A stretch of 55,035 nt of DNA from Alphaproteobacteria bacterium. GTDB lineage: Bacteria > Pseudomonadota > Alphaproteobacteria > JANQMY01. The first letter of the stretch is position 1; every line of letters begins with the position of its first letter. The translations under genes and the position numbers were made by a program. The stretch spans positions 1 through 55,035 of the forward strand of contig JANQPL010000015.1 of assembly GCA_028289425.1 (NCBI GenBank), in the 5' to 3' direction. The notes under the pieces were generated by a model. That model made no database searches, was not told the DNA's origin, and saw only the letters and a program-made list of their open reading frames with translations. Positions 1 through 55,035 of the stretch are shown one piece after another.

Positions 1-233
1 GAGCCATTTTGCGACAGGGCAAGGAAAGCGTCGCAGGCCATAGTGGGGCTACGGTCAAGACGCTTGACGATGCCCTGGCGCAAAAGGGCCCGTCCCTTCA
101 GGTTGCCAAACGAAAGGCGTCCGCGTCGTTGTGATCCTTACCCGATGCCCCACATCGCGTTGCGGACCACGCCTAGCGGACACCTTTCGTTTGTGCAACA
201 GAACTGCTTCAATCTAGGTCAGACTTGCTCTAG
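1..233. repeat. Right-hand part of dispersed inverted-repeat element (R1 family) at contig edge
   Basis: This stretch has no gene. Its right end (about 199-233) is an imperfect reverse complement of 54937-54971: the ends read CTAGAGCAARTCTGACCTAG inward on each side. Bases 1-62 are identical to 54974-55035. Joining the two contig ends through this overlap would give an element of about 270 bp with 35-bp terminal inverted repeats and no coding capacity. A related full copy lies at 3370-3643, with partial copies at 5836, 25098 and 36790. The outermost CTAG (230-233) gives the stop codon of the truncated gene next to it. Confidence 0.75.
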
Positions 234-391
234 CTCATGAAAGCGAGGATTTGTTCTTTACCGCTGAACGAGCCCACCGCTTCGTCTTCCGCGACCGCAT
301 CATCCGTAAACAGACCAACCAGACTCACATAATCGCGCGAATCTTGTGCGTCCCAAAACCTTTTGACGGCATCGTAGGCGGCTCCCGGCAT
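230..391 (-). pseudogene. SnoaL/NTF2-like protein, 3'-truncated by repeat
   Basis: The frame encodes about 53 residues beginning MPGAAYDAVKRFWDAQDSRD, the first helix of an NTF2/SnoaL-like fold, including a typical LVGLFTDDAV segment. Family members are normally 120-150 residues, so roughly the last two thirds is missing. The start at 391 follows a good ribosome binding site (GGAAGGAA). The stop TAG at 230-232 lies in the terminal CTAG of the repeat element, so truncation by the element is the simplest reading. It lies 28 bp downstream of the LLM-class oxidoreductase gene on the same strand and was probably the last gene of that operon. The domain call is moderately confident; the truncation is directly visible. 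Confidence 0.6.
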
Positions 392-419
392 GACATTTCC
401 TTCCTGTGGTCTTTTGCGT

Positions 420-1337
420 TTAGGCGGCAAGTCTCGATGCAAGCAAGGCGCGGGTGGCGGCGCGTTCCTCTTTGCTGGGCGCGAATTCCGATGCGGCGAA
501 ATCGGTCACGCCCGCATCGGCCAGTTCTTCCAAGCGTTCCGACACCTCGGCCTCGCCGCCGGCGATGACCAAATTGCCCGGACCATCCACCCCTTCCCGC
601 TCGAACATGGCCTGATAAGACGGTAGCGCCACATAGCTCGCCAATTCCTTGGCGGCCAAATCGCGGATCGCCGCCGGATTCTCCGTTACGCAGATCGGCA
701 GGGTGGCGATGATGCGCGGTTTCGGCCGGCCCGCGGCGTCGGCCGCCTCGGTGATCGTCGGCACGATGTGATCGCGAATGGTTTTGGGCCCCACCCAAGC
801 GAGCGACGTGCCGTCGGCCAACCGCCCCGCCACCCGCAGGGCTTGCGGCCCTAAGGCAGCGACGACTACCGAGCAGCGGTGTTCGGGCTTTTTAAAAACG
901 GTTGCGTTGCAGGAAAGCTCTTCCCCTTGGAAGGTCACTGTCCCTTCTTCCAGCAACGGCACCAGTATCGACAAATATTCTTTCAGATGACGGATGGGCT
1001 TGCCGTAGTCGAGTCCCAACGGCGCCAGCATGGCCTGATGGGACAAGCCGATCCCCAAGGTCAGACGTCCGCCGATCACATCGTTGGTGGTCATTGCCTG
1101 TCCCGCCAACACCATGGGATGGCGCGGATAGGTTGGGATCACCGCTGTGCCCAATTCGATATCCGGCGTACGCAAGCCGGCAAAAGAAAGTGCCGTGAGC
1201 GCATCGAACCCGCCGGAAATGTGCTCTGCCAGCCAATAGCTGGTAAACCCATCGGCCGCCGCCCGCGCCACATCATCGGCGGTGCGTTCCGGCGACGCGA
1301 AGCGAACCAATCCCGTGCCGTTAATGCCAATCCTCAT
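420..1337 (-). CDS. LLM class (luciferase-like) flavin-dependent oxidoreductase
   Basis: A 305-residue TIM-barrel oxidoreductase of the bacterial luciferase-like monooxygenase family, whose members use FMN or F420. It shows the family's N-terminal strand (MRIGINGTGL), a middle segment RLTLGIGLSH typical of the cofactor-binding face, and a C-terminal VIAGGEAEVSERLEELADAG region like that of F420-dependent members. The ATG at 1337 is preceded by AAGGAT about 10 bases upstream. The upstream phosphatase gene ends 12 bp away and its stop codon overlaps this ribosome binding site, so the two are probably co-transcribed. The cofactor and substrate cannot be read from sequence; a second LLM protein (2136) and a deazaflavin-type reductase (25166) in the same window are compatible with F420 use but do not prove it. 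Confidence 0.9.
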   Translation of the reverse strand: MRIGINGTGLVRFASPERTADDVARAAADGFTSYWLAEHISGGFDALTALSFAGLRTPDIELGTAVIPTYPRHPMVLAGQAMTTNDVIGGRLTLGIGLSHQAMLAPLGLDYGKPIRHLKEYLSILVPLLEEGTVTFQGEELSCNATVFKKPEHRCSVVVAALGPQALRVAGRLADGTSLAWVGPKTIRDHIVPTITEAADAAGRPKPRIIATLPICVTENPAAIRDLAAKELASYVALPSYQAMFEREGVDGPGNLVIAGGEAEVSERLEELADAGVTDFAASEFAPSKEERAATRALLASRLAA

Positions 1338-1349
1338 CGTCTCTTATCC

Positions 1350-1925
1350 TTATGCCGGCGCCATCTCGTTAAGTGAAAGCAGGGACTTCGCCCCATCTCG
1401 CGAAATCATGAACCGGCTAACGCTGGCGTAGTCGGGAATGAAGAACACGCGGGGCTCCAGACCCATCACATGGGACGCCCAAACATTCACGACACCCCCA
1501 TGGCAGGCGACCGCCACCCGCTTGCCGGCATTGTCGTCAATAATGCCGTTGAGTTCCGCGATGACCATCTTACCGAAAGCGGGGAAGCCGCCGCCCTCAC
1601 GATCATCCATTAGGGATTGCACACGCTCGAAGTCTTCTTGCGTGAATTCCTCCACCGGTACATAGGTATGATGATCGCGGTCGAATTCGGCCACGCCCTC
1701 CCGAATCTCGATTTCAAGACCGAGATGCTGTGACAAAGGTTCTGCGGTCTGTATGGCCCGCCGCATGGGGCTGGAATAGAGCCGGTCGATCCCGCGGTCC
1801 TTCAGCCACAACGCGGCCGCCGCCGCTTGCGTGTGACCTTCCGGAGACAGTGCCGGATCGGCGGGCCCATCGGGCCTGGCCACAACTTTTTCCGGCAGCC
1901 CGTGCCGTATGAGAATCAATTCCAT
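1350..1925 (-). CDS. Histidine phosphatase family protein (phosphoglycerate mutase-like)
   Basis: A 191-residue protein of the histidine phosphatase superfamily. The catalytic RHG motif is at residues 7-9 (LILIRHG), with the second active-site Arg near residue 55 (SSPMRRA), the acidic residue Glu80 (VAEFDRDH) and the second catalytic His142 (ACHGGVVNVW). All four elements of the phosphate pocket are present, so it should be an active phosphatase or mutase; the substrate is unknown. I take the ATG at 1925, which starts the protein directly at the first beta strand (MELILIRHG); an upstream in-frame ATG at 1988 would add 21 residues unlike the family. It is the first gene of a leftward cluster with the LLM oxidoreductase and the truncated SnoaL gene. 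Confidence 0.88.
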   Translation of the reverse strand: MELILIRHGLPEKVVARPDGPADPALSPEGHTQAAAAALWLKDRGIDRLYSSPMRRAIQTAEPLSQHLGLEIEIREGVAEFDRDHHTYVPVEEFTQEDFERVQSLMDDREGGGFPAFGKMVIAELNGIIDDNAGKRVAVACHGGVVNVWASHVMGLEPRVFFIPDYASVSRFMISRDGAKSLLSLNEMAPA

Positions 1926-2135
1926 GCCTAAACTCAGGTCCTTTGAGGGCGCCACGTCCCCGCTTTGCAACGCCCATAAATTGCGCAAACGGCCGGCGCT
2001 GTTTTACAAGCGGGCGAATTTTCCCTTTTCTATGGTGTTTTTTGAGAAATTCTGCAAGCAGCGCAAGATCGGTGTTTTGCCGTCCGCGCCAGGCTCACGC
2101 TAGAGTCCCGAAAAACAACGAACAAGGAAATGCTC

Positions 2136-2990
2136 ATGAGCTATGGCCTGATGATCCCCGGCGACTTCTTCACCACCCCGCAATTGATCGACATTGCTCA
2201 GCAAGCGGAAGAATGCGGCTTCGACAATCTGTGGACATCGGAAATGTTCGGGCGCGACCCGTTTATCACCTGCGCGACGTTGATTAACGCCACCCAATCG
2301 ATTCATGTGGGCACGGCCATCACCAATATTTACGCGCGGGACGAACGGGCCATCAAAGCGGCGGCCTATTCTTTGGCGGAGGTTTCCGGTAACCGCTTCG
2401 AACTGGGCATTGGCGTTTCCAACAAGTTCGGCAATGACCAGCGCGGTCTGCCCTGGCTGCCCCCAGTCAAGAAAGTGAACGCGTTCCTCGACCGTTTCGA
2501 CACCACGGACATCATGTTCGATCATGGGGCGGAGGTGCCGATCTATTTGGCGGCACACGGACCGAAGCTGATGAGCCTCGCCGGCAAGCGGTTGGACGGC
2601 GCCTATATCTACATGATGCCGGTTGATTATTCCCGCCAGTCCAAGGAACGGCTCGGCAGCAAGAAGCTCCATTTGATGCAGCCCACCGTGTTCGAGACCG
2701 ACCCGGCCACCGCCCGCGAGCACGCGCGCCGCGCGGTCTCCATTTACATGCCGCTGGAAAACTATCACCGTGCCTGGCGGGAGGGCGGCTTTGCCGACGA
2801 GGACTTTGCCGATGGCGGCAACGACTATTTTATCGATTCCCTCATTGCCTGGGGCGACCAGGATAAGATCCTCGAGCGTTACGCCCTGCAGCGGGAAAAC
2901 GGCGTGGATCAGATCATCATAGGACCCGCCAATTTGAGCCTTGCCGACCCGGAGACATGGAAGAAATTAGGGGCGGTGATCAAAGGGTAG
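2136..2990 (+). CDS. LLM class flavin-dependent oxidoreductase
   Basis: A 284-residue luciferase-like monooxygenase-family protein (MSYGLMIPGDFFTTPQLIDI at the N-terminus, then GFDNLWTSEMFGRDP, FELGIGVSNKFG and a C-terminal GVDQIIIGPANLSL that resembles the last barrel strand). The start at 2136 is favoured over the ATG at 2130 because AAGGA at 2124-2128 is seven bases from the former and nearly touches the latter. It is divergent from the phosphatase-LLM operon on its left, with about 210 bp between them. It is a paralogue in fold only; I see no close sequence similarity to the protein at 420. Cofactor (FMN or F420) and substrate are not determinable here. Confidence 0.9.
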   Translation: MSYGLMIPGDFFTTPQLIDIAQQAEECGFDNLWTSEMFGRDPFITCATLINATQSIHVGTAITNIYARDERAIKAAAYSLAEVSGNRFELGIGVSNKFGNDQRGLPWLPPVKKVNAFLDRFDTTDIMFDHGAEVPIYLAAHGPKLMSLAGKRLDGAYIYMMPVDYSRQSKERLGSKKLHLMQPTVFETDPATAREHARRAVSIYMPLENYHRAWREGGFADEDFADGGNDYFIDSLIAWGDQDKILERYALQRENGVDQIIIGPANLSLADPETWKKLGAVIKG

Positions 2991-3045
2991 CGGCCTTTTA
3001 CTGCTAAGATGGGCCCCGCCAACATTGCCAAGCAGAAAGGCCCCC

Positions 3046-3714
3046 ATGTCTGCTCGACACCTTCAATTCGCGCTCGCCGCGATCTTCATCGGCCTGGGCG
3101 GCTGGTGCCTGCTGATGCCGCACCTTGTGGAAACCTTAGTATTGAAACCCCAATACCAGCATCTGTCGCCCGCCAGCGCCTTGTGGATCGGCTGTTTCGG
3201 CGCGCAGGCCGTGCTGGTGGGAATCGTGATCGCCACCAGTGAATTTCGCGCCCGCACCTTCCTCTTCTTCGGGCTCGCGGGCTCGCTGCCTTTCTTCGTG
3301 TTCAATTGGTATTTCTATTTCGTGGCCGAGATGTTCACCGCATGGATGCTGCTCGATTTTGTAGGTAATCGAGAGCGGCGTGCGGTGAAATGGAACCATT
3401 CTGCCGAGGTCGTTTTGCGTCAGGATCTAGCTGTCCGGCGCAGGCCATACCGGGCGTACGGTCAAGCCGGACGGCGCCGGTCATGGCGCAAAACGGCCCG
3501 GCCCTTTGGGTTTGCGTCCGGCGGCCGCCCGCTGTGTCGAATGGCTCGAGCGATACCCCACATCACTCTTCGCCCTTCTCCTGGCGGATCGGACCGCCGG
3601 ACCGCAAACAGAATTGATTCTATTTCACCGTACGCCGCTCTAGGCATTCTCGCCTGCGGCCTTGCCGGCTGGCGGTTGCTGTCGCGGCAGGAGGCGGGGG
3701 CAGCCCTTCCCTGA
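3046..3714 (+). CDS. Small membrane protein interrupted in frame by a repeat element
   Basis: An open frame of 222 residues that I read as a normal small membrane protein with a foreign segment inside it. Residues 1-108 (MSARHLQFALAAIFIGLGGW onward) contain about four hydrophobic segments and end with WMLLDFVGN. The next roughly 90 residues are Arg-rich and low in hydrophobicity, and coincide with the repeat element at 3370-3643. After the element the frame resumes as LGILACGLAGWRLLSRQEAG, a plausible last membrane helix and charged tail, and stops at 3714. The uninterrupted protein would be about 130 residues. The family is not recognised. Whether the inserted form still folds is unknown. 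The start at 3046 gives the natural MSARH N-terminus; 3025 is an in-frame alternative. Confidence 0.6.
   Translation: MSARHLQFALAAIFIGLGGWCLLMPHLVETLVLKPQYQHLSPASALWIGCFGAQAVLVGIVIATSEFRARTFLFFGLAGSLPFFVFNWYFYFVAEMFTAWMLLDFVGNRERRAVKWNHSAEVVLRQDLAVRRRPYRAYGQAGRRRSWRKTARPFGFASGGRPLCRMARAIPHITLRPSPGGSDRRTANRIDSISPYAALGILACGLAGWRLLSRQEAGAALP
3370..3643. repeat. R1-family inverted-repeat element inserted inside a gene
   Basis: About 274 bp flanked by imperfect terminal inverted repeats: the left end reads GAGAGCGGCGTGCGGTGAAA and the reverse complement of the right end reads CTAGAGCGGCGTACGGTGAA, with similarity continuing to about 37 bp. The interior is GC-rich and self-complementary in parts. 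It resembles the element at the contig edges in end sequence, size, and interior blocks such as GCGCAGGCCATA and TACGGTCAAG. No transposase is encoded, so it is a non-autonomous, MITE-like or palindromic repeat. It keeps one reading frame open across its full length in the orientation of the host gene. Confidence 0.8.
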
Positions 3715-3820
3715 GAGCTGCGCAGTGAATGTTCCGTTGACGAATTAAATAACTCACATGACACCTGATGCTTAGCTGGCCCGACAATCGCCCAGAGGCC
3801 GGAAACCTGATTGATGCCGT

Positions 3821-5743
3821 CTACTGGTCGCTCACCCAAATGGGGGACGACCAGGCCATTTCGGTGACGGTAGCCGGCACAGTGTCCGGCGGTGCTTGAC
3901 CCACACGCAAACTGTCATAGGTGGACCAGCGGCAAGTGGGATTCTGAATTACCCGCGCATAGTAAAAGGCGTTTTGCCCCGGCTTAAGGTCCGGATCCCG
4001 CCACAGGGTTTTCAGTTCGGCCGCCCCGCGCCCGTCTTCCACAGTACAGTTGCTAAGATCCACCGACGCGGTCGTCGGCGGACATCGCTTCGTTTCCGGA
4101 TCCGCCGCGCGGCCTTCACTGCACACCGCGTCGTAGACGGCCTCTTTGGTCTCACCGTTTTCGGTCCATGCCTTTACGATCTGCACTTTGTCGAGCGGCG
4201 CGCTCAACGGGTCCCGCTGCGCCCAGATGAAAAATGCAGGCGCCTGACCGGGCACCGCCGATAGGGTCTGGCCCATGGGCACGCCGGCCCCGAAAGCGGT
4301 TTCCAGCGCATCGGCCCTGTCGACAAGGCCGTCCTCGTAGTCAAATCCACCAAAGAACCGCAGGCGGATTCGGGTGCCGCTGGTGGCATAGACGTGTTTG
4401 TTTTGCATGGCGTCGAACAGAGCCTCGCGGGTGTTTTCCGGCGCCCAGATGGCCGCAAGTCCCCCCGGATTGCGGATCAATCCGGACCGCCCCCCGCGCC
4501 GGCCCGGCGCCAAGCGCCGTTTAGCCGTGGCACTGAACAGGCCCGACGCCCCGCGAAAATCCCATTCCTCCGCATCCCCGGGGTTGGAATTGTGGGTATC
4601 GGTGCTGCCGATCATGCCGAAGCGCAGCGGATTGAAGCCCAGCTCTTCCTCAAGCGTAAGCCCCCTCTTCAGCCCGTCCCGGGCCATGGAGGTGGGATAG
4701 ATGCATTTGGTGGCTTGGCCGTCTTCGCAGCGGGGAAAGAACTGTTCAAAGCCGCATTCTTCATCAGTGGTGCCGATGCCCAAGGCGCATTCCGAATTCC
4801 CTTTGACCTGAAACATCTCCACGATGGGCTCCACGGCGCTGCGCATGGCCCAGTCTCTCTCCGTATACGGATCGCCATCGATGGTGTGACTGGCAAAGGC
4901 AAGCCCCCAAGATTTGTTTGGGTTGTGCGGAATGGTGAGAAACTGGCATGGCGACCGGCACGATTCCGACAATTGCGCCCACAGGTCGATCTCGCTGAGC
5001 GCATCGAAGGCCGAGACAGCATGGGCAGGCACATCGCTTGACCGGAAGATGACGTTGCGGTGGATCTTGCCCGTGTCGGGCAAGGGCGGGGAATATTCGT
5101 AGGCCGCAAACGTGGTGAAGGTGCCGGGTGCGTTGTGACGGTCTGCCACGTCAACAATATGCGCCCAAGTGGAGCGCGCGTATTGGGCGTGCTGCTCCGG
5201 TGATCCCAAGGCGAACCGTTCCGGCGGTCGCATTTCGCCGCGCTGACGCAACATCAGGAAAAAGGCGGCGCTGGGTTGTTCGAACCGCTGGCACAGGGTT
5301 CGGGTTTCGTCGACCGCGTTTTCGTCGCCGCAAGCTTCGTGCAGCCCAAACCCTTCGGCGTGATCGGTCACGGCCGCGAAATCCAGCGGCACCGCAAGCT
5401 GCATGACTTCGCCCACGGGCGATTCCACTGCTTCCCCTTTAGCGACCCGATAGGCTTGATCCACCGTCAGCCGGTTGCCGAAAATATAGCTGTCAAAGGA
5501 CAAATCCGAATGGCTGTGCAAATCGCCGAAATAGACATTGCCTAGGGGGTTGGGCGCCGGCGTTGCAGCGGGCTGGGGCGCTGGCTGGGCAAACGCGTTC
5601 TCATTTTGAGCGGCGGCGACGGCGCGCAGCTCTTCACGGTCCGCTTCCGTTAATACGGGCGCGTTTAGGCGGTTCTGAATGTAGAAATAGCCCAAGGCCA
5701 CCGCCAGCAGAACGGCGGCGCCTACCCCATAGATCCAGCGCAT
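3821..5743 (-). CDS. DUF3604 domain-containing protein (PHP-like), membrane-anchored
   Basis: A 640-residue protein. Residues about 4-22 form a signal anchor (YGVGAAVLLAVALGYFY), followed by an Ala/Pro-rich linker to about 66. The rest matches the DUF3604 family: NVYFGDLHSHSDLSFDS with a metal-site H-S-H motif at residues 76-78, TDHAE at 127-130, a mid-protein NPNKSWG, and MIGSTDTHNSNPG, all typical of PHP-type metallohydrolase folds. Family members are around 600-650 residues, so it looks complete. A GGGAG ribosome binding site precedes the ATG at 5743. It is a lone leftward gene between repeat-bearing gaps. Biochemical activity of DUF3604 proteins is not established; a secreted or periplasmic metal-dependent hydrolase is an inference. 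Confidence 0.88.
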   Translation of the reverse strand: MRWIYGVGAAVLLAVALGYFYIQNRLNAPVLTEADREELRAVAAAQNENAFAQPAPQPAATPAPNPLGNVYFGDLHSHSDLSFDSYIFGNRLTVDQAYRVAKGEAVESPVGEVMQLAVPLDFAAVTDHAEGFGLHEACGDENAVDETRTLCQRFEQPSAAFFLMLRQRGEMRPPERFALGSPEQHAQYARSTWAHIVDVADRHNAPGTFTTFAAYEYSPPLPDTGKIHRNVIFRSSDVPAHAVSAFDALSEIDLWAQLSESCRSPCQFLTIPHNPNKSWGLAFASHTIDGDPYTERDWAMRSAVEPIVEMFQVKGNSECALGIGTTDEECGFEQFFPRCEDGQATKCIYPTSMARDGLKRGLTLEEELGFNPLRFGMIGSTDTHNSNPGDAEEWDFRGASGLFSATAKRRLAPGRRGGRSGLIRNPGGLAAIWAPENTREALFDAMQNKHVYATSGTRIRLRFFGGFDYEDGLVDRADALETAFGAGVPMGQTLSAVPGQAPAFFIWAQRDPLSAPLDKVQIVKAWTENGETKEAVYDAVCSEGRAADPETKRCPPTTASVDLSNCTVEDGRGAAELKTLWRDPDLKPGQNAFYYARVIQNPTCRWSTYDSLRVGQAPPDTVPATVTEMAWSSPIWVSDQ

Positions 5744-5835
5744 TCATGGTCTCCCGACTCACTTTTGGTGGGGCAGACTATAGAGCGGTTCGGTGGCTGC
5801 TGTCCTGACTACGATATGGCGGGGCGTCGTAAGGC

Positions 5836-5870
5836 CTAGAGCGCTTCATCGTCATATTGAATCGTTCTAG
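5836..5870. repeat. Solo 35-bp end of R1-type repeat
   Basis: The 35 bp begin CTAGAGCGCTTCATCG and end TTGAATCGTTCTAG. They match the first and last parts of the 35-bp terminal repeat at the contig edge (CTAGAGC at one end, GATTGAATCGTTCT at the other). The unit starts and ends with CTAG. It overlaps the last three bases of the NTF2-like gene at 5867, whose stop TAG is the repeat's CTAG. Just upstream (5782) a degenerate TATAGAGCGG may be another fragment. Confidence 0.6.
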
Positions 5871-6268
5871 TTTTCGAACACTGCGGAAGTGTCCCCAAAC
5901 AACCGGATGGAGGTCACGAGCCCTTCCTGGTTCTTATCGGTAAAAGCGGCAGCATGCACGGTGACCTTTTTGCCGTCATGACGTTCGTAATGGTTTAAGG
6001 CTTCAAGAACGAATGCCGTATCGGACCCATAGATGTTCGTCAGATCGTGCTCAATGTTCTTGAAACTCTGCCAGAACCCACCAAGCATTTGGACGACGGC
6101 GTTCTTTCCCTCCACCGCTGGAGCATTGCCGAACCGGATTGAAACATCCTCGGCCAAAAACCCTGCGAAGGTTTCGATATCCTTGGCATCAAGCGCGTTC
6201 AGATAACTCAGATAGGCGTCATAAGCATCCGCGCTGAGCTGGTTGATACGGAGGTTTGAGGTGATCAT
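5867..6268 (-). CDS. Nuclear transport factor 2 (NTF2/SnoaL)-like protein
   Basis: A 133-residue protein with an NTF2-like pattern: an N-terminal helix (DAYDAYLSYLNALDAKDIE), GFLAEDVSIRFGN, GKNAVVQMLGGFWQSF and terminal beta strands (VTVHAAAFTDKNQEG, VTSIRLFGD). The length is normal for the fold. The start at 6268 (MITSNLR) has GAGGGA ten bases upstream. The frame ends ...TSAVFEN and the stop codon TAG lies within the solo repeat 5836-5870, so the native C-terminus may have been a few residues longer. NTF2-like proteins include ketosteroid isomerases, polyketide cyclases and non-catalytic binding proteins; no catalytic residues can be assigned here. Confidence 0.75.
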   Translation of the reverse strand: MITSNLRINQLSADAYDAYLSYLNALDAKDIETFAGFLAEDVSIRFGNAPAVEGKNAVVQMLGGFWQSFKNIEHDLTNIYGSDTAFVLEALNHYERHDGKKVTVHAAAFTDKNQEGLVTSIRLFGDTSAVFEN

Positions 6269-6444
6269 CTTGTGGTCCCTCGGTTGCGTGCCACGTGGTT
6301 GCGCGTGTTCCAACCCTAACGAATCACCGTCTCAACCTCCAATCGATTTTTCCAGCGGGCGATATCGAATGGATCAGCATCAGGCCCAACCAAGTTGTTA
6401 GGCCCGCCGCAATGACCCGCCTTGGAAGCCGCGCCTGGCCTTCC

Positions 6445-7275
6445 TCAAACCGCACACTTCATGTCCACATTGGGCCGGTAGAGACCCCGGCCGGTTTCGG
6501 CCAAACGGAACGAGTCGGAAACGCCCACAACGGTTTCGGCAGCACCGAGCGACAAGAAACCGTCATCGGGCATCAGCTTGGAGATCCGGTCCAACACTTT
6601 CGCCTTGGTGTCCGGCTCGAAATAGATGAGCACGTTCCGGCAAAACACCATGTCGAAGCGGCCGAGAGGGGTCAGATCGTCCAGCAGATTAAAGACACGG
6701 AAGTCGACCTTTGTCCTTAAGGCCGGGCTGATCACCCATTTTGCGCCCTGTTCGCGAAAGTAGCTCCGGCGAAAATCGGCCGGCAGCCCGCGATTGACCT
6801 CAAAATCCGTAAACTCGCCGGACTTCGCGCGCCCAACCATTTCCTGGGAGATATCGGTGGCAACGATGTCGATCAACCAGCCGTCGAACATGCCGCTCAT
6901 CTGGTCGAGGATCATGGCCAAGGAATAAGGTTCTTGGCCGCTTGAACATGCCGCACACCAAATCCGAAGGCGCCGTGTCGCCGCGCGCGCTTTGTGAAAA
7001 TACGGCAGGATGAGGTTTCGGAAATTGTCGAATGGCACTTCGTCCCGGAAGAAGAACGATTCGTTTGTGGTCATGGCTTCCATGACGTCGTTGAGAATCT
7101 GTTCACTGACAAATCCGCTCAGCGCCACCACCAGCTCTTCCGCATTTGCGTAACCGTGTTTCTTGGCCACCGGGTTGAGGCGGACTTCGGCCAGATAGGT
7201 TTTGTCCGGCGTTAGTGACAGTCCGGATCGGCTTAAAAGAAAACGGCTCAGCCCTTCGAAATGTTCAGGACTCAT
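6445..7275 (-). CDS. cheR: Chemotaxis protein methyltransferase CheR
   Basis: A 276-residue SAM-dependent methyltransferase that methylates glutamates on chemoreceptors in adaptation. The N-terminal all-alpha domain (residues 1-75, ending in TTNESFFFRD, a CheR signature) is followed by the SAM-binding fold with WCAACSSGQEPYSLAM (about 107-122) and VFCRNVLIYF, the family's post-motif region. The start at 7275 has a perfect AGGAGG, and its ATG overlaps the TGA stop of cheB by 4 bp (ATGA), so translation is coupled. No C-terminal receptor-tail pentapeptide-binding extension is visible. It is the last gene of a leftward cluster DUF454-cheB-cheR. Confidence 0.97.
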   Translation of the reverse strand: MSPEHFEGLSRFLLSRSGLSLTPDKTYLAEVRLNPVAKKHGYANAEELVVALSGFVSEQILNDVMEAMTTNESFFFRDEVPFDNFRNLILPYFHKARAATRRLRIWCAACSSGQEPYSLAMILDQMSGMFDGWLIDIVATDISQEMVGRAKSGEFTDFEVNRGLPADFRRSYFREQGAKWVISPALRTKVDFRVFNLLDDLTPLGRFDMVFCRNVLIYFEPDTKAKVLDRISKLMPDDGFLSLGAAETVVGVSDSFRLAETGRGLYRPNVDMKCAV

Positions 7276-8435
7276 ACTGTGCCTCCTGGTGATGTGGCAA
7301 TTTTGGTGATCAAAGGCCCCACTTCGTTCAGCGGGACAACGGCGTGACAAACGCCCTCTGTGGCGACCGCGCCGGGCATGCCCCACACGGTGCTGGACGC
7401 TTCGTCTTGCGCAATTACAGCGCCGCCCAGTCCGGCGAGCTGCCGGCTGCCCTGCAAACCGTCATGACCCATGCCCGTCAGAATGACAGTCAGAACCTTG
7501 GGCCCAAAAATGTCGCCCAAACTGCGCAACATGGGATCGACGGCGGGACGGCAAAAATTTTCGGGCGGGGTCTGCAGCAATTTGACCTTGGGCGCGGTCG
7601 GCGTGCCGGTGAACGTCATGTGGTAATCGCCCGGCGCCACATAGATGTGACCTTCCTTGATGACTTCGCCGTTCACCGCCTCGGCGGCGGGCCGGCCGGT
7701 CTCTTTCGCCAATCGCTGGGCAAGGATCTTCGTAAACGTGGCCGGCATGTGCTGGGTAATCAAAATCGGCTGCCGGACATCCGGCGAGATGGCGGAAACA
7801 ACCGTGCTAAGGGCCGCCGGCCCGCCCGTTGAGCTGCCGACTGCGATCACCCCCGGCCGTTTTACGGGATCGTCTCGCAGCACGATGCTTTTGCCCCGAT
7901 AGAGGGACGGCCGGGTTTCTTCGGCGGTGGCGGGCTTTGGCGGCCTTGCCGTGCGGCCCACGCTTTGTTTCGACGGCCGAGGGTCCGTCTCCCTCGCGGC
8001 CTGCCCCAGGGTTGTCACCTTGCGCAAGAGTTCGTCGGAGAATTTGGCGCTTCGCATCTCCTCAGATGCGGTCGGCTTTGGAATGTAATCCTTGGCGCCA
8101 AGCGCCAATGCTTCAAGCGCGATGTGGGCGCTGCGCGTGGTGAGTGTCGACACCATGATGATTTGAACCGACGGCTTCAGCTCAAGCAACAAGGGCAGTG
8201 CGGTAAGGCCATCCATGACCGGCATTTCAATGTCGAGGAGAATGACGTCCACATCGTTGCGCTCAAGCACTTTCAGCGCATTCTTGCCGTTGGACGCCGA
8301 CGCGATCACGGCACATTTGTCTTCGGCCTCAAGAAACCGCGACATCAGCCCCCGCACCACGGCGGAATCATCGACCAACATCACGCGAATGGGGTCCGCC
8401 GCCGCGCTGCGATCAATCTTCTTTGCTAATGCCAT
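7272..8435 (-). CDS. cheB: Chemotaxis response regulator protein-glutamate methylesterase CheB
   Basis: A 387-residue two-domain protein. The N-terminal receiver (about 16-135) has the acidic pair at 22-23 (VMLVDDS), the phospho-accepting Asp68 (VILLDIEMPVMDG) and the conserved Lys in DYIPKPT. A linker of about 55 residues leads to the methylesterase domain with the catalytic Ser in AVGSSTGGPAAL, His in ITQHMP and Asp in GMGHDGL. It demethylates or deamidates receptor glutamates and acts against CheR in adaptation. AAGGTGG precedes the ATG; the stop of the upstream DUF454 gene is only 9 bp away, and cheR follows with an ATGA overlap. Confidence 0.97.
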   Translation of the reverse strand: MALAKKIDRSAAADPIRVMLVDDSAVVRGLMSRFLEAEDKCAVIASASNGKNALKVLERNDVDVILLDIEMPVMDGLTALPLLLELKPSVQIIMVSTLTTRSAHIALEALALGAKDYIPKPTASEEMRSAKFSDELLRKVTTLGQAARETDPRPSKQSVGRTARPPKPATAEETRPSLYRGKSIVLRDDPVKRPGVIAVGSSTGGPAALSTVVSAISPDVRQPILITQHMPATFTKILAQRLAKETGRPAAEAVNGEVIKEGHIYVAPGDYHMTFTGTPTAPKVKLLQTPPENFCRPAVDPMLRSLGDIFGPKVLTVILTGMGHDGLQGSRQLAGLGGAVIAQDEASSTVWGMPGAVATEGVCHAVVPLNEVGPLITKIATSPGGTV

Positions 8436-8444
8436 GGAACCACC

Positions 8445-8915
8445 TTAATAGCTGTCGTGTATGGGGCGCTTGTGGGGGCACGAAAAGAGGAAGCCCAACA
8501 CAATTGCGAAAATGACGCCTACGGAAGAAATGACGTAAATCGACCCAGACGTGCCAAACCAAACGATCGCCAAACTGGCCAGCATCATCACAGCGGCGCA
8601 CACCTTGGCATGCACCGGAACGACGCGGTGCTGTTGCCAGTCTCTCAGGGGCGGGCCCAGCCGGGGATGCGCATAGAGCCAGTCCGCTAGCTGTGGATGG
8701 CTTCGCGAGAAGCACCAAAGCGCCATCAGCAGAAAAATCGTCGACGGCATGACGGGAAGGACAAGCCCAATAAGGCCCAGCGCCAAACTCAGTCCTCCGC
8801 CAAACATAAGCAGGACCCGAACCGGACCTTTGCACTTTGGGGAGGCCGGGCGCGCGGCAGCGCTGTCCGGTGTGCCGTCGGGTGACGGCGAAGTTTCGGG
8901 CGAGGAAAACGACAC
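8445..8915 (-). CDS. DUF454 (YbaN family) membrane protein
   Basis: A 156-residue inner-membrane protein. The C-terminal 120 residues match the DUF454/YbaN family: GGGLSLALGLIGLVLPVMPS, then FLLMALWCFSRSHPQLADWL, then two further hydrophobic segments (VCAAVMMLASLAIVWFG, VISSVGVIFAIVLGFLF). The function of the family is unknown. I prefer the GTG at 8915 because GGAG stands eight bases upstream; a longer frame from a GTG at 8990 would run through three tandem 15-bp repeats and give an Arg-rich N-terminus unlike the family. It ends 9 bp before cheB, so it is probably co-transcribed with the chemotaxis adaptation genes, an unusual partner for them. Confidence 0.8.
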   Translation of the reverse strand: MSFSSPETSPSPDGTPDSAAARPASPKCKGPVRVLLMFGGGLSLALGLIGLVLPVMPSTIFLLMALWCFSRSHPQLADWLYAHPRLGPPLRDWQQHRVVPVHAKVCAAVMMLASLAIVWFGTSGSIYVISSVGVIFAIVLGFLFSCPHKRPIHDSY

Positions 8916-8937
8916 GAACTCTACTCCAACTCTACTT

Positions 8938-8982
8938 ACTAACGGACGTCTTACTAAGCGACGTCTTATCAGGTGACGTTCT
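8938..8982. repeat. Three tandem 15-bp repeats upstream of DUF454-cheB-cheR
   Basis: The units on the plus strand are ACTAACGGACGTCTT, ACTAAGCGACGTCTT and ATCAGGTGACGTTCT, directly adjacent. The first two differ at two positions, and the third keeps the GACGT core. They lie in the 120-bp gap between the chemoreceptor gene (stop at 9036) and the likely start of the DUF454 gene. They could be binding sites for a regulator (core GACGT) or a slipped tandem duplication. If translation began at 8990 they would encode a five-residue Arg-rich repeat. Confidence 0.6.
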
Positions 8983-9035
8983 GGGGCCACCGTCAGAATG
9001 TCCGCCGGCAGGCCCCGTTTCGCGTCGTACGCGGC

Positions 9036-11039
9036 TTATTTGCCAAGCCCGTCGATGAACCCTTCGATCTCGGTGCTGAGTTTCGACGCTTGTTCCGACA
9101 ATTCCGTCGCAGACTGAAGCATCTCGGTTGATGCCGCCCCTGACTGGGTCGCCGCCTCGGTCACCCCGGCAATATTGCTGGACACTTCGCGGGTTCCCGA
9201 CGAGGCTTCTTGGGCATTGCGCGAAATCTCCTGTGTGGCCGCACTCTGCTCTTCCACGGCCGATGCGATCGCCGTTGAATTCTCGTCGATCTTCGTGATG
9301 GTTTCGCCGATGCCGCCAATCGCGTTAACCGCCTCTTTGGTGGCGGTCTGCATGCCGCCGATTTGTTCGCCGATTTCTTTCGTGGCTTTGGCGGTTTGGT
9401 CGGCCAGGTTTTTGACCTCCGAGGCCACAACGGCAAACCCCTTGCCCGCATCGCCGGCGCGCGCCGCTTCGATGGTGGCGTTGAGGGCGAGCAGTTTGGT
9501 CTGGCTGGCGATATCGTCGATCAAGCCGACGACTTCGCCGATGGCTTCGGCTGCTTCGGCCAAGCTCTTGATGCCGTCATTGGTGCGGTCTGCCTCTTGA
9601 ACGGCCGACCGGGCGATTTGGGCCGATTGAGTGACCTGGCGCCCGATTTCCTGGGTTGAGCTTGCGAGCTCTTCCGCGGCCGACGCCACGGCCTGAACGT
9701 TGGCGGAGGCCTGTTCCGCTGCGGTGGAAACGGCAGTTGCTTGGCCGCTGGTTTGCTCTGCGGATGTGGACAGGGATTCCGCGGTCGCCTTCAGCTCTTC
9801 GGACGCCGACGACACAACGCCGACCACTTCCTTCACCCGGTCTGCGACCCGGATCTGTTCGGTAACAACGCTCCAGGTGAGCAGCGGGCCGATATAGGTC
9901 CCGGAACTGTCGCGAATGGCCGCCACATTGAGTTCCAGCGTTTCCTCGCCCAGCTTGATCATGGTGCGGTGAGGCAGGTTGGACGGGTCTGCCAGCATCT
10001 TGCGCTGATGGGACGGATTCTTGTGGAAGATGTCGATGGACTGGCCCACAAGCTCGTCCGCCCGGCAGGGCAACAAATGCTCTAGCTGACGCAACGTATC
10101 GATACTCGTCCTGTTGGCGAATGTGATCTTGAAGTCTTCCAGATCGCACATCATGGCGTTGATGGGCATGTTCTGCACCATCTCCATGAGACGCGCATTG
10201 TCGTCGTCTGCCTTTACCTTGTCGGTGACGATGCTCCATGTAAGCATTGGGCCCAGATAATTGCCCTCCCGGTCGCGAATGGCCGAGACATTCAGATCAA
10301 GTATTTCGTCGCCGATTTTGATGTTCGCCTGGTGGGGGAGGTTCGACGGATCCGCCAGCAACCCCCGCTGGTAAGATGGGGTCTTGTGGAAGATATCGAT
10401 CGATTGACCGACAAGCTGGTCCGCCTTAATCGGCAACAGGTGCTCAAGCGTTTTCAGCGTGTTGATGCTGGTGTTGTTAGCGAATGTGATGTCGAACGTT
10501 TCCGGATCGCAAGTCATCACGTTGACCGGCATGTTCTGCACCATCTCCATCAGGCGCGCTGCTTCTTGATCGGCGCGCACCGACTCTGTGACGATGTTCC
10601 ACGTCACCATGGCGGCGATGTATGTGCCGGTGGAGTCGCGCACCGGTGAGATGAGCAGATCCAGGATTTCATCGCCCAGCGTGATCCGGGCGTCATGGGG
10701 CAAGTTGCGGTCATCCGCCAGGATCTTGCGCTGATGCGCGGGGTTTTTGTGGAAGATGTCGATCGATTGCCCGATCAGATCGTCCGCCTTGACCGGCAGT
10801 AAATGTTCGATGCCGCGCAGCGTCCGCAATGTAGAGGCATTCGCATAGTTGATTTTGAAATCCGTCAAATCACACGTGATGATGTTGATGGGCATGTCGT
10901 CGAACATGCGTTCCAGCGACGCAATTTTGTCTTTCAGTTTGTCAACTGAGATTTCTTCTGTGCCGTGACCTTTTTTTTGATCGACACCCATTTCTTCGAT
11001 CGGCGTTTCTAGCGTTTCGCTTTCCAGCGCATTCAACAT
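9036..11039 (-). CDS. Soluble methyl-accepting chemotaxis protein with three PAS domains
   Basis: A 667-residue chemoreceptor with no membrane segment. Three consecutive PAS domains (about 46-150, 167-271, 288-391) are clear internal duplications with a period of about 121 residues. Each carries the near-identical block GQSIDIFHK and LPH about 20 residues later, and the linkers repeat [12 protein letters not shown] signalling domain follows (about 400-660) with the hairpin tip [20 protein letters not shown] and the conserved [16 protein letters not shown]. It should sit in the cytoplasm in arrays with CheA/CheW and sense an internal or diffusible cue such as redox, gas or light through PAS cofactors; the ligand is unknown. 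It lies upstream of DUF454-cheB-cheR on the same strand. Confidence 0.95.
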
Positions 11040-11425
11040 GTCCCAACTCCGTTGTCTGTCCGACAGGCCACTCCACGGTAACTAAGCCGTTAAGTAAGTT
11101 ACGGCCCATTCCCCCATGGGTTGCAATTCCTTGATAGCCCTGGAAACTGTACTTCGAATAAATACTTGATCCGGACTGTTCTGGACTTGGACATTAACTA
11201 TCGCAACCTAAAAAAACTTTAAAATTCAAATATTCGAACGTTTTTCCTTTCACATAATACTTTAATTTATTTGCTATACCTGGAGCGCTAATCTGGGTCA
11301 TTAACATGGGTGAATAAAAATGCGCTCAAATTCCCCAGTTTGCTGCGCTTTCCATATTGCGAATCGCTTCAGATAAACTACTTTACTCTGTTGTTATAAC
11401 TAGTTGATTTGTCAGGGATTTGTGG

Positions 11426-11441
11426 TGTGAACTACTTCACA
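11426..11441. promoter_or_regulatory. Crp-type operator palindrome TGTGA-N6-TCACA
   Basis: The sequence is TGTGAACTACTTCACA, a perfect match to the Crp consensus half-sites TGTGA and TCACA with the canonical 6-bp spacer. It stands about 200 bp upstream of a Crp/Fnr-family gene (11640) and about 390 bp from the divergent chemoreceptor gene. Autoregulation by the adjacent regulator is possible, but another Crp-like protein could bind it. Match is seen; function is inferred. Confidence 0.55.
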
Positions 11442-11499
11442 CACACGGCAAAAGGGTATTTTGGGGAGCCGGTCTTGGCAGCAGTGAATGAGCAAAAAC

Positions 11500-11523
11500 A
11501 CGCCCCCTCTCCACGGGGGGCGT
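11500..11523. terminator. GC-rich hairpin in Crp/Fnr leader (possible attenuator or terminator)
   Basis: An 8-bp stem ACGCCCCC pairs with GGGGGCGT across an 8-base loop. On the minus strand it is followed by GTTTTTG, so it would act better as a leftward terminator; on the plus strand only TTT follows. It lies between the Crp-type site and the start of the Crp/Fnr gene. No leftward gene ends here, so a role in the leader RNA or as an insulator is only a guess. Confidence 0.4.
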
Positions 11524-11639
11524 TTGGACCTCATGTGCTCGCGCCGAGAAAATGCGTGTACTGACGCTTGGGAATTGGGCCATTTCTAAAATCGGGTACC
11601 AGTGATTTGGAAAAGAGTATTGCCTGGGACAGGACGACG

Positions 11640-12386
11640 ATGATGCCAAGTGCCGACGAGGTACAAGAGCTTGTTGCGCACGTTCCGCTATTTGGATCGC
11701 TAAGATCGGAATCGCTTAAGCACATCTTGGAACAAACCAGCGCCAGATTGGTCGAGGATGGATCCCGCCAATTCATCAGCCGCCACGGTCAAGAGGTGAC
11801 GGATGTCAGCATCATCATGGACGGCTGGGTGATGCGGTACGATCTGCTGGCCGACGGGCGGCGCCAGATTCTGGAGTTCGGGACCTCCGGAGATACGGTC
11901 GGCCCCTTTGGGACGACGGCAACGCATCACCAATACTTCGTCCAAACAATTACGCCGGTGCGGCGCTGGATATTAGACGCCGAAAGCTTTTCCGCCGCGG
12001 CACGAAAGGAGCCGGAGCTGCATCGGCGCCTCACGCTTCTTGCGTTCACCGCCTTGTCCGAACGCGAGGATATGGTGACGGACCTTGGGCGCCGATCGGC
12101 GCCGGAGCGGATCGCCCGGCTGATCCTCAGATTGCTTGCGCGCATGGACCGGGCCGGCAGCTCGAAAGGCAATCAATACGACTTTCCGTTCAAGCAAAGC
12201 CATATCGCCGATGCGACCGGCCTGACGGCCGTCCACGTCAATCGAACGCTGATGAGTTTTCGAAAGTCGAATGCGGTGCGCATCGACAACGGCGTGCTGA
12301 CCGTCGTGAATATCGATGTGCTTTTACTGTTGGCGGAAATGACAATGGCAGATTTCAACGCGCTGAAACGGAAAGGTCCCGCATAA
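11640..12386 (+). CDS. Crp/Fnr family transcriptional regulator
   Basis: A 248-residue regulator. The N-terminal cyclic-nucleotide-binding-like beta roll (about 12-125) includes VSIIMDGWVMRYDLLADGRR and QILEFGTSGDTVGPFG; a dimerisation helix follows, then a helix-turn-helix with QSHIADATGLTAVHVNRTL (about 190-215). It has no cysteine, so it is not an iron-sulfur Fnr, and the Arg-Ser cAMP-binding pair of classical Crp is not evident. It falls with the effector-unknown Crp/Fnr groups common in alphaproteobacteria. Two adjacent ATGs (11640, 11643) follow an AGGAC site. It is convergent with cheW (17-bp gap) and next to chemotaxis genes. Confidence 0.9.
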   Translation: MMPSADEVQELVAHVPLFGSLRSESLKHILEQTSARLVEDGSRQFISRHGQEVTDVSIIMDGWVMRYDLLADGRRQILEFGTSGDTVGPFGTTATHHQYFVQTITPVRRWILDAESFSAAARKEPELHRRLTLLAFTALSEREDMVTDLGRRSAPERIARLILRLLARMDRAGSSKGNQYDFPFKQSHIADATGLTAVHVNRTLMSFRKSNAVRIDNGVLTVVNIDVLLLLAEMTMADFNALKRKGPA

Positions 12387-12403
12387 GGCTCACAGCGGGC
12401 CTT

Positions 12404-12895
12404 TTACGCATCGAGGGTCTTTTCCGGTGCGCTGACGATTTGGCTGATGTCGAGGACAACCAGCAATTCGGTTTCCAGGCGGAACAAGCCATTCGAGAGC
12501 TCCCGCCACTTTGAATCCAGATTGGCCGGGTTGGGCTCGCATTCCCCCACATTCAATTCGAGCACCTCGCCAACCTCGTCCACCAAAAGGCTGCAGGCTT
12601 CGTCGCCATATTCGACCACGACGCTTTTGGGGCATTGGTCCGGCGAAAAAGGCTCCAGGCCCAACACCACTCGCATGTCGATCACCGTAACAATCCGCCC
12701 ACGGAGGTTAATCGATCCCGACACTTCGGCGGGCGACAAGGGCACCGGCGCAACGGTTTGATGAGACAAAACATCTTGGACTTGAAGCACCGGAATGCCG
12801 AATGTTTGGCCGCCGACCATCAGCGAGAGATATTCTTCGAACCGGCTTCGCTCGGCTTTGGCGCCGGCCTCGTTGAATTGAGCTGTCTGGGTCAT
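12404..12895 (-). CDS. cheW: Chemotaxis adaptor protein CheW
   Basis: A 163-residue CheW-domain protein that links chemoreceptors to CheA. It shows the SH3-like double barrel hallmarks YLSLMVGGQTFGIPVLQVQDVL, SGSINLRGRIVTVIDMRVVLGL and CSLLVDEVGEVLEL, ending with VVLDISQIV. The start at 12895 has GAGGGA upstream and its ATG overlaps the cheA stop by 4 bp (ATGA), so cheA and cheW are translationally coupled. Length is typical. Confidence 0.96.
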   Translation of the reverse strand: MTQTAQFNEAGAKAERSRFEEYLSLMVGGQTFGIPVLQVQDVLSHQTVAPVPLSPAEVSGSINLRGRIVTVIDMRVVLGLEPFSPDQCPKSVVVEYGDEACSLLVDEVGEVLELNVGECEPNPANLDSKWRELSNGLFRLETELLVVLDISQIVSAPEKTLDA

Positions 12896-15828
12896 GCCGC
12901 GTCCCTCGTTTGCTTGGCGCATTCCTTAAGCTTCTTGAGAAGCGAGTCCTTGTTCAGTTTTTCCACATGCGAGGTGAACCCGGCCTCTTCGCAGCGGCTG
13001 ATGTCTTGGGGACTGGCATGGGCTGAAAGGGCGACGATGGGCACTTTGTCGAAGCCCGGATCGCGTCTCAGTTCCGACACGAACCCGAAGCCGTCCATCA
13101 CCGGCATCTCAAGATCGGAAACGATAATGTCGAAGTCGCCGCGGGTCTTGCAAGCTTCAAGACCGATTTCGCCGTTTTCCGCCTGGGTCACCGTGTAGCC
13201 CGCCGCCTCCAAGATCGGGGTCAGCAAATTACGGAAGAACGAGCTGTCATCCACAAGCAGGATCTGATGCGCCGCTTTCTCGCCAAACCCGGCATCGCGC
13301 TGCACGCCGAACCAATCGTCGCAGGCCTGTTTCAGGAAGAACGTGGTGTCGATAAGGTCGGTTGCCCTGCCTTCGATAATGGCCGTGCCGATGGTGCCCG
13401 GCTGGCCGCCTTTCATTTCCACGGTGACATCGGATTCCACGATGTCCACGATGTCGTCGGCCAACAACCCGACCGACCGGCCCTGATCCGAGAACGCAAG
13501 AACCGGTTGCTTGCCTTCGGAGCGGATGATCGTGGTGTCCGACAGGGTGACAAGCGGCATTAAGCGGCCTCGATATTGAATGGAATGCTGTCCGCCCGCA
13601 TCCTCGATCTCGCGCACGTCGATTTCCTCGATCCGCGACACCAGCGCCAACGGCACGGCCTTGGGCGCCCCTTTGCCCGCTTTAAAGATCAACATGGAGG
13701 TTTGCTCGCTTGCGTCCGACTGCTCTTCGATCGCATCCATGGACTGATCGTCGGTGGCGGAGGATTCGCCCGTTACATTGGCAATGCCGATGGGATCGAG
13801 GATCATGATCACACTGCCGTCACCCAAAATGGTGTTGCCCGAATAGATCGGAATGTTGCGCAGCGCCCGCGAAACGGGTTTGACCACAATTTCTTCCGTA
13901 TCGAACACCCGGTCGACAACAATGCCGAACATATAGGTCCCGACCTGGGTGACGATCACATAGGTCTCGTCGTCGCTTCGCTCATCGTCGATTTCGAGAA
14001 GCGATTTGAGAGTCACCAGCGGCAGGAGACGGTCGCGCAAGCGCAGCACCGGCGTGCCTTTCACGCCCTCCATTTTGTAGGTGGAATTTTTCGTCACCCG
14101 CACAAGCTCGATCACGCTGTTCTGCGGCAACGCGAATCTTTGCCCGCCGCATTCAACAATCAGTGCAGAGACGATTGCCAGAGTCAACGGAATCTTGATG
14201 GTGAACCGGGTGCCGCGGCCCGCAATCGAATTGAGTTCGACGGTGCCGCCAATCTTGGCAATATTGCTGCGCACCACATCCATACCCACGCCCCGGCCGG
14301 ACACATTCGTCACCGATTTTGCGGTCGAAAAGCCTGGTTTGAAAATGAACTGATGAATCTGCTGATCCGTGAGCCCCTCCAGCTCGGAATGGGTCGCAAG
14401 GCCATTGGCCAAGATTTTCTCGCGAATGCGGTCGGTGCTCAGGCCATGGCCGTCATCGGACACTTCAACGATGATGTGCCCGCCCTCGTGCCGTGCGCTC
14501 AACGTAATGATGCCGGTTTCGGATTTGCCCGAAGCCCGGCGCCCATCGGTGGTCTCGAGCCCGTGGTCCGCCGCGTTGCGGACCATATGGGTAAGCGGAT
14601 CTTTGATTTCGTCCAGCACCTGCCGGTCGAGTTCCGTCTCCGCGCCCTTCATAACCAGCTCGATTTTTTTGTCGAGTTCCTGCGCCAAGTCGCGGACAAT
14701 CCGCGGCAGTTTCGACCAAGCATTGCCGATGGGCTGCATGCGCGTTTGCATGACGCTTTCCTGCAATTCGGTCGTCACCTGATTGAGCCGCTGGAGCGGC
14801 CCGTTGAAGTCGCTGTCCTTCTGGGTGCGCAATATCTGCATGAGCTGGTTTCGGGTCAGCACCAGCTCGCTCACGACCGTCATCAGGGATTCCAGCACAT
14901 CCACATTGACCCGGATACTGTTTGAGGCCGACCGTTTCGGCTTCGCCGCCGGCGCCTCCGGCTGCTCTTGCGCCGCCGGTTGTTCGGCTTCCGGCGTTGC
15001 GTCGGGCGTCGCATCCCGGCCCAGCACATCACCGCGCACGGTTTCGATCCGGCCTGCGATGGCCCCGACGAGATTGTCGGGCACGTCCAGATCCTTTAGA
15101 GCGTCGCCCAGATGCTCCACCACCGCATCGAAATGCGTGTCGTTCAGGCCTTTTTGCACAAGACCCGCATGGGCACTGCGCAGGTCCCGGCCGTCATACT
15201 CATCCGGCCCCCCAAGGGCTAGGGTCAAAAAGGCCCGCTGCATGCCCTGAAGGCGGTCCATGTCGGTGTCGGCAAAAAAATCGCGCAGGCGCTCGTCGTC
15301 CACCACCCGTTCATAGAAAAGTTCGACAGCCGCATCGACCGACGACAGGCCGCCGATTTGTTCGAAAAGGTTTCCCTCCGCCTGCGGAGCAGATGCCTCC
15401 ACTTCCGGCGCGGCTTGAGTGTCCTGACCGGCATTGCCGTTGTCTGACCCGCCCCCCTTGGCGACCGCATTGAGACGTTCGACCAAGCTGCTGTCGTCGC
15501 CCGCCGGTTCCTTGCCCGTTTGTTCGAGATCGGCGACCAACGCACGAATCTTGTCCAGTGCCTCGAGCACCGGGTTCATCGCTTCCGGCGTCACCGGAAT
15601 GGCGCCGTCGCGGAATTGTCCAAGCACGTTTTCGCCCGCATGGGCCAATCCGGCAAGGCGCGGCAAACCCAAGAACCCGCAGGTTCCCTTTACCGTGTGC
15701 AGTACACGGAAGATATGCGAGATCAGTTCCGGATCGTCCGGGTTTTGTTCGAGGCGGACCAGTTCGCCGTCCAGAAGCTCGATGCTTTCGTTGGTTTCCG
15801 CAATGAATTCGTCGAGAAGATCATCCAT
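12892..15828 (-). CDS. cheA: Hybrid chemotaxis histidine kinase CheA with truncated-haemoglobin-like domain and C-terminal receiver
   Basis: A 978-residue kinase. Order of domains: Hpt (about 1-105, phospho-accepting His44 in LHTVKGTCGF); a truncated-haemoglobin-like domain (about 154-271); an Ala/Pro/Glu linker; dimerisation helices (about 304-365); HATPase with N-box HMVRNAADHGLE and G-boxes DDGHGL and GRGVGMDVV; two CheW-like domains (about 553-690 and 710-840); and a receiver (855-978, Asp905 in VSDLEMPVMDG). The globin segment reads LFEQIGGLSSVDAAVELFYE at its start and has the group I hallmarks: B10 Tyr172, a Gln at E11 (197), a LALGGP turn, and AHAGL with the proximal F8 His220. No P2 domain is evident at that place. 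The usual start ATG at 15828 gives MDDLLDEFIAETNE; a TTG at 15840 is an alternative. Kinase identity is certain; haem binding is inferred. Confidence 0.95.
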   Translation of the reverse strand: MDDLLDEFIAETNESIELLDGELVRLEQNPDDPELISHIFRVLHTVKGTCGFLGLPRLAGLAHAGENVLGQFRDGAIPVTPEAMNPVLEALDKIRALVADLEQTGKEPAGDDSSLVERLNAVAKGGGSDNGNAGQDTQAAPEVEASAPQAEGNLFEQIGGLSSVDAAVELFYERVVDDERLRDFFADTDMDRLQGMQRAFLTLALGGPDEYDGRDLRSAHAGLVQKGLNDTHFDAVVEHLGDALKDLDVPDNLVGAIAGRIETVRGDVLGRDATPDATPEAEQPAAQEQPEAPAAKPKRSASNSIRVNVDVLESLMTVVSELVLTRNQLMQILRTQKDSDFNGPLQRLNQVTTELQESVMQTRMQPIGNAWSKLPRIVRDLAQELDKKIELVMKGAETELDRQVLDEIKDPLTHMVRNAADHGLETTDGRRASGKSETGIITLSARHEGGHIIVEVSDDGHGLSTDRIREKILANGLATHSELEGLTDQQIHQFIFKPGFSTAKSVTNVSGRGVGMDVVRSNIAKIGGTVELNSIAGRGTRFTIKIPLTLAIVSALIVECGGQRFALPQNSVIELVRVTKNSTYKMEGVKGTPVLRLRDRLLPLVTLKSLLEIDDERSDDETYVIVTQVGTYMFGIVVDRVFDTEEIVVKPVSRALRNIPIYSGNTILGDGSVIMILDPIGIANVTGESSATDDQSMDAIEEQSDASEQTSMLIFKAGKGAPKAVPLALVSRIEEIDVREIEDAGGQHSIQYRGRLMPLVTLSDTTIIRSEGKQPVLAFSDQGRSVGLLADDIVDIVESDVTVEMKGGQPGTIGTAIIEGRATDLIDTTFFLKQACDDWFGVQRDAGFGEKAAHQILLVDDSSFFRNLLTPILEAAGYTVTQAENGEIGLEACKTRGDFDIIVSDLEMPVMDGFGFVSELRRDPGFDKVPIVALSAHASPQDISRCEEAGFTSHVEKLNKDSLLKKLKECAKQTRDAA

Positions 15829-16184
15829 GGCAATACGCAATTCTCGGTAATGATGATAACCACGCCGGTGAAGCGTTTCCCCGTCGGGAACGGCTTATGT
15901 TGGATGAGTTTGTTTAATGGACGTTGAAGAGGGCAGGTTTTCCAAGCAAAAACGCTTGATCTGGTTTAATAACACAGATCATTTAAACATCTTATACAAC
16001 TGTTTTACTTGGCTGGGCTGATTTGTTCTTGAAGTTATCTACGTAGGCGGATGACTTTTGGATCAATTACTTTGTCGATTAACTGAAACTTCATCGCCAT
16101 TTACCATCCTGTTCCCGTTTCTCAGTGTACAGCGCGTCACACGAACCGCTGGCGACCGAATGCGTAAAACGGATGGAGGCCGAC
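15829..16184. other. Intergenic region between divergent cheA and cheY
   Basis: About 355 bp without a gene, separating leftward cheA-cheW from rightward cheY-cheZ. The middle (15950-16060) is AT-rich and should hold both promoters. I see no convincing operator palindrome. A short in-frame extension upstream of cheY (from 16125) exists but lacks family similarity. Confidence 0.5.
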
Positions 16185-16571
16185 ATGGCGGTGAATATGG
16201 AAATGCCGATCCTGATTGTGGACGACTACAAAACGATGCTGCGGATTATCCGCAATTTGCTGACGGAAATCGGCTTCAGCAATATTGCGGAGGCAACGGA
16301 CGGCCAAGCCGCGTTCGAGAAACTCAAGAAAGACCGCTTCGACCTGATCATTTCCGATTGGAACATGGAACCGATGACGGGCTACGAGCTGTTGCGCGCG
16401 GTGCGCTCGGACGCGGATCTTCGCAAGACACCGTTCATCATGGTCACCGCCGAAGCAAAAACAGAGAACGTGGTGGCGGCCAAAAAGGCCGGCGTTAGCA
16501 ACTACATCATCAAGCCGTTCAACGCGGCGACGCTGAAACAAAAGATGAAACGGGTCATCGGAAATTTCTAA
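16185..16571 (+). CDS. cheY: Chemotaxis response regulator CheY
   Basis: A 128-residue single receiver domain. It has the acidic pair Asp13/Asp14 (ILIVDDYKTM), phospho-accepting Asp58 (LIISDWNMEPMTG), Thr88 (IMVTAEA) and Lys110 (NYIIKPF), with the NMEPMTGYELL stretch typical of CheY. It is the diffusible signal from CheA to the flagellar motor. GGAGG lies six bases upstream of the ATG at 16185. Its stop overlaps the next start by one base (TAATG), coupling it to the CheZ-like gene. Confidence 0.96.
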   Translation: MAVNMEMPILIVDDYKTMLRIIRNLLTEIGFSNIAEATDGQAAFEKLKKDRFDLIISDWNMEPMTGYELLRAVRSDADLRKTPFIMVTAEAKTENVVAAKKAGVSNYIIKPFNAATLKQKMKRVIGNF

Positions 16572-17020
16572 TGCCGAAAACGCGAATGCACCCTACTGAA
16601 ATGAGAGCGCAGGCAACTGACTTGCTCCGTGAGCAAACTATTTCGGACCAAATCGCCCACGCCAGGTCCCAGATCGATGAGAGCCTTAAAACACTCGATG
16701 ACGCGGCCGACACCATTCTCACCGAAGTCGAGAAGATTCGAGCCGCGGATCTGACGGCGGCCGCCGGAGTCGAGCAAGTGACAGATGCCTGCCGCACCAT
16801 ATTAGAGGCATGCTTGTTCCATGATCTGGTAAGCCAGCGGCTGACCAAAGTGGATGCGGGCCTGGCGGCGTTGACCGGCGACATGGGCGCCCCTCGCGCC
16901 GCGACGGAGCACAGCGCGCCGCCGGTGGCTGACCCGGAAGCCGGACTTCTCAACGGGCCCGCCCTTGGCGATGAGGGCGTCGATCAAGACGATGTGGACC
17001 GGCTTCTCAATTCAGACTGA
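16571..17020 (+). CDS. cheZ: Short CheZ-like chemotaxis phosphatase
   Basis: A 149-residue, mostly helical protein. Residues 83-94 read [12 protein letters not shown], matching the CheZ active-site motif F-x-D-L-x-x-Q, with Asp85 and Gln89 in the positions of the catalytic Asp and Gln. The C-terminus [10 protein letters not shown] resembles the CheY-binding tail of CheZ. It is much shorter than enterobacterial CheZ (about 214), as seen for alphaproteobacterial CheZ-like proteins. It starts one base inside the cheY stop, which supports a role in CheY-P dephosphorylation. Function from motif and context; confidence is good but not complete. Confidence 0.85.
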
Positions 17021-17046
17021 TCAAGACTAAGTGTGGGGCGAATACG

Positions 17047-18261
17047 ATGAATTATGCGGGGATATTTCGGGAGAAGATCGATGCCCTCAAAGCAGAGGAC
17101 CGGTACCGAATTTTCGCCGAACTGGCGCGCAAGGCCGCAAACCCTCCGTATGCCTCTTATTATACGGCGGATCGCGACCCGGCCGAAATTGCCGTTTGGT
17201 GCAGCAACGACTATTTGGGCATGAGCCGCAATACGGACGTGATTAATGCGCTTCACGACGCCGTCGACCGGTGCGGGGTCGGCTCGGGCGGGACGCGCAA
17301 CATATCCGGCACCAACCATTACCAAGTCGAGCTTGAAGCGGAACTGGCGGATCTGCACCAAAAGGAAAGCGCCTTATTGTTCACATCGGGCTATGTGGCC
17401 AACGACGCTTGCCTGTCCACGGTTAGCCGGCTGCTGCCTGGTTTGGTGATTTTCTCGGATGAACTCAACCATGCGTCCATGATCGAAGGCATCCGCCACG
17501 GCGATGCGGAAAAAAAGATTTTCCGTCACAACGACGCGGAACATTTGGAGCAGCTCCTGCAGGAAACCGACCCGGGGCGCCCTAAACTCATCGCCTTCGA
17601 GTCGGTCTATTCCATGGACGGCGACGTGGCGCCCATCGCCGAGTTTGCCCGCCTGGCCAAGCGCTTCGGGGCACTCACTTATTTAGACGAAGTGCACGCG
17701 GTGGGCATGTATGGCACACGCGGCGGCGGCATCGCGGAACGCGACGATGTGATGGGCGACATCGACATCATTCAGGGCACGCTGGCCAAGGCCTTCGGGG
17801 TCATGGGCGGGTATGTCACCGGCGACGCGGTGCTGATCGACTGCCTTCGAAGCTATGCCCCCGGCTTTATTTTCACCACCTCTTTGGCGCCACCCCTTGC
17901 CGCGGCCGCGCTTACCAGCGTGCGGCACTTGAAGAGCAGCCAAATGGAGCGGGCGCGCCATCAGGAACGGGCCGCCACGCTCAAGAAAATGCTGACATCG
18001 GCGGGGATACCGATCATGAAATCCGAGACCCACATCGTGCCGGTGATGGTGGGCGATCCGGTGAAATGCAAAGAGATCTGCGACCGCCTGCTGAACGATC
18101 ACGGCATCTACGTGCAACCGATCAATTACCCAACAGTCCCGCGCGGCACCGAGCGCTTGCGCCTGACGCCGACCCCGCTGCACACGGATTGGATGATGGA
18201 GGCGCTGGTGAGCGCCCTGAGCGAGATTTGGCACGGCCGCAGTCTTGAGAAAGTGGCCTAA
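17047..18261 (+). CDS. hemA: 5-aminolevulinate synthase (ALAS)
   Basis: A 404-residue PLP enzyme of the alpha-oxoamine synthase family that condenses glycine with succinyl-CoA in the C4 (Shemin) route to haem. It shows CSNDYLGMS near 52-60, [20 protein letters not shown] (79-98), the [10 protein letters not shown] aspartate site and the PLP lysine Lys248 in [12 protein letters not shown]. The full-length match to the alphaproteobacterial enzyme is clear ([20 protein letters not shown] at the N-terminus). It lies 26 bp after the CheZ-like gene on the same strand. Haem supply next to a CheA with a globin-like domain may be coincidence. Confidence 0.97.
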
Positions 18262-18384
18262 GACCAACCGGCTCCCACACGACGACCACGCACCGCACAA
18301 CCGCTAAGGGATTTGTTAAGCAGCAAATCCCCACAATCACGAGCAATCGCGCCCGGGCGCGCATAAACAATAGGGAGCGGGAAC

Positions 18385-18831
18385 GTGGTCACGCAACTCA
18401 TCTACATTTCTCAGCCTACGGATGTGTTTTCCAATGACGAGATTGGCGCGCTGCTCAATGATGCGCGCGAGCACAACAGCGCACATCAGATCACTGGTTT
18501 CTTATTGTTTGACGGGCAGGAATTCATCCAATTGATCGAGGGCCCCGCGGCCAAGGTGGACGCCTTGTTTGCCAACATCGAAGCCGATAATCGGCATAAG
18601 AATGTTCAAGTGCTGATCAAGGAAGATGGCCAGGACCGCGTTTTCGAGGACTGGTCCATGGCCTATACCTTTTTGGATGATACGTCCGCCCAGCGTTTTG
18701 GCGGGTCCATGTCGGATGCGAGCGCCTCTGCGATCTCGGAACTGATCAGTTCACAAACCAGTGCCACTTTGCGCCTGATTTCGGGCCTGTTCGACAAGGT
18801 CTCCAACCCGGTCGAAGCCTTGAGCGCCTGA
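18385..18831 (+). CDS. BLUF-domain blue-light photoreceptor
   Basis: A 148-residue flavin photoreceptor made of one BLUF domain (about 1-95) and a short helical C-terminus. The key residues are all present: Tyr7 (LIYIS), Asn31, Gln49 (FIQLIEGP) and Trp90-Ser-Met92 (DWSMAY). It should bind FAD and undergo the BLUF red shift in blue light. It starts with GTG at 18385 behind TAGGGAG. It has no output domain, so it must act through a partner; the convergent REC-EAL phosphodiesterase next door is the obvious candidate, by analogy with BLUF PapB and EAL protein PapA of Rhodopseudomonas. Confidence 0.93.
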   Translation: MVTQLIYISQPTDVFSNDEIGALLNDAREHNSAHQITGFLLFDGQEFIQLIEGPAAKVDALFANIEADNRHKNVQVLIKEDGQDRVFEDWSMAYTFLDDTSAQRFGGSMSDASASAISELISSQTSATLRLISGLFDKVSNPVEALSA

Positions 18832-18908
18832 AAACTCTCGAGCACGTCCAACCATTTGCCTTGGCGAAGCCGGAACGCAGCAAAAGCAGACGCCAACAAT
18901 AAGATAGT

Positions 18909-18966
18909 TGGGGCATGACCATGTTTCCGTGCAATATGATCATGCCCCAGGCGACGGCGTTTTTTG
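18909..18966 (+). terminator. Likely terminator after BLUF gene
   Basis: A perfect 10-bp stem TGGGGCATGA / TCATGCCCCA (18909-18918 with 18940-18949) encloses a 21-base loop and is followed ten bases later by GTTTTTTG. It lies between convergent BLUF and REC-EAL genes and could serve transcripts from the left. The separation of stem and T-run lowers confidence. Confidence 0.45.
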
Positions 18967-18993
18967 TTATGCCAGCCACCATATCCACCAACA

Positions 18994-20214
18994 CTACCTA
19001 CCGCCTGTTGCCACCGTCCTCAGAAGGCTTCTTTCACACGCCGCATCACCCTGTGCCGGGACGGCGTGCATGGCAAGCAACGGCAGTAATTCATCGGCGT
19101 CCACAGGCTTCCAAAAATAGAACCCCTGAGCCCGCTCACACCCCATATCGTGCAAGATATTCAACGCTGCTTCGGTCTCGACACCCTCAGCACACACGTT
19201 AAGTCCAAGTCTGTGCGCCAGGTCTATCGTCGATCGGACGATGTCTCGGGCATCGGACTGCGATGGCAACTCGGAAATGAAAGACCGGTCAATCTTAACG
19301 TCGCTGAACGGCATTTGCTGCAACTGGCGGAGAGACGAATGCCCGATACCAAAATCGTCGATCGACAAGCGAATGCCCAACAGACGCAGTCGAATCAATG
19401 TCTCCATAACCTGGTTCACGTCGGAAACGACATCGCGTTCCGTTATTTCAAGAATGAGATCCGATGCGGATACGGAGTGCTTCTGCAGAACCATTGTCAT
19501 CCAGACCGGTAAGGAGTCCTGCGAGAGGAAACTTACCGGAACGTTGACCGAAACCGGAAGTTCGTAGCCCCCTTCCTGCCAGCGTGAAACTTGACGCAAA
19601 GCCCCGTCGAGGACAAACAAAGTGAGGTCGACAATTAAGTCACTTGTCTCGACAAAGGGGATAAAGTCTCTCGGGGGCAACAAACCGTGACGGGGATGAT
19701 TCCAGCGTACAAGCGCTTCACAAGATTTGATGGTGGGTGTCGTCTTGTTCCGAATGTCGACAATCGGCTGGTAGTGAATTGTGAGCTGATCTTCCAACAG
19801 CGCGTTGCGAAACTCATCTACAGTGAACACCGGACACTGCCGGCCGAGGGCGTCGAGAGTTCTTTCTAGGTCAGCGATCGTGAAAGGCTTCCGCAACGTG
19901 CCAACGACCGACAATCCTCTTGCTTTAGCGATGCGTTCGGCAGTTCCAAGAACTCTCGCATCCAAATTGCTCATAAGGACAATCGGCACCCGGAAGTTTC
20001 TCTCCGCCAGGAAGCTGAGCATGCTGATGCCGTCTTCTCCGGACAGACCGAGGTCCAGGACCAATGCCGATGGCGGTTGTGTACTGACAGTCGACCTGAA
20101 TCCGTCACCGTCATGCACGACAAAAACGTCGAAACCACACTCTTTGGCGGCATTCGAGATCTGATTGCAGACACTCAGTTCGCCGTCAATGATAAGCAGC
20201 CTGTTGGAGTTCAT
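18994..20214 (-). CDS. Response regulator with EAL c-di-GMP phosphodiesterase domain
   Basis: A 406-residue protein: a receiver (about 4-122, Asp54 in LVLDLGLSGEDG, Lys109 in TLRKPF; the usual N-terminal acidic pair is IDGE) followed by an EAL domain (about 135-395). The EAL motif is intact (CEALVRWNHPRHG), as are ITERD, DDFGIGHSSLRQL, VKIDRSF and CAEGVET, so c-di-GMP hydrolysis is expected. The ATG at 20214 has AAGGAA upstream. It is convergent with the BLUF gene and may be its output partner. Upstream on the same strand lies a hypothetical gene at 20405. Confidence 0.93.
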   Translation of the reverse strand: MNSNRLLIIDGELSVCNQISNAAKECGFDVFVVHDGDGFRSTVSTQPPSALVLDLGLSGEDGISMLSFLAERNFRVPIVLMSNLDARVLGTAERIAKARGLSVVGTLRKPFTIADLERTLDALGRQCPVFTVDEFRNALLEDQLTIHYQPIVDIRNKTTPTIKSCEALVRWNHPRHGLLPPRDFIPFVETSDLIVDLTLFVLDGALRQVSRWQEGGYELPVSVNVPVSFLSQDSLPVWMTMVLQKHSVSASDLILEITERDVVSDVNQVMETLIRLRLLGIRLSIDDFGIGHSSLRQLQQMPFSDVKIDRSFISELPSQSDARDIVRSTIDLAHRLGLNVCAEGVETEAALNILHDMGCERAQGFYFWKPVDADELLPLLAMHAVPAQGDAACERSLLRTVATGGR

Positions 20215-20404
20215 TGGCCTACATTCCTTAAATATCTGAAACGACAAGGGACACCGCAATTGTGTTGCATCTTGCGATCAGCTTCAGACGCGAAGAATTT
20301 GGTTTGATCTCGCTCCCGTCTTGGCCTCGATTTTCCAGGGGCGACGGGCCATGCACGATCTCCGTTCCGGTAAGGCCGGGTCGCTATTGCCACCCCCATG
20401 CAGG

Positions 20405-20821
20405 TCACCGTCTTTCTCCAATGGACAGCACAATCCCGTCTAACATCATGCGGTCCGCGATCACTTGCTGGTTTTCGTAATCGATCCGGCAGGCGATTTG
20501 GACCAATTGATCCGCCACCTCATCGAAGTCGATAGCTTTCGCGTCCTCATGCAGCAAGTGGCGTCTCAGACGGCAGACGCTCAATGTCAGTTGGATCACT
20601 GACGGTGTTCGCCTAATCAGACTAAGGTTTTTCAGAACCGTTTGGGTCTTCTCAAGCGACTCTATACAGTCAGCCAAGACGGCCTGGGCATGTTCGGTCT
20701 TTGCAGCGACCTCCGATGGGAGCGCAAATCCTTCTGCATTGATGTCATCATTCCGTCCTGAAGGTTCTTTATCGCCTGATTGCCTACAGGATGAGTCATT
20801 GCGTTGGGCCACCATTGTCAT
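20405..20821 (-). CDS. Hypothetical protein
   Basis: A 138-residue soluble protein that I do not recognise. The N-terminal 35 residues are polar and probably disordered; the rest looks helical (SEVAAKTEHAQAVLADCIES, LEKTQTVLKNL, FDEVADQLVQIACRIDYENQ). AGGAG six bases before the ATG at 20821 supports a real gene. It lies about 190 bp upstream of the REC-EAL gene on the same strand and divergent from the hybrid sensor kinase, so it may belong to the signalling cluster. Confidence 0.6.
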   Translation of the reverse strand: MTMVAQRNDSSCRQSGDKEPSGRNDDINAEGFALPSEVAAKTEHAQAVLADCIESLEKTQTVLKNLSLIRRTPSVIQLTLSVCRLRRHLLHEDAKAIDFDEVADQLVQIACRIDYENQQVIADRMMLDGIVLSIGERR

Positions 20822-21143
20822 TCTTGTTCTCCTGCCTGTCGCGGAAAAGCTGTTCTAACCAAATCTCCATGATGAATGCGCCTGATGCTATGGTTGCTCA
20901 GAGCAACTTTAAATTTAGTTAAATTCCGTGTTACAGCAGAGGTTTGTGAATTGAGTTATGAGGGCACGACAAAGGCAAGCCGGAGACTTATCTTTTTTCC
21001 TATATTTTCTGCCATTTTTGCGTACAATTTTTCATTGAATCGAATTACGCACCACCCGCGACATGGCCGCAAGACATTGTTTCTCTGGGCAATATATTTG
21101 TAGATTGAACACGAACATCCCAAAGATTCATGGCCCGGCCGGT
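20822..21143. other. Intergenic region upstream of hybrid sensor kinase
   Basis: About 320 bp between divergent genes, AT-rich at 20900-21050 (for example TTTTTTCCTATATTTTCTGC). Promoters for both sides probably lie here. No palindrome or RNA gene is convincing. The sensor kinase frame is open from an ATG at 21063, but the stretch 21063-21143 encodes nothing family-like. Confidence 0.4.
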
Positions 21144-23900
21144 ATGAGATTCCTCAAATACTTCAACACAAAGGCTGCCACGCGCGATCTTGTGTGGAGT
21201 GCCATCGCTTTCGCGGCACTCGCCACCATATTCGTCAAATTTGACGTGTACGAGCGCTTCTATCAGCTGACGCGGGACTATGAAGGTCGCGAGATTGATG
21301 AATTGGCCGTGCTCGCCCCGGCATTGGCATTGGTGTTGTCTTGGTACAGCGTGAGGCGATGGCTTGAATCGTACCAACTTTCCAATGAGCTGAAGATGCG
21401 CCTCAACGAACTGGACAAACTGAACCAGAGATTCGACCTGGCCGCCAGCGCGGGCATGCTGGGTATTTGGAGCTGCGACTTTGAACGGCAGACAGTCCAA
21501 TGGAATACGATTCAGCAGAACATCTACCAAAAAAATCCGGTTGGGCTGGCTGACGCTCTCGACAATTGGGAAACCGGCGTTGACCCGTTGGACCAAGACT
21601 CCATTAAGCAGATTTATGAAACTCAAAGCGGCTCCCGCGAGCCAATGCAATACAGCTTCCGACTCAAGCGGCCCGATGGCGAAGTACGTCACATACGATC
21701 GCGCGTCGCCGCGGAGCGAGACGCCTCCGGCAAGCTGCTGCGTTTGTCGGGAATCGATCAGGACATAACGGAATACACCGACATGATCGACAAGCTGCGC
21801 TTGCGGTCGGCCGCCATCGAGGAAACATCCGACGGCATTATGGTCACCGGATCTGCCGGGTCGGACTACGCAATCGAATATGTAAACCCCGCATTCGAAT
21901 CCTTGACCGGATACAAAGCGGCAGAAGTGATCGGCCGAAATCCGCGATTCCTCAATGAGGGAATCGCTCCACAACAATCGCTTGATCTTGTGCGCAGCGC
22001 GATCGCATCGGGCCAGAGCAGCAAAGCGACAATCAAAAACCGGAGAAAGGACGGTGTCGACATCTGGATCGAACTTTCGATCTCTCCCGTTACGGATGAA
22101 GACAACCAAATCAGGAATTTCGTCGGTGTACAACACGACGTCACCGAACGCGAAATGGCGCGGCAACAACTTGTCTCCTATGGCGAAATGGTCCGCGCGG
22201 TTAGCCGGGTTTTGTCCCACTACATTAAGGGCGAGAAAGACGCGCCCGACATTTATGAGATGCTGTTAAGCGTCTTTCTGGATGTCACCGAAAGCCCGAC
22301 AGGCTTTATTGGGACTGTTGAACACAACCCCTTGGGAAAGCCGTTTCTGAAGATCTGTGCAATGTCAGACATTTCCCAGTGGGACCCTGGCTGGCAAAAG
22401 CGTGTGTCGGGTTTCAAAGGTCGTGCCCTTGAGTTCCATAATCTCGACACGCTCTTTGGTCACGTCATTACGAGTCGGGAGCACGTCATCAGCAATGATG
22501 CCGCAAACGATCCGCGTGCCGGTGGCATACCGGATGGCCATTTGGCCCTGGAACGATTCATGGGCGTGCCGCTATGGGCCAAAGGTTCGTTGGTGGGTGT
22601 TGTCGGATTGGCAAATCGGCCCACAGATTACGACCAAAATCTGGTCGAGTATGTGGAGCCCCTTTCCTTCGCGATCTCGAGCATATTGCTGTCCGAGCGG
22701 GAGAAGGCCGACCATGCGATTGCCGAGGAGAAAGCAAGGCGAAGCCAAAAGATGGACGCGCTTGGGCGTCTCACCGGGGGACTTGCGCATGAATACAACA
22801 ACGTGCTTGGCGGGGTTCAGCTCAATCTCGATCTGGCGCTCGAGACTGCCCAAAATGAAACGACCATAGAACTATTGCACCGCTCGATTCATATATTGAA
22901 GCGCGGCTCGGGACTCACGCAATCGCTGTTGGCTTTCTCGCGCCGCCGCGACATTGAGCCGGTTGTCCTTGATCTGAATACGTTCCTACACGACCTTTCG
23001 CCCATGCTTAGGATGTCTGTTGGCGAAGACATCAATTTGGAAGCAAGCATGCACTCCAGTTGGAACGTGAGGCTCGACCCATCCTTGTTGCAATCTACGA
23101 TCCTGAACCTTGTCTTAAACGCGAGAGACGCCATCGAATGGCGCGGAGATATAGGAATTCGGACCGAGAATGTCACACCACAGCAGATACGCGACCGGTT
23201 TCGCATCTTTGACGTTCACGCGGAAAGCGTATTGCTGACGGTCCAGGACAGTGGGGCCGGAATCTCCGAGATAGACCTCGCCAATGTCTTTGACCCGTTC
23301 TTCACCAGCAACAAGCTGGGGACACGGACGGGGTTAGGCCTCAGCATCGTTCATGGCTTCGTGACACAATCCGGCGGCAAAATCTGGATTGAAAGCGAGG
23401 TCGGTATCGGCACCACCGTCAGGATTGTCTTCCCGCGTTCTGAGTTGCCAGTAGAACAAAAAAGCGAAACACAAACGCCGGCCCTTAAAGACGAAAACAT
23501 CAGCTCAATTCTGATCGTTGAGGACCGGGAAGAGTTCGGTCGCGGTTTGGCGCAGCTCCTCGAATTCGAAGGATACACCGTCAAATATCTGCGTAGCGGC
23601 GCCGAGGCGCTCGAGGCCTTTGATAAAGGCTACAAATGCGATTTGGTCATCGCCGACGTGATGATACCAGGGGGAATATCAGGGGCAGATATCGCGCGGC
23701 GGGCGCGTGAAATGGAACCTGCCACCCCCACCCTTTTGGTATCCGGGCACGACGACGACAAGCTCGCAACGCTGCTGTCCGAAAAGGAAATTCAGCAGAC
23801 GCTGCGAAAGCCGTTCGGCAAACAAGATCTCTTGGAACGGCTGCAGAAAATTTCATGGGGGCATGTGTCGGACAAAAATGGTGCGAATATTAGTAGTTGA
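21144..23900 (+). CDS. Membrane hybrid sensor histidine kinase (PAS-PAS-GAF-HisKA-HATPase-REC)
   Basis: About 918 residues from the ATG at 21144. Two membrane helices come first (LVWSAIAFAALATIFVKF and LAVLAPALALVLSWYSV), then a PAS_3-type domain, a second PAS domain, a GAF-like domain (about 370-525), the HisKA dimerisation helix with phospho-accepting His549 (GGLAHEYNNVLGG), a HATPase (NLVLNARDAI, DSGAGI, GTRTGLGLSIVHGF), and a receiver with Asp838 (VIADVMIPGG). The second PAS has the LOV-like stretch GRNPRFLNEG, but Pro replaces the photoactive Cys. A longer frame starts at 21063. It overlaps the next response regulator gene by 23 bp. Signal and target are unknown. Confidence 0.92.
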   Translation: MRFLKYFNTKAATRDLVWSAIAFAALATIFVKFDVYERFYQLTRDYEGREIDELAVLAPALALVLSWYSVRRWLESYQLSNELKMRLNELDKLNQRFDLAASAGMLGIWSCDFERQTVQWNTIQQNIYQKNPVGLADALDNWETGVDPLDQDSIKQIYETQSGSREPMQYSFRLKRPDGEVRHIRSRVAAERDASGKLLRLSGIDQDITEYTDMIDKLRLRSAAIEETSDGIMVTGSAGSDYAIEYVNPAFESLTGYKAAEVIGRNPRFLNEGIAPQQSLDLVRSAIASGQSSKATIKNRRKDGVDIWIELSISPVTDEDNQIRNFVGVQHDVTEREMARQQLVSYGEMVRAVSRVLSHYIKGEKDAPDIYEMLLSVFLDVTESPTGFIGTVEHNPLGKPFLKICAMSDISQWDPGWQKRVSGFKGRALEFHNLDTLFGHVITSREHVISNDAANDPRAGGIPDGHLALERFMGVPLWAKGSLVGVVGLANRPTDYDQNLVEYVEPLSFAISSILLSEREKADHAIAEEKARRSQKMDALGRLTGGLAHEYNNVLGGVQLNLDLALETAQNETTIELLHRSIHILKRGSGLTQSLLAFSRRRDIEPVVLDLNTFLHDLSPMLRMSVGEDINLEASMHSSWNVRLDPSLLQSTILNLVLNARDAIEWRGDIGIRTENVTPQQIRDRFRIFDVHAESVLLTVQDSGAGISEIDLANVFDPFFTSNKLGTRTGLGLSIVHGFVTQSGGKIWIESEVGIGTTVRIVFPRSELPVEQKSETQTPALKDENISSILIVEDREEFGRGLAQLLEFEGYTVKYLRSGAEALEAFDKGYKCDLVIADVMIPGGISGADIARRAREMEPATPTLLVSGHDDDKLATLLSEKEIQQTLRKPFGKQDLLERLQKISWGHVSDKNGANISS

Positions 23901-24270
23901 CGACGACCCCGACATCCGGTCGGCAATCGCGCTGGCCCTTGAAAGGGAAGGGTATGAATGCGTGCTTGCAAGCTCGGTACGTGCCGCCTATGAGGTGATA
24001 TCCGAGACCGAGATAGATCTTATGATCTTGGACCTTTATCTGCCCGGCAAGGACGGTTTTAGCGTTTTGAAAGAAGGACATCCGCCGACTCAAACCGCCC
24101 TGCCGCCTGTGCTGGCGATCTCCGGCGGTGGACCAACTTTCACAGCGAGCGTCGGCATAACCGCTGCCCGCGCGATGGGAGTCGAAGAGACACTGTACAA
24201 ACCATTTTCCAGCAGCGAGCTGGTGAATGCCGTGCACCGCCTACTCAAGGGAAGCGATGGCACCGTCTAA
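23878..24270 (+). CDS. Single-domain response regulator
   Basis: A 130-residue receiver domain: acidic pair Asp8/Asp9 (ILVVDDDPDIR), phospho-accepting Asp52 (MILDLYLPGKDG) and Lys in TLYKPF. It has no output domain. The gene starts within the last 23 bp of the sensor kinase gene, so it is almost certainly expressed with it and may be the terminal acceptor or a shuttle for that hybrid kinase. Its 3' end overlaps the convergent MarR gene by 30 bp. Confidence 0.88.
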   Translation: MVRILVVDDDPDIRSAIALALEREGYECVLASSVRAAYEVISETEIDLMILDLYLPGKDGFSVLKEGHPPTQTALPPVLAISGGGPTFTASVGITAARAMGVEETLYKPFSSSELVNAVHRLLKGSDGTV

Positions 24271-24714
24271 AGCCAATACATGGACGCGCGACGTCTCCAA
24301 ATCGATACCAGGACATTTCAGAAGAGCGAACACGGCCTGCGCAAAGGCGTCCAAATCTTCCAAATCACTTTCTTTGATCATGTCTGCAAGTGTTCGCACG
24401 GGATCTTTTGCCAACAGCTTCTTGCCTTTTGTTGTGACCTGAACGATGCGGCGGCGCTTGTCGACCCCATCTTGGGTTCGCACAAGAACGCCTTTCTCGA
24501 CCAGCCGGGAAATTGTTCTTGAGGCGGTCCCCTTTGTGGTGCCGTGGTGTTTCGCGAATGACGCAAGGTTCGCTGCACTTGCATTTGCAAAAGCGAAATA
24601 GCGCAACGCGGACCATTGAGCTGCGGTTAGCCCCGCGGCGTGCGACATCGCGTAAATCTGCGCACTGCTGATAATCAGCATTTCCGCGATTGCAAGTAAT
24701 CTTGGGTCAGGCAT
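24241..24714 (-). CDS. MarR family transcriptional regulator
   Basis: A 157-residue winged-helix regulator. It shows the MarR arrangement: an N-terminal dimerisation helix, GLTAAQWSALRYFAFA, a recognition region LASFAKHHGTTKGTASRTIS, and a wing with RTQDGVDKRRRIVQVTTKG (the D-K-R-R-R wing signature). AAGGTGG is close to the ATG at 24714. Its 3' end overlaps the response regulator gene in a convergent arrangement. No target operon is evident; upstream there is a 450-bp gap. Confidence 0.9.
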   Translation of the reverse strand: MPDPRLLAIAEMLIISSAQIYAMSHAAGLTAAQWSALRYFAFANASAANLASFAKHHGTTKGTASRTISRLVEKGVLVRTQDGVDKRRRIVQVTTKGKKLLAKDPVRTLADMIKESDLEDLDAFAQAVFALLKCPGIDLETSRVHVLALDGAIASLE

Positions 24715-25165
24715 CCACCTTCTTTCAAGTCGCCTGATTTACCGGCAGCCTTGAGATCAATTCATTTGGACAACGATACTCCGAACGGTACCAGGAATCA
24801 CGGATTGCCGCTCCTTTTTCAAGAATGGATGCTTTTTTGGCACCGTTCCGGTTTTAAGGCTAATCGAACGCAGCCGGTAAGTCTTCCGCGCCGTCGCAAT
24901 TTTCCGTGACAATGAACAACCAGCACCCTCGACAGGGATGCGCCGGCAAACAGAAGCGCGGGCACGACCGCAAACTTTCAAGTCATTCTCAATTGCGAAC
25001 TGTATGATTTCAGAGCGCCTTGGGTTTTAGTTGCTGTTGGCTTGACACTATCCAGCATTGGTTGAGTAAAGGCGCGCCGCGGTTGGCCGCGCGGCCCGAC
25101 CGCAAACAAGGTGAGTCTATTTCACCGTACAACGTTCTAACCGGCGGAAGGTCCCTGAAATTCAG
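24715..25165. other. 450-bp intergenic region with partial R1 repeat
   Basis: No convincing gene. A frame of about 74 codons at 24757-24981 on the minus strand has an atypical composition and no ribosome binding site. The right part carries a partial R1 repeat (25098-25141). The region between 24720 and 25020 is moderately AT-rich and would hold the MarR promoter. Confidence 0.4.
25098..25141. repeat. Partial R1-family repeat end
   Basis: The segment from GACCGCAAACAAGGTGAG to TTTCACCGTACAACGTTCTA matches the right end of the element at 3370-3643 (GACCGCAAACAGAATTGA to TTTCACCGTACGCCGCTCTA) with about ten differences over 44 bases. A matching left end is not obvious, so it is a truncated or degenerate copy. 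It lies 25 bp beyond the 3' end of the deazaflavin-type reductase gene. Confidence 0.6.
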
Positions 25166-25579
25166 TCAAAGCCGCTCGATGGTGAAGGTGGGGATCTCCC
25201 GCGGGGCGGCCGACGCCACGTAGCCCGCAAACTGCTCCGACTGCGCCGCCATCTGTTTGACACGCTCCCGCGCTTGCTCCGCCGGGGTTTCGGTGATCCG
25301 GACACGGAATTTTTCCGTTCCCAACTCCGCATCGATCTCCGGATGGGCGCGCAGATTATGCACCCAGGCCGGATGGCTTTTCGCCCCCGCCGCCGAGCCG
25401 AACAGGCGCATGGTGCCGTCGTCTTCAACGATAAGGACCAATGGCACTTCCAGCAGCTTCCCCGTTTTGGCGCCTTTGGTGTGGAGAATGATCACCGGTA
25501 TGTCGCCGAATTGCGCCACTTTTCCTTGGTTGGCGCGGAATTCGGCGATGACGCCGGCGTTGACGGTTTTCCAATCCAT
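25166..25579 (-). CDS. Nitroreductase/deazaflavin-dependent oxidoreductase family protein (DDN-like)
   Basis: A 137-residue split-barrel protein of the deazaflavin (F420)-dependent nitroreductase family. Typical features are VNAGVIAEFRANQGKVAQFG, VIILHTKGAKTGKLLEVPLV, SAAGAKSHPAWVHNLRAHPE and RVRITETPAEQARE. The length is standard. AGGGG precedes the ATG at 25579. Family members in actinobacteria use F420, while other members bind FMN or haem-like ligands, so the cofactor is open. It is divergent from the TetR gene to its right with about 180 bp between them. Confidence 0.9.
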   Translation of the reverse strand: MDWKTVNAGVIAEFRANQGKVAQFGDIPVIILHTKGAKTGKLLEVPLVLIVEDDGTMRLFGSAAGAKSHPAWVHNLRAHPEIDAELGTEKFRVRITETPAEQARERVKQMAAQSEQFAGYVASAAPREIPTFTIERL

Positions 25580-25759
25580 TTGATAGCCCCTGCCTCTTGG
25601 TTCAATTGCCGGATCGCGCAACACGACCTTGAGGGCGTCATACCACGTCCGGCACCGGTTCTTACATTGCCAAACACGTTAGAGGCGCGCTTCCGCCTTG
25701 CGCTTGCTTCGATCGGTGTCGTGTAGGATTGTGGCCGCCGGCAGGCATTGGAGGACCGT

Positions 25760-26368
25760 TTGGGTCAGCAAAACAAAAGAAACTATCACCATGGGGAACT
25801 CCACACCGAATTGTTGAGTCAATCGCCGGCGCTGATCGTTGAAATGGGTTTGGAGAAATTTACGCTTCGGGAATTGGCCCGCCGCATTGGAGTAACTCAC
25901 GCGGCCATCTACCGGCATTTTTCCGACAAGCGCGACCTGCTGGTGGAGCTGTCGCGGATCGGCCATATTCAGTTCGCTCAAGCCCTTTCCCGCTGCCACC
26001 ACGAGAAACTGGATACCACGATGGAGAATCTTGCCCGGTGCTATTACCGCTGGGCGGTTGCCAACCCCGGACTTTATGCAGTGATGTTCGGCCCGCGCCT
26101 CAATGAGGACAAGCAGTATCCTGAACTTGAAACCGCCATCGCGGGAACGTTGACAACCGTGGACAAGATTTTCATGGCCCACGGCTTCACCGCGAAACGG
26201 TCCCGCGAACTGTGTGTGGGGATGATGACCCTCCTTCACGGTTATACGGACTTGATAACCCTGCACCGCATTCGGGCGGCCACCCAACGCCAAGCCGAGT
26301 CTTTTCTGAAGCAAGCCATGTCCGCTTTTGTAGCCGGTGCCTGCCTCGAAGCGAAGACAAACCGGTAG
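25760..26368 (+). CDS. TetR/AcrR family transcriptional regulator
   Basis: About 202 residues. The N-terminal HTH reads YHHGELHTELLSQSPALIVE then FTLRELARRIGVTHAAIYRH, the TetR DNA-binding signature, and the C-terminal domain (ANPGLYAVMFGPRL, LLHGYTDLITLHR) is of the WHG type. The best start is TTG at 25760, five bases after GGAGG; an upstream TTG at 25748 overlaps that site. A perfect operator-like palindrome lies 49 bp beyond its 3' end, before the VOC gene, which is a likely target. Confidence 0.9.
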   Translation: MGQQNKRNYHHGELHTELLSQSPALIVEMGLEKFTLRELARRIGVTHAAIYRHFSDKRDLLVELSRIGHIQFAQALSRCHHEKLDTTMENLARCYYRWAVANPGLYAVMFGPRLNEDKQYPELETAIAGTLTTVDKIFMAHGFTAKRSRELCVGMMTLLHGYTDLITLHRIRAATQRQAESFLKQAMSAFVAGACLEAKTNR

Positions 26369-26416
26369 TTCCTTCTATTGAGATTTGCTCTTGAACCCGC
26401 CGACCTTCAAGCTTAT

Positions 26417-26431
26417 GTTACCATTGGTAAC
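26417..26431. promoter_or_regulatory. Palindromic operator candidate GTTACC-ATT-GGTAAC
   Basis: A perfect 6-bp inverted repeat around a 3-bp centre, sized like a TetR-family operator. It lies downstream of the TetR gene and about 168 bp upstream of the VOC protein gene. Binding by the adjacent TetR protein is inferred from proximity only. Confidence 0.5.
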
Positions 26432-26598
26432 TTTAAAGCCTCATGGTCAAACCGCCATATGGATGTGGTTGAGAACAGTCTTGAAACCGAAAAATAGGTG
26501 ACGTCGGGGCAACGTTCCGCCATCGATCACAATGTCGTCGGCGCGGGACCGGCGCCGCTTGAAATTTGCAATCTGACGAAACTGATTACAAAAGGGAT

Positions 26599-27012
26599 AT
26601 GGACGTGGACATAAAAGGATTTGCCCACCTAACGTTGACGGTTAGCGATTTCGAGGCATCGCTGCCGTTCTATAAAGACCTGTTTGCTTTCATTGGCTTG
26701 CGGGAGATGATCGTGACCGACGACTATTACTACTGCGTGGGCCGCCGCGTCGGCATGGGCATTCAAGCCTGTTCGCCGGCTCTTGAAGGAACGCGTTTCG
26801 ATCAAGGTCGCACAGGCCTTCATCATTTGTGCCTATCTATGGAAAGCCGGGAAGACGTAAATGCTCTGGCCGAGTTTGTGACATCCCGCGGGGCAACAAT
26901 GGTGCGCCAACCCGCTTCACAGGACGATTGGATGCCGGGCATGTATTCCTGCCTGTTCGAAGACCCGGACGGGATTCGGATCGAAGCCAACCACATTAGG
27001 AAACCGTCCTGA
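26599..27012 (+). CDS. VOC (glyoxalase/bleomycin resistance/dioxygenase) family protein
   Basis: A 137-residue protein with two beta-alpha-beta-beta-beta modules: FAHLTLTVSDFEASLPFYKD at the start, GLHHLCLSMESREDVNALAE at the second module, and a C-terminal YSCLFEDPDGIRIEANHI with the metal-site Glu. Metal ligands are plausible (His in the first strand, His in GLHHL, Glu in IRIEAN). It could be a lyase, an isomerase or a resistance protein; the substrate is unknown. AAAGGG stands just upstream of the ATG at 26599; a GTG six bases later is an alternative start. Confidence 0.85.
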   Translation: MDVDIKGFAHLTLTVSDFEASLPFYKDLFAFIGLREMIVTDDYYYCVGRRVGMGIQACSPALEGTRFDQGRTGLHHLCLSMESREDVNALAEFVTSRGATMVRQPASQDDWMPGMYSCLFEDPDGIRIEANHIRKPS

Positions 27013-27149
27013 TACGGACCGTATGTCGCGCCAAAGCTGTGGAAGGCGAGCGCAGGTCCCCCACCCGGAAAGATCCCGGACATCTACCTCTTGAAGAAGC
27101 TGCGCCGGCGCCGTTTGCTCAAGGTGCTGGATAACGATAAGTAGCGCGC

Positions 27150-28268
27150 TTAGCCTTCCCACAGGCTCAAAATCGGGCCTTGATCGGGCCGGACCTTGCC
27201 GTCGAGCATTTCGAGGAAAATCTTCTGCACGGCGTCCGGCCCAGTGCAGGGGACGATGCGCACCCAATCCTTTGCCGCCGGCAGGAATTGGCTCCAGCTT
27301 TCATTGACCCGCGCCTGAAAGCCCGCAGCCCCCCATTCTTCGATGCGCTTGCCGATCACGCCGGGGGCAAAAAAGATCTCCGGCGCCGCGCCGGGCAGGC
27401 CGTCATCGCCGCCCCCGCCCAGCGTGCCGCCCGCCGCTTCCCAATGGGTGCCGCCCACCTGGCAGTAATATTTGAGATCATCCGCATAATGACGGCGCAG
27501 GGCGGCCTGCGTGTCCGGATTGCCCGCCATGTCCACGGTCATGGTGGGGCCCTTGGGCAGGGACCCGATGTCGTCATAAGCGACCACTTGGTCGTAGCAG
27601 CCAAGCCCTTCCACGAAGCCCACATTGCCCGCCGAGGTAAGCCCGATAATGCGCACGCCCGGCCGCTTGTTCTGCTTCATCACTTGGGCGGTGCTGTAGC
27701 CGGTCTTGCTGGATGCGCTGATGATGACCACGTTTTCCGCCCCCCAGAACGCGTTCTCGGCCAGGAAATCGTCCAGCGCGAAGCCCGTGATGAACAGGCC
27801 GCGGAACAGCATGATTTGCGGTTCGTTGGCGGGCGAATGGGTGGGGTCAGACTCTGTGTGCTGATAATTATTGTAGGCGCCGCCGTGAATGTCCCGTCGG
27901 TGGGCCGACACATCCGTGAAACTGTTTTTGGTGACGTTGTCGGGTTCCACCAGCAGATGGGTGGACATGGGGAAGTAGCCATAAACCCGTTTGCCCACGG
28001 GCACCTGGTCATGGGCGGAGGCGATGACATCCCCATAGCCCCAGACCGGCACGCGGCCCCAGCCGTCTTCGGCCGGGAAGAAGCCCCAATAGCTGAACGA
28101 GTCCCCCGCCACCGCATACGTCACATTGTTGGCGGTGAGCGCGAATCGATCGACCTTCAACAGCGCCTGGCCGGGCTTGAGCGCATCGGGATCGAGGGCT
28201 GAGGGCACGAACTTGCCGTTGCGCAGATCGTTCTTGTCGACAATGAAATCGGTGGGTTGGCTGGACAT
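27150..28268 (-). CDS. DUF2855 family protein
   Basis: A 372-residue protein matching the DUF2855 family, which resembles medium-chain dehydrogenases/quinone reductases. Features include LLKVDRFALTANNVTYAVAG, YWGFFPAEDGWGRVPVWGYG, a Rossmann-like ENVVIISASSKTGYSTAQVM, and GKVRPDQGPILSLWEG at the C-terminus. The ATG at 28268 (MSSQPTDF) has AGAGG eight bases upstream. Convergent with the VOC gene and divergent from the DUF2277 gene. Activity of the family is not established; NAD(P)H-dependent reductase or decarboxylase-like chemistry would be a guess. Confidence 0.88.
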   Translation of the reverse strand: MSSQPTDFIVDKNDLRNGKFVPSALDPDALKPGQALLKVDRFALTANNVTYAVAGDSFSYWGFFPAEDGWGRVPVWGYGDVIASAHDQVPVGKRVYGYFPMSTHLLVEPDNVTKNSFTDVSAHRRDIHGGAYNNYQHTESDPTHSPANEPQIMLFRGLFITGFALDDFLAENAFWGAENVVIISASSKTGYSTAQVMKQNKRPGVRIIGLTSAGNVGFVEGLGCYDQVVAYDDIGSLPKGPTMTVDMAGNPDTQAALRRHYADDLKYYCQVGGTHWEAAGGTLGGGGDDGLPGAAPEIFFAPGVIGKRIEEWGAAGFQARVNESWSQFLPAAKDWVRIVPCTGPDAVQKIFLEMLDGKVRPDQGPILSLWEG

Positions 28269-28451
28269 TCGGACGGCCTCTCTGATGTGGGGGTTGGTTT
28301 TGCGCCACCATGCCATGGGCGCCCGCCGCCGCCAAGCGTGCGGCGGCCAAGGCGGCCCCCCCTATTCGGCTAGGGCCACGTGGCAGTGCACCGATTGAGG
28401 CGATGGCAACCTTGAAGCTAAACTGGCGCCAGACATCCATGGGAGGCCGTC

Positions 28452-28724
28452 ATGTGCCGTAACATCCGTACACTGTTCAACTTCGAACCGCCCGCCACGG
28501 ATCAAGAGGTCCACGACGCGACCCTTCAATTCGTGCGCAAGATCAGCGGCTCCACCCGGCCGTCCAAGCGTAATGAGGCGGCCTTCAACCGGGCCGTCGA
28601 ACAGGTGACCGCCACGGTCCATGAGCTGCTGGGCTCGCTCGATACCAACAGCCCGCCACGCAACCGCGAAGAGGTGGCGGCCAAGGCGCGCGCCCGTGCG
28701 GCGGCCCGCTTTGCCTCACCCTAG
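28452..28724 (+). CDS. DUF2277 family protein
   Basis: A 90-residue protein beginning MCRNIRTLFNFEPPATDQEV, the highly characteristic DUF2277 N-terminus, and containing RPSKRNEAAFNRAVEQVT. The family is widespread and of unknown function. The sequence is complete. It precedes the PNPOx-like gene by about 70 bp on the same strand. Confidence 0.92.
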   Translation: MCRNIRTLFNFEPPATDQEVHDATLQFVRKISGSTRPSKRNEAAFNRAVEQVTATVHELLGSLDTNSPPRNREEVAAKARARAAARFASP

Positions 28725-28795
28725 CCGCTTAGGTGGTCGCATGCGGACGGGCGATCCGCTACAACGGAACGGCAACCACCAACGGGATGAGGACA

Positions 28796-29380
28796 ATGGG
28801 CAGGGCAACAGACCACGAATCCGTATCGATCTATCAATTCAACGACGACGAAATCGACCAGCTTCTGACCAAGGCGGGCGAATGCGTGCTCAATTGGTGC
28901 ACCAAGGACGAATGGCCCATCGGCGTGGTTCATTCCTTCGTTTGGGCAAAGGGCAAGATCTGGCTTACCTTTGCGGTCCACCGGCACCGCACATCGGCGA
29001 TCAAGCGCAACCCGAAAGTCTCGGTGGTGGTGACCAGCCGCGCCCATGACGATCCCGCCGGCCCCCACGGCCAGGCCTGCTGCAAGGGCACGGCCGAATT
29101 CCATGACGACCGGGAAACGCTGGAATGGTTCTATCGCCTGCTGGCGAAGAAGGTTTCGCCCGACAACAAGCAAGGCGAAGAGGATTTCTACAACCTGCTG
29201 GATTCGCCCCTGCGCACGCTGATTTCCGTGACACCCGTCAAATGGATCACCTTTAACAGCGCCAAATCCACGGCCCATCGGATGGGTCAGCTGGATGAGA
29301 GCGAACTGTCCGCTCCCGCCAGCGCGGACCTGGAGCGCATGCCTAAGGAACTCGCCAAGCGCGGCATTAAGGTGGACTAG
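28796..29380 (+). CDS. Pyridoxamine 5'-phosphate oxidase (PNPOx)-like family protein
   Basis: About 194 residues with the split-barrel flavin fold: NDDEIDQLLTKAGECVLNWC, PIGVVHSFVWAKGKIWLTFA, HRTSAIKRNPKVSVVVTS, then GTAEFHDDRETLEWFYRLLA and VTPVKWITFNSAKS. Members bind FMN, F420 or haem. Starts at 28787 and 28796 are both possible; I chose 28796 because GAGGACA lies just before it. It lies 174 bp upstream of the Rieske oxygenase on the same strand. Confidence 0.82.
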   Translation: MGRATDHESVSIYQFNDDEIDQLLTKAGECVLNWCTKDEWPIGVVHSFVWAKGKIWLTFAVHRHRTSAIKRNPKVSVVVTSRAHDDPAGPHGQACCKGTAEFHDDRETLEWFYRLLAKKVSPDNKQGEEDFYNLLDSPLRTLISVTPVKWITFNSAKSTAHRMGQLDESELSAPASADLERMPKELAKRGIKVD

Positions 29381-29554
29381 GCGGACCACGGCGCGTTTTT
29401 GCAACGCTTCTGCAGTGTGTGTCAGATCTGCAGAGATCCGCGATTTTTGCAGCGTTCCAGAACGTTTCTTGGGCTTGGCGGGGACGCGCGGGAGTGAGAA
29501 ACTGCGCCCCAAGACACGCCGCTTTTTTGGCGTTGGAGGAAAGGCGCAACCCCC

Positions 29555-30916
29555 ATGTCCACACAGTTGAAATCTTGGCCCGAACAGGTCACCCGCGGCA
29601 CCCGCATTCCCGGCTACCGTTACACCTCGCCTGAGTTCTTCGAGAAAGAATGGGAGGGCATGTGGACCAAGGTCTGGCTGCTGCTGGGCCGCGAGGCGGA
29701 ACTGCCCAACCCCGGCGACTGGCAGATGGAAGAGGTGGGCCCGGAAGAAATTCTGATGGTGCGCCAGACCGACGGCAGCGTGAAGGCCTTCTACAATGTG
29801 TGTCAGCACCGGGGGAACCCGCTGGTCGGCGAGAAGAAGGGCCATGTGCTGCGCAACTTCGTCTGCAAGTATCACTCCTGGTCGTTCATGCTCGACGGCG
29901 CGCTGAAATTTGCTCCGGACAAGGAGGATTTTCCCGAAGGCAATCCGTGCGGCAAGGTGCGGCTGGAGGAACTGCGTTGCGAAACCTTTGCGGGCTTCAT
30001 CTGGGTCAACATGGACCCCCATTGCGGCAGCCTGAAGCAATTCTTGGGGCCCATTTGGGAAGAATGGGAAGCCCGCGAGGTGCACTCTTGGAAACGCACC
30101 ATGGCCAACAGCATGTGGCTGCCCTGCAATTGGAAAGTGGTGCTGGACAATTTCAATGAGAGCTACCACGTGCCCACGGTGCACATGCAGGCAACGCCAG
30201 AGACCGACCGCACCAAGGTGAGCGCCAACATCAACACCTATTACAAGGAAACCCGCTTCGACCTGTCCGACGAAGGCCACAACCGCATGGTCATGAAGGG
30301 CGGCTATGGCAACGGCCAGACCGACAAGGACGGCAACATCATCGAACCGCACGCCAGCCTTTTGCGCTATTGGGACATCGACCCGGCCGACTTCAAAGGC
30401 CGCCCGGAAGCCACCCGCGAGGCCCTGCAACAGGCGAAACGCAGGCTGGGCCCGGCGCGCGGCTATACCCATTACGCCAATGTGCCGGACGATCAGCTAA
30501 CCGACGCCTTCCACTACACCCTGTTTCCCAACTTCGCCGTTTCTCTGTGGTCGGACGGTTTTCATTTCTTACGGGCGCGGCCCCATTACAAGGACCCGGA
30601 ACAGTGCCTGTTCGACAATTGGTGGTATGCAAGCCCGGCGTCGTTAGGCGAGCCGGACCGCCAGCCGTCCGCCAATATGGGCGAGATGCGCCCGGACATG
30701 GACGATGTAGACGTCAGCCTGCTGACTTACGGAGAGGGGTTCATCGGCCCCGCCATCGACGAGGATGTGGACGTGTTCGTCACCCAGCAGCGGGGCTTCC
30801 GCTCCCGCGGCTTTAAGGGGGTGTACCTTTCCGGCCAGGAAAAGCGCATCCGCCGCTATCACGAGCTGATCGACGACCACATCGAGGCGAATACCGGCGC
30901 CGTGTTTGAGGATTGA
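29555..30916 (+). CDS. Aromatic ring-hydroxylating (Rieske) oxygenase, large subunit
   Basis: A 453-residue Rieske non-haem iron oxygenase alpha subunit. The Rieske cluster ligands are Cys83-x-His85 (NVCQHRGNPL) and Cys104-x2-His107 (FVCKYHSWSF). The catalytic domain has the mononuclear iron motif in NWKVVLDNFNESYHVPTVH (His205 and His210). The C-terminal part keeps LFPNFAVSLWSDGFHFLRAR. Such proteins hydroxylate or demethylate aromatic or steroid-like substrates and need separate electron-transfer partners, which are not next to it. Its last 44 codons are present again, diverged, at 32042-32173, so there once was or still is a related copy. Confidence 0.93.
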   Translation: MSTQLKSWPEQVTRGTRIPGYRYTSPEFFEKEWEGMWTKVWLLLGREAELPNPGDWQMEEVGPEEILMVRQTDGSVKAFYNVCQHRGNPLVGEKKGHVLRNFVCKYHSWSFMLDGALKFAPDKEDFPEGNPCGKVRLEELRCETFAGFIWVNMDPHCGSLKQFLGPIWEEWEAREVHSWKRTMANSMWLPCNWKVVLDNFNESYHVPTVHMQATPETDRTKVSANINTYYKETRFDLSDEGHNRMVMKGGYGNGQTDKDGNIIEPHASLLRYWDIDPADFKGRPEATREALQQAKRRLGPARGYTHYANVPDDQLTDAFHYTLFPNFAVSLWSDGFHFLRARPHYKDPEQCLFDNWWYASPASLGEPDRQPSANMGEMRPDMDDVDVSLLTYGEGFIGPAIDEDVDVFVTQQRGFRSRGFKGVYLSGQEKRIRRYHELIDDHIEANTGAVFED

Positions 30917-30944
30917 GGGGGGCGTGGCGCGGCATCGGACTTTA

Positions 30945-31010
30945 TACCCTACATTATTGAAATTTGTAGGGTAACCGTCTATACCCTACAAAAATAGGTT
31001 TTGTAGGGTA
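30945..31010. promoter_or_regulatory. Double operator: two 29-bp inverted repeats before nucleotidyltransferase gene
   Basis: TACCCTACA at 30945-30953 pairs with TGTAGGGTA at 30965-30973, and TACCCTACA at 30982-30990 pairs with TGTAGGGTA at 31002-31010. Both have perfect 9-bp arms and 11-bp spacers, giving four identical half-sites, starting 37 bp apart. The second repeat ends at the A of an ATG and its AGGG is the likely ribosome binding site for the start at 31016. Binding of a repressor, perhaps the gene product or a co-encoded antitoxin, would block transcription and perhaps translation. Confidence 0.8.
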
Positions 31011-31015
31011 TGCCA

Positions 31016-32041
31016 ATGGAAAGCTTCCCCCTCTCGGTTCAGACGACTTATCAAGACTTGTTGGAGGCACACCGCCTGCGGGCCGTTGCCGATCTGGGCG
31101 GCACGCCATTCCTCAAAAAGGCGAAGGATCGGCGCTATTGGTATGTGCAACAGCGCATTGGCGGCCGGGTTGTCGACCGCTATCTGGGTCCCGATACGTC
31201 CGAGCTCCGAGACCGCATCGATCAGGCAAAAAGTGTCACGGAGGACAAAAGATCGTTCGACCGCCGGTGCGCCAGCATGGTCGCCCAATTGCGCGCGGCC
31301 GGCGTTCCCGCATTGGATCGGGACACCGGAAAGCTGCTCAATGCCATGGCGCGGGTCGGCACATTCCGACTGGGCGGCACGCTGGTGGGCACGCACGCAT
31401 TCCGCTTCTACAGTGCCGAACTGGGCGTGCGATTTCCCGGGTCCCTTGGCATTACAAGCGACGTGGACATTGCCGCCTTTGAGAACCTTAAGCTTGTCAT
31501 CGACGATAAAGTGGCCCCGACCCTGGCCGACACTTTCAAAGCGCTGAAGCTGGCGCCGGCACCGGGGCTCGACCGCAAGAAAAGACCTACACGCTGGGCC
31601 ATGGCGGACGGCGGCACGACGGTCGATTTTCTCTCCCCGAAAATGCAGGAAAAAAAGGAAACCATCCTACTAGAGGCCCTGGGGATTTATGCGCAAGCGC
31701 TGCCGTTTCTGAATTTCCTGATTGCCGACCCGGTCCCAGCGGTCGGTCTTTATCGAAGCGGCGTTCTAGTGCAAATTCCCCGGCCCGAACGATATGCCGT
31801 ACACAAACTGATTATCGCAAGCCGGCGGCACACGACCGTCGCCGCCAAGGCAAAAAAAGATTTGGCTCAGGCGCAGGTTCTCATCGGCATCCTCTCCGAG
31901 GACCGCCCCGCCGAATTAGCAACGGCTTTTGAGAACGCGATGGCAAACGGGCCGGCGTGGCGCAACGCGGTCAAAAAAACCCTCAAGCGCCAACCCGAGT
32001 TGAGGGCGATGGTGAGCGAATTAGGGGTTTCGGGGATTTAG
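31016..32041 (+). CDS. GSU2403-type nucleotidyltransferase-fold protein
   Basis: A 341-residue protein. The middle has a nucleotidyltransferase core: LGGTLVGTHAFRFYSAELGV followed by ITSDVDIAAF, giving the G-G ... D-x-D pattern (Asp149, Asp151), and a third acidic strand candidate in GGTTVDFLSP. It resembles the GSU2403 family of predicted nucleotidyltransferases, found in accessory and toxin-antitoxin-like settings. Starts at 31010 and 31016 are possible; AGGG seven bases upstream favours 31016. It is preceded by a double operator and followed without a gap, in the same frame, by a Rieske oxygenase C-terminal fragment. Function is inferred; target (RNA, protein, nucleotide) is unknown. Confidence 0.75.
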   Translation: MESFPLSVQTTYQDLLEAHRLRAVADLGGTPFLKKAKDRRYWYVQQRIGGRVVDRYLGPDTSELRDRIDQAKSVTEDKRSFDRRCASMVAQLRAAGVPALDRDTGKLLNAMARVGTFRLGGTLVGTHAFRFYSAELGVRFPGSLGITSDVDIAAFENLKLVIDDKVAPTLADTFKALKLAPAPGLDRKKRPTRWAMADGGTTVDFLSPKMQEKKETILLEALGIYAQALPFLNFLIADPVPAVGLYRSGVLVQIPRPERYAVHKLIIASRRHTTVAAKAKKDLAQAQVLIGILSEDRPAELATAFENAMANGPAWRNAVKKTLKRQPELRAMVSELGVSGI

Positions 32042-32173
32042 ACACAGCGGGGCTTCCGCTCCCGCGGGTTTAAAGGCGTGTGCCTGTCCGGCCCAGAAAA
32101 GTACATCCGCCGCTACCACGAGCTGATCGACGATCACATAAGGGCGAGCACCGGCACTGTGTTTGAGGATTGA
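32042..32173 (+). pseudogene. C-terminal fragment of a Rieske oxygenase gene
   Basis: The 43 codons plus stop read TQRGFRSRGFKGVCLSGPEK and on to RRYHELIDDH and GTVFED, corresponding to the last 44 residues of the protein encoded at 29555-30916 (one Gln codon fewer). By hand count there are about 18 mismatches over about 133 bp, so it is a diverged copy and not a recent duplication. It begins at the base after the nucleotidyltransferase stop and is in the same frame. No start or upstream part of an oxygenase is present. Confidence 0.85.
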
Positions 32174-32225
32174 GGGGAAGGGACAGCTGGCTGGAGCGGG
32201 TCGGCGGCGCAGTCGGCGACGACAC

Positions 32226-32708
32226 CTAACAAATGGGCGCACTGTTACCGCAACCGTATTGTTCTCGAAAAAACTGCTTGGATGGATTGTCGATTTTCCA
32301 GAGTGTCCAAACACCGAACGCAATTGCGATTACGCACAGAAACATTAGCCATCCGTACGGAATTGATACGCCACATTTTGATACGCGGTCATGCCAGGAC
32401 TTTTCTGCGATTTCCGCTCCTCTACATGCCCACCGATCATCACTTTGGAAAAGTTGGATATCTCCATGCATGGCGTTCCATACCAGTCCATTATTTGGGA
32501 CATAGAAGTCCATCATGAAAAACCCAATGATTAAGGTTGTGACTGCGACAATAATAAGGGCCTTGCCCTTTTGAGGGTTTATTTCATAATCCGCGAATGC
32601 CAGGGGGGCATAAGCCAATACTTGCAACTTATGAGTATTTAGTTGGAGGGAAAATTCTCTTCGATGGCACTTCTCGCCCTTAGCCGGGCGTCGTCGGGCG
32701 AACCGCAC
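32226..32708 (-). CDS. Hypothetical small membrane protein
   Basis: An open frame of up to 160 residues with two strong hydrophobic helices (ALIIVAVTTLIIGFFMMDFY and GWLMFLCVIAIAFGVWTLW) and a Cys-containing loop between them (DDRWACRGAEIAEKSWHDRV then SKCGV). The true start is unclear: the ATG at 32708 has no good ribosome binding site and the first 30 residues are low-complexity basic. I do not recognise the family. It is within the accessory island, on the strand opposite to its neighbours. Confidence 0.45.
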   Translation of the reverse strand: MRFARRRPAKGEKCHRREFSLQLNTHKLQVLAYAPLAFADYEINPQKGKALIIVAVTTLIIGFFMMDFYVPNNGLVWNAMHGDIQLFQSDDRWACRGAEIAEKSWHDRVSKCGVSIPYGWLMFLCVIAIAFGVWTLWKIDNPSKQFFREQYGCGNSAPIC

Positions 32709-32917
32709 CGCCTGCCCTCGGCGTAGTCCTTAGCGCATGCCGGAGGCGGCGTCACGGGAGCAATGGGACAACGCCTCAAATGCCCTCAGATCAACAAATT
32801 CACTTCGCTCCCCTTCACCTGCAAAGGTGAAAGCGGTAATCGCAGAAATGGTATGCTGCCGTTGACGAGAGAGTTTGAAGCTTTGTTGAAAAAAAGACGG
32901 AGAGTCGGAGACTCGAA

Positions 32918-33466
32918 ATGACTGGTGACCTGCCCTCTGGATCTATTTGGCCTGCAAACGACTTTGAGCAAGCACAAATCCGAGAGGTTTTCTCCCGCTT
33001 TGGATTGGCAATGTATCAATCTCAAGTTTTGGAACATGGCCTGGTTAACGCTCTTATGGTCATTCAACTGTTACCCACGGCAAGTGATCACCTTGACAGA
33101 ATGGCTTGGGAAGAAGCTCTCGATGAGTTTTATGATGAAAAGTTCTCGAAAACCTTCGGCAATCTCATGCGCTACATCGAAGTCAGCGGACGTTTACCTG
33201 AGGATCTACTTCTCCAACTTCGCGAGGCGAAGAACGACCGCGACCATCTCGCGCATCGGTTTTTTCGTGAACACGTCAGCGATTTTACTACGACTGAAGG
33301 CCGAAGACGTATGATCGCCAAGTGCGAACAAATCATTGCATGCTTTCAATCAATAGATCAGAGAATTGAAGAACTGATATCACCAATTCGAGAAGAATTT
33401 GGCATATCTGAAGATATAATCGAAAGTGAGCTCATAAAGTTCGAGGCCGAAGCTTACAAAGGTTAG
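32918..33466 (+). CDS. HEPN-like helical protein with RX4H motif
   Basis: A 182-residue, wholly helical-looking protein. It contains NDRDHLAHRFFREH, in which Arg108-x4-His113 matches the RX4-6H motif of HEPN-fold ribonucleases (compare RNxLAH), preceded by a helix LPEDLLLQLREAK as in that fold. The C-terminal half is another long helical region (MIAKCEQIIACFQSIDQRI). GGAG precedes the ATG. It is convergent with the UvrD-like helicase (30-bp gap). HEPN assignment rests on one motif and predicted helices. RNase or toxin activity is possible but untested. Confidence 0.6.
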   Translation: MTGDLPSGSIWPANDFEQAQIREVFSRFGLAMYQSQVLEHGLVNALMVIQLLPTASDHLDRMAWEEALDEFYDEKFSKTFGNLMRYIEVSGRLPEDLLLQLREAKNDRDHLAHRFFREHVSDFTTTEGRRRMIAKCEQIIACFQSIDQRIEELISPIREEFGISEDIIESELIKFEAEAYKG

Positions 33467-33495
33467 TGCTTTGCTGTGCCGTAAGGGTACAGTGA

Positions 33496-35424
33496 TCACC
33501 CGGCAATAGGATTTGGTGCTGCTGGGCCCAACTCACCAATGAACTGGCTTGCGTGCAGCAATGCCGTGCCATAACTCAGCCGCGCTGGAGTAATGCCGAC
33601 TGACAATGCGTCACCGGCTGGCATTTCTTGCGAGTATGTCAAAATCAGCGTGCCGGGTTTTCCAGCCTGTGGTTCAGCTTTTACACGAGTTATCCCCACA
33701 TAGAACAAACGTCGCTGCTCTTCCATGTACTGTGCTTGCTCATTAGGGGTGAGATTCTTGTCTGGGCGTCGAGGAAGAAGGCCCTGAACACATCCTGCGA
33801 TAACCGTTACTGGGGCACTGAGGCCTTTGCTTTTATGCAAACTCATAACTCGAACATCCTCGATTTCGGTCGGTATTTCTGGTTGACTGATTGAAATCGA
33901 GAGTTCCCGAACAAAAGCATCCCGGTCGTTTTCTCCTATCTCTTCGAGAACCCCAAGAGCCAATCCTCGGATGTCGCGCGTGCTGTCGTTTCCGTCCGGG
34001 AACAAACGATCAACGATTGCCGCAAGATCAGCAAGCACTTCTAATTCCTCCAACGTCTCGCGAATTTCAGTGAAAGATGTGACGATTCCATTGGTGTACG
34101 GCAGCTCAAGAGTACCACTTTCAAGCTGAGCCATCGTATCCCAGGGAGATGCGCCAACATTCTCACAGTGCTCTCGAACACGGCGATAACCTGCAGCATG
34201 CCAGTTGTGACCATTAGCTCCCACAAGCCACCTAAGGACAACCCGATCTTGGCGATTCAGAAATAACTTTAGCAGCGCAAAAGCTCTTTGCGCTTCGTCT
34301 CGGTTCAGTTCAGCCTCTGAAAAGTAAGACTTTGTTGGAACGCCACTTGCAACCATGGCTTCATACAACGGCGCTCCAAATACTCGGCTTTGGGTGAGCA
34401 CCAAAATGTCGTTTGGCTGGACCCCGTCATTGATCTTTTGCGAAACAATTTCTGAGATACCTCCGACTTCCTCTTCGATCGATTCGTACTGAATTATGCG
34501 GACTTCTCCAGCGCCGTTGGCGGCGATTGGATTTAACGGCCGAGGAACCGGCCGCATTGCATTATGGCCGATCAGGCTATTTGCAATCTCAACAACTTGA
34601 GTGGGGCAGCGACGGCAGTCATCAAGTCCAAGGTCATCGGCGCCCTGATTTGCATTAAGCCATTCTCGGATGCCGTCTGGATGTGCATGTTTGAAGCTAT
34701 AAATTGATTGATCGTCGTCACCAACAATGCAGACATCCGCTGCCGCTGATAGAAGCTCAATCACACCTTGCTCCGCTCGATTAAGATCTTGGTATTCGTC
34801 AACAAGGATGTGTCTGAATTCGCTTCGCTCTGCGGCGGCTGGGTTCGCTTGAAGGTAATTGTGAAGTTGAGGAATGACTTCTCCAATCAGCATTGCTTCG
34901 TGGAATTGAAGCCATGCAAGAAGGTCTGTTTGGAATTCCGCATCGGCAGGGTTAGGAGCAATTCCGGGCTGATGGTGCTGAAGCCGTGCCCAAGCGGCTT
35001 CATACGCCTGCTTGAGCTTCCTAACATTCTTCTTGCCGCCATGGACATCCTTCAAGTCGCAGACGAGAGGTTCCAGCTCGAATTCGTTAAGCGGCCGCGG
35101 CGCTCGTCCCGTCGCTTGCAGCACATGGTTCCGTGTCAAGATTCTCAGCGCCAGGCTGTGCAGCGTAACCCCTTCGAGTAAGTCGCAGCCAGGAACTCCC
35201 ATTCCAACCAGCTCGCGATGAAGATCCTCCGCAGCAACCCGCGTGAAAGTAACCGGCAAAATTATATTCGGTGCAATACCGCTTTCGAGCAATCGCGCCA
35301 CCCGCCTCTTCATCGCAAAAGATTTGCCGGTACCTGGTCCCGCAACGACCCGAATTCGGGCGTTTGCTGATGACGCGATTCGAAATGTTGTTGTGGCTGG
35401 GTCGATGCCATCAAACCAAGGCAT
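33496..35424 (-). CDS. UvrD/Rep-like superfamily 1 DNA helicase
   Basis: About 642 residues. All SF1A motifs are visible: Walker A VAGPGTGKSF near residue 30, motif Ia LPVTFTRVAAEDLHREL, motif II ILVDEYQDLN, motif III VGDDDQSIYSFKHAHPDG, motif V MSLHKSKGLSAPVTVIAGC and motif VI RRLFYVGITRVK. It is shorter than UvrD (about 720) and lacks a nuclease domain, in the size range of helicases in phage-defence systems. The ATG at 35424 follows GGAG; a TTG at 35436 is inside that site. Located in the accessory island and convergent with the HEPN-like gene. Its biological role is unknown. Confidence 0.92.
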   Translation of the reverse strand: MPWFDGIDPATTTFRIASSANARIRVVAGPGTGKSFAMKRRVARLLESGIAPNIILPVTFTRVAAEDLHRELVGMGVPGCDLLEGVTLHSLALRILTRNHVLQATGRAPRPLNEFELEPLVCDLKDVHGGKKNVRKLKQAYEAAWARLQHHQPGIAPNPADAEFQTDLLAWLQFHEAMLIGEVIPQLHNYLQANPAAAERSEFRHILVDEYQDLNRAEQGVIELLSAAADVCIVGDDDQSIYSFKHAHPDGIREWLNANQGADDLGLDDCRRCPTQVVEIANSLIGHNAMRPVPRPLNPIAANGAGEVRIIQYESIEEEVGGISEIVSQKINDGVQPNDILVLTQSRVFGAPLYEAMVASGVPTKSYFSEAELNRDEAQRAFALLKLFLNRQDRVVLRWLVGANGHNWHAAGYRRVREHCENVGASPWDTMAQLESGTLELPYTNGIVTSFTEIRETLEELEVLADLAAIVDRLFPDGNDSTRDIRGLALGVLEEIGENDRDAFVRELSISISQPEIPTEIEDVRVMSLHKSKGLSAPVTVIAGCVQGLLPRRPDKNLTPNEQAQYMEEQRRLFYVGITRVKAEPQAGKPGTLILTYSQEMPAGDALSVGITPARLSYGTALLHASQFIGELGPAAPNPIAG

Positions 35425-35566
35425 GATCTGCTCCAAGGTAGCTTAGTCATCCGACCGCCGACATGTTTGTGCAATTTTAGCTGGCCAGAATCGGTTCCCA
35501 GTACTATAGAAAGCAGTATTCAATGCAAGGTAAGATTGAGGCAAAGGTACTTCACCCTTTTTGCCA

Positions 35567-35661
35567 TCAATGCCTAAAATTCACATATTGCAGCGGCTGG
35601 CCCAACCCATTGCCATTCACGTTCTGCATCACCGCGCGTAAGTCGTCGCGCTTTTTGCCTG
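35567..35661 (-). pseudogene. 3'-end fragment of a yajQ-like gene
   Basis: Read on the minus strand, about 31 codons encode AGKKRDDLRAVMQNVNGNGL and QPLQYVNFRH then stop, corresponding to the last residues of YajQ (GKKRDDLQAVIQHVKGMGLD and QPLQYVNFRD in the intact gene at 39339). Identity at the DNA level is about three quarters, so it comes from a diverged yajQ or an old duplication. It lies between the helicase start and the next conserved gene, at the right edge of the island. Confidence 0.8.
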
Positions 35662-35686
35662 CCCTTTGCGCAATGCGAGTCTTCAG

Positions 35687-36052
35687 CTATTTCACATAAG
35701 ACTTAAACGTCATGATCGCGCCCAGGGCGGCGAGGAGGGCGATGAAGGCATAGGCCGCAAGGCCGGGCTCTGCTTGTGGGGCTGTGGGAAAAAACAATCG
35801 GAAGACCCCGCCCGCCAGCATCAGCCAGCCGACCGCCGTGATGCTCAGGGTCCACACCGGGCGCCAGCGGCTGTGGAACCGAACGATGGCGAGACCGGCC
35901 GCGAAGAGCATCATGCCGTTCAAATAGGTCAGCGCGGGAATGTTCTCTGTCCAAACCCCGAAATTGATGACTTCCGACAGGGTGACCGCGATGAGGGTCG
36001 GCCCCAACACTGCGCCGATATTCCTGGAGAGTTGGTCGTCCGCCATCGCCAT
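35687..36052 (-). CDS. Hypothetical four-helix membrane protein
   Basis: A 121-residue protein with three to four hydrophobic segments (IGAVLGPTLIAVTLSEVINF, LNGMMLFAAGLAIVRF, LSITAVGWLMLAGGVFRLFF, AYAFIALLAALGAIMTF). The family is not recognised. GGAGGG with a 5-bp spacer precedes the ATG at 36052, which follows immediately on the TAG of the upstream gene, so the pair is one operon. Confidence 0.75.
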   Translation of the reverse strand: MAMADDQLSRNIGAVLGPTLIAVTLSEVINFGVWTENIPALTYLNGMMLFAAGLAIVRFHSRWRPVWTLSITAVGWLMLAGGVFRLFFPTAPQAEPGLAAYAFIALLAALGAIMTFKSYVK

Positions 36053-36490
36053 CTATACCCTCCGCGACGCGCCGATCATGCGCGTAACGGCAACGCCGGT
36101 CAGCATCACCGCCGCCGCCAGGGCGGAGGCCGTGCCGTGCCAGGGTGGCACCGCGCCGGTCGCGCCGGCGATGATCAGATTGGCATAGAGCCCCACACCA
36201 AAGGTGATCGTGGCCAAGCTTCCCGCCAGAAGGCCGGCCCAGTGGTCCTTATTGACCAGGTCCCGCCAGGCAAGAACGGCGACGCCCAAGCACACGCACA
36301 AGAACCCCGCGCCCACAACGCGCATCAGGCCCAAATGCAAAACTTGATGGCCGCTGCTCAAAGTCTCCCACGCACTGCCCAGCGCCGCGCCGTGATAGGG
36401 CATGAAGATCGGATTGGTCAGGTACCAGTAAGCGGATATGGCGCTGAGAACGACCACATAGAGGGCGGAAAGGGCGTAGAGAACTCTCAC
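36053..36490 (-). CDS. Hypothetical membrane protein
   Basis: A 145-residue protein with four hydrophobic segments (LYALSALYVVVLSAISAYWY, VVGAGFLCVCLGVAVLAW, WAGLLAGSLATITFGVGLYA, TASALAAAVMLTGVAVTRM). It starts with GTG at 36490 without a strong ribosome binding site. It directly abuts the following membrane-protein gene. Similar gene pairs of unknown function occur in alphaproteobacteria; I assign no role. Confidence 0.72.
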   Translation of the reverse strand: MRVLYALSALYVVVLSAISAYWYLTNPIFMPYHGAALGSAWETLSSGHQVLHLGLMRVVGAGFLCVCLGVAVLAWRDLVNKDHWAGLLAGSLATITFGVGLYANLIIAGATGAVPPWHGTASALAAAVMLTGVAVTRMIGASRRV

Positions 36491-36582
36491 TGGTCATCAT
36501 CCGAAGGCTGAAGGGACGTTGAGGCGGTGTCGGCGGCAGCACCTGCTCCATTTGGGGCGGGGGTGCCGGTTAAACAAGCCCT

Positions 36583-36690
36583 AAAGCCTGTCGCGCTTAT
36601 TCTGATTCATGCGACAGGCTTTCGGTCATTGTTTTGTCGCGTGTCTTTTGCGCAGAACCGGGTCCCACTTATGCGCGACACGCTCTAGAG
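36583..36690. repeat. REP-like double-hairpin element
   Basis: AAAGCCTGTCGC (36583) pairs perfectly with GCGACAGGCTTT (36611-36622); a second hairpin uses GTCGCGTGTC with GCGCGACAC near 36678, and the element ends in GCTCTAG. Similar sequences with GCGCGACACGCTCTAG ends and TTTTGCGCAGAACCGG interiors are familiar as dispersed intergenic repeats of alphaproteobacteria. Confidence 0.65.
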
Positions 36691-36789
36691 CCGGATTGCG
36701 GCAAGCAACGGCGGCCCGCCCGGCATTCCGCCACGGAGCCATTCTCATTCGTATACGGAATTGCTGACCGGTAAGCGGCCACACGCGCC

Positions 36790-36813
36790 CTAGAGCACGT
36801 CTGACCTAGAGAT
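36790..36813. repeat. Partial R1 repeat end next to P450 stop
   Basis: CTAGAGCACGTCTGACCTAG matches the first 20 bases of the terminal repeat at the contig edge (CTAGAGCAAATCTGACCTAG) with two differences. The similarity stops after it. It ends a few bases before the P450 stop codon at 36819. Confidence 0.6.
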
Positions 36814-36818
36814 ACACC

Positions 36819-38096
36819 TTACGCCTTCGCCCGGAATTCCACGTGCAGTTCGTTGAGCTCCCGTATGACGATGCTGGGGTAATGGCTGAAGTCATTCCTG
36901 CCCTCGGCGGCCCAAATGTCGTCCACGCGGTCGATAAGAGCGGTGAAGCCCCAATGCAGCTCCCGCCGGGCCAGGGGCGCCCCGACGCAATGGTGGACAC
37001 CCGAGCTAAAGGCCATGTGGCTTCCCGCGTTCTTGCGCTCAAGGTCCAACATCTCGGGATCGTCGAAATGGCGCCCGTCCCGGTTGGCGGCGGCAAACAT
37101 CACATGCACCATCGATCCGGCCGGGATGGGGCAGCCCGCGATCTCCACCTCGCGGGTGGCCAGCCGGTAGAGCCCCTTCACCGGCGATTCCAGCCGGAGC
37201 ACTTCTTCGATGAAGGTGCGCAAGTGACGGTCCGGGTCAGCCTTCAGCGCCCGCCAAACTTCCGGCTGCCGGACCAGCAGCATGACGCCCGCAGACAAGG
37301 CGTTCTTGGTCGTCTCGCTGCCGCCGACGAATGTGTCGGTCATCATCTCAGCGTGCAGTTCGTTGTCGTTTAAGGGCCGGCCCCATTCCTCGATCACCGT
37401 ATTGACCAGGTCGGAGAACAGGGTGTCGTCCGGCTGCCGCCGCAGCCGTTCGAACATGGGCTGGAAGTAATGCTGCGCCTCGATCTCTTGCTCGACCGCC
37501 GCCAGTTCTTCCGCTTCCGGCATCATCATGCCGTGCCGTTTCATGAAGGTGTCGACCCAGCCCTTAATGGTCCAGATATCCTCCTCGGGCGCACCCATCT
37601 GGCTGCAGATGATCATCAGCGGCAGCGGAACGGCGAACTGGCGCACCCAGTCGCAATGGCCGTCTTCGATGAAGTCGTCAATCAGGCGGTAAGCGAGATC
37701 GCGGATGACCGGGTCAAGATCGCGGATGCGGCCGGCGCGCAGACTCTTTTCGAAGATTTTGCGCATGGCCGCGTGGTCAGGGTCGTCCCGGAAACCGATG
37801 GTGGGTTCCGGCACCCAGCCCTTCGACTCATAAAGCGCCATGATCTTCCCGTGACGCTCGGGCTGGACCCGCTTGCGATGCTCGCCTTGAAAGTCGTTGG
37901 AGAAGGTTGCGGCATCTCCGAGAACCCGGCGCACGTCCTCATAACGCGTGACCACGTAGTAACCGGTCTTCGGATCGAGATAGACGGGCGCCTGCTCCCG
38001 CAACTCTTCATAGAACCCGTAGGGACACTCCTGCAGATCCGAGTCCAACAGGCTGCGCGCCCCGCTTGGTACGTGCTGGCTGATTGCCGCCTCCAT
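36819..38096 (-). CDS. Cytochrome P450
   Basis: A 425-residue bacterial soluble P450. The I-helix motif is DTFVGGSETTKNAL, the K-helix ExxR is in FIEEVLRLESP, and the haem-binding loop is FSSGVHHCVGAPLARRE with Cys370 as thiolate ligand; the first Gly of the usual FGxGxHxCxG is Ser here. The length is normal for CYP101/CYP107-like enzymes. No ferredoxin or reductase gene is adjacent. It lies 58 bp downstream of an NTF2-like gene on the same strand, with a palindrome in the gap. The substrate is unknown; terpenes, steroids or aromatics are typical. Confidence 0.95.
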   Translation of the reverse strand: MEAAISQHVPSGARSLLDSDLQECPYGFYEELREQAPVYLDPKTGYYVVTRYEDVRRVLGDAATFSNDFQGEHRKRVQPERHGKIMALYESKGWVPEPTIGFRDDPDHAAMRKIFEKSLRAGRIRDLDPVIRDLAYRLIDDFIEDGHCDWVRQFAVPLPLMIICSQMGAPEEDIWTIKGWVDTFMKRHGMMMPEAEELAAVEQEIEAQHYFQPMFERLRRQPDDTLFSDLVNTVIEEWGRPLNDNELHAEMMTDTFVGGSETTKNALSAGVMLLVRQPEVWRALKADPDRHLRTFIEEVLRLESPVKGLYRLATREVEIAGCPIPAGSMVHVMFAAANRDGRHFDDPEMLDLERKNAGSHMAFSSGVHHCVGAPLARRELHWGFTALIDRVDDIWAAEGRNDFSHYPSIVIRELNELHVEFRAKA

Positions 38097-38106
38097 CCAT
38101 CATATT

Positions 38107-38119
38107 TATTATGATAATA
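38107..38119. promoter_or_regulatory. AT-rich palindrome upstream of P450 gene
   Basis: TATTAT-G-ATAATA is a perfect palindrome 11 bp upstream of the P450 start. A related site (ATCAT-N7-ATGAT, sharing the string ATTATGAT) lies upstream of the NTF2-like gene at 38733. The pair could be bound by the same repressor. Inference from sequence and place only. Confidence 0.45.
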
Positions 38120-38154
38120 GTACTAAATAGGGCGTGGGCAAGCAAGGGGCGCGG

Positions 38155-38688
38155 CTACCTGAGAAATGTGTAGAGAAGATCGTCGGGGGCCTGGGCACCC
38201 AGCAGATCCGCCGGCGGACGGCCCGCCGGCGATTCAGCCGGATCGACCACGCGCTCGAAATCATAAAGGCCCACCCGATGGGTAATTTTCCAGACGCCGT
38301 CCCGCTGTTCAAACCGGTCCAGGTAGCGGCCGCCGTGAAACCGGTCCCGGTCTTTGCCGCTCTCTTGGTCCGCGAAGCGGTGATAGGACAGAAAGTGGCA
38401 TTCCGAAACCGCCCGGCCCTGACCGCTGAAATCAATCATCACGTTGCTGATCATGTGCTTGCAAGCCTTGAGCGGCCTGACGGCCTTCATCACCAAATGG
38501 CAGAAGTCTTGCGACAGACCCTCGAATTGGCCATGCCGATGGGTCGCATCCGGATGGAAGCAGGCGCGAAGCGCCGCTTCGTCACAGCGGTCGCAGCCGC
38601 GCGCATAGCGGTACAAGACTTCCGCGATCTCTTGCTTTGCCGTGACCGCCGAGAGGGCGGCCGCAAGCTTCGAGTCACCGTTCTCCAT
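38155..38688 (-). CDS. SnoaL/NTF2-like protein
   Basis: A 177-residue protein of the SnoaL_4 type: an N-terminal helix (LSAVTAKQEIAEVLYRYARG), CDRCDEAALRACFHPDATH, a central HMISNVMIDFSGQGRAVSEC and FHGGRYLDRFEQRDGVWKIT. This subfamily includes dehydratase or hydroxylation-associated proteins beside ring-cleavage and P450 pathways. GAGG is eight bases before the ATG at 38688 (MENGDSK). Co-directional with the P450 gene, 58 bp upstream of it, so probably the same pathway. Confidence 0.85.
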   Translation of the reverse strand: MENGDSKLAAALSAVTAKQEIAEVLYRYARGCDRCDEAALRACFHPDATHRHGQFEGLSQDFCHLVMKAVRPLKACKHMISNVMIDFSGQGRAVSECHFLSYHRFADQESGKDRDRFHGGRYLDRFEQRDGVWKITHRVGLYDFERVVDPAESPAGRPPADLLGAQAPDDLLYTFLR

Positions 38689-38732
38689 GGCGTATGGCCT
38701 CATCGTGCGGCCGTTTTGGCCCAAACTAATCC

Positions 38733-38749
38733 ATCATTATGATTATGAT
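38733..38749. promoter_or_regulatory. AT-rich palindrome upstream of SnoaL-like gene
   Basis: ATCAT-TATGATT-ATGAT is an inverted repeat 45 bp upstream of the SnoaL-like start. It shares ATTATGAT with the palindrome before the P450 gene. Candidate operator for a repressor of the SnoaL-P450 pair; the regulator is not in the immediate vicinity. Confidence 0.4.
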
Positions 38750-38790
38750 AGATAAAATTTGTGAAGAGGGGAAGCCGGCGCACCATCCAA

Positions 38791-38879
38791 AATTTCGGTG
38801 ACAGTGCACTTATTTCCTGATCAAACTGTCATCATGTTTGGATGGAACTGTTTGGAATAAGTGCACTGTCACCGAAATT
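38791..38879. repeat. 89-bp inverted-repeat (RAYT/REP-like) element
   Basis: AATTTCGGTGACAGTGCACT (38791 onward, 24-bp arm ending TATT) pairs perfectly with AATAAGTGCACTGTCACCGA and on to AATT (38856-38879), enclosing a 41-base centre. The arms resemble the ends flanking REP-associated tyrosine transposase genes in many bacteria, but no transposase is here, so it is a non-autonomous copy. ACCGAAATTG occurs again at 38889-38898, within the end of the next gene. Confidence 0.75.
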
Positions 38880-38886
38880 GCCGAAA

Positions 38887-39327
38887 TCACCGAAATTGCA
38901 ACAGATCAAGCCGGTCGATTTGCCGAAGCATGGACAACAGATCCAGATAGACCCGTTCAGTGACGATCTTGTCGTCCTCGAACGAGAAGACGGCAATCGT
39001 CGGTACACGGAAGGCCTTGCCCGTCGGCGCGCCGCCCAGAAACTCCCCCAGATTCGTGCCCAGCAGATCGAATTCGGAAATGACCGTGTCGTCGTCGGCA
39101 AAGTGAAAGCGCACATTGTCGTGCCGCTGGTCCGGGAAGGCGGTGCGCTGGGTCCGGTGATAGGCGAGCACCGCCTCGTCGCCTTCATGCACTTGCCCGG
39201 TGGGCACGATTTCATAGCGCGGAACGCCCGCGAATGTGGCCAGCGTGCGGTCGAATTCTTGATCCACTTCCGAGGCGAAATGTTCTTCCAGCCGGGCCAG
39301 CCGGCGCCGCTTTAGATCTTCATCCAC
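38887..39327 (-). CDS. NTF2-like (SnoaL) protein
   Basis: A 146-residue protein with an NTF2-like pattern: RLARLEEHFASEVDQEFDRT, EGDEAVLAYHRTQRTAFPDQ, FHFADDDTVISEFDLLG and AVFSFEDDKIVTERVYLDL. It starts with GTG at 39327 behind GAGGAG, 11 bp downstream of yajQ on the same strand. The C-terminus LDLLQFR and its stop lie in a short copy (ACCGAAATTG) of the adjacent inverted repeat's end, so the last codons may have been altered. Function unknown. Confidence 0.8.
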   Translation of the reverse strand: MDEDLKRRRLARLEEHFASEVDQEFDRTLATFAGVPRYEIVPTGQVHEGDEAVLAYHRTQRTAFPDQRHDNVRFHFADDDTVISEFDLLGTNLGEFLGGAPTGKAFRVPTIAVFSFEDDKIVTERVYLDLLSMLRQIDRLDLLQFR

Positions 39328-39338
39328 CTTGTGTCTCC

Positions 39339-39824
39339 TCAGTCGCGAAAATTCACATATTGCAAGGGCTGGTCGAGGCCCATGCCCTTTACGTGCTGGA
39401 TCACCGCTTGCAGATCGTCGCGCTTTTTGCCGGTCACGCGCAGTTCGTCGCCCTGAATGGCCACCTGCACCTTCATCTTGGTGCCCTTGATGTCCTTGAC
39501 GATTTTCTTGCCGAGTTCCTTGTCGATACCCTGGCGGATCCGCACTTGCTGGCGCACGGCCTGGCCGGCGGCTTTTTCGGGTGTTTGATAATCCAGCACG
39601 CCGTGGTCGATGCTGCGCTTCGCCAAATGCCCCTGCAGCACTTCATGCATTTGCTTGAGCTTGAGGTCGTCATCCGCGTCGATCGTCAGTACACCGTCCT
39701 TATGTTCGATCTTGGAGGACGAGCCCTTGAAGTCGTAACGCTGGCCGATTTCGCGCATCACATTGTTGATGGCGTTATCCACTTCCGCCAGGTCGGTTTT
39801 GGAGACGATGTCGAATGAGGGCAT
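39339..39824 (-). CDS. yajQ: YajQ family nucleotide-binding protein
   Basis: A 161-residue protein matching YajQ over its whole length: MPSFDIVSKTDLAEVDNAIN, RYDFKGSSSKIEHKDGVLTI, KVQVAIQGDELRVTGKKRDD and QPLQYVNFRD. YajQ proteins bind nucleotides, and some bind c-di-GMP and act as transcription cofactors. The ATG at 39824 has AAGGA six bases upstream; the ATG at 39830 lies too close to it. A 3' fragment of a related gene is at 35567. Confidence 0.95.
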   Translation of the reverse strand: MPSFDIVSKTDLAEVDNAINNVMREIGQRYDFKGSSSKIEHKDGVLTIDADDDLKLKQMHEVLQGHLAKRSIDHGVLDYQTPEKAAGQAVRQQVRIRQGIDKELGKKIVKDIKGTKMKVQVAIQGDELRVTGKKRDDLQAVIQHVKGMGLDQPLQYVNFRD

Positions 39825-39929
39825 GGGCATTCCTTGTGTGCGATGGCGCCGATCTAATCGGCGGTTGTTGGCGCTGAGCCGACTCGGTAACGTAAAGGCA
39901 GACCATAATCGCCGGCGCCGGAGTTTTCC

Positions 39930-40490
39930 ATGTCCCTCACCAATCTGCTTGTGCCCACCTACACCCAAATGCTGGGCGCCCTCTCGAATTGGCTCGACAA
40001 CGCGTGTGACCAGTTCCCGGACGGCGCGGCCCTGATGTCGTCGCGGCTAGCGCCGGACATGTTTCCGCTGGCAACCCAAGTGCGCTTTTGCTGCGTGCAG
40101 GCCCATGAGGGGGTCAAGCGCTTGGCGGGCCAAGAACTGGGGGCGGCCTGGGAAGTTCTGCTGGAAGAAGGGCGCAATGCGGAAGAACTGCCCGGCACCG
40201 TCGACGACGCACAAGCGCGCATCAAAGAAACGCTCGCCTTTCTGGAGACGGTGAAAGACGGCGCGCTGGACGCCGGGGCGTCCCGGGACCTTGCCCATGA
40301 GCTGCCGAGCGGCATGGTGTTTGACCTGACCAGCGAACAATATGCGCGGGACTGGGCCCTGCCCCAGTTCTATTTTCACCTGATGACCGCCTACGCCATC
40401 CTGCGCAACCAAGGTGTGGAATTGGGCAAGGCCGATTACGTGCAGCACATGTTCGCGTATCTCCGCCCGGGCACGATGCCGGAGGAATAA
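39930..40490 (+). CDS. DUF1993 family protein
   Basis: A 186-residue protein of the DUF1993 family, which has a DinB-like four-helix fold. Recognisable segments are VPTYTQMLGALSNWLDNA, LAPDMFPLATQVRFCCVQAH, LELPSGMVFDLT-like and LPQFYFHLMTAYAILRNQGV near the C-terminus. The family is of unknown function. Divergent from yajQ, with a 105-bp gap. Confidence 0.9.
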   Translation: MSLTNLLVPTYTQMLGALSNWLDNACDQFPDGAALMSSRLAPDMFPLATQVRFCCVQAHEGVKRLAGQELGAAWEVLLEEGRNAEELPGTVDDAQARIKETLAFLETVKDGALDAGASRDLAHELPSGMVFDLTSEQYARDWALPQFYFHLMTAYAILRNQGVELGKADYVQHMFAYLRPGTMPEE

Positions 40491-40535
40491 AGCTTGTCCT
40501 CCCCACTCTTCTGCTGCCGCAAAATTGACCTCACT

Positions 40536-40677
40536 GTCATTGCGAGCCCGCGAAGCGGGCGTGGCCTGCCTTCGCCGAAGCGAAGCTCCGGCTTCGCGCA
40601 GGCAGGCGATCCAGAGCAACAAGCTTGGAGCAAGCGGCGCTGGATTGCTTCGGGCGCGAAGGCGCCCTCGCAATGAC
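40536..40677. repeat. Dispersed inverted repeat with GTCATTGCGAG ends
   Basis: GTCATTGCGAG (40536-40546) pairs with CTCGCAATGAC (40667-40677). The interior has nested hairpins (GCCCGCGAAGCGGGC; CGAAGCGAAGCTCCGGCTTCG) and the phrase GGCGATCCAGAG. This is a familiar intergenic repeat type in many proteobacteria. It is positioned directly after DUF1993. No gene within. Confidence 0.75.
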
Positions 40678-40734
40678 GCTCACAGGATATGCAAGGGTTT
40701 AGAAAGCAGAAATGGACCGCCACACGTCAAACGT

Positions 40735-40986
40735 CTAACGGCGGATCAGGCTGATCACAAACAACAGAACAACCGCGCCGACGGTGGCGCCGATGATCGA
40801 GCCCACCAGGCCGGAGCCGACGGAGATCCCCAACACACCGAACAGCCAGCCGCCCACAAAGGCACCGACAATGCCGACAACAACATTGCCCACCAGGCCG
40901 AAGCCACCGCCTTTGACGATGTTCCCGGCAAGCCAACCGGCAATGCCGCCGATGATCAGCCAAATAATTAATCCGCTTGCTGACAT
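40735..40986 (-). CDS. GlsB/YeaQ/YmgE family stress response membrane protein
   Basis: An 83-residue protein, almost entirely hydrophobic and Gly-rich, with three membrane helices (GLIIWLIIGGIAGWLAGNIV, FGLVGNVVVGIVGAFVGGWLF, GLVGSIIGATVGAVVLLFVI). This is the full-length pattern of the transglycosylase-associated/YeaQ family. A GGGGAG site precedes the ATG. Family members are induced in general stress; function is not defined. Confidence 0.92.
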   Translation of the reverse strand: MSASGLIIWLIIGGIAGWLAGNIVKGGGFGLVGNVVVGIVGAFVGGWLFGVLGISVGSGLVGSIIGATVGAVVLLFVISLIRR

Positions 40987-41219
40987 TTAGATGTCTCCCC
41001 TCATCGATAGAAACCGCGAACCGCTTCGTTTGCGTTCCGCGCTCGACCCCATCATATCCGCCTCTTGGAAAGCTGCCAGTATAAGCGTATCCTATATCGG
41101 GACGTGGGCATATTGGTTTTGGGGGCCGCTGTTTGACAGGTGAACAGGCCTTTTGGACCGCCGGATGGGCAGAACAGCCGCGCGTGGTCTCCCAACAAGA
41201 GGGGCTCTTAACTCAAAAG

Positions 41220-41364
41220 CCGGATGAACCCCATGCGCGCGTTGTTTGATTGACCTTCTCCTCCCCGCTCCCCCGGCCCAACCACCCGAGCGAGGGTACC
41301 CTTGGGGTGGTTGGGCCGGGGGAGCGGGGAGGCGTGGGACAAAAAAACCGGATGAACCCCATGC
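41220..41364. repeat. 17-bp direct repeats flanking a palindrome
   Basis: CCGGATGAACCCCATGC at 41220 and 41348 are identical. Similarity extends outward to about 24 bp with two mismatches. They enclose the long palindrome 41260-41332. Direct repeats at both sides of an inverted repeat look like the footprint of an insertion or of slippage. Confidence 0.7.
41260..41332. repeat. Long palindrome, copy A of GGTGGTTGGG family
   Basis: A perfect 28-bp stem (left arm ends CCCAACCACCC, right arm starts GGGTGGTTGGG and ends GGGGGAGCGGGGAGG) with a 17-base loop containing GAGGGTACCCTT. Members of the same family are at 42503, 52916 and 54739, and a half copy at 45644. Confidence 0.85.
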
Positions 41365-41416
41365 ACCCATCTTTTCCACCCATCAAAGAGCGAAAGAAGA
41401 TCACATGAGTCGCGCA

Positions 41417-42301
41417 TTAGGCGATTAGGGCGGATGCGGCGTCGCGGATTGTTTGAAGGGCCGTTTGGCGCATATGGGCTTCACGGGCCGGGTCCAGCCG
41501 CCAGTCCCCCATATACTTTTGCGCGGCGGCGGCCACATATATCTGCCAAAGGGCAAAGCGCTTGAGGTCCAAGGGCGCGGTGCGCGCGTAAGCCTCCCGG
41601 AAGCAGGTCATGCCATGGTTCCCATAAACATAGCGCAGCTCGAGGCAGGTACACGCCACGTCCGACAGCGGATCGCCAAGCGCGGCATCTTCCCAATCGA
41701 GCACGGCGGCGATGCGGCCTTCCCGCCAAATCAGGTTCTCGGGCCAGAAGTCTCCATGCAGCAGAACAGGTGTGCCGGTGAAGGCGGTGTTTGTGAGGCC
41801 GGCGAGATGCTGGCGTAACGCCTCCCATTCCGATCCCGCCGGCAAGAAGTCAAAGAGTTCCGGCAGTGGGTCCATGCGCAGGGGCAAATCGGGCGCGCCC
41901 TCGATCCGTGTACGGTGAATGCGGCGCAGCGTCTCCGCCATGGTGTCGATGCGCACATCAACCGCGTCGTCCGCAATGGCAGTCGAACCGTCGACAAACG
42001 CGATGCCCAAATAGGGGTGCTTCAAGTGCCGGCGGCTGGCGTCCACGAAAAGCGGTTCCGGCACGGGCAGCCCGGCGCGATGAAGGGCGGCTAAGAGCTG
42101 AAACTCCGCATCCGCATCGTGGCCGCCATGGGTCGCCCCATGAATGCGCAGCACGACTGAGAAGGCCCTGCCGTCTGCCGGGACCAGATCGAGCCGGTAG
42201 ACGTCGGCCGAAACGCCGCCCGTCAACCGCGTGGCGTTCGCCAGCCGCGCGCCGGGGAAATGCCGGTCGACGAGTTTCTTGAAGTCGCTTTCAGACGTCA
42301 C
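41417..42301 (-). CDS. Phosphotransferase (aminoglycoside phosphotransferase/choline kinase-like) family protein
   Basis: A 294-residue kinase-like fold protein. It shows the nucleotide-binding loop LTGGVSADVYRLDL, the Brenner motif LLHGDFWPENLIW (catalytic Asp in HGD) and AVLDWEDAALGDPLSDVA (metal-binding Asp). Such proteins phosphorylate small molecules such as choline, sugars, homoserine or antibiotics; sequence alone does not select the substrate. No strong reason to call it a resistance gene. It lies 22 bp from tRNA-Gly on the same strand. Confidence 0.9.
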   Translation of the reverse strand: MTSESDFKKLVDRHFPGARLANATRLTGGVSADVYRLDLVPADGRAFSVVLRIHGATHGGHDADAEFQLLAALHRAGLPVPEPLFVDASRRHLKHPYLGIAFVDGSTAIADDAVDVRIDTMAETLRRIHRTRIEGAPDLPLRMDPLPELFDFLPAGSEWEALRQHLAGLTNTAFTGTPVLLHGDFWPENLIWREGRIAAVLDWEDAALGDPLSDVACTCLELRYVYGNHGMTCFREAYARTAPLDLKRFALWQIYVAAAAQKYMGDWRLDPAREAHMRQTALQTIRDAASALIA

Positions 42302-42323
42302 ACAAGAATGGACCGTTGGAAAA

Positions 42324-42398
42324 TGGAGCGGGCGATGAGATTCGAACTCACGACCCCAACCTTGGCAAGGTTGTGCTCTACCCCTGAGCTACGCCCGC
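42324..42398 (-). tRNA. tRNA-Gly (anticodon GCC)
   Basis: On the minus strand the sequence begins GCGGGCGTAGCTCAGGGGTA and ends with CGCCCGC, T and encoded CCA. The acceptor arm (GCGGGCG/CGCCCGC) pairs perfectly, the D arm and the T arm (GTTCGAATC) are standard, and the anticodon loop CTTGCCAAG gives anticodon GCC (glycine). Total 75 nt including CCA. Confidence 0.98.
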
Positions 42399-42502
42399 GC
42401 TCCGATGCGGTGATCCGTTAACCAGTAAACCGGCGGATCCAAAAGAAGGCCGCCGTTATTGCGCAAACATATGCTTAATGCAAGGCATTGTTTGACGGCC
42501 TA

Positions 42503-42580
42503 GCCGGCCCACTCCCCCGGCCCAACCACCCCAAGGGTACCCTCATCGGGTGGTTGGGCCGGGGGAGTGGGCTGGCCCGG
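42503..42580. repeat. Long palindrome, copy B of GGTGGTTGGG family
   Basis: Left arm GCCCACTCCCCCGGCCCAAC (continuing CACCC) at 42507-42531 pairs with GGGTGGTTGGGCCGGGGGAG (continuing TGGGC) at 42548-42572; the loop contains AAGGGTACCCTC. It fills most of the gap between tRNA-Gly and the prolyl-tRNA editing gene. Confidence 0.85.
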
Positions 42581-42636
42581 TGATATCAACATAAGTTATA
42601 CCCCCCAAGATTTGGTTTAAGGACGCCGTCTTCTTC

Positions 42637-43149
42637 ATGCCCGCAACCCCGGAAGATCTTTTTGCCCTGCTCGACAAGCTGGAGGTAGCGCATCGCACCC
42701 TTGCCCACGAGCCGGCCCACACGGTGGAAGACGCCAAGCGCCTGCGCGGGCCGCTGGACGGGCAGCACACAAAGAACCTGTTCGTGCGGGATAAAAAGCG
42801 GAACATGTATCTGGTCACTTTGCGGGAAGACCGGCAGGTGCACCTGCCCGAGCTGTCCAAAGTGCTGGGGGCGCGCGGGCGCTTTTCCTTCGGGTCGGCC
42901 GAACTGCTGATGGAGGCGCTGGGTGTGCCGCCCGGCTCGGTCACACCGTTCTCCGTCATGAATGATGTGGGGCGCAGGGTCACATTAGTGTTGGACGCGG
43001 GCTTTCGCGGGCCCGAGTTGCTTTATTTCCACCCCCTCAAAAACGACAAGACAACGGGCCTCAGCTATGACGGGTTTGCCCGCTTTTTGAGCCATTGCGG
43101 GGTGGTGCCCGTGTTCGTCGATTTCGATACGCTGACCGTGGTCGATTAA
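42637..43149 (+). CDS. Prolyl-tRNA editing (YbaK/ProXp-ala-like) protein
   Basis: A 170-residue deacylase of the bacterial prolyl-tRNA synthetase-associated (INS) domain family. It has the N-terminal PATPEDLFALLDKLEVAHRT, the signature HTKNLFVRDKKRNMYLV with the catalytic-type Lys, and GVPPGSVTPFSVMNDVGRRV, the mid-domain motif. Such proteins hydrolyse mischarged tRNAs (usually Ala-tRNA-Pro) in trans. The frame is complete. It stands next to, but has no specific connection with, tRNA-Gly. Confidence 0.92.
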   Translation: MPATPEDLFALLDKLEVAHRTLAHEPAHTVEDAKRLRGPLDGQHTKNLFVRDKKRNMYLVTLREDRQVHLPELSKVLGARGRFSFGSAELLMEALGVPPGSVTPFSVMNDVGRRVTLVLDAGFRGPELLYFHPLKNDKTTGLSYDGFARFLSHCGVVPVFVDFDTLTVVD

Positions 43150-43278
43150 CGCGACACGATTCCCCTTCATTCTTGGGCAAAACGGCTTATCTTGATCCAT
43201 ACCTCGACCTTGCCTCAATCGGCCGCACGCAGTATGTCCCCTGGACGCAAAACGAGTTGGGGCAGCAAAGGGACGGAA

Positions 43279-44196
43279 ATGGAAACCATCATTGGGCAGC
43301 CGGACGGGGCCGCGGGCGCGGCGCCGGAAGATCTGATTAAAGACACCACCGCCGAGACCTTCGCCACGGATGTGTTGGAAGCTTCGACCCAGGCGCCGGT
43401 GATTGTGGATTTTTGGGCGCCCTGGTGCGGTCCCTGCAAACAGCTCACCCCCATTTTGGAGAAAGTGGTGAAAGGCGCACGCGGCGCGGTGCGCATGGTC
43501 AAAATCAATATCGACGAAAACCAGCAGATTGCCGCCCAGCTGCGCATTCAGTCGATCCCGGCCGTGTTCGCTTTCAAGAACGGCCAGCCGGTGGACGGCT
43601 TTATGGGGGCGGTACCCGAATCCCAGGTGCGCGCCTTTGTGGAACGCCTGACCGGCGATTTAGGACCGTCGCCGGTCGATCAGATCCTGGAACAGGCGAG
43701 CATGTTGTTCGAGTCGGGCGATGTGGCCCAGGCGGCCCAAGCCTATGGCGCCGTGCTGCAGGAAGACCCCACCAATGCAAGCGCGATCGGCGGCTTGGCC
43801 AAGTGCTATATCAAGACGGGCGATCTGGAACGGGCCCAGCAAACCCTGGCGCTGGCACCCCCCGAAGCCAAATCGGACCCCGCCATCCAAAGCGCGGAAG
43901 CCGCCCTGAAACTGGGCGAGCAGGCAAACGATGCGGGCGACATTGCGCCCCTGCAGCAAAAGGTGGATGCGAATCCGAAAGATCACCAAGCACGCTTCGA
44001 TCTGGCCATGGCCTTGAACGCCGGCGGCGACCGAGAAGGGGCCGTGCGCGAGTTGTTGGAGATCGTCCGCCGCGACCGCGCCTGGAACGACGAAGCCGCG
44101 CGCAAGCAATTGCTCACCTTGTTTGAGGCCTTCGGGCCCACCGACGAGGTGACCTTAAGCGGGCGGCGCCAGTTGTCGTCCATTCTGTTTTCCTGA
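43279..44196 (+). CDS. Thioredoxin-domain/TPR co-chaperone (YbbN/CnoX-like)
   Basis: A 305-residue protein: a thioredoxin domain (about 20-130) with an intact WCGPC active site (Cys50, Cys53) and the cis-Pro in QSIPAVFAF, then a C-terminal tetratricopeptide-like region (VDQILEQASMLFESGDVAQA, ASAIGGLAKCYIKTGDLERA, FDLAMALNAGGDREGAVREL). This is the CnoX/YbbN layout: a holdase/redox partner of chaperonins. Unlike E. coli YbbN the CxxC is complete, as in alphaproteobacterial relatives. AAGGGACGG precedes the ATG at 43279. First gene of a run with the LON-domain gene, Trm112 and DUF971. Confidence 0.92.
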   Translation: METIIGQPDGAAGAAPEDLIKDTTAETFATDVLEASTQAPVIVDFWAPWCGPCKQLTPILEKVVKGARGAVRMVKINIDENQQIAAQLRIQSIPAVFAFKNGQPVDGFMGAVPESQVRAFVERLTGDLGPSPVDQILEQASMLFESGDVAQAAQAYGAVLQEDPTNASAIGGLAKCYIKTGDLERAQQTLALAPPEAKSDPAIQSAEAALKLGEQANDAGDIAPLQQKVDANPKDHQARFDLAMALNAGGDREGAVRELLEIVRRDRAWNDEAARKQLLTLFEAFGPTDEVTLSGRRQLSSILFS

Positions 44197-44215
44197 TCAT
44201 GGAAGGATGTCGCGC

Positions 44216-44899
44216 ATGATGCAGAAGGCCGGCGCCGGTCCAAAACATTATCACCATTTGGACGAGCTGCCCGACATGATCGCGATCTTCCCTTTGACGG
44301 GCGCCTTGCTGCTGCCGCGCGGCTCGCTGCCGCTCAATATTTTCGAACCGCGCTATCTGGCCATGGTGGACGACGCCTTGGCCGGCCACCGCATGATCGG
44401 CATGGTGCAGCCGGAGGCGGGCGCCGAAGACGACGACAAGCCGGCGGTTTACGACACGGGCTGTGCGGGCCGCATTACCTCGTTCAGTGAAACGGAAGAC
44501 GGCCGCTACCTCATCAGCCTCACCGGCATTTGCCGCTTTCACATCCGGCAAGAGGTTGTGAATGATTGGGCTTTCCGGGAAGCGGAGGTGGATTTTGCGC
44601 CTTTCGAAGGCGATTTGACCCCGCTGGTGGATGAAGGGCGGCTGGACCGGGAACATCTGCTGTCGGCGCTCAGGGTTTATTTGTCCGCGCAGAATCTGAA
44701 AGCCGACTGGGAATCCATCGAACATGCCAAAGCGGAAACGCTGATCAATTCGCTGTGCATGATCTGCCCCTTCGATGCCTCGGAAAAACAGGCCCTGCTG
44801 GAGGCACACAGCGTCGAGGAACGCGCCGAGACGCTGATCGCGCTGATTGAGATGGCCAGCGTCGATCCGCCCGGGGGGCCGGGTTCATCCCTGCAATAG
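44216..44899 (+). CDS. LON peptidase substrate-binding domain protein
   Basis: About 227 residues with the N-terminal (substrate-binding) domain of Lon without ATPase or protease parts: IAIFPLTGALLLPRGSLPLN and IFEPRYLAMVDDALAGHRMI, then GCAGRITSFSETEDGRYLIS and a helical C-terminal half. GGAAGGA ends eight bases before the ATG at 44216; the ATG at 44207 is too close. Standard neighbour of the YbbN-type gene in alphaproteobacteria; role unclear. Confidence 0.9.
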   Translation: MMQKAGAGPKHYHHLDELPDMIAIFPLTGALLLPRGSLPLNIFEPRYLAMVDDALAGHRMIGMVQPEAGAEDDDKPAVYDTGCAGRITSFSETEDGRYLISLTGICRFHIRQEVVNDWAFREAEVDFAPFEGDLTPLVDEGRLDREHLLSALRVYLSAQNLKADWESIEHAKAETLINSLCMICPFDASEKQALLEAHSVEERAETLIALIEMASVDPPGGPGSSLQ

Positions 44900-44927
44900 A
44901 AGAATATTCTAGAACAAGAGATTTGTC

Positions 44928-45134
44928 ATGTCCGACCACGCGCTGGAAGTTGACCCCAAACTGCTCGAAATCCTGGTATGCCCGCTCTCCAAAGGGCCGC
45001 TGAAATACAATCGCGACAGCCAAGAATTGCTGTGCAAGCAATCAGGGCTTGCCTATCCCATTCGCGACGGCATTCCCATCATGCTGCCGGAAGAGGCGCG
45101 GGAATTGTCCGATGATGAAAAGCACGCCCTCTGA
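44928..45134 (+). CDS. Trm112 family protein
   Basis: A 68-residue protein: [20 protein letters not shown] then [20 protein letters not shown], the YcaR/Trm112 pattern. Only two of the zinc-type cysteines are present (CPL and LCKQ), as usual in bacterial members. Eukaryotic and archaeal Trm112 activates methyltransferases; the bacterial role is open. Two bases separate it from the DUF971 gene. Confidence 0.93.
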
Positions 45135-45136
45135 TC

Positions 45137-45517
45137 GTGTCCGATGCCACGACAGAGCGCCCCGCGGCGCCCCATCCCACGGAAATCCGCGTTCACAAAG
45201 ACCGGGCAAGCCTGACTGTCACCTTTGATGACGGCAACGCTTTCCTTTTGCCCGCAGAGTTTTTGCGGGTCGAAAGCCCCAGCGCCGAAGTGAAGGGCCA
45301 TGGGGCGGGCCAAGCCATCACCCTGGGCGGCAAACGCCATGTGAAGATCAAAGGCGCCGAGCCGGTTGGGAACTATGCGGTGCGGCTGACTTTCGATGAT
45401 GGCCACGACACGGGGCTTTATTCCTGGACCTTGCTCTACCGCTTGGGCCGCGACCGGGAAACGATCTGGCGGGCCTATCTGGAGCGGCTCAAGGCACAAG
45501 GAAAGACACGGGAGTAG
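45137..45517 (+). CDS. DUF971 (gamma-butyrobetaine hydroxylase-like N-terminal) domain protein
   Basis: A 126-residue protein with the DUF971 domain: HPTEIRVHKDRASLTVTFDD, FLLPAEFLRVESPSAEVKGH, and VGNYAVRLTFDDGHDTGLYSW. The domain is linked with iron-sulfur cluster or P-loop ATPase (ApbC) functions elsewhere. It starts with GTG at 45137 just after the Trm112 stop, so translation is coupled. Confidence 0.92.
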   Translation: MSDATTERPAAPHPTEIRVHKDRASLTVTFDDGNAFLLPAEFLRVESPSAEVKGHGAGQAITLGGKRHVKIKGAEPVGNYAVRLTFDDGHDTGLYSWTLLYRLGRDRETIWRAYLERLKAQGKTRE

Positions 45518-45518
45518 G

Positions 45519-45668
45519 CGTCGTCCTTGGCCCGCGTAGCGGGACGAGGATCCAATGGCAGTTCATCAAACAAAACGGCAAGCATCTTTATGCTCGGCAT
45601 CGCTATTGGATGCCCGCCCAGGGGCGGGCATGACAACAAAAAAGGTTGGGACGGGGGAGTGGGTGGCT
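45519..45668. repeat. Composite repeat: CGTCGT..GGATCC unit, ATGCCCGCC hairpin and half copy E
   Basis: A GTCGTCCTTGGCCCGCGTAG hairpin unit (CCGCGTAGCGGG) and the phrase GAGGATCCAATGGC come first, then TGGATGCCCGCCCAGGGGCG with GGGCATGAC, a familiar dispersed repeat type. At 45644 GGTTGGGACGGGGGAGTGGG is a right half of the long palindrome family without its left arm. All lie between the convergent DUF971 and UbiH-like genes. Confidence 0.65.
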
Positions 45669-45678
45669 TGGCCTACAA

Positions 45679-46926
45679 TTAAAGCGGCTCACCCCGCAGC
45701 AGCCGGGGCAGGTCACCGGAGGCGCCGCCTGCTTGAGACATGAAAAACCGGCGCAAGGGCCCGATCTGATTGACCAAGCCGAGCCCCAGGCCACGCACAA
45801 CCCGCAGCGGGCCGATATCGTTGGAGAACAGGCGGTTTAGAACATCGGTCACGCCCGCCAGCATCACATTGTCGAAGCGCCGCCAGGTCTGATATCGGGC
45901 GAGCACGTCGGTTGCCCCGATGTCGAGGCCGAGCCGCGCCGCATCGATCAGCACTTCCGACAGGGCCGCCACATCGCGCAGCCCCATATTAAACCCTTGC
46001 CCGGCAATGGGATGGATCGCATGGGCCGCGTCGCCGACCAGGGCCAGACGCGGCGCGATATAGTCATGGGCCAATTGCAGCCCCAGCGGATAGGACCAGC
46101 GCGGGCCGACCACTTGGGCATCGCCCAAGAACGGGCCAAAACGATCGCGCATGGCGGCATTGAAGTCGTGGTCCGACATGGAGAGGAAGGCTGGTGTTTG
46201 GTCCTTGTCTTCGGTCCAGACGAGAGATGAGCGATTGTCCGTCAACGGAAGAATGGCAAAGGGGCCCGACGGCAGGAAGTACTCATGAGCCACGTTGCCA
46301 TGGGGCTCCTCATGGGCGACGGTCGCCACAATCCCCCACTGGTCATAGGCCCAGCCCATGGTCTTGAGGCCGGCGCCGTCGCGCACTCGGGAATTTCGGC
46401 CGTCCGCCGCCACGCACAGACGTGCAGATGCCACGCGGCCATCCCCCAGCGCCACGCGCACACCCTGGGGCCCATATTCGATGGTCTCTGCAGTTTGAGG
46501 GGCCAGTAAGGTCAAACCAGGTGCTTCCGACACCGCCGTCTGAAGAGCTGCCCGCAAATGCCGGTTTTCGAGCATGTGAAATAGCGGCTCTTCACCGATC
46601 TCTTCATGATCGAAATGGAGAAACAGCGGCGCCGCTCCGTCGCGCACCCGCCCATCGGAGACAACGATGTCGGTCACCGGTTGGGCATCGGGTGCCAGAT
46701 CCCGCCACACGCCCAATTGGTCCAGCATGCGGCAGGAGGCAAGGGCCACCGATGAGGCCCGGCCGTCGAATTCGGCCCCGAGGGCTGTTTTGGGGTCGCC
46801 CGCATCGATGATGATGGCGGTAAGGCCCCCCTGGCAGAGCGCCAAGCCCAGCGTGGCGCCCACCAAGCCGCCACCGACGATCACCACATCGGCATTCAGA
46901 TCAGGCTGCTGTTCATTGGGCTCCAT
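45679..46926 (-). CDS. UbiH/UbiF/VisC family FAD-dependent hydroxylase (ubiquinone biosynthesis)
   Basis: A 415-residue FAD monooxygenase. It has the dinucleotide-binding VVIVGGGLVGATLGLALCQG (about 14-33), the second FAD motif with DG (AADGRNSRVRD), and the C-terminal GDAAHAIHPIAGQGFNMGLRD signature of UbiH-type hydroxylases. It should hydroxylate an intermediate of ubiquinone synthesis; which ring carbon (UbiH, UbiF, UbiL or UbiM type) cannot be said. It starts at 46926. Confidence 0.94.
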   Translation of the reverse strand: MEPNEQQPDLNADVVIVGGGLVGATLGLALCQGGLTAIIIDAGDPKTALGAEFDGRASSVALASCRMLDQLGVWRDLAPDAQPVTDIVVSDGRVRDGAAPLFLHFDHEEIGEEPLFHMLENRHLRAALQTAVSEAPGLTLLAPQTAETIEYGPQGVRVALGDGRVASARLCVAADGRNSRVRDGAGLKTMGWAYDQWGIVATVAHEEPHGNVAHEYFLPSGPFAILPLTDNRSSLVWTEDKDQTPAFLSMSDHDFNAAMRDRFGPFLGDAQVVGPRWSYPLGLQLAHDYIAPRLALVGDAAHAIHPIAGQGFNMGLRDVAALSEVLIDAARLGLDIGATDVLARYQTWRRFDNVMLAGVTDVLNRLFSNDIGPLRVVRGLGLGLVNQIGPLRRFFMSQAGGASGDLPRLLRGEPL

Positions 46927-47584
<658 letters not shown>

Positions 47585-47594
47585 GAGAGGCAAG

Positions 47595-48926
47595 ATGAAA
47601 CTCACGAAAAAAATGCTCGGGATTGCAGGTGCGGCCGGGCTTCTCTCGGTGGGGATGACGGAGGCTGCCTTCGCCGCTCCCTCCGCTGAAACCGCTTTTG
47701 TATTTAACACCTTACTGTTTTTGATCGGCGGCTTTTTGGTCATGTTCATGGCCGCCGGTTTCTGCATGCTCGAAGTGGGCATGGTGCGGTCGAAGAACGC
47801 GGCAACGATCTGCGTGAAGAATATCGGCCTCTATTCCATTGCCGGCCTGATGTATTACTTCATCGGCTACAACCTCATGTATTCCGGCGTTGATGCCAAT
47901 GGCGGCTATTTCGGCACGCCCTTGCCGTGGACGTCCGATTTGAGCGGCCTCATCGAAGGCGGCTCTTATGTGGGCGACAGCTCGGGCTACGCACCGGCCT
48001 CCGACTGGTTCTTCCAGATGGTTTTCTGTGCAACGGCAGCCTCGATCGTTTCGGGCACCATCGCCGAGCGCGTTAAGCTCTGGCCGTTCTTCATTTTCGT
48101 AGCTGTCCTGACCGGCGTTCTTTACCCGATCACCGGCTCTTGGGAATGGGGCGCAGGCTGGCTCGACCAGATGGGCTTTTCCGATTTCGCCGGTTCTACC
48201 CTGGTGCACTCGGTGGGCGGCTGGGCCGCTCTTGTGGGCGCCATCCTGATCGGCGCCCGCGCGGGCAAATACGGACCGGACGGTTCCATCAACCCAATCC
48301 CTGGCTCGTCGCTGCCGCTCGCCACGCTGGGCACATTCATCCTGTGGCTCGGCTGGTTCGGCTTTAACGGCGGTTCCCAATTGGCGGCCGGTTCTGCTGT
48401 GGACGTGGACTCCGTTGCCACCATCTTCGGTAATACGAACATTGCCGCCGGCGCCGGCTGTGTGGCCGCGATGCTGCTGAGCCAAGTGTTCTACGGCAAG
48501 GTGGACTTGACTTTTGCGCTGAACGGCGCGCTGGCCGGTCTGGTGTCGATCACCGCCGAGCCGCTGACCCCGAGCTTCGCCATGGCCGCCTTCATCGGTG
48601 CCATCGGTGGCGTGCTGGTGGTGCTGTCGGTGCCGGTGCTTGACCGTTTCCGGGTCGACGATGTGGTGGGCGCCATTCCGGTTCACCTGGTGGCCGGCAT
48701 CTGGGGCACCATGGCCGTGCCGATCACGAACGGCGATGCGACCTTCGGTGTGCAAGCGATCGGCGTTGTTGCGATCGGTGCCTTCACCGTGGTTGCCAGC
48801 TTGATCTTCTGGCTGGTTCTGCAGCTGACCGTCGGCTTGCGGGCCTCGGAAGAAGACGAGATGAGCGGTCTAGACCAATCGGAACTCGGCCTCGAGGCCT
48901 ATCCGGAGTTTGGCCGCGGAGCGTAA
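47595..48926 (+). CDS. amtB: Ammonium transporter AmtB
   Basis: A 443-residue membrane protein. An N-terminal signal peptide (MLGIAGAAGLLSVGMTEAAF, cleaved after AFA) precedes about 11 membrane helices. Amt signatures are present: DFAGSTLVHSVGGWAALVGA with the first pore His and VHLVAGIWGTMAVP with the second, plus the family phrase GAILIGARAGKYG. TTAGGAGAGG precedes the ATG. It imports ammonium and is blocked by GlnK. A strong terminator follows. Confidence 0.97.
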   Translation: MKLTKKMLGIAGAAGLLSVGMTEAAFAAPSAETAFVFNTLLFLIGGFLVMFMAAGFCMLEVGMVRSKNAATICVKNIGLYSIAGLMYYFIGYNLMYSGVDANGGYFGTPLPWTSDLSGLIEGGSYVGDSSGYAPASDWFFQMVFCATAASIVSGTIAERVKLWPFFIFVAVLTGVLYPITGSWEWGAGWLDQMGFSDFAGSTLVHSVGGWAALVGAILIGARAGKYGPDGSINPIPGSSLPLATLGTFILWLGWFGFNGGSQLAAGSAVDVDSVATIFGNTNIAAGAGCVAAMLLSQVFYGKVDLTFALNGALAGLVSITAEPLTPSFAMAAFIGAIGGVLVVLSVPVLDRFRVDDVVGAIPVHLVAGIWGTMAVPITNGDATFGVQAIGVVAIGAFTVVASLIFWLVLQLTVGLRASEEDEMSGLDQSELGLEAYPEFGRGA

Positions 48927-48980
48927 CAACCTCCCTAACGTCCGCTGTTTGCGTTCCCTTTTCAGCGTGACGACCTTAAG

Positions 48981-49016
48981 CCTGGCGGTGCCCCAAGCAC
49001 CGCCAGGTTTTTTTTG
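48981..49016 (+). terminator. Rho-independent terminator after glnK-amtB
   Basis: CCTGGCGGTG (48981-48990) pairs perfectly with CACCGCCAGG (48998-49007) around a 7-base loop and is followed by eight T residues and GTTTT. A textbook intrinsic terminator 55 bp after the amtB stop. Confidence 0.92.
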
Positions 49017-49258
49017 TTTTCGGATTTCAGCCGCCCGAACAGTCCATTCGTGTAATGACGAAATGGTCGCCGCAGCGCCTCCCTCGACATTCATCTGTCT
49101 ACGGAATATTGGCGCTTTTCCTTTCCGCAGGTTAGCGATTGTTAACAGATCGTTAAGGGTTGCCCCCTAGACGAAGAAGGGCGGCGGGCATAGCATCCGC
49201 CACGGGTATTTCGGGTCGTCCTGAGCGCAGGGGGCCGCCCCAAATAAAAGAGCATGTG
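49017..49258. other. Intergenic region before aminotransferase gene
   Basis: About 240 bp after the amtB terminator with no gene. The repeat GTTAGCGATTGTTAACAGAT around 49130-49150 includes TTGTTAACA, a palindrome (GTTAAC). Promoter of the aminotransferase-ftsK-lolA run is expected here. Confidence 0.4.
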
Positions 49259-50449
49259 ATGGTCATTGGGCGATTTGAAGAATTGCCGCCGTATGCGTTT
49301 CCGCGCCTGAGAGCGTTGTTGGATGCGACCAAGCCGGGCGCCGAGCCCGTCAACATGTCCATTGGCGAGCCCCAACACCGGGTGCCGGAGTTCGTGCTGA
49401 AAGTGCTGCATGAAGAGCGCGCGGGATATGCCAAATACCCGCCCATGGGCGGCACCGCGGACCTGCTGCAGGCGATCACGGACTGGCTCACCCGGCGCTA
49501 CGATCTTGCTGCCGACTTCCTGGATCCGGCCCGCCATATCCTGCCGCTGAACGGCACGCGCGAGGGCCTCTTCAATGCAGGCTTGGTGGTGACCCCCCCG
49601 GAGAAGGCAGGCGCTCAGCCGGCCGTCCTGATCCCCAACCCTTTCTACCAATGTTATGCGGGCGCCGCGGTGACAGCGGGCGCCGAGCCGGTGTTCTTGC
49701 CCACCCCACGCGACAATAACTTTCTGCCTGATTTCGGGGGCTTGCCCGCGGATCTGCTGGCCCGCACCGCCTGCGTCTATCTTTGCTCGCCTGCCAATCC
49801 ACAAGGGACGGTGGCGGAGGTGGATTACTGGGACGCTCTGCTGGCTCTGGCCGATACGCACAATTTCGTTGTGCTGGCGGACGAATGCTACGCGGAGATC
49901 TATACGGAAAAGCCGCCGCCTGGCGCCCTGTCGGCCGCCGCCCGCCGGGGCACGCCCAAAAACCTGTTGGTGTTTCATTCGCTTTCGAAGCGGTCGAACC
50001 TGCCGGGTCTGCGGTCGGGCTTTGTCGCCGGTGATCCTGATCTCATCGCCCAGTACAAGCATTTTCGCAACTATGGCGGCGCGGCCAGTCCGCTTCCCGT
50101 ACAAGCGGCGGCCGCCGCGGCTTGGCGCGACGAAGCCCATGTGGAAGAAAACCGCCGGCTCTATCGGGAAAAATTCGACCTGGCCCAGAACGTCCTTGGT
50201 AATCGCTTCGGCTTTTACCGGCCTGCGGGGGGCTTTTATCTGTGGCTCGACGTAGGCGATGGGGAAGCAGCCGCTGAGAAGCTGTGGCGGGAAGCGGGCA
50301 TTCGCGTGCTGCCAGGCCTTTACTTGGGGCGCGACGACCCGGAAACCGGCGCCGCCGGAAATCCGGGCCACGCTTTCATCCGGATTGCGCTTGTCAATGA
50401 TTTGGACAGCACCGCGATGGCGTTGGAGCGCATCAACACATGCCTGTAG
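49259..50449 (+). CDS. PLP-dependent aminotransferase (DapC-like)
   Basis: A 396-residue class I/II aminotransferase. Features: MSIGEPQHRVPEFVLKVLHE at the N-terminal gate, GTREGLFNAG, FVVLADECYAEIY (PLP-contacting Asp), PLP-binding Lys244 in HSLSKRSNLPGLRSGF, and a C-terminal NPGHAFIRIALVND with the carboxylate-binding Arg. It resembles N-succinyldiaminopimelate aminotransferase of lysine/peptidoglycan synthesis, and its position before ftsK in alphaproteobacteria supports that, but the substrate is not proven. The gene overlaps the ftsK start by 10 bp. Confidence 0.9.
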   Translation: MVIGRFEELPPYAFPRLRALLDATKPGAEPVNMSIGEPQHRVPEFVLKVLHEERAGYAKYPPMGGTADLLQAITDWLTRRYDLAADFLDPARHILPLNGTREGLFNAGLVVTPPEKAGAQPAVLIPNPFYQCYAGAAVTAGAEPVFLPTPRDNNFLPDFGGLPADLLARTACVYLCSPANPQGTVAEVDYWDALLALADTHNFVVLADECYAEIYTEKPPPGALSAAARRGTPKNLLVFHSLSKRSNLPGLRSGFVAGDPDLIAQYKHFRNYGGAASPLPVQAAAAAAWRDEAHVEENRRLYREKFDLAQNVLGNRFGFYRPAGGFYLWLDVGDGEAAAEKLWREAGIRVLPGLYLGRDDPETGAAGNPGHAFIRIALVNDLDSTAMALERINTCL

Positions 50450-52905
50450 GATCTCGCAAAAAGCGCCCGGTGGGCGAAAATGCTTTTGGCCGATCCTCCT
50501 GGCGCTGGATCTGGACAAACGTGCTGCCGCCCCCTGTCCGGCAGTTTTTGTTCCGACGACTCAAGGAGTTGGTTGGGCTTTTGCTCATTTTGGGCGCCGG
50601 CGGACTCGCTGTGTCGCTGGTGAGCTTCTCGCCCGCCGATCCCACTTGGAATCAGGCAACAGCCGAGGCACCCATCAACATTCTGGGAGTCCCCGGGGCG
50701 ATCGCCGCGGACATGGCGCTGCAGATATTCGGTCTGCTCGCGCTGACCTTGATAATTCCCTTGGCAGGATTTGGTTGGGCTCTACTACGACATCAGCCGA
50801 TATTGCCCGATGGTTGGCTCACCCGCTTCCGGTTTGCCGCCTGGCCGGTTTGCCTGTTGAGCCTGGGCGCCTTCGGCTCCGCCATCGCAACACCCGAGGC
50901 CTGGCCATTCGCCGTCGGCCTGGGAGGATTGGTTGGCGATCAGATATTGCAGGGCGTGGCCCAGGTGTTCCTTTATCAATTCGAGCGGGGCACGGCGTTT
51001 TTCGCCGCCGCCATCACCACCGGACTGGTGGGATTGGGCGGCCTGGCGTTTGCCACGGGTTTCGGTGCACCGGAGGCCTGGGGAACGGCCGCTTTCTGTG
51101 TTCGCCACGCCCGCCGGTTCATGCTCAAATATCGGGAGCTGGACGTGTTTGGCGTGCCGGAGCGATCGGCCAGTGAGGAACCGAAGCTGGCGACAATGGA
51201 AAAGCTTCGCGCGGTGGCCCGCGCATCGGACATCGTGCCGGAGCGCGCCGTCGTCGATCCGGATGAGGATCTGGACGGAGCCTATGAAGATCCCACGGAA
51301 ACAAAACGGGTGAAACGCGGCCCGGCGCGTCTGAAGAAAGGCAAGCGGGAACGCCGGGAAGCCCAGCCGTCTTTCAAGCTGCGTGAAAAAGACTTCGAGC
51401 TGCCGCCCCTCAATCTGCTCGCCAAACCCAAGGCCCGCTCCCGGTCGGAAGAGGTGAGCGACGAAAGCCTGGAACAAAATGCGCGACTTTTGGAAAGCGT
51501 GCTGGACGATTTCGGCATTCGCGGCGAGATCATCCAAGTGCGCCCAGGTCCGGTGGTAACGCTTTACGAGCTGGAACCGGCCCCCGGCATCAAATCATCG
51601 CGCATCATCGGCTTGGCGGACGACATTGCCCGGTCCATGAGCGCGGTATCGGCGCGCGTCGCCGTCATTCCCGGCCGCAACGTGATCGGCATCGAGCTGC
51701 CGAACGCACGCCGCGAAATGGTCTATCTGCGCGAGCTATTGTCATCGGTCGAATACGAAGCCTCGAAATCGCCGTTGACCCTGGCGCTCGGCAAAAACAT
51801 CGGCGGCGAACCCATTACCGCGGACCTTGCCCAAATGCCTCACTTGCTGGTGGCGGGCACGACCGGATCTGGCAAGTCCGTGGCGATCAACACCATGATC
51901 CTGTCGCTGCTCTACCGGCAATCGCCCGAAGACTGCAAGCTGATCCTGATCGACCCGAAGATGCTGGAATTGTCCGTATACGATGGAATTCCACATCTGC
52001 TGGCGCCGGTGGTGACCGACCCTAAAAAGGCCATTGTGGCGCTCAAATGGGTGGTGCGGGAAATGGAAGACCGCTACCGCAAAATGTCCAAGCTGGGCGT
52101 ACGCAACATCACCGGTTTTAATGCCCGGCTTGCGGACGCAGACCACAAGGGAGAGGAACTCAAACGCACCATCCAGACCGGTTTCGACAAGGAGACCGGC
52201 GAGCCCATCTTCGAAGAAGAATACATGGAGCTCGACCCCATGCCGTTCATCGTGGTCATCGTGGACGAAATGGCGGACCTGATGATGGTGGCGGGCAAAG
52301 ATATCGAGGGCGCCGTACAGCGGCTGGCGCAAATGGCCCGCGCGGCGGGCATTCACATGATCACGGCGACACAGCGGCCAAGCGTGGATGTGATCACCGG
52401 GACCATCAAGGCCAACTTCCCCACGCGCATTTCATTCCAGGTGACGTCAAAGATCGACAGCCGCACCATCTTGGGCGAGCAGGGCGCAGAGCAGCTACTC
52501 GGCCAAGGCGACATGCTTTACATGGCGGGCGGCGGGCGTATCCGCCGGGTCCATTCGCCGTTCGTATCCGACGACGAAGTGGAGCAGGTGGTGTCGTTCC
52601 TGAAGAAACAGGGCATGCCCGATTATGTGGAAGCGGTCACCGAAGGCAGCGATGAGGATGAGGGCGACGACCCGTTCGGCCTTGGCCTGCCGGGCGGCAA
52701 TTCCGCGGACGCCCTTTACGACAAGGCCGTGGCGATCGTTGCCCGAGACCGCAAGGTTTCCACAAGCTACATCCAACGCCGGCTGCAGATCGGCTACAAC
52801 CGGGCCGCCCGGATTGTGGAGGAAATGGAAGAGCAGGGCGTGATTTCGGGGCCGAACCATCAGGGCCGCCGTGAGGTCCTGGTGGGCGATCACAGCGGCG
52901 CTTAG
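50440..52905 (+). CDS. ftsK: DNA translocase FtsK
   Basis: An 821-residue chromosome-segregation translocase. Four to five N-terminal membrane helices (about 43-215, e.g. LVGLLLILGAGGLAVSLVSF) are followed by a linker of charged residues, then the RecA-like motor with Walker A GTTGSGKSVAIN (about 473-484), Walker B MPFIVVIVDEMADLMMV, and QLARAAGIHMITATQRPSVD-like motor motifs, and the C-terminal gamma winged helix (VSTSYIQRRLQIGYNRAARI) that reads KOPS sites. The linker is short compared with E. coli FtsK (1329), as usual in alphaproteobacteria. Confidence 0.97.
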   Translation: MPVGSRKKRPVGENAFGRSSWRWIWTNVLPPPVRQFLFRRLKELVGLLLILGAGGLAVSLVSFSPADPTWNQATAEAPINILGVPGAIAADMALQIFGLLALTLIIPLAGFGWALLRHQPILPDGWLTRFRFAAWPVCLLSLGAFGSAIATPEAWPFAVGLGGLVGDQILQGVAQVFLYQFERGTAFFAAAITTGLVGLGGLAFATGFGAPEAWGTAAFCVRHARRFMLKYRELDVFGVPERSASEEPKLATMEKLRAVARASDIVPERAVVDPDEDLDGAYEDPTETKRVKRGPARLKKGKRERREAQPSFKLREKDFELPPLNLLAKPKARSRSEEVSDESLEQNARLLESVLDDFGIRGEIIQVRPGPVVTLYELEPAPGIKSSRIIGLADDIARSMSAVSARVAVIPGRNVIGIELPNARREMVYLRELLSSVEYEASKSPLTLALGKNIGGEPITADLAQMPHLLVAGTTGSGKSVAINTMILSLLYRQSPEDCKLILIDPKMLELSVYDGIPHLLAPVVTDPKKAIVALKWVVREMEDRYRKMSKLGVRNITGFNARLADADHKGEELKRTIQTGFDKETGEPIFEEEYMELDPMPFIVVIVDEMADLMMVAGKDIEGAVQRLAQMARAAGIHMITATQRPSVDVITGTIKANFPTRISFQVTSKIDSRTILGEQGAEQLLGQGDMLYMAGGGRIRRVHSPFVSDDEVEQVVSFLKKQGMPDYVEAVTEGSDEDEGDDPFGLGLPGGNSADALYDKAVAIVARDRKVSTSYIQRRLQIGYNRAARIVEEMEEQGVISGPNHQGRREVLVGDHSGA

Positions 52906-52915
52906 TCCGACTTGC

Positions 52916-52993
52916 CCGGCCGACCCGCTCCCCCGTCCCAACCACCCGATGAGGATACCCTTGGGGTGGTTGGGACGGGGGAGTGGGCCGGCC
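52916..52993. repeat. Long palindrome, copy C of GGTGGTTGGG family
   Basis: CCCGCTCCCCCGTCCCAACC (continuing ACCC) pairs with GGGTGGTTGGGACGGGGGAG (continuing TGGG); one G-T mismatch. The loop contains GAGGATACCCTT. It stands 11 bp after ftsK and could also act as a transcription stop or mRNA 3'-end stabiliser between ftsK and lolA. Confidence 0.85.
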
Positions 52994-53085
52994 AGTCAAA
53001 TCAACAAGCACCATTCATCCTCAATTCAGCCTCATTTGTCATGATGCTCGCACCCATGCATTGAACGAAGAGCTATGTTTCTTAA

Positions 53086-53721
53086 ATGCCAAGAATGCCC
53101 GTAAAGACTCTGTCCCGCAGAAGCTTGATCACCACCGCCGCAAGTGTTGCGTTGCTGACCGCCGTAGCACCCCTGGCGCACGCGGCAAAACCGGTAACGC
53201 AAGACGAACTGGATCTGCAGCGCATCAGCAGCTATCTGAATGGCCTGCGCACCATGCAAGGGAAATTCAATCAGCTCGACGACGACGGCACGGAATCCGC
53301 CGGCGTGTTCTTCATGCAGCGGCCGGGCAAACTGCGCTTTGAATATGTCACGCCGCCCGACTACCCCACATTGGTGGCGAGCGGCAAATGGGTGACGCTT
53401 GAAAACCACCAACTCAACACGGTGAACCGGTATCCGCTAAAGGCAACGCCGCTCAAAATTCTTTTGAAGAAGAACGTGGATTTGACAAAAGACACCGACA
53501 TCGTTGCGATCGATCGCTCTCCCGGCATATTGAGTGTGACCGCACGCGAGCGTGCAGGCACGGCGCAGGGTGAGTTAACCATGGTGTTTGCGGAACCGGG
53601 TCTTGAACTGCGACATTGGGTGGTGCGTGATTCGAACGGCTTCACCACACAAGTGACGTTGACAGAGATGCAGCGCGATGTGGAAATCGAGCCCGCCTTG
53701 TTTATTCCCGCAGATCGTTAA
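53086..53721 (+). CDS. lolA: Outer membrane lipoprotein carrier protein LolA
   Basis: A 211-residue periplasmic protein with an N-terminal signal containing an SRRSL twin-Arg-like motif and hydrophobic stretch, cleaved after AHA (around residue 32). The mature part has the LolA fold: LQRISSYLNGLRTMQGKFNQ, FFMQRPGKLRFEYVTPPDYP, VASGKWVTLENHQLNTVNRY and a C-terminal WVVRDSNGFTTQVTLTE. It carries lipoproteins from LolCDE to the outer membrane. The usual neighbour of ftsK in alphaproteobacteria. Confidence 0.94.
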   Translation: MPRMPVKTLSRRSLITTAASVALLTAVAPLAHAAKPVTQDELDLQRISSYLNGLRTMQGKFNQLDDDGTESAGVFFMQRPGKLRFEYVTPPDYPTLVASGKWVTLENHQLNTVNRYPLKATPLKILLKKNVDLTKDTDIVAIDRSPGILSVTARERAGTAQGELTMVFAEPGLELRHWVVRDSNGFTTQVTLTEMQRDVEIEPALFIPADR

Positions 53722-54124
53722 TGTGGTAAAGTTGGGGCGCTAAACTTTTACGCACATCTCCAAAGGTTTACGGCAAATTGACCCCAAAATGGTCTGTGTG
53801 TCGCTGCGGCAACATCGCAAGCGCTAAAAACGCAACGGTTAAATTTTTCTTCAAAGTGTTGCAGAAAATCACAGATTTTCATTGAAACCCGCCCGGCAAA
53901 AGAATATCTTGGTTTTGCAGGCGGATGAGACAGCGGTTGAATTTGCATTGCCCCCCCCGCTAGCAAATTCGATCCTCATTCGCAGGCGCCGGCCTATCCC
54001 CTCCCGGCGCTAGCGCAACAAAGCGCATGTGAGCGCCCGGTCATTCTATGATCGGGCGCTTTTTTTGCCTTTTTCGCGCTTTTCAGGTCCTGGTCTTTGA
54101 TTTTACGAGCATTTACAAAGCCTT
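53722..54124. other. 403-bp intergenic region ending in terminator; possible small RNA
   Basis: No protein gene is supportable. AT-rich up to about 53930, then a GC-rich, structured part (GCAGGCGCCGGCCTATCCCC, CCCGGCGCTAGCG) ending at the terminator 54031-54067. The segment is 310 bp past lolA, so it could be the lolA 3' region or a separate small RNA whose promoter would lie in 53830-53930. No family recognised. Confidence 0.4.
54031..54067 (+). terminator. Rho-independent terminator
   Basis: AGCGCCCGGTCA pairs with TGATCGGGCGCT (one G-T/mismatch near the loop) followed by TTTTTTTG. A strong intrinsic terminator on the plus strand, 310 bp after lolA and 58 bp before the next gene. Confidence 0.88.
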
Positions 54125-54724
54125 ATGAGCGAGCCGGATGACGACATTTTCGAAGAGTGGGACGAGGCCGAAGAGTGGCCCACCTTGCCCCTGGTGCGCC
54201 GGTTCCTAAAAGCACTGGAGAGGGTGAATTGGCTGGCCAATGTGGGAGCCGGGCTGACCCCTGAAGCGCAATCCGCCGCACGCCATTATTTGGACGCGCT
54301 GGGCTTTCCGGAGGTCGACATCCTGCCCGTGGCCGATTGGGAAGACGCCGCCGATGCGGCCGCCAATGTGGGTGTGGATTCCCCCGCTTGGGAAGCGGAA
54401 GAGCAGATGCGCATCTCCTTGGCCACCAATGCGGCGGAGGTGCTGGGCGAGGACGTGGTGGAAGTGTTGCTGACCCACGTGTCCGCCTTGATCGGAAAAA
54501 CCGTGCGTGCCACCACGGAAGAAACCGCCGCTTTATGGGATGTCTCCGACGAGGGACTCATGACCGCCGTTGCCGGCGACATCATCCGCTGTGCACACCA
54601 AGTGGTGTTGCTGCTGGCGATCGGTTCCGATGAAGAAGATCATCCCTTTGCCCTCAAATTCCGATTGATGGAAAGCGGCCACTGGCCCATTGGCGTGTCC
54701 GGCAACACCTTCCACATCTTTTAA
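54125..54724 (+). CDS. Hypothetical acidic protein
   Basis: A 199-residue, strongly acidic soluble protein (N-terminus MSEPDDDIFEEWDEAEEWPT). The rest appears helical with regular hydrophobic spacing (LVRRFLKALERVNWLANVGA, SAARHYLDALGFPEVDILPV, VVEVLLTHVSALIGKTVRAT). I do not recognise the family. Its composition and codon use match the neighbouring core genes and it follows a terminator, so it is likely a genuine single gene. Confidence 0.7.
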   Translation: MSEPDDDIFEEWDEAEEWPTLPLVRRFLKALERVNWLANVGAGLTPEAQSAARHYLDALGFPEVDILPVADWEDAADAAANVGVDSPAWEAEEQMRISLATNAAEVLGEDVVEVLLTHVSALIGKTVRATTEETAALWDVSDEGLMTAVAGDIIRCAHQVVLLLAIGSDEEDHPFALKFRLMESGHWPIGVSGNTFHIF

Positions 54725-54738
54725 GATGGCATCACCAG

Positions 54739-54894
54739 CCCGCTCCCCCTCCCAACCGCCCGCCAGGGTACCCGCAAGCGTTTCCAGGTGAAGTGGGGGC
54801 CGGTTCACCGTCCGGAAACGCGATAAAGGAACGGTGCGAGTATTTTTCTGAAAAATACTCGCACTCGGTGGTTGGGAAGGGGGAGCGGGCCGGC
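54739..54894. repeat. Expanded palindrome, copy D of GGTGGTTGGG family with nested hairpins
   Basis: The outer arms CCCGCTCCCCCTCCCAACCG and CGGTGGTTGGGAAGGGGGAG (then CGGGC) are like other family members, but the usual 17-base loop is replaced by about 100 bases. These hold GCGTTTCC/GGAAACGC with an inner GGTGAA/TTCACC, and a perfect hairpin TGCGAGTATTTTT / AAAAATACTCGCA. Confidence 0.8.
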
Positions 54895-54936
54895 CAGGCA
54901 ATCAAACAATCAATTTCCAATTGAACGCAAACCGAA

Positions 54937-55035
54937 CTAGAGCAAATCTGACCTAGATTGAATCGTTCTGACGGAGCCATTTTGCGACAGGGCAAGGAAA
55001 GCGTCGCAGGCCATAGTGGGGCTACGGTCAAGACG
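54937..55035. repeat. Left part of R1 element at contig end
   Basis: Starts with the terminal repeat CTAGAGCAAATCTGACCTAG (54937 onward, 35 bp) that is the reverse complement of 199-233, and continues into 62 bases identical to the window start. The element is cut by the contig end. Confidence 0.8.

Follow-up and report, generated by a model that had tools for sequence, protein, structure and literature searches.

The gene at positions 3046-3714 of the window, by which we mean the whole 55,035-nt stretch of DNA analysed, very probably carries a MITE, IS630-like by its features, that landed on the TA of a leucine codon and left a readable chimera, in a family for which stop codons are the usual harmless site. 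In the mechanism that we propose, a non-autonomous MITE would have inserted at TA (target Y|TA|R) within the Leu codon C-TA of a membrane-protein gene, duplicating the TA and adding 270 nt. Read in its present orientation and phase, the element gives ERR...AAL with no stop, and the gene would now encode the old protein plus an Arg-rich stretch of 90 residues, probably unfolded, which divides the last helix, with the hydrophobic tail of the element (SPYAAL) partly rebuilding the split helix. Stop codons would be the commonest harmless landing place because the ends of the element read TAG and the target includes TAA and TAG, the stop being restored by the element itself. The data show directly the insertion with its exact empty site in the protein, the frame, the family, the target consensus, the covarying fold and the stop-codon pattern; the mobilising enzyme, the translation of the chimera and any functional effect are what we infer.

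Insertion into a small membrane-protein gene

The window is the complete contig 11 of its own genome (G000, 5.4 Mb), whose placement among the Alphaproteobacteria follows from its relatives. The sister genome G001 is the sole other genome of the same order in the set searched. The features of the locus are as follows.

3046-3714, plus strand: host gene, a small four-helix membrane protein with an in-frame insert; no Pfam family above cut-off
3371-3642, plus strand: full palindromic element of subfamily A, including its TA-derived ends (GA left, TA right)
3371-3398, plus strand: left terminal inverted repeat, outer stem
3615-3642, minus strand: right terminal inverted repeat, outer stem
3403-3502, plus strand: first inner hairpin of the conserved fold, with limits taken over from columns 33-137 of the alignment
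3510-3609, plus strand: second inner hairpin of the conserved fold, with limits taken over from columns 171-271 of the alignment

A sequence-only reading of this DNA had described a gene whose frame stays open through an element bounded by terminal inverted repeats, and both its coordinates and the open frame are correct: the ORF spans 3025-3714, with the ATG at 3046 as the start backed by orthologues. Residues 1-108 of the host protein have matches in four other genomes (385 searched, G000 among them) and in 11 named loci from Roseibacterium, Jannaschia, Pacificimonas, Erythrobacter and relatives. The alignment with orthologues that the earlier reading had called for finds the insert absent from all 11 fetched orthologues, a count of the named loci from which the four genome-search matches are excluded, their C-termini lying on the other strand. 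In these orthologues DFxGN runs directly into the last helix, which closes with GWR; they contain no Arg-rich segment, and their frames continue past the site at which the element begins in the window, so that neither outcome named by the earlier reading as a refutation is seen.

The nearest orthologue, from Pacificimonas, is 65% identical and shares LGILACG after the junction, FAGN|LGILACG corresponding to FVGN-[90 aa]-LGILACG in the window. The extra segment lies exactly between N108 and L198 (numbered from the ATG at 3046), with a placement that is ambiguous by one Leu codon, earlier or later being equally possible. Without the element the gene would have AAT-C(TA)-GGC, or N-L-G, at this point, in agreement with the conserved protein. 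Since 11 of 11 relatives show the empty state, the insertion is established, and its exact empty site is known at the protein level. The remainder of the window gene retains the invariant residues of the family, including GWR after the insert.

Fold of the insert and its effect on the last helix

With its TA-like ends the element measures 272 nt (274 in the earlier reading), of which 3373-3642 is the net insertion of 270 nt, or 90 codons. Taken together with the duplicated TA, the 270 added nucleotides are palindromic over almost their whole length, and the left end of this copy is GA instead of TA. The terminal inverted repeats (3372-3398 and 3615-3641) are 27 nt long and 89% complementary. 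The element strand folds at -167.5 kcal/mol, compared with -113.8 +/- 5.1 for 200 shuffles (z -10.6). A search of Rfam 15 returned a best score of 20.7 bits against a gathering threshold of 41.2 (E 0.14), and hence no described RNA family.

Of the 90 inserted residues, 20 are Arg. The earlier reading had put the insert in front of the last membrane helix. This is wrong; the insert follows N108, falls midway through the fourth hydrophobic segment and splits the last helix, which in the orthologues spans the junction (LWMLLDFAGNLGILACGIA, hydrophobicity peak 1.66). In the window this peak is replaced by two weaker ones, 1.21 and 1.34, the second of which starts within the element and is made in part from its tail. 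In an AlphaFold model of the chimera the insert has pLDDT values mostly in the 40s and a C-terminal helix is kept at 196-216.

The split helix and the low pLDDT of the insert leave room for a dead gene, and we regard it as a serious possibility, somewhat short of probable, that the locus is a pseudogene in waiting: a dispensable gene whose last helix has been split and whose frame is still open only because little time has passed since the insertion and the frame of the element is open by chance. Helix 4 is indeed cut mid-way, one open frame is expected from composition, and the window copy stands 15 substitutions from the consensus, like the intergenic copies L098 (13) and L124 (14); the host gene also has no match in G001. 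Against this, the gene is unbroken outside the insert and keeps its invariant residues, and a second, perhaps a third, independent insertion likewise keeps the frame of its host, as described below.

Copies, subfamilies and distribution

Matches to the element were found at 22 places in G000 and at 31 in G001; several are fragments of a single copy, and many lie at contig ends. G001 has 10% contamination by a tool's figure, and some of its copies may stem from another organism. The nine near-full copies of subfamily A have a mean column identity of 92% in alignment. Full copies with two ends measure 257-275 nt in subfamily A and 268-312 nt in the other subfamilies, and shorter copies of 40-60 nt are internal-deletion forms. 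Subfamilies B and C (G000 and G001) and D (G002) have the TAGAGC ends and the core in common with A. At 272 nt the element is too short for a transposase gene, and its copies are multiple and dispersed. Two single ends, L116 and L157, were discarded, as they resemble parts of genes. Three derivatives of 40-54 nt (L121 96-149, L129 2028-2068 and L146 1220-1259) consist of nearly nothing except the ends and still lie at TA sites, which suggests that the ends alone are enough for movement or survival.

Beyond these genomes, a profile of the translated element matched 12 of 385 genomes of the class. Eleven of the matches were inspected and revealed elements in six further genomes (G246, G227, G060, G208, G184 and G054), with inverted ends that are perfect or nearly so and lengths mostly of about 266-275 nt, two being ~180 nt; in one copy at a contig end (L245) the second arm is absent. 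A search of 289 genomes with a strict subfamily B end pattern gave nothing and missed the known G000 copies too, being too strict to bear on spread.

The earlier reading had the element sharing its ends with repeats at four other places in the window. Such places are real but mixed in kind, and to those listed here is added an isolated B-like end near 36791.

1-232, unstranded: related element of subfamily B, truncated where the contig starts
54938-55035, unstranded: related element of subfamily B, cut by the contig end
5837-5869, unstranded: short copy of subfamily C, 33 nt
25094-25139, plus strand: right-end remnant of a subfamily A copy

The end of the 33-nt copy is the TAG stop (5867-5869) of a minus-strand SnoaL-like gene (5867-6313). 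The last 62 nt of the window (54974-55035) are identical to its positions 1-62; because both ends belong to a subfamily B element, the identity marks an assembly break in a mobile repeat and is not by itself proof of a circular replicon.

Other repeats are also present in the window. A further palindromic repeat, GC-rich and unrelated to the first (CCCCCGGCCCAACCACCC...GGGTGGTTGGGCCGGGGG), lies at 41264-41348, 42498-42580, 52909-53002 and 54725-54903, one case consisting of two arms ~100 nt apart. At 9859-10884 there are three 300-nt direct repeats with an exact spacing of 363 nt and 64-71% identity, probably repeated protein domains. Ends reading TAGAGCGTTTCCAGG and TAGAGCGCGATCAGG were considered as family members and rejected, as they belong to other repeats, some with palindromes of 40-41 nt.

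Conserved fold and possible exchange of ends

The Y-shaped fold covaries across the family. In an alignment of 18 hand-chosen copies from nine genomes of the class, a selection from the known copies, compensatory changes are found in 65 of 92 pairs and 93.5% of cells are paired. The covariation score is 0.558, compared with 0.159 for shuffled and 0.076-0.115 for slid alignments; the fold was derived from the same alignment that was scored, which favours it, and the margin is large nonetheless.

Between lineages the outer stem changes almost totally in sequence and keeps its complementarity, which looks as though one arm had been copied from the other or the ends had been swapped, and not as though compensatory changes had accumulated singly. 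One copy, L135, has GTATGAG ends on an otherwise A-type element. It is observed that L135 (2119-2393), L103 and L104 (ends of G000 contigs C2 and C17) combine an A-type core with a wholly different end block, GTATGAGATG; where both ends are seen (L135) the block is complementary at the two, as if the ends had been replaced together.

Target site and stop codons

Most copies have TA, or a variant one step from it, at both ends. Among 52 copies with both flanks, 44 have the target Y|TA|R and 21 have C|TA|G; this count and those of frames and stop codons below include four truncated copies (L100, L149, L152 and L155), whose far-side base does not represent a true site. Copies with flanking sequence at a single side of the contig were treated separately, outside the 52.

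Flanking frames were scored as coding-like if they had at least 60 codons and a codon score above 0.15 under a model trained on 22 ORFs of the window. In G000, G001 and G002, 25 of 30 such frames enter the element in the phase of its terminal TAG; of the rest, 4 use the second phase and 1 the third. The TAG-phase share has P 2e-8 against a one-third expectation, a null that ignores selection against broken genes. In the other genomes, taking the best frame per side, the TAG phase accounts for 6 of 8, the second for none and the third for 2. Pooled, 31 of 38 coding frames entering the element do so in the terminal-TAG phase. The original codon was read from the base beyond the element, in two-sided copies only. 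The empty site rebuilt in this way for the 31 TAG-phase cases is TAA or TAG in 27 and TAY in 4, the truncated L152 being one of these four 'Tyr' cases. Copy L135, which interrupts a membrane gene and has both ends changed (CA and TC), was scored as a stop-codon case though its target is unclear. Most elements that touch a gene thus occupy its stop codon, which they rebuild. The pdxJ gene of G000 is full-length by Pfam and ends at the TAG of an element, and four elements (L114, L128, L031 and L249) close both of their convergent neighbours. A search for an empty orthologue of a stop-codon site gave no usable relative for the genes at L128 or L118.

This preference bears on the suggestion, which we consider possible though unlikely, that the hairpin is retained at gene ends because it acts there, between convergent genes, to terminate transcription or to stabilise mRNA 3' ends, transposition being only its origin. 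A stop codon is supplied to at least one neighbour by 19 of 47 elements, compared with 119 of the 708 harmless Y-TA-R sites that this DNA contains, or ~17% (P about 1e-4, with crude gene calls and copies treated as independent). The copies that serve two convergent neighbours and the covariation of all stems would fit a role at gene ends as well. However, that expectation comes from a simple gene caller, the choice of target alone could explain the excess of stop codons, and copying from arm to arm during transposition could give the covariation.

In-frame copies and the phase rule

Under the insertion reading, the few copies within genes follow from phase and orientation. In the second phase (an N-TA codon) and forward orientation, the element is read through. 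A second complete in-frame insertion is found in parE of G001, ...IVIARIL-[90 aa]-GHQDPAGSL, a gene with parD upstream and a Pfam ParE match over residues 4-90. An uninterrupted relative in G000 reads ...VVISRILGRQDPDLSL, and its end matches the displaced tail GHQDPAGSL. The parE and the membrane-protein gene of the window are unrelated hosts. In a third, one-sided case, an SRPBCC gene of G001 (L125), the coding frame runs into the element after ~35 residues of the domain and is then open as far as the contig end, the far side lying beyond it. The reverse orientation in the same phase meets a stop after ERRxVK (L119 and L151), TAY insertions and L135 truncate the host gene, and a subfamily D copy (L045) gives conflicting frames. 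Long open frames around the matches in G246, G227 and G060 were considered as fusions and rejected, there being no support for a gene in frame outside the element.

The host frame is read through in 2 of the 52 two-sided copies, or 3 of 52 with the ambiguous L045. In-frame fusion is a minority outcome, and the main habit of the family is not gene invasion. The earlier expectation of a non-rickettsial, alphaproteobacterial family with a gene-invading property therefore stands for carriage in frame (the window gene, parE and the one-sided SRPBCC gene) and fails as a statement about the family's habit; asked whether other copies lie in frame in genes, the 52 copies answer mostly with stop-codon contacts. 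The outcome can be put as a rule based on target phase and orientation: a TAR stop gives a restored stop, a Leu codon entered forward gives a fusion, and other phases give a truncation.

It has been proposed for RPEs (Rickettsia palindromic elements) that a tolerated peptide spreads the family in genes, and the open frame here could be a selected coding property of the same kind. Of the 9 near-full A copies, 8 keep this frame open, and most length changes in it are multiples of three. With every copy counted, synonymous changes number 38 against 25.8 expected (P 0.003). With repeated events merged they number 25 against 18.7 (P 0.06), and the -1 frame does equally well (0.08), so a selected frame was rejected as unproven. 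The P of the excess is 0.048 without L135 and 0.022 without the two in-gene copies, and because leaving copies out shifts P in this way the figure is not taken as evidence. Shuffles of the same composition have a mean of 1.2 open frames of 6, so an open 90-codon frame is expected by chance from the GC-rich composition. Related subfamilies contain stops in this frame and have lengths that are not multiples of three, and only 2 or 3 of 52 copies use it; a selected frame is improbable.

Candidate mobilising enzyme

Transposases of PF13358 were searched for in the genomes that carry the family; none was found in G000 or in five of the seven others. G001 has four matches, one of them in a 1054-bp IS630-family element (L165/L221, C304 2-1055) whose ends, TAGAGCGTTTCATG... 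and TAGAGCATTTTAG...TTGAATCGTT, are close to those of subfamilies B and C. In this G001 element the DDE part is in another frame than the N-terminal part, which by eye is helix-turn-helix-like. G227 has an IS630-family element of 1054 bp with TAGAGC ends (L258 1399-2452, C42), and G246 has the right end of a TAGAGC IS630 type. The subterminal bases of the IS630 elements agree with those of the local elements only partly. IS630 prefers CTAG targets, a preference that the C|TA|G and Y|TA|R sites of the present family share, and RUP and Correia elements have been assigned to IS630. From these ends, the family is most likely mobilised in trans by an IS630-type transposase acting via TAGAGC, an assignment that is plausible rather than proven.

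Comparison with known systems

In-frame palindromic insertions have hitherto been viewed as a near-rickettsial speciality, and clean empty and filled pairs are now available from another alphaproteobacterial order. A 2024 review considers the same route of protein evolution conceivable outside Rickettsia, in its passage on the subject (PMC10969869). The class-wide covarying fold allows persistence by transposition alone to be tested against a benefit of the hairpin at gene ends. We tentatively entertain, with more doubt than confidence, the wider picture of a class-wide, stop-codon-seeking family of selfish palindromes that rebuilds stops in both orientations, maintains a Y-shaped fold by swapping whole complementary arms, occasionally adds 90 residues to a protein and may double as a gene-end element. 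Our literature search, which covered open-licence papers, found no description of the present family.

The family has the features of a MITE, namely a 27-nt terminal inverted repeat, TA at both ends in most copies, no transposase gene and dispersed copies. In-frame MITE fusions are already known. Correia/NEMIS and RUP elements, as outlined in the relevant parts of PMC2229807, have TA at their ends, terminal inverted repeats and no transposase of their own, with some in-frame fusions. These three features are common to both groups; the present family differs in its Y-shaped fold, the arms of which covary wholesale across orders, and in TAG ends that rebuild stop codons. The Coxiella QMITE1 and QMITE2 are long palindromic MITEs that overlap ORFs, some in frame at 3' ends, and according to the part of PMC5896051 that describes them (a comparison by description, not by sequence) they differ from our family in size and in target duplications.

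Two alphaproteobacterial systems are also comparable. The CIR of Caulobacter and relatives is likewise a palindrome with TA ends; in the account of PMC2229807, as far as its section on CIR goes, it is not intragenic, has stops in all frames and has no end-to-end stem. The Br-REP1 and Br-REP2 palindromes of Bradyrhizobium lie in 3' regions, also between convergent genes, in the portion of PMC5082802 concerned with them. They are ~20 to 40 nt long with an unrelated consensus, and the present element of about 270 nt is far from an extragenic REP palindrome of 20-40 nt.

The RPEs resemble our family in being palindromic, in forming stem-loops, in falling into several subfamilies and in lying in frame in alphaproteobacterial protein genes, which they leave open. 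Their length is 105-146 bp, and of the RPEs reported first about half are in genes, according to the relevant parts of PMC2229807 and PMC10969869. Here the length is about 270 nt (compared by description, not by sequence), the target is Y-TA-R, and 2-3 of 52 copies are in frame in genes, most contacts being with stop codons. The earlier view that the insert matches RPE behaviour holds for the in-frame insertion at the window locus and fails for size and for gene invasion as a habit. Where it sits in the window gene the element acts in an RPE-like manner, yet its family is a separate one, spread across the class, and is better filed as a TA-targeting MITE.

Follow-up and report, generated by a model that had tools for sequence, protein, structure and literature searches.

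The question raised by this locus is whether the chemotaxis kinase CheA can carry a haem sensor of its own. In the window, by which we mean the whole 55,035-nucleotide stretch analysed, an earlier note had read a group I truncated globin (residues about 154-271) between the Hpt domain and the dimerisation helices of a CheA protein, and had proposed either that the kinase itself may sense gas or that the globin replaces the P2 domain. The cheA gene (12892-15828, minus strand) begins with an ATG at 15828, ends at 12892 and encodes 978 amino acids. Pfam recovers, in this order, Hpt, Bac_globin, H-kinase_dim, HATPase_c, two CheW stretches and Response_reg, which confirms the placing of the globin as well as the two CheW-like domains and the built-in receiver that had been described. 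The Hpt domain (P1, residues 1-110; 15499-15828; PF01627 at residues 2-95, E 9.7e-16) holds an HTVKG phosphorylation motif whose His44 is invariant in 12 CheAs. It is followed by a first linker (residues 111-152; 15373-15498), predicted to be disordered at 126-151 (pLDDT <50), by the globin segment (residues 153-270; 15019-15372) and by a second, likewise predicted disordered linker (residues 271-300; 14929-15018; pLDDT <50 at 270-308). Beyond these lie the dimerisation domain (P3, residues 301-361; 14746-14928; PF02895), the HATPase_c kinase domain (P4, residues 409-548; 14185-14604; PF02518), the first CheW-like domain (P5, residues 554-682; 13783-14169; PF01584), a second PF01584 stretch in a segment conserved in relatives (residues about 690-840; 13309-13761) and the receiver (residues 855-965; 12934-13266; PF00072), all on the minus strand. 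With Hpt, dimerisation, HATPase and CheW domains in place and with His44, the N-box and the G-boxes conserved, the protein is a CheA with its catalytic motifs. The AF2 model of the full-length protein was poor (mean pLDDT 59.9), and no inter-domain contacts were taken from it.

Is the inserted segment a globin that could hold haem? The Pfam model PF01152 (Bac_globin) matches residues 152-267 with 68.6 bits, well above the cut-off of 21 (E 7.1e-19; profile positions 1-119 of 121), and it was the only globin model that Pfam reported for this CheA, with no S-globin or protoglobin domain. Searching the PDB with the segment retrieved Synechocystis cyanoglobin (1.3e-31), Tetrahymena truncated haemoglobin and M. 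tuberculosis HbN (1idr, 2e-20). An AF2 model of the domain, built from 15 sequences, reached pLDDT values of 85-96 over the greater part of its length and fell to about 64 at the EF loop. Its predicted 2-on-2 globin fold was superposed by Foldseek on many group I truncated haemoglobins, haem-bound ones included, with target-normalised TM scores of up to 0.91 and rmsd values of 1.4-1.7 Å. Ranking by structure placed truncated globins far above the DosC sensor globin (VIA-align Z of 19.9 to trHbN 1s56 against 10.7 to DosC). The haem-pocket residues are Tyr172 (B10), Phe185 (CD1), Leu193 (E7), Gln197 (E11) and His220 (F8), and the alignment bears out the numbering given earlier for B10, E11 and F8. 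All seven compared pocket positions are those of M. tuberculosis trHbN, and the trHbN family was matched independently in the PDB (1idr). By homology and predicted structure, then, residues 153-270 are a group I truncated globin, as the earlier reading had it, and the domain likely binds haem. It resembles trHbN and Synechocystis GlbN in fold, in haem-pocket residues and in sequence (about 36-50% identity over the domain), but those are stand-alone proteins, whereas the window globin sits within a chemotaxis kinase.

The globin occupies the place in which a P2 domain would be sought. Pfam detected no P2 in the window CheA, in agreement with the earlier note, and none in nine relatives of the same type (eight without a globin, and L101 with a degenerate one); in a published survey, P2 is absent from over half of CheAs (PMC10782961). 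Among CheAs in which both flanking domains could be placed, the spacing between Hpt and dimerisation domain is two-peaked, with 76-175 amino acids in 75 of 76 proteins without a globin and 182-259 in those with one, some of the globin rows being duplicate copies of one locus. The single exception (L084, 6207-9230) has a region of 199 amino acids without detectable globin or P2. Since the globin-less relatives have just the shorter linker, with no P2 in those checked, the globin would have been added to a P2-less kinase, and its simple substitution for P2, the second of the two original proposals, is rejected. Compared with the P2-less CheA with receiver and two CheW domains described in the survey (PMC10782961), the window CheA has all core domains in common and adds a globin in the P1-P3 linker.

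How widespread is this arrangement? We searched 387 alphaproteobacterial genomes with a profile built from four CheA globins and, over the same draw, with the CheA core, which showed this kinase type in 153 genomes at E ≤1e-80. Globin-carrying CheAs, a count of which had been called for, occurred in 22 of these genomes, spread over 12 family codes; a draw of 397 genomes from the phylum added two further family codes (f173 and f176), making 14, and showed no globin-CheA outside the Alphaproteobacteria. Because the fusion recurs across genomes, with examples in L023 (from the second species of the genus), G090 and about 20 more, it is no artefact of assembly or reading frame. Cultured carriers include Dongia mobilis and Dongia deserti. 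On the CheA-core tree the presence of the globin is patchy, requiring eight changes by parsimony, of which the starred branches force at least two. In the globin tree, where many forks stay open, CheA, MCP and lone globins are intermingled. The CheA globin may have arisen once or more than once.

Related globins were also observed outside CheA. G254 and G175 carry one at the N-terminus of a haem-PAS MCP instead of on CheA, and a partial globin-MCP occurs in L155. In L153 (4464-7328), one frame of 955 amino acids runs from a globin through four Aer2-type PAS domains to an MCP signalling domain, and no globin is present in the three CheAs retrieved from the same genome. In L154 (7479-8684), a truncated globin that no longer has the proximal His forms the C-terminal part of a CheW. 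A frame of 602 amino acids from another class (L152, 3357-5162) has a truncated globin at its C-terminal end and matched no CheA domain. Within flanks of about 3 kb, lone globins of the same clade had no che genes beside them, except for a receiver near one.

Between the window and L023, dN/dS is 0.075 for the globin, 0.005 for Hpt and 0.03 for the dimerisation domain, against 0.32 and 0.37 for the first and second linkers that flank the globin. Towards the more distant L068, at which synonymous sites are saturated, identity is 61% in the globin and 38% and 4% in the linkers. The globin is constrained; its tethers are not. These values bear on whether the domain could be a chance, chimeric or decaying insertion without function. 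The patchy distribution on the CheA tree would suit such an origin, but the strength of the Pfam match (E 7e-19), the 14 family codes, the low dN/dS and the intact pocket make it highly improbable, and for the window lineage recurrence, constraint and intact pocket refute a chance or decaying insertion.

The state of the pocket varies within the family. The full set of Tyr/Leu/Gln/His is found in the CheA globins of the window, L023, L068, L111 and L045 and in the CheW-inserted globins of L044 and L048. The latter two loci (3354-6953 and 2-2620; genomes G062 and G080) encode CheAs with two globins each, the second lying inside the first CheW domain. The F8 His is kept with altered distal residues in L025-L029, L049, L050, L051, L058 and the linker globins of L044 and L048, and it is lost in Dongia, L032, L052/L053, L054/L055, L057, L101, the paralogue L022 and L148-L151, the last four judged by reading the sequences. 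In terms of lineages, the proximal His has gone and the domain has been kept in Dongia, f85, f101, f10, f130, f173/f176 and the same-genus paralogue, so that in several lineages, at least six, the fold has persisted after the haem site was lost and has some value without haem. It is mainly for this reason that a structural role stays live, in which the globin would be a docking module in the topological place of P2, binding a partner or spacing P1, with haem optional or vestigial. The loss of the proximal His in the same-genus paralogue and in the CheW-globin of G332 agrees with such a role, and so does the position of the globin between two disordered linkers, as is the case for P2. Nevertheless, the window lineage keeps a full pocket in a domain under purifying selection, full pockets track with haem-PAS receptors (see below), and no P2 that could have been replaced is detectable in the relatives without a globin that were checked. 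We consider a structural or docking role of this kind rather unlikely.

The remainder of the chemotaxis machinery in the same genome gives the kinase its context. The assembly is 99.75% complete and yielded one H-kinase_dim match (the window CheA), one MCPsignal match and one Bac_globin match, together with flagellin (three matches) and FliM. The only MCP detected (9036-11039, minus strand) combines three Aer2-type haem-PAS domains with an MCP signalling domain and is predicted to be soluble, since none of its hydrophobic stretches has the length of a membrane helix (maximum 19-residue mean 1.07). Its PAS domains match the Aer2 haem-PAS structures 3vol and 4hi4 as well as 6ceq (two PAS domains aligned individually), and all three have the His of the FHK(N/T)P motif (His97/218/339) and a Trp near the domain end (Trp147/268/389). 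Of the two motif His residues, the one listed is taken as the counterpart of the haem ligand of Aer2. In P. aeruginosa Aer2, haem is ligated by H234 (PMC13401364). With Aer2-related PAS domains and the predicted haem-ligating His, the window MCP is by sequence an Aer2-type haem-PAS chemoreceptor, for which binding of haem and O2 is predicted.

On the minus strand of the same region lie a CheW coupling protein (12404-12922, start maybe at 12901; PF01584, E 3e-31) and, by Pfam, CheB (7272-8435) and CheR (6445-7275, its start set at an internal ATG of an ORF that reaches 7386). Divergent from cheA, on the plus strand, are a CheY-like receiver (16167-16571; PF00072, E 2.6e-29) and, overlapping its stop, a CheZ-like protein of 149 amino acids (16571-17020), which on a weak Pfam CheZ match (E 0.09) and its position is possibly a CheY-P phosphatase. 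Downstream in the same direction follows hemA (17047-18261, plus strand; TIGR01821, 646.8 bits, cut-off 338.55), encoding 5-aminolevulinate synthase, the first step of haem synthesis. The same order is found in L023, but hemA is not adjacent to the other globin-CheA loci examined, and its position beside the che genes may be coincidental. A Crp/Fnr-type regulator (11568-12386, plus strand), nearest to FixK/Fnr models though below the family cut-offs, lies between cheW and the MCP gene. Beyond hemA, a BLUF blue-light sensor protein (18385-18831, plus strand) stands beside a receiver-plus-EAL-like protein (18994-20259, minus strand).

A pocket of this kind could also serve chemistry rather than sensing. 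The trHbN protein is a known NO dioxygenase, and the CheA globin, whose Tyr B10, Leu E7 and Gln E11 make up the trHbN site, is the only T-globin in the genome; it might act as an NO dioxygenase or as a local sink for O2/NO, protecting or tuning the haem-PAS receptor of the array, and be no sensor. Bulk detoxification, however, needs no fusion to a kinase, no reductase partner adjoins the CheA globin, and MCP and CheW proteins carry related globins too; we regard this possibility as unlikely.

Does an intact pocket go together with haem-based receptors elsewhere? We searched the three-PAS region in 80 genomes with the window CheA type, counting presence at E ≤1e-30. An Aer2-type PAS protein was present in all seven genomes with a full-pocket CheA globin (G000, G001, G090, G271, G080, G062 and G177), in 19 of the 54 without a globin and in 3 of the 19 with altered globins. 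The Fisher p values of the full-pocket class are 0.0015 against no globin and 0.0002 against altered globins, and they are optimistic, as the threshold was set after the results had been seen, the genomes are not independent samples and the seven full-pocket genomes represent five family codes, hence a smaller effective number. When any globin-CheA was counted irrespective of its pocket, no association with Aer2-type PAS proteins appeared (p 0.81), so that only the full-pocket class associates. G271, which is not near the window clade on the CheA tree, has a single detected MCP, and the four PAS domains of this protein carry the FHxNP motif. The median number of MCPs is 4 where the CheA globin keeps the F8 His (n=11) and 14 where there is no globin (n=72, one search listing at most 38 matches), in a comparison made irrespective of relatedness and genome size.

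Taken together, these observations make it on balance probable that the CheA of the window binds haem and that its globin supplies the kinase with an input for gas. On this view, the flexible linker between P1 and P3 of a CheA without P2 would have received a haem-binding truncated globin of group I, which in the window lineage would most likely bind O2 (or NO). The domain would then be a second, kinase-borne gas input to an array whose sole detected receptor is the soluble MCP with three haem-PAS domains. A ligand-dependent change of the tethered globin might alter the reach of P1 to P4, or the packing of CheA in the array, and with it the flow of phosphoryl groups to CheY and to the receiver of the kinase itself. 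The original suggestion that the kinase may sense gas gains circumstantial support from the complete pocket, from purifying selection, from the only CheA detected being paired with a haem-PAS protein as the only MCP detected, from the co-occurrence of full pockets with PAS proteins and from the globins on MCP and CheW; haem loading, the identity of the ligand and regulation of kinase activity are what we infer from them. Two observations count against this explanation: the disordered linkers on both sides of the globin do not suggest rigid coupling, and several lineages have lost the proximal His while the globin domain stays.

A search of open-licence PMC papers found no description of a globin in CheA. 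The abstract of the CheA survey states that CheA lacks a sensor domain, and its main text makes no mention of a globin (PMC10782961). Globin-coupled sensors such as HemAT likewise join a globin to the chemotaxis machinery with a predicted gas input, but there a globin of the sensor/protoglobin lineage sits on the receptor, whereas in the window a truncated globin sits on the kinase. Another related protein is Cc_4972 of Corallococcus (PAS, Bac_globin and MCPsignal), predicted in silico to serve aerotaxis (PMC6194562); it shares the PF01152 globin and the PAS domain and is resembled by L153, but it carries its globin on an MCP instead of CheA. The RsbR globins of stressosomes, including an O2-sensing version (PMC4976288), are also globin modules of a large signalling assembly, and whether they carry haem depends on the lineage, but they belong to a different globin family and have a different output.

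If a conserved haem globin in CheA is borne out, the central kinase, and not the receptors alone, would take up a signal. Kinase-borne and receptor-borne inputs could be separated by single mutations, at H220 of CheA and at H97, H218 or H339 of the MCP, and a family with full-pocket and haem-less versions would let the role of the domain in the presence and absence of haem be tested directly. That all detected inputs of this cell are haem-based, with three haem-PAS domains on the only receptor and a globin on the only kinase, so that CheA has a haem sensor of its own, is a prospect we hold at slightly short of even, and gases, oxygen or NO among them, may be all that steers the cell. As a single CheA and a single MCP were detected, the organism offers a very small chemotaxis system in which steering on gas alone could be studied.
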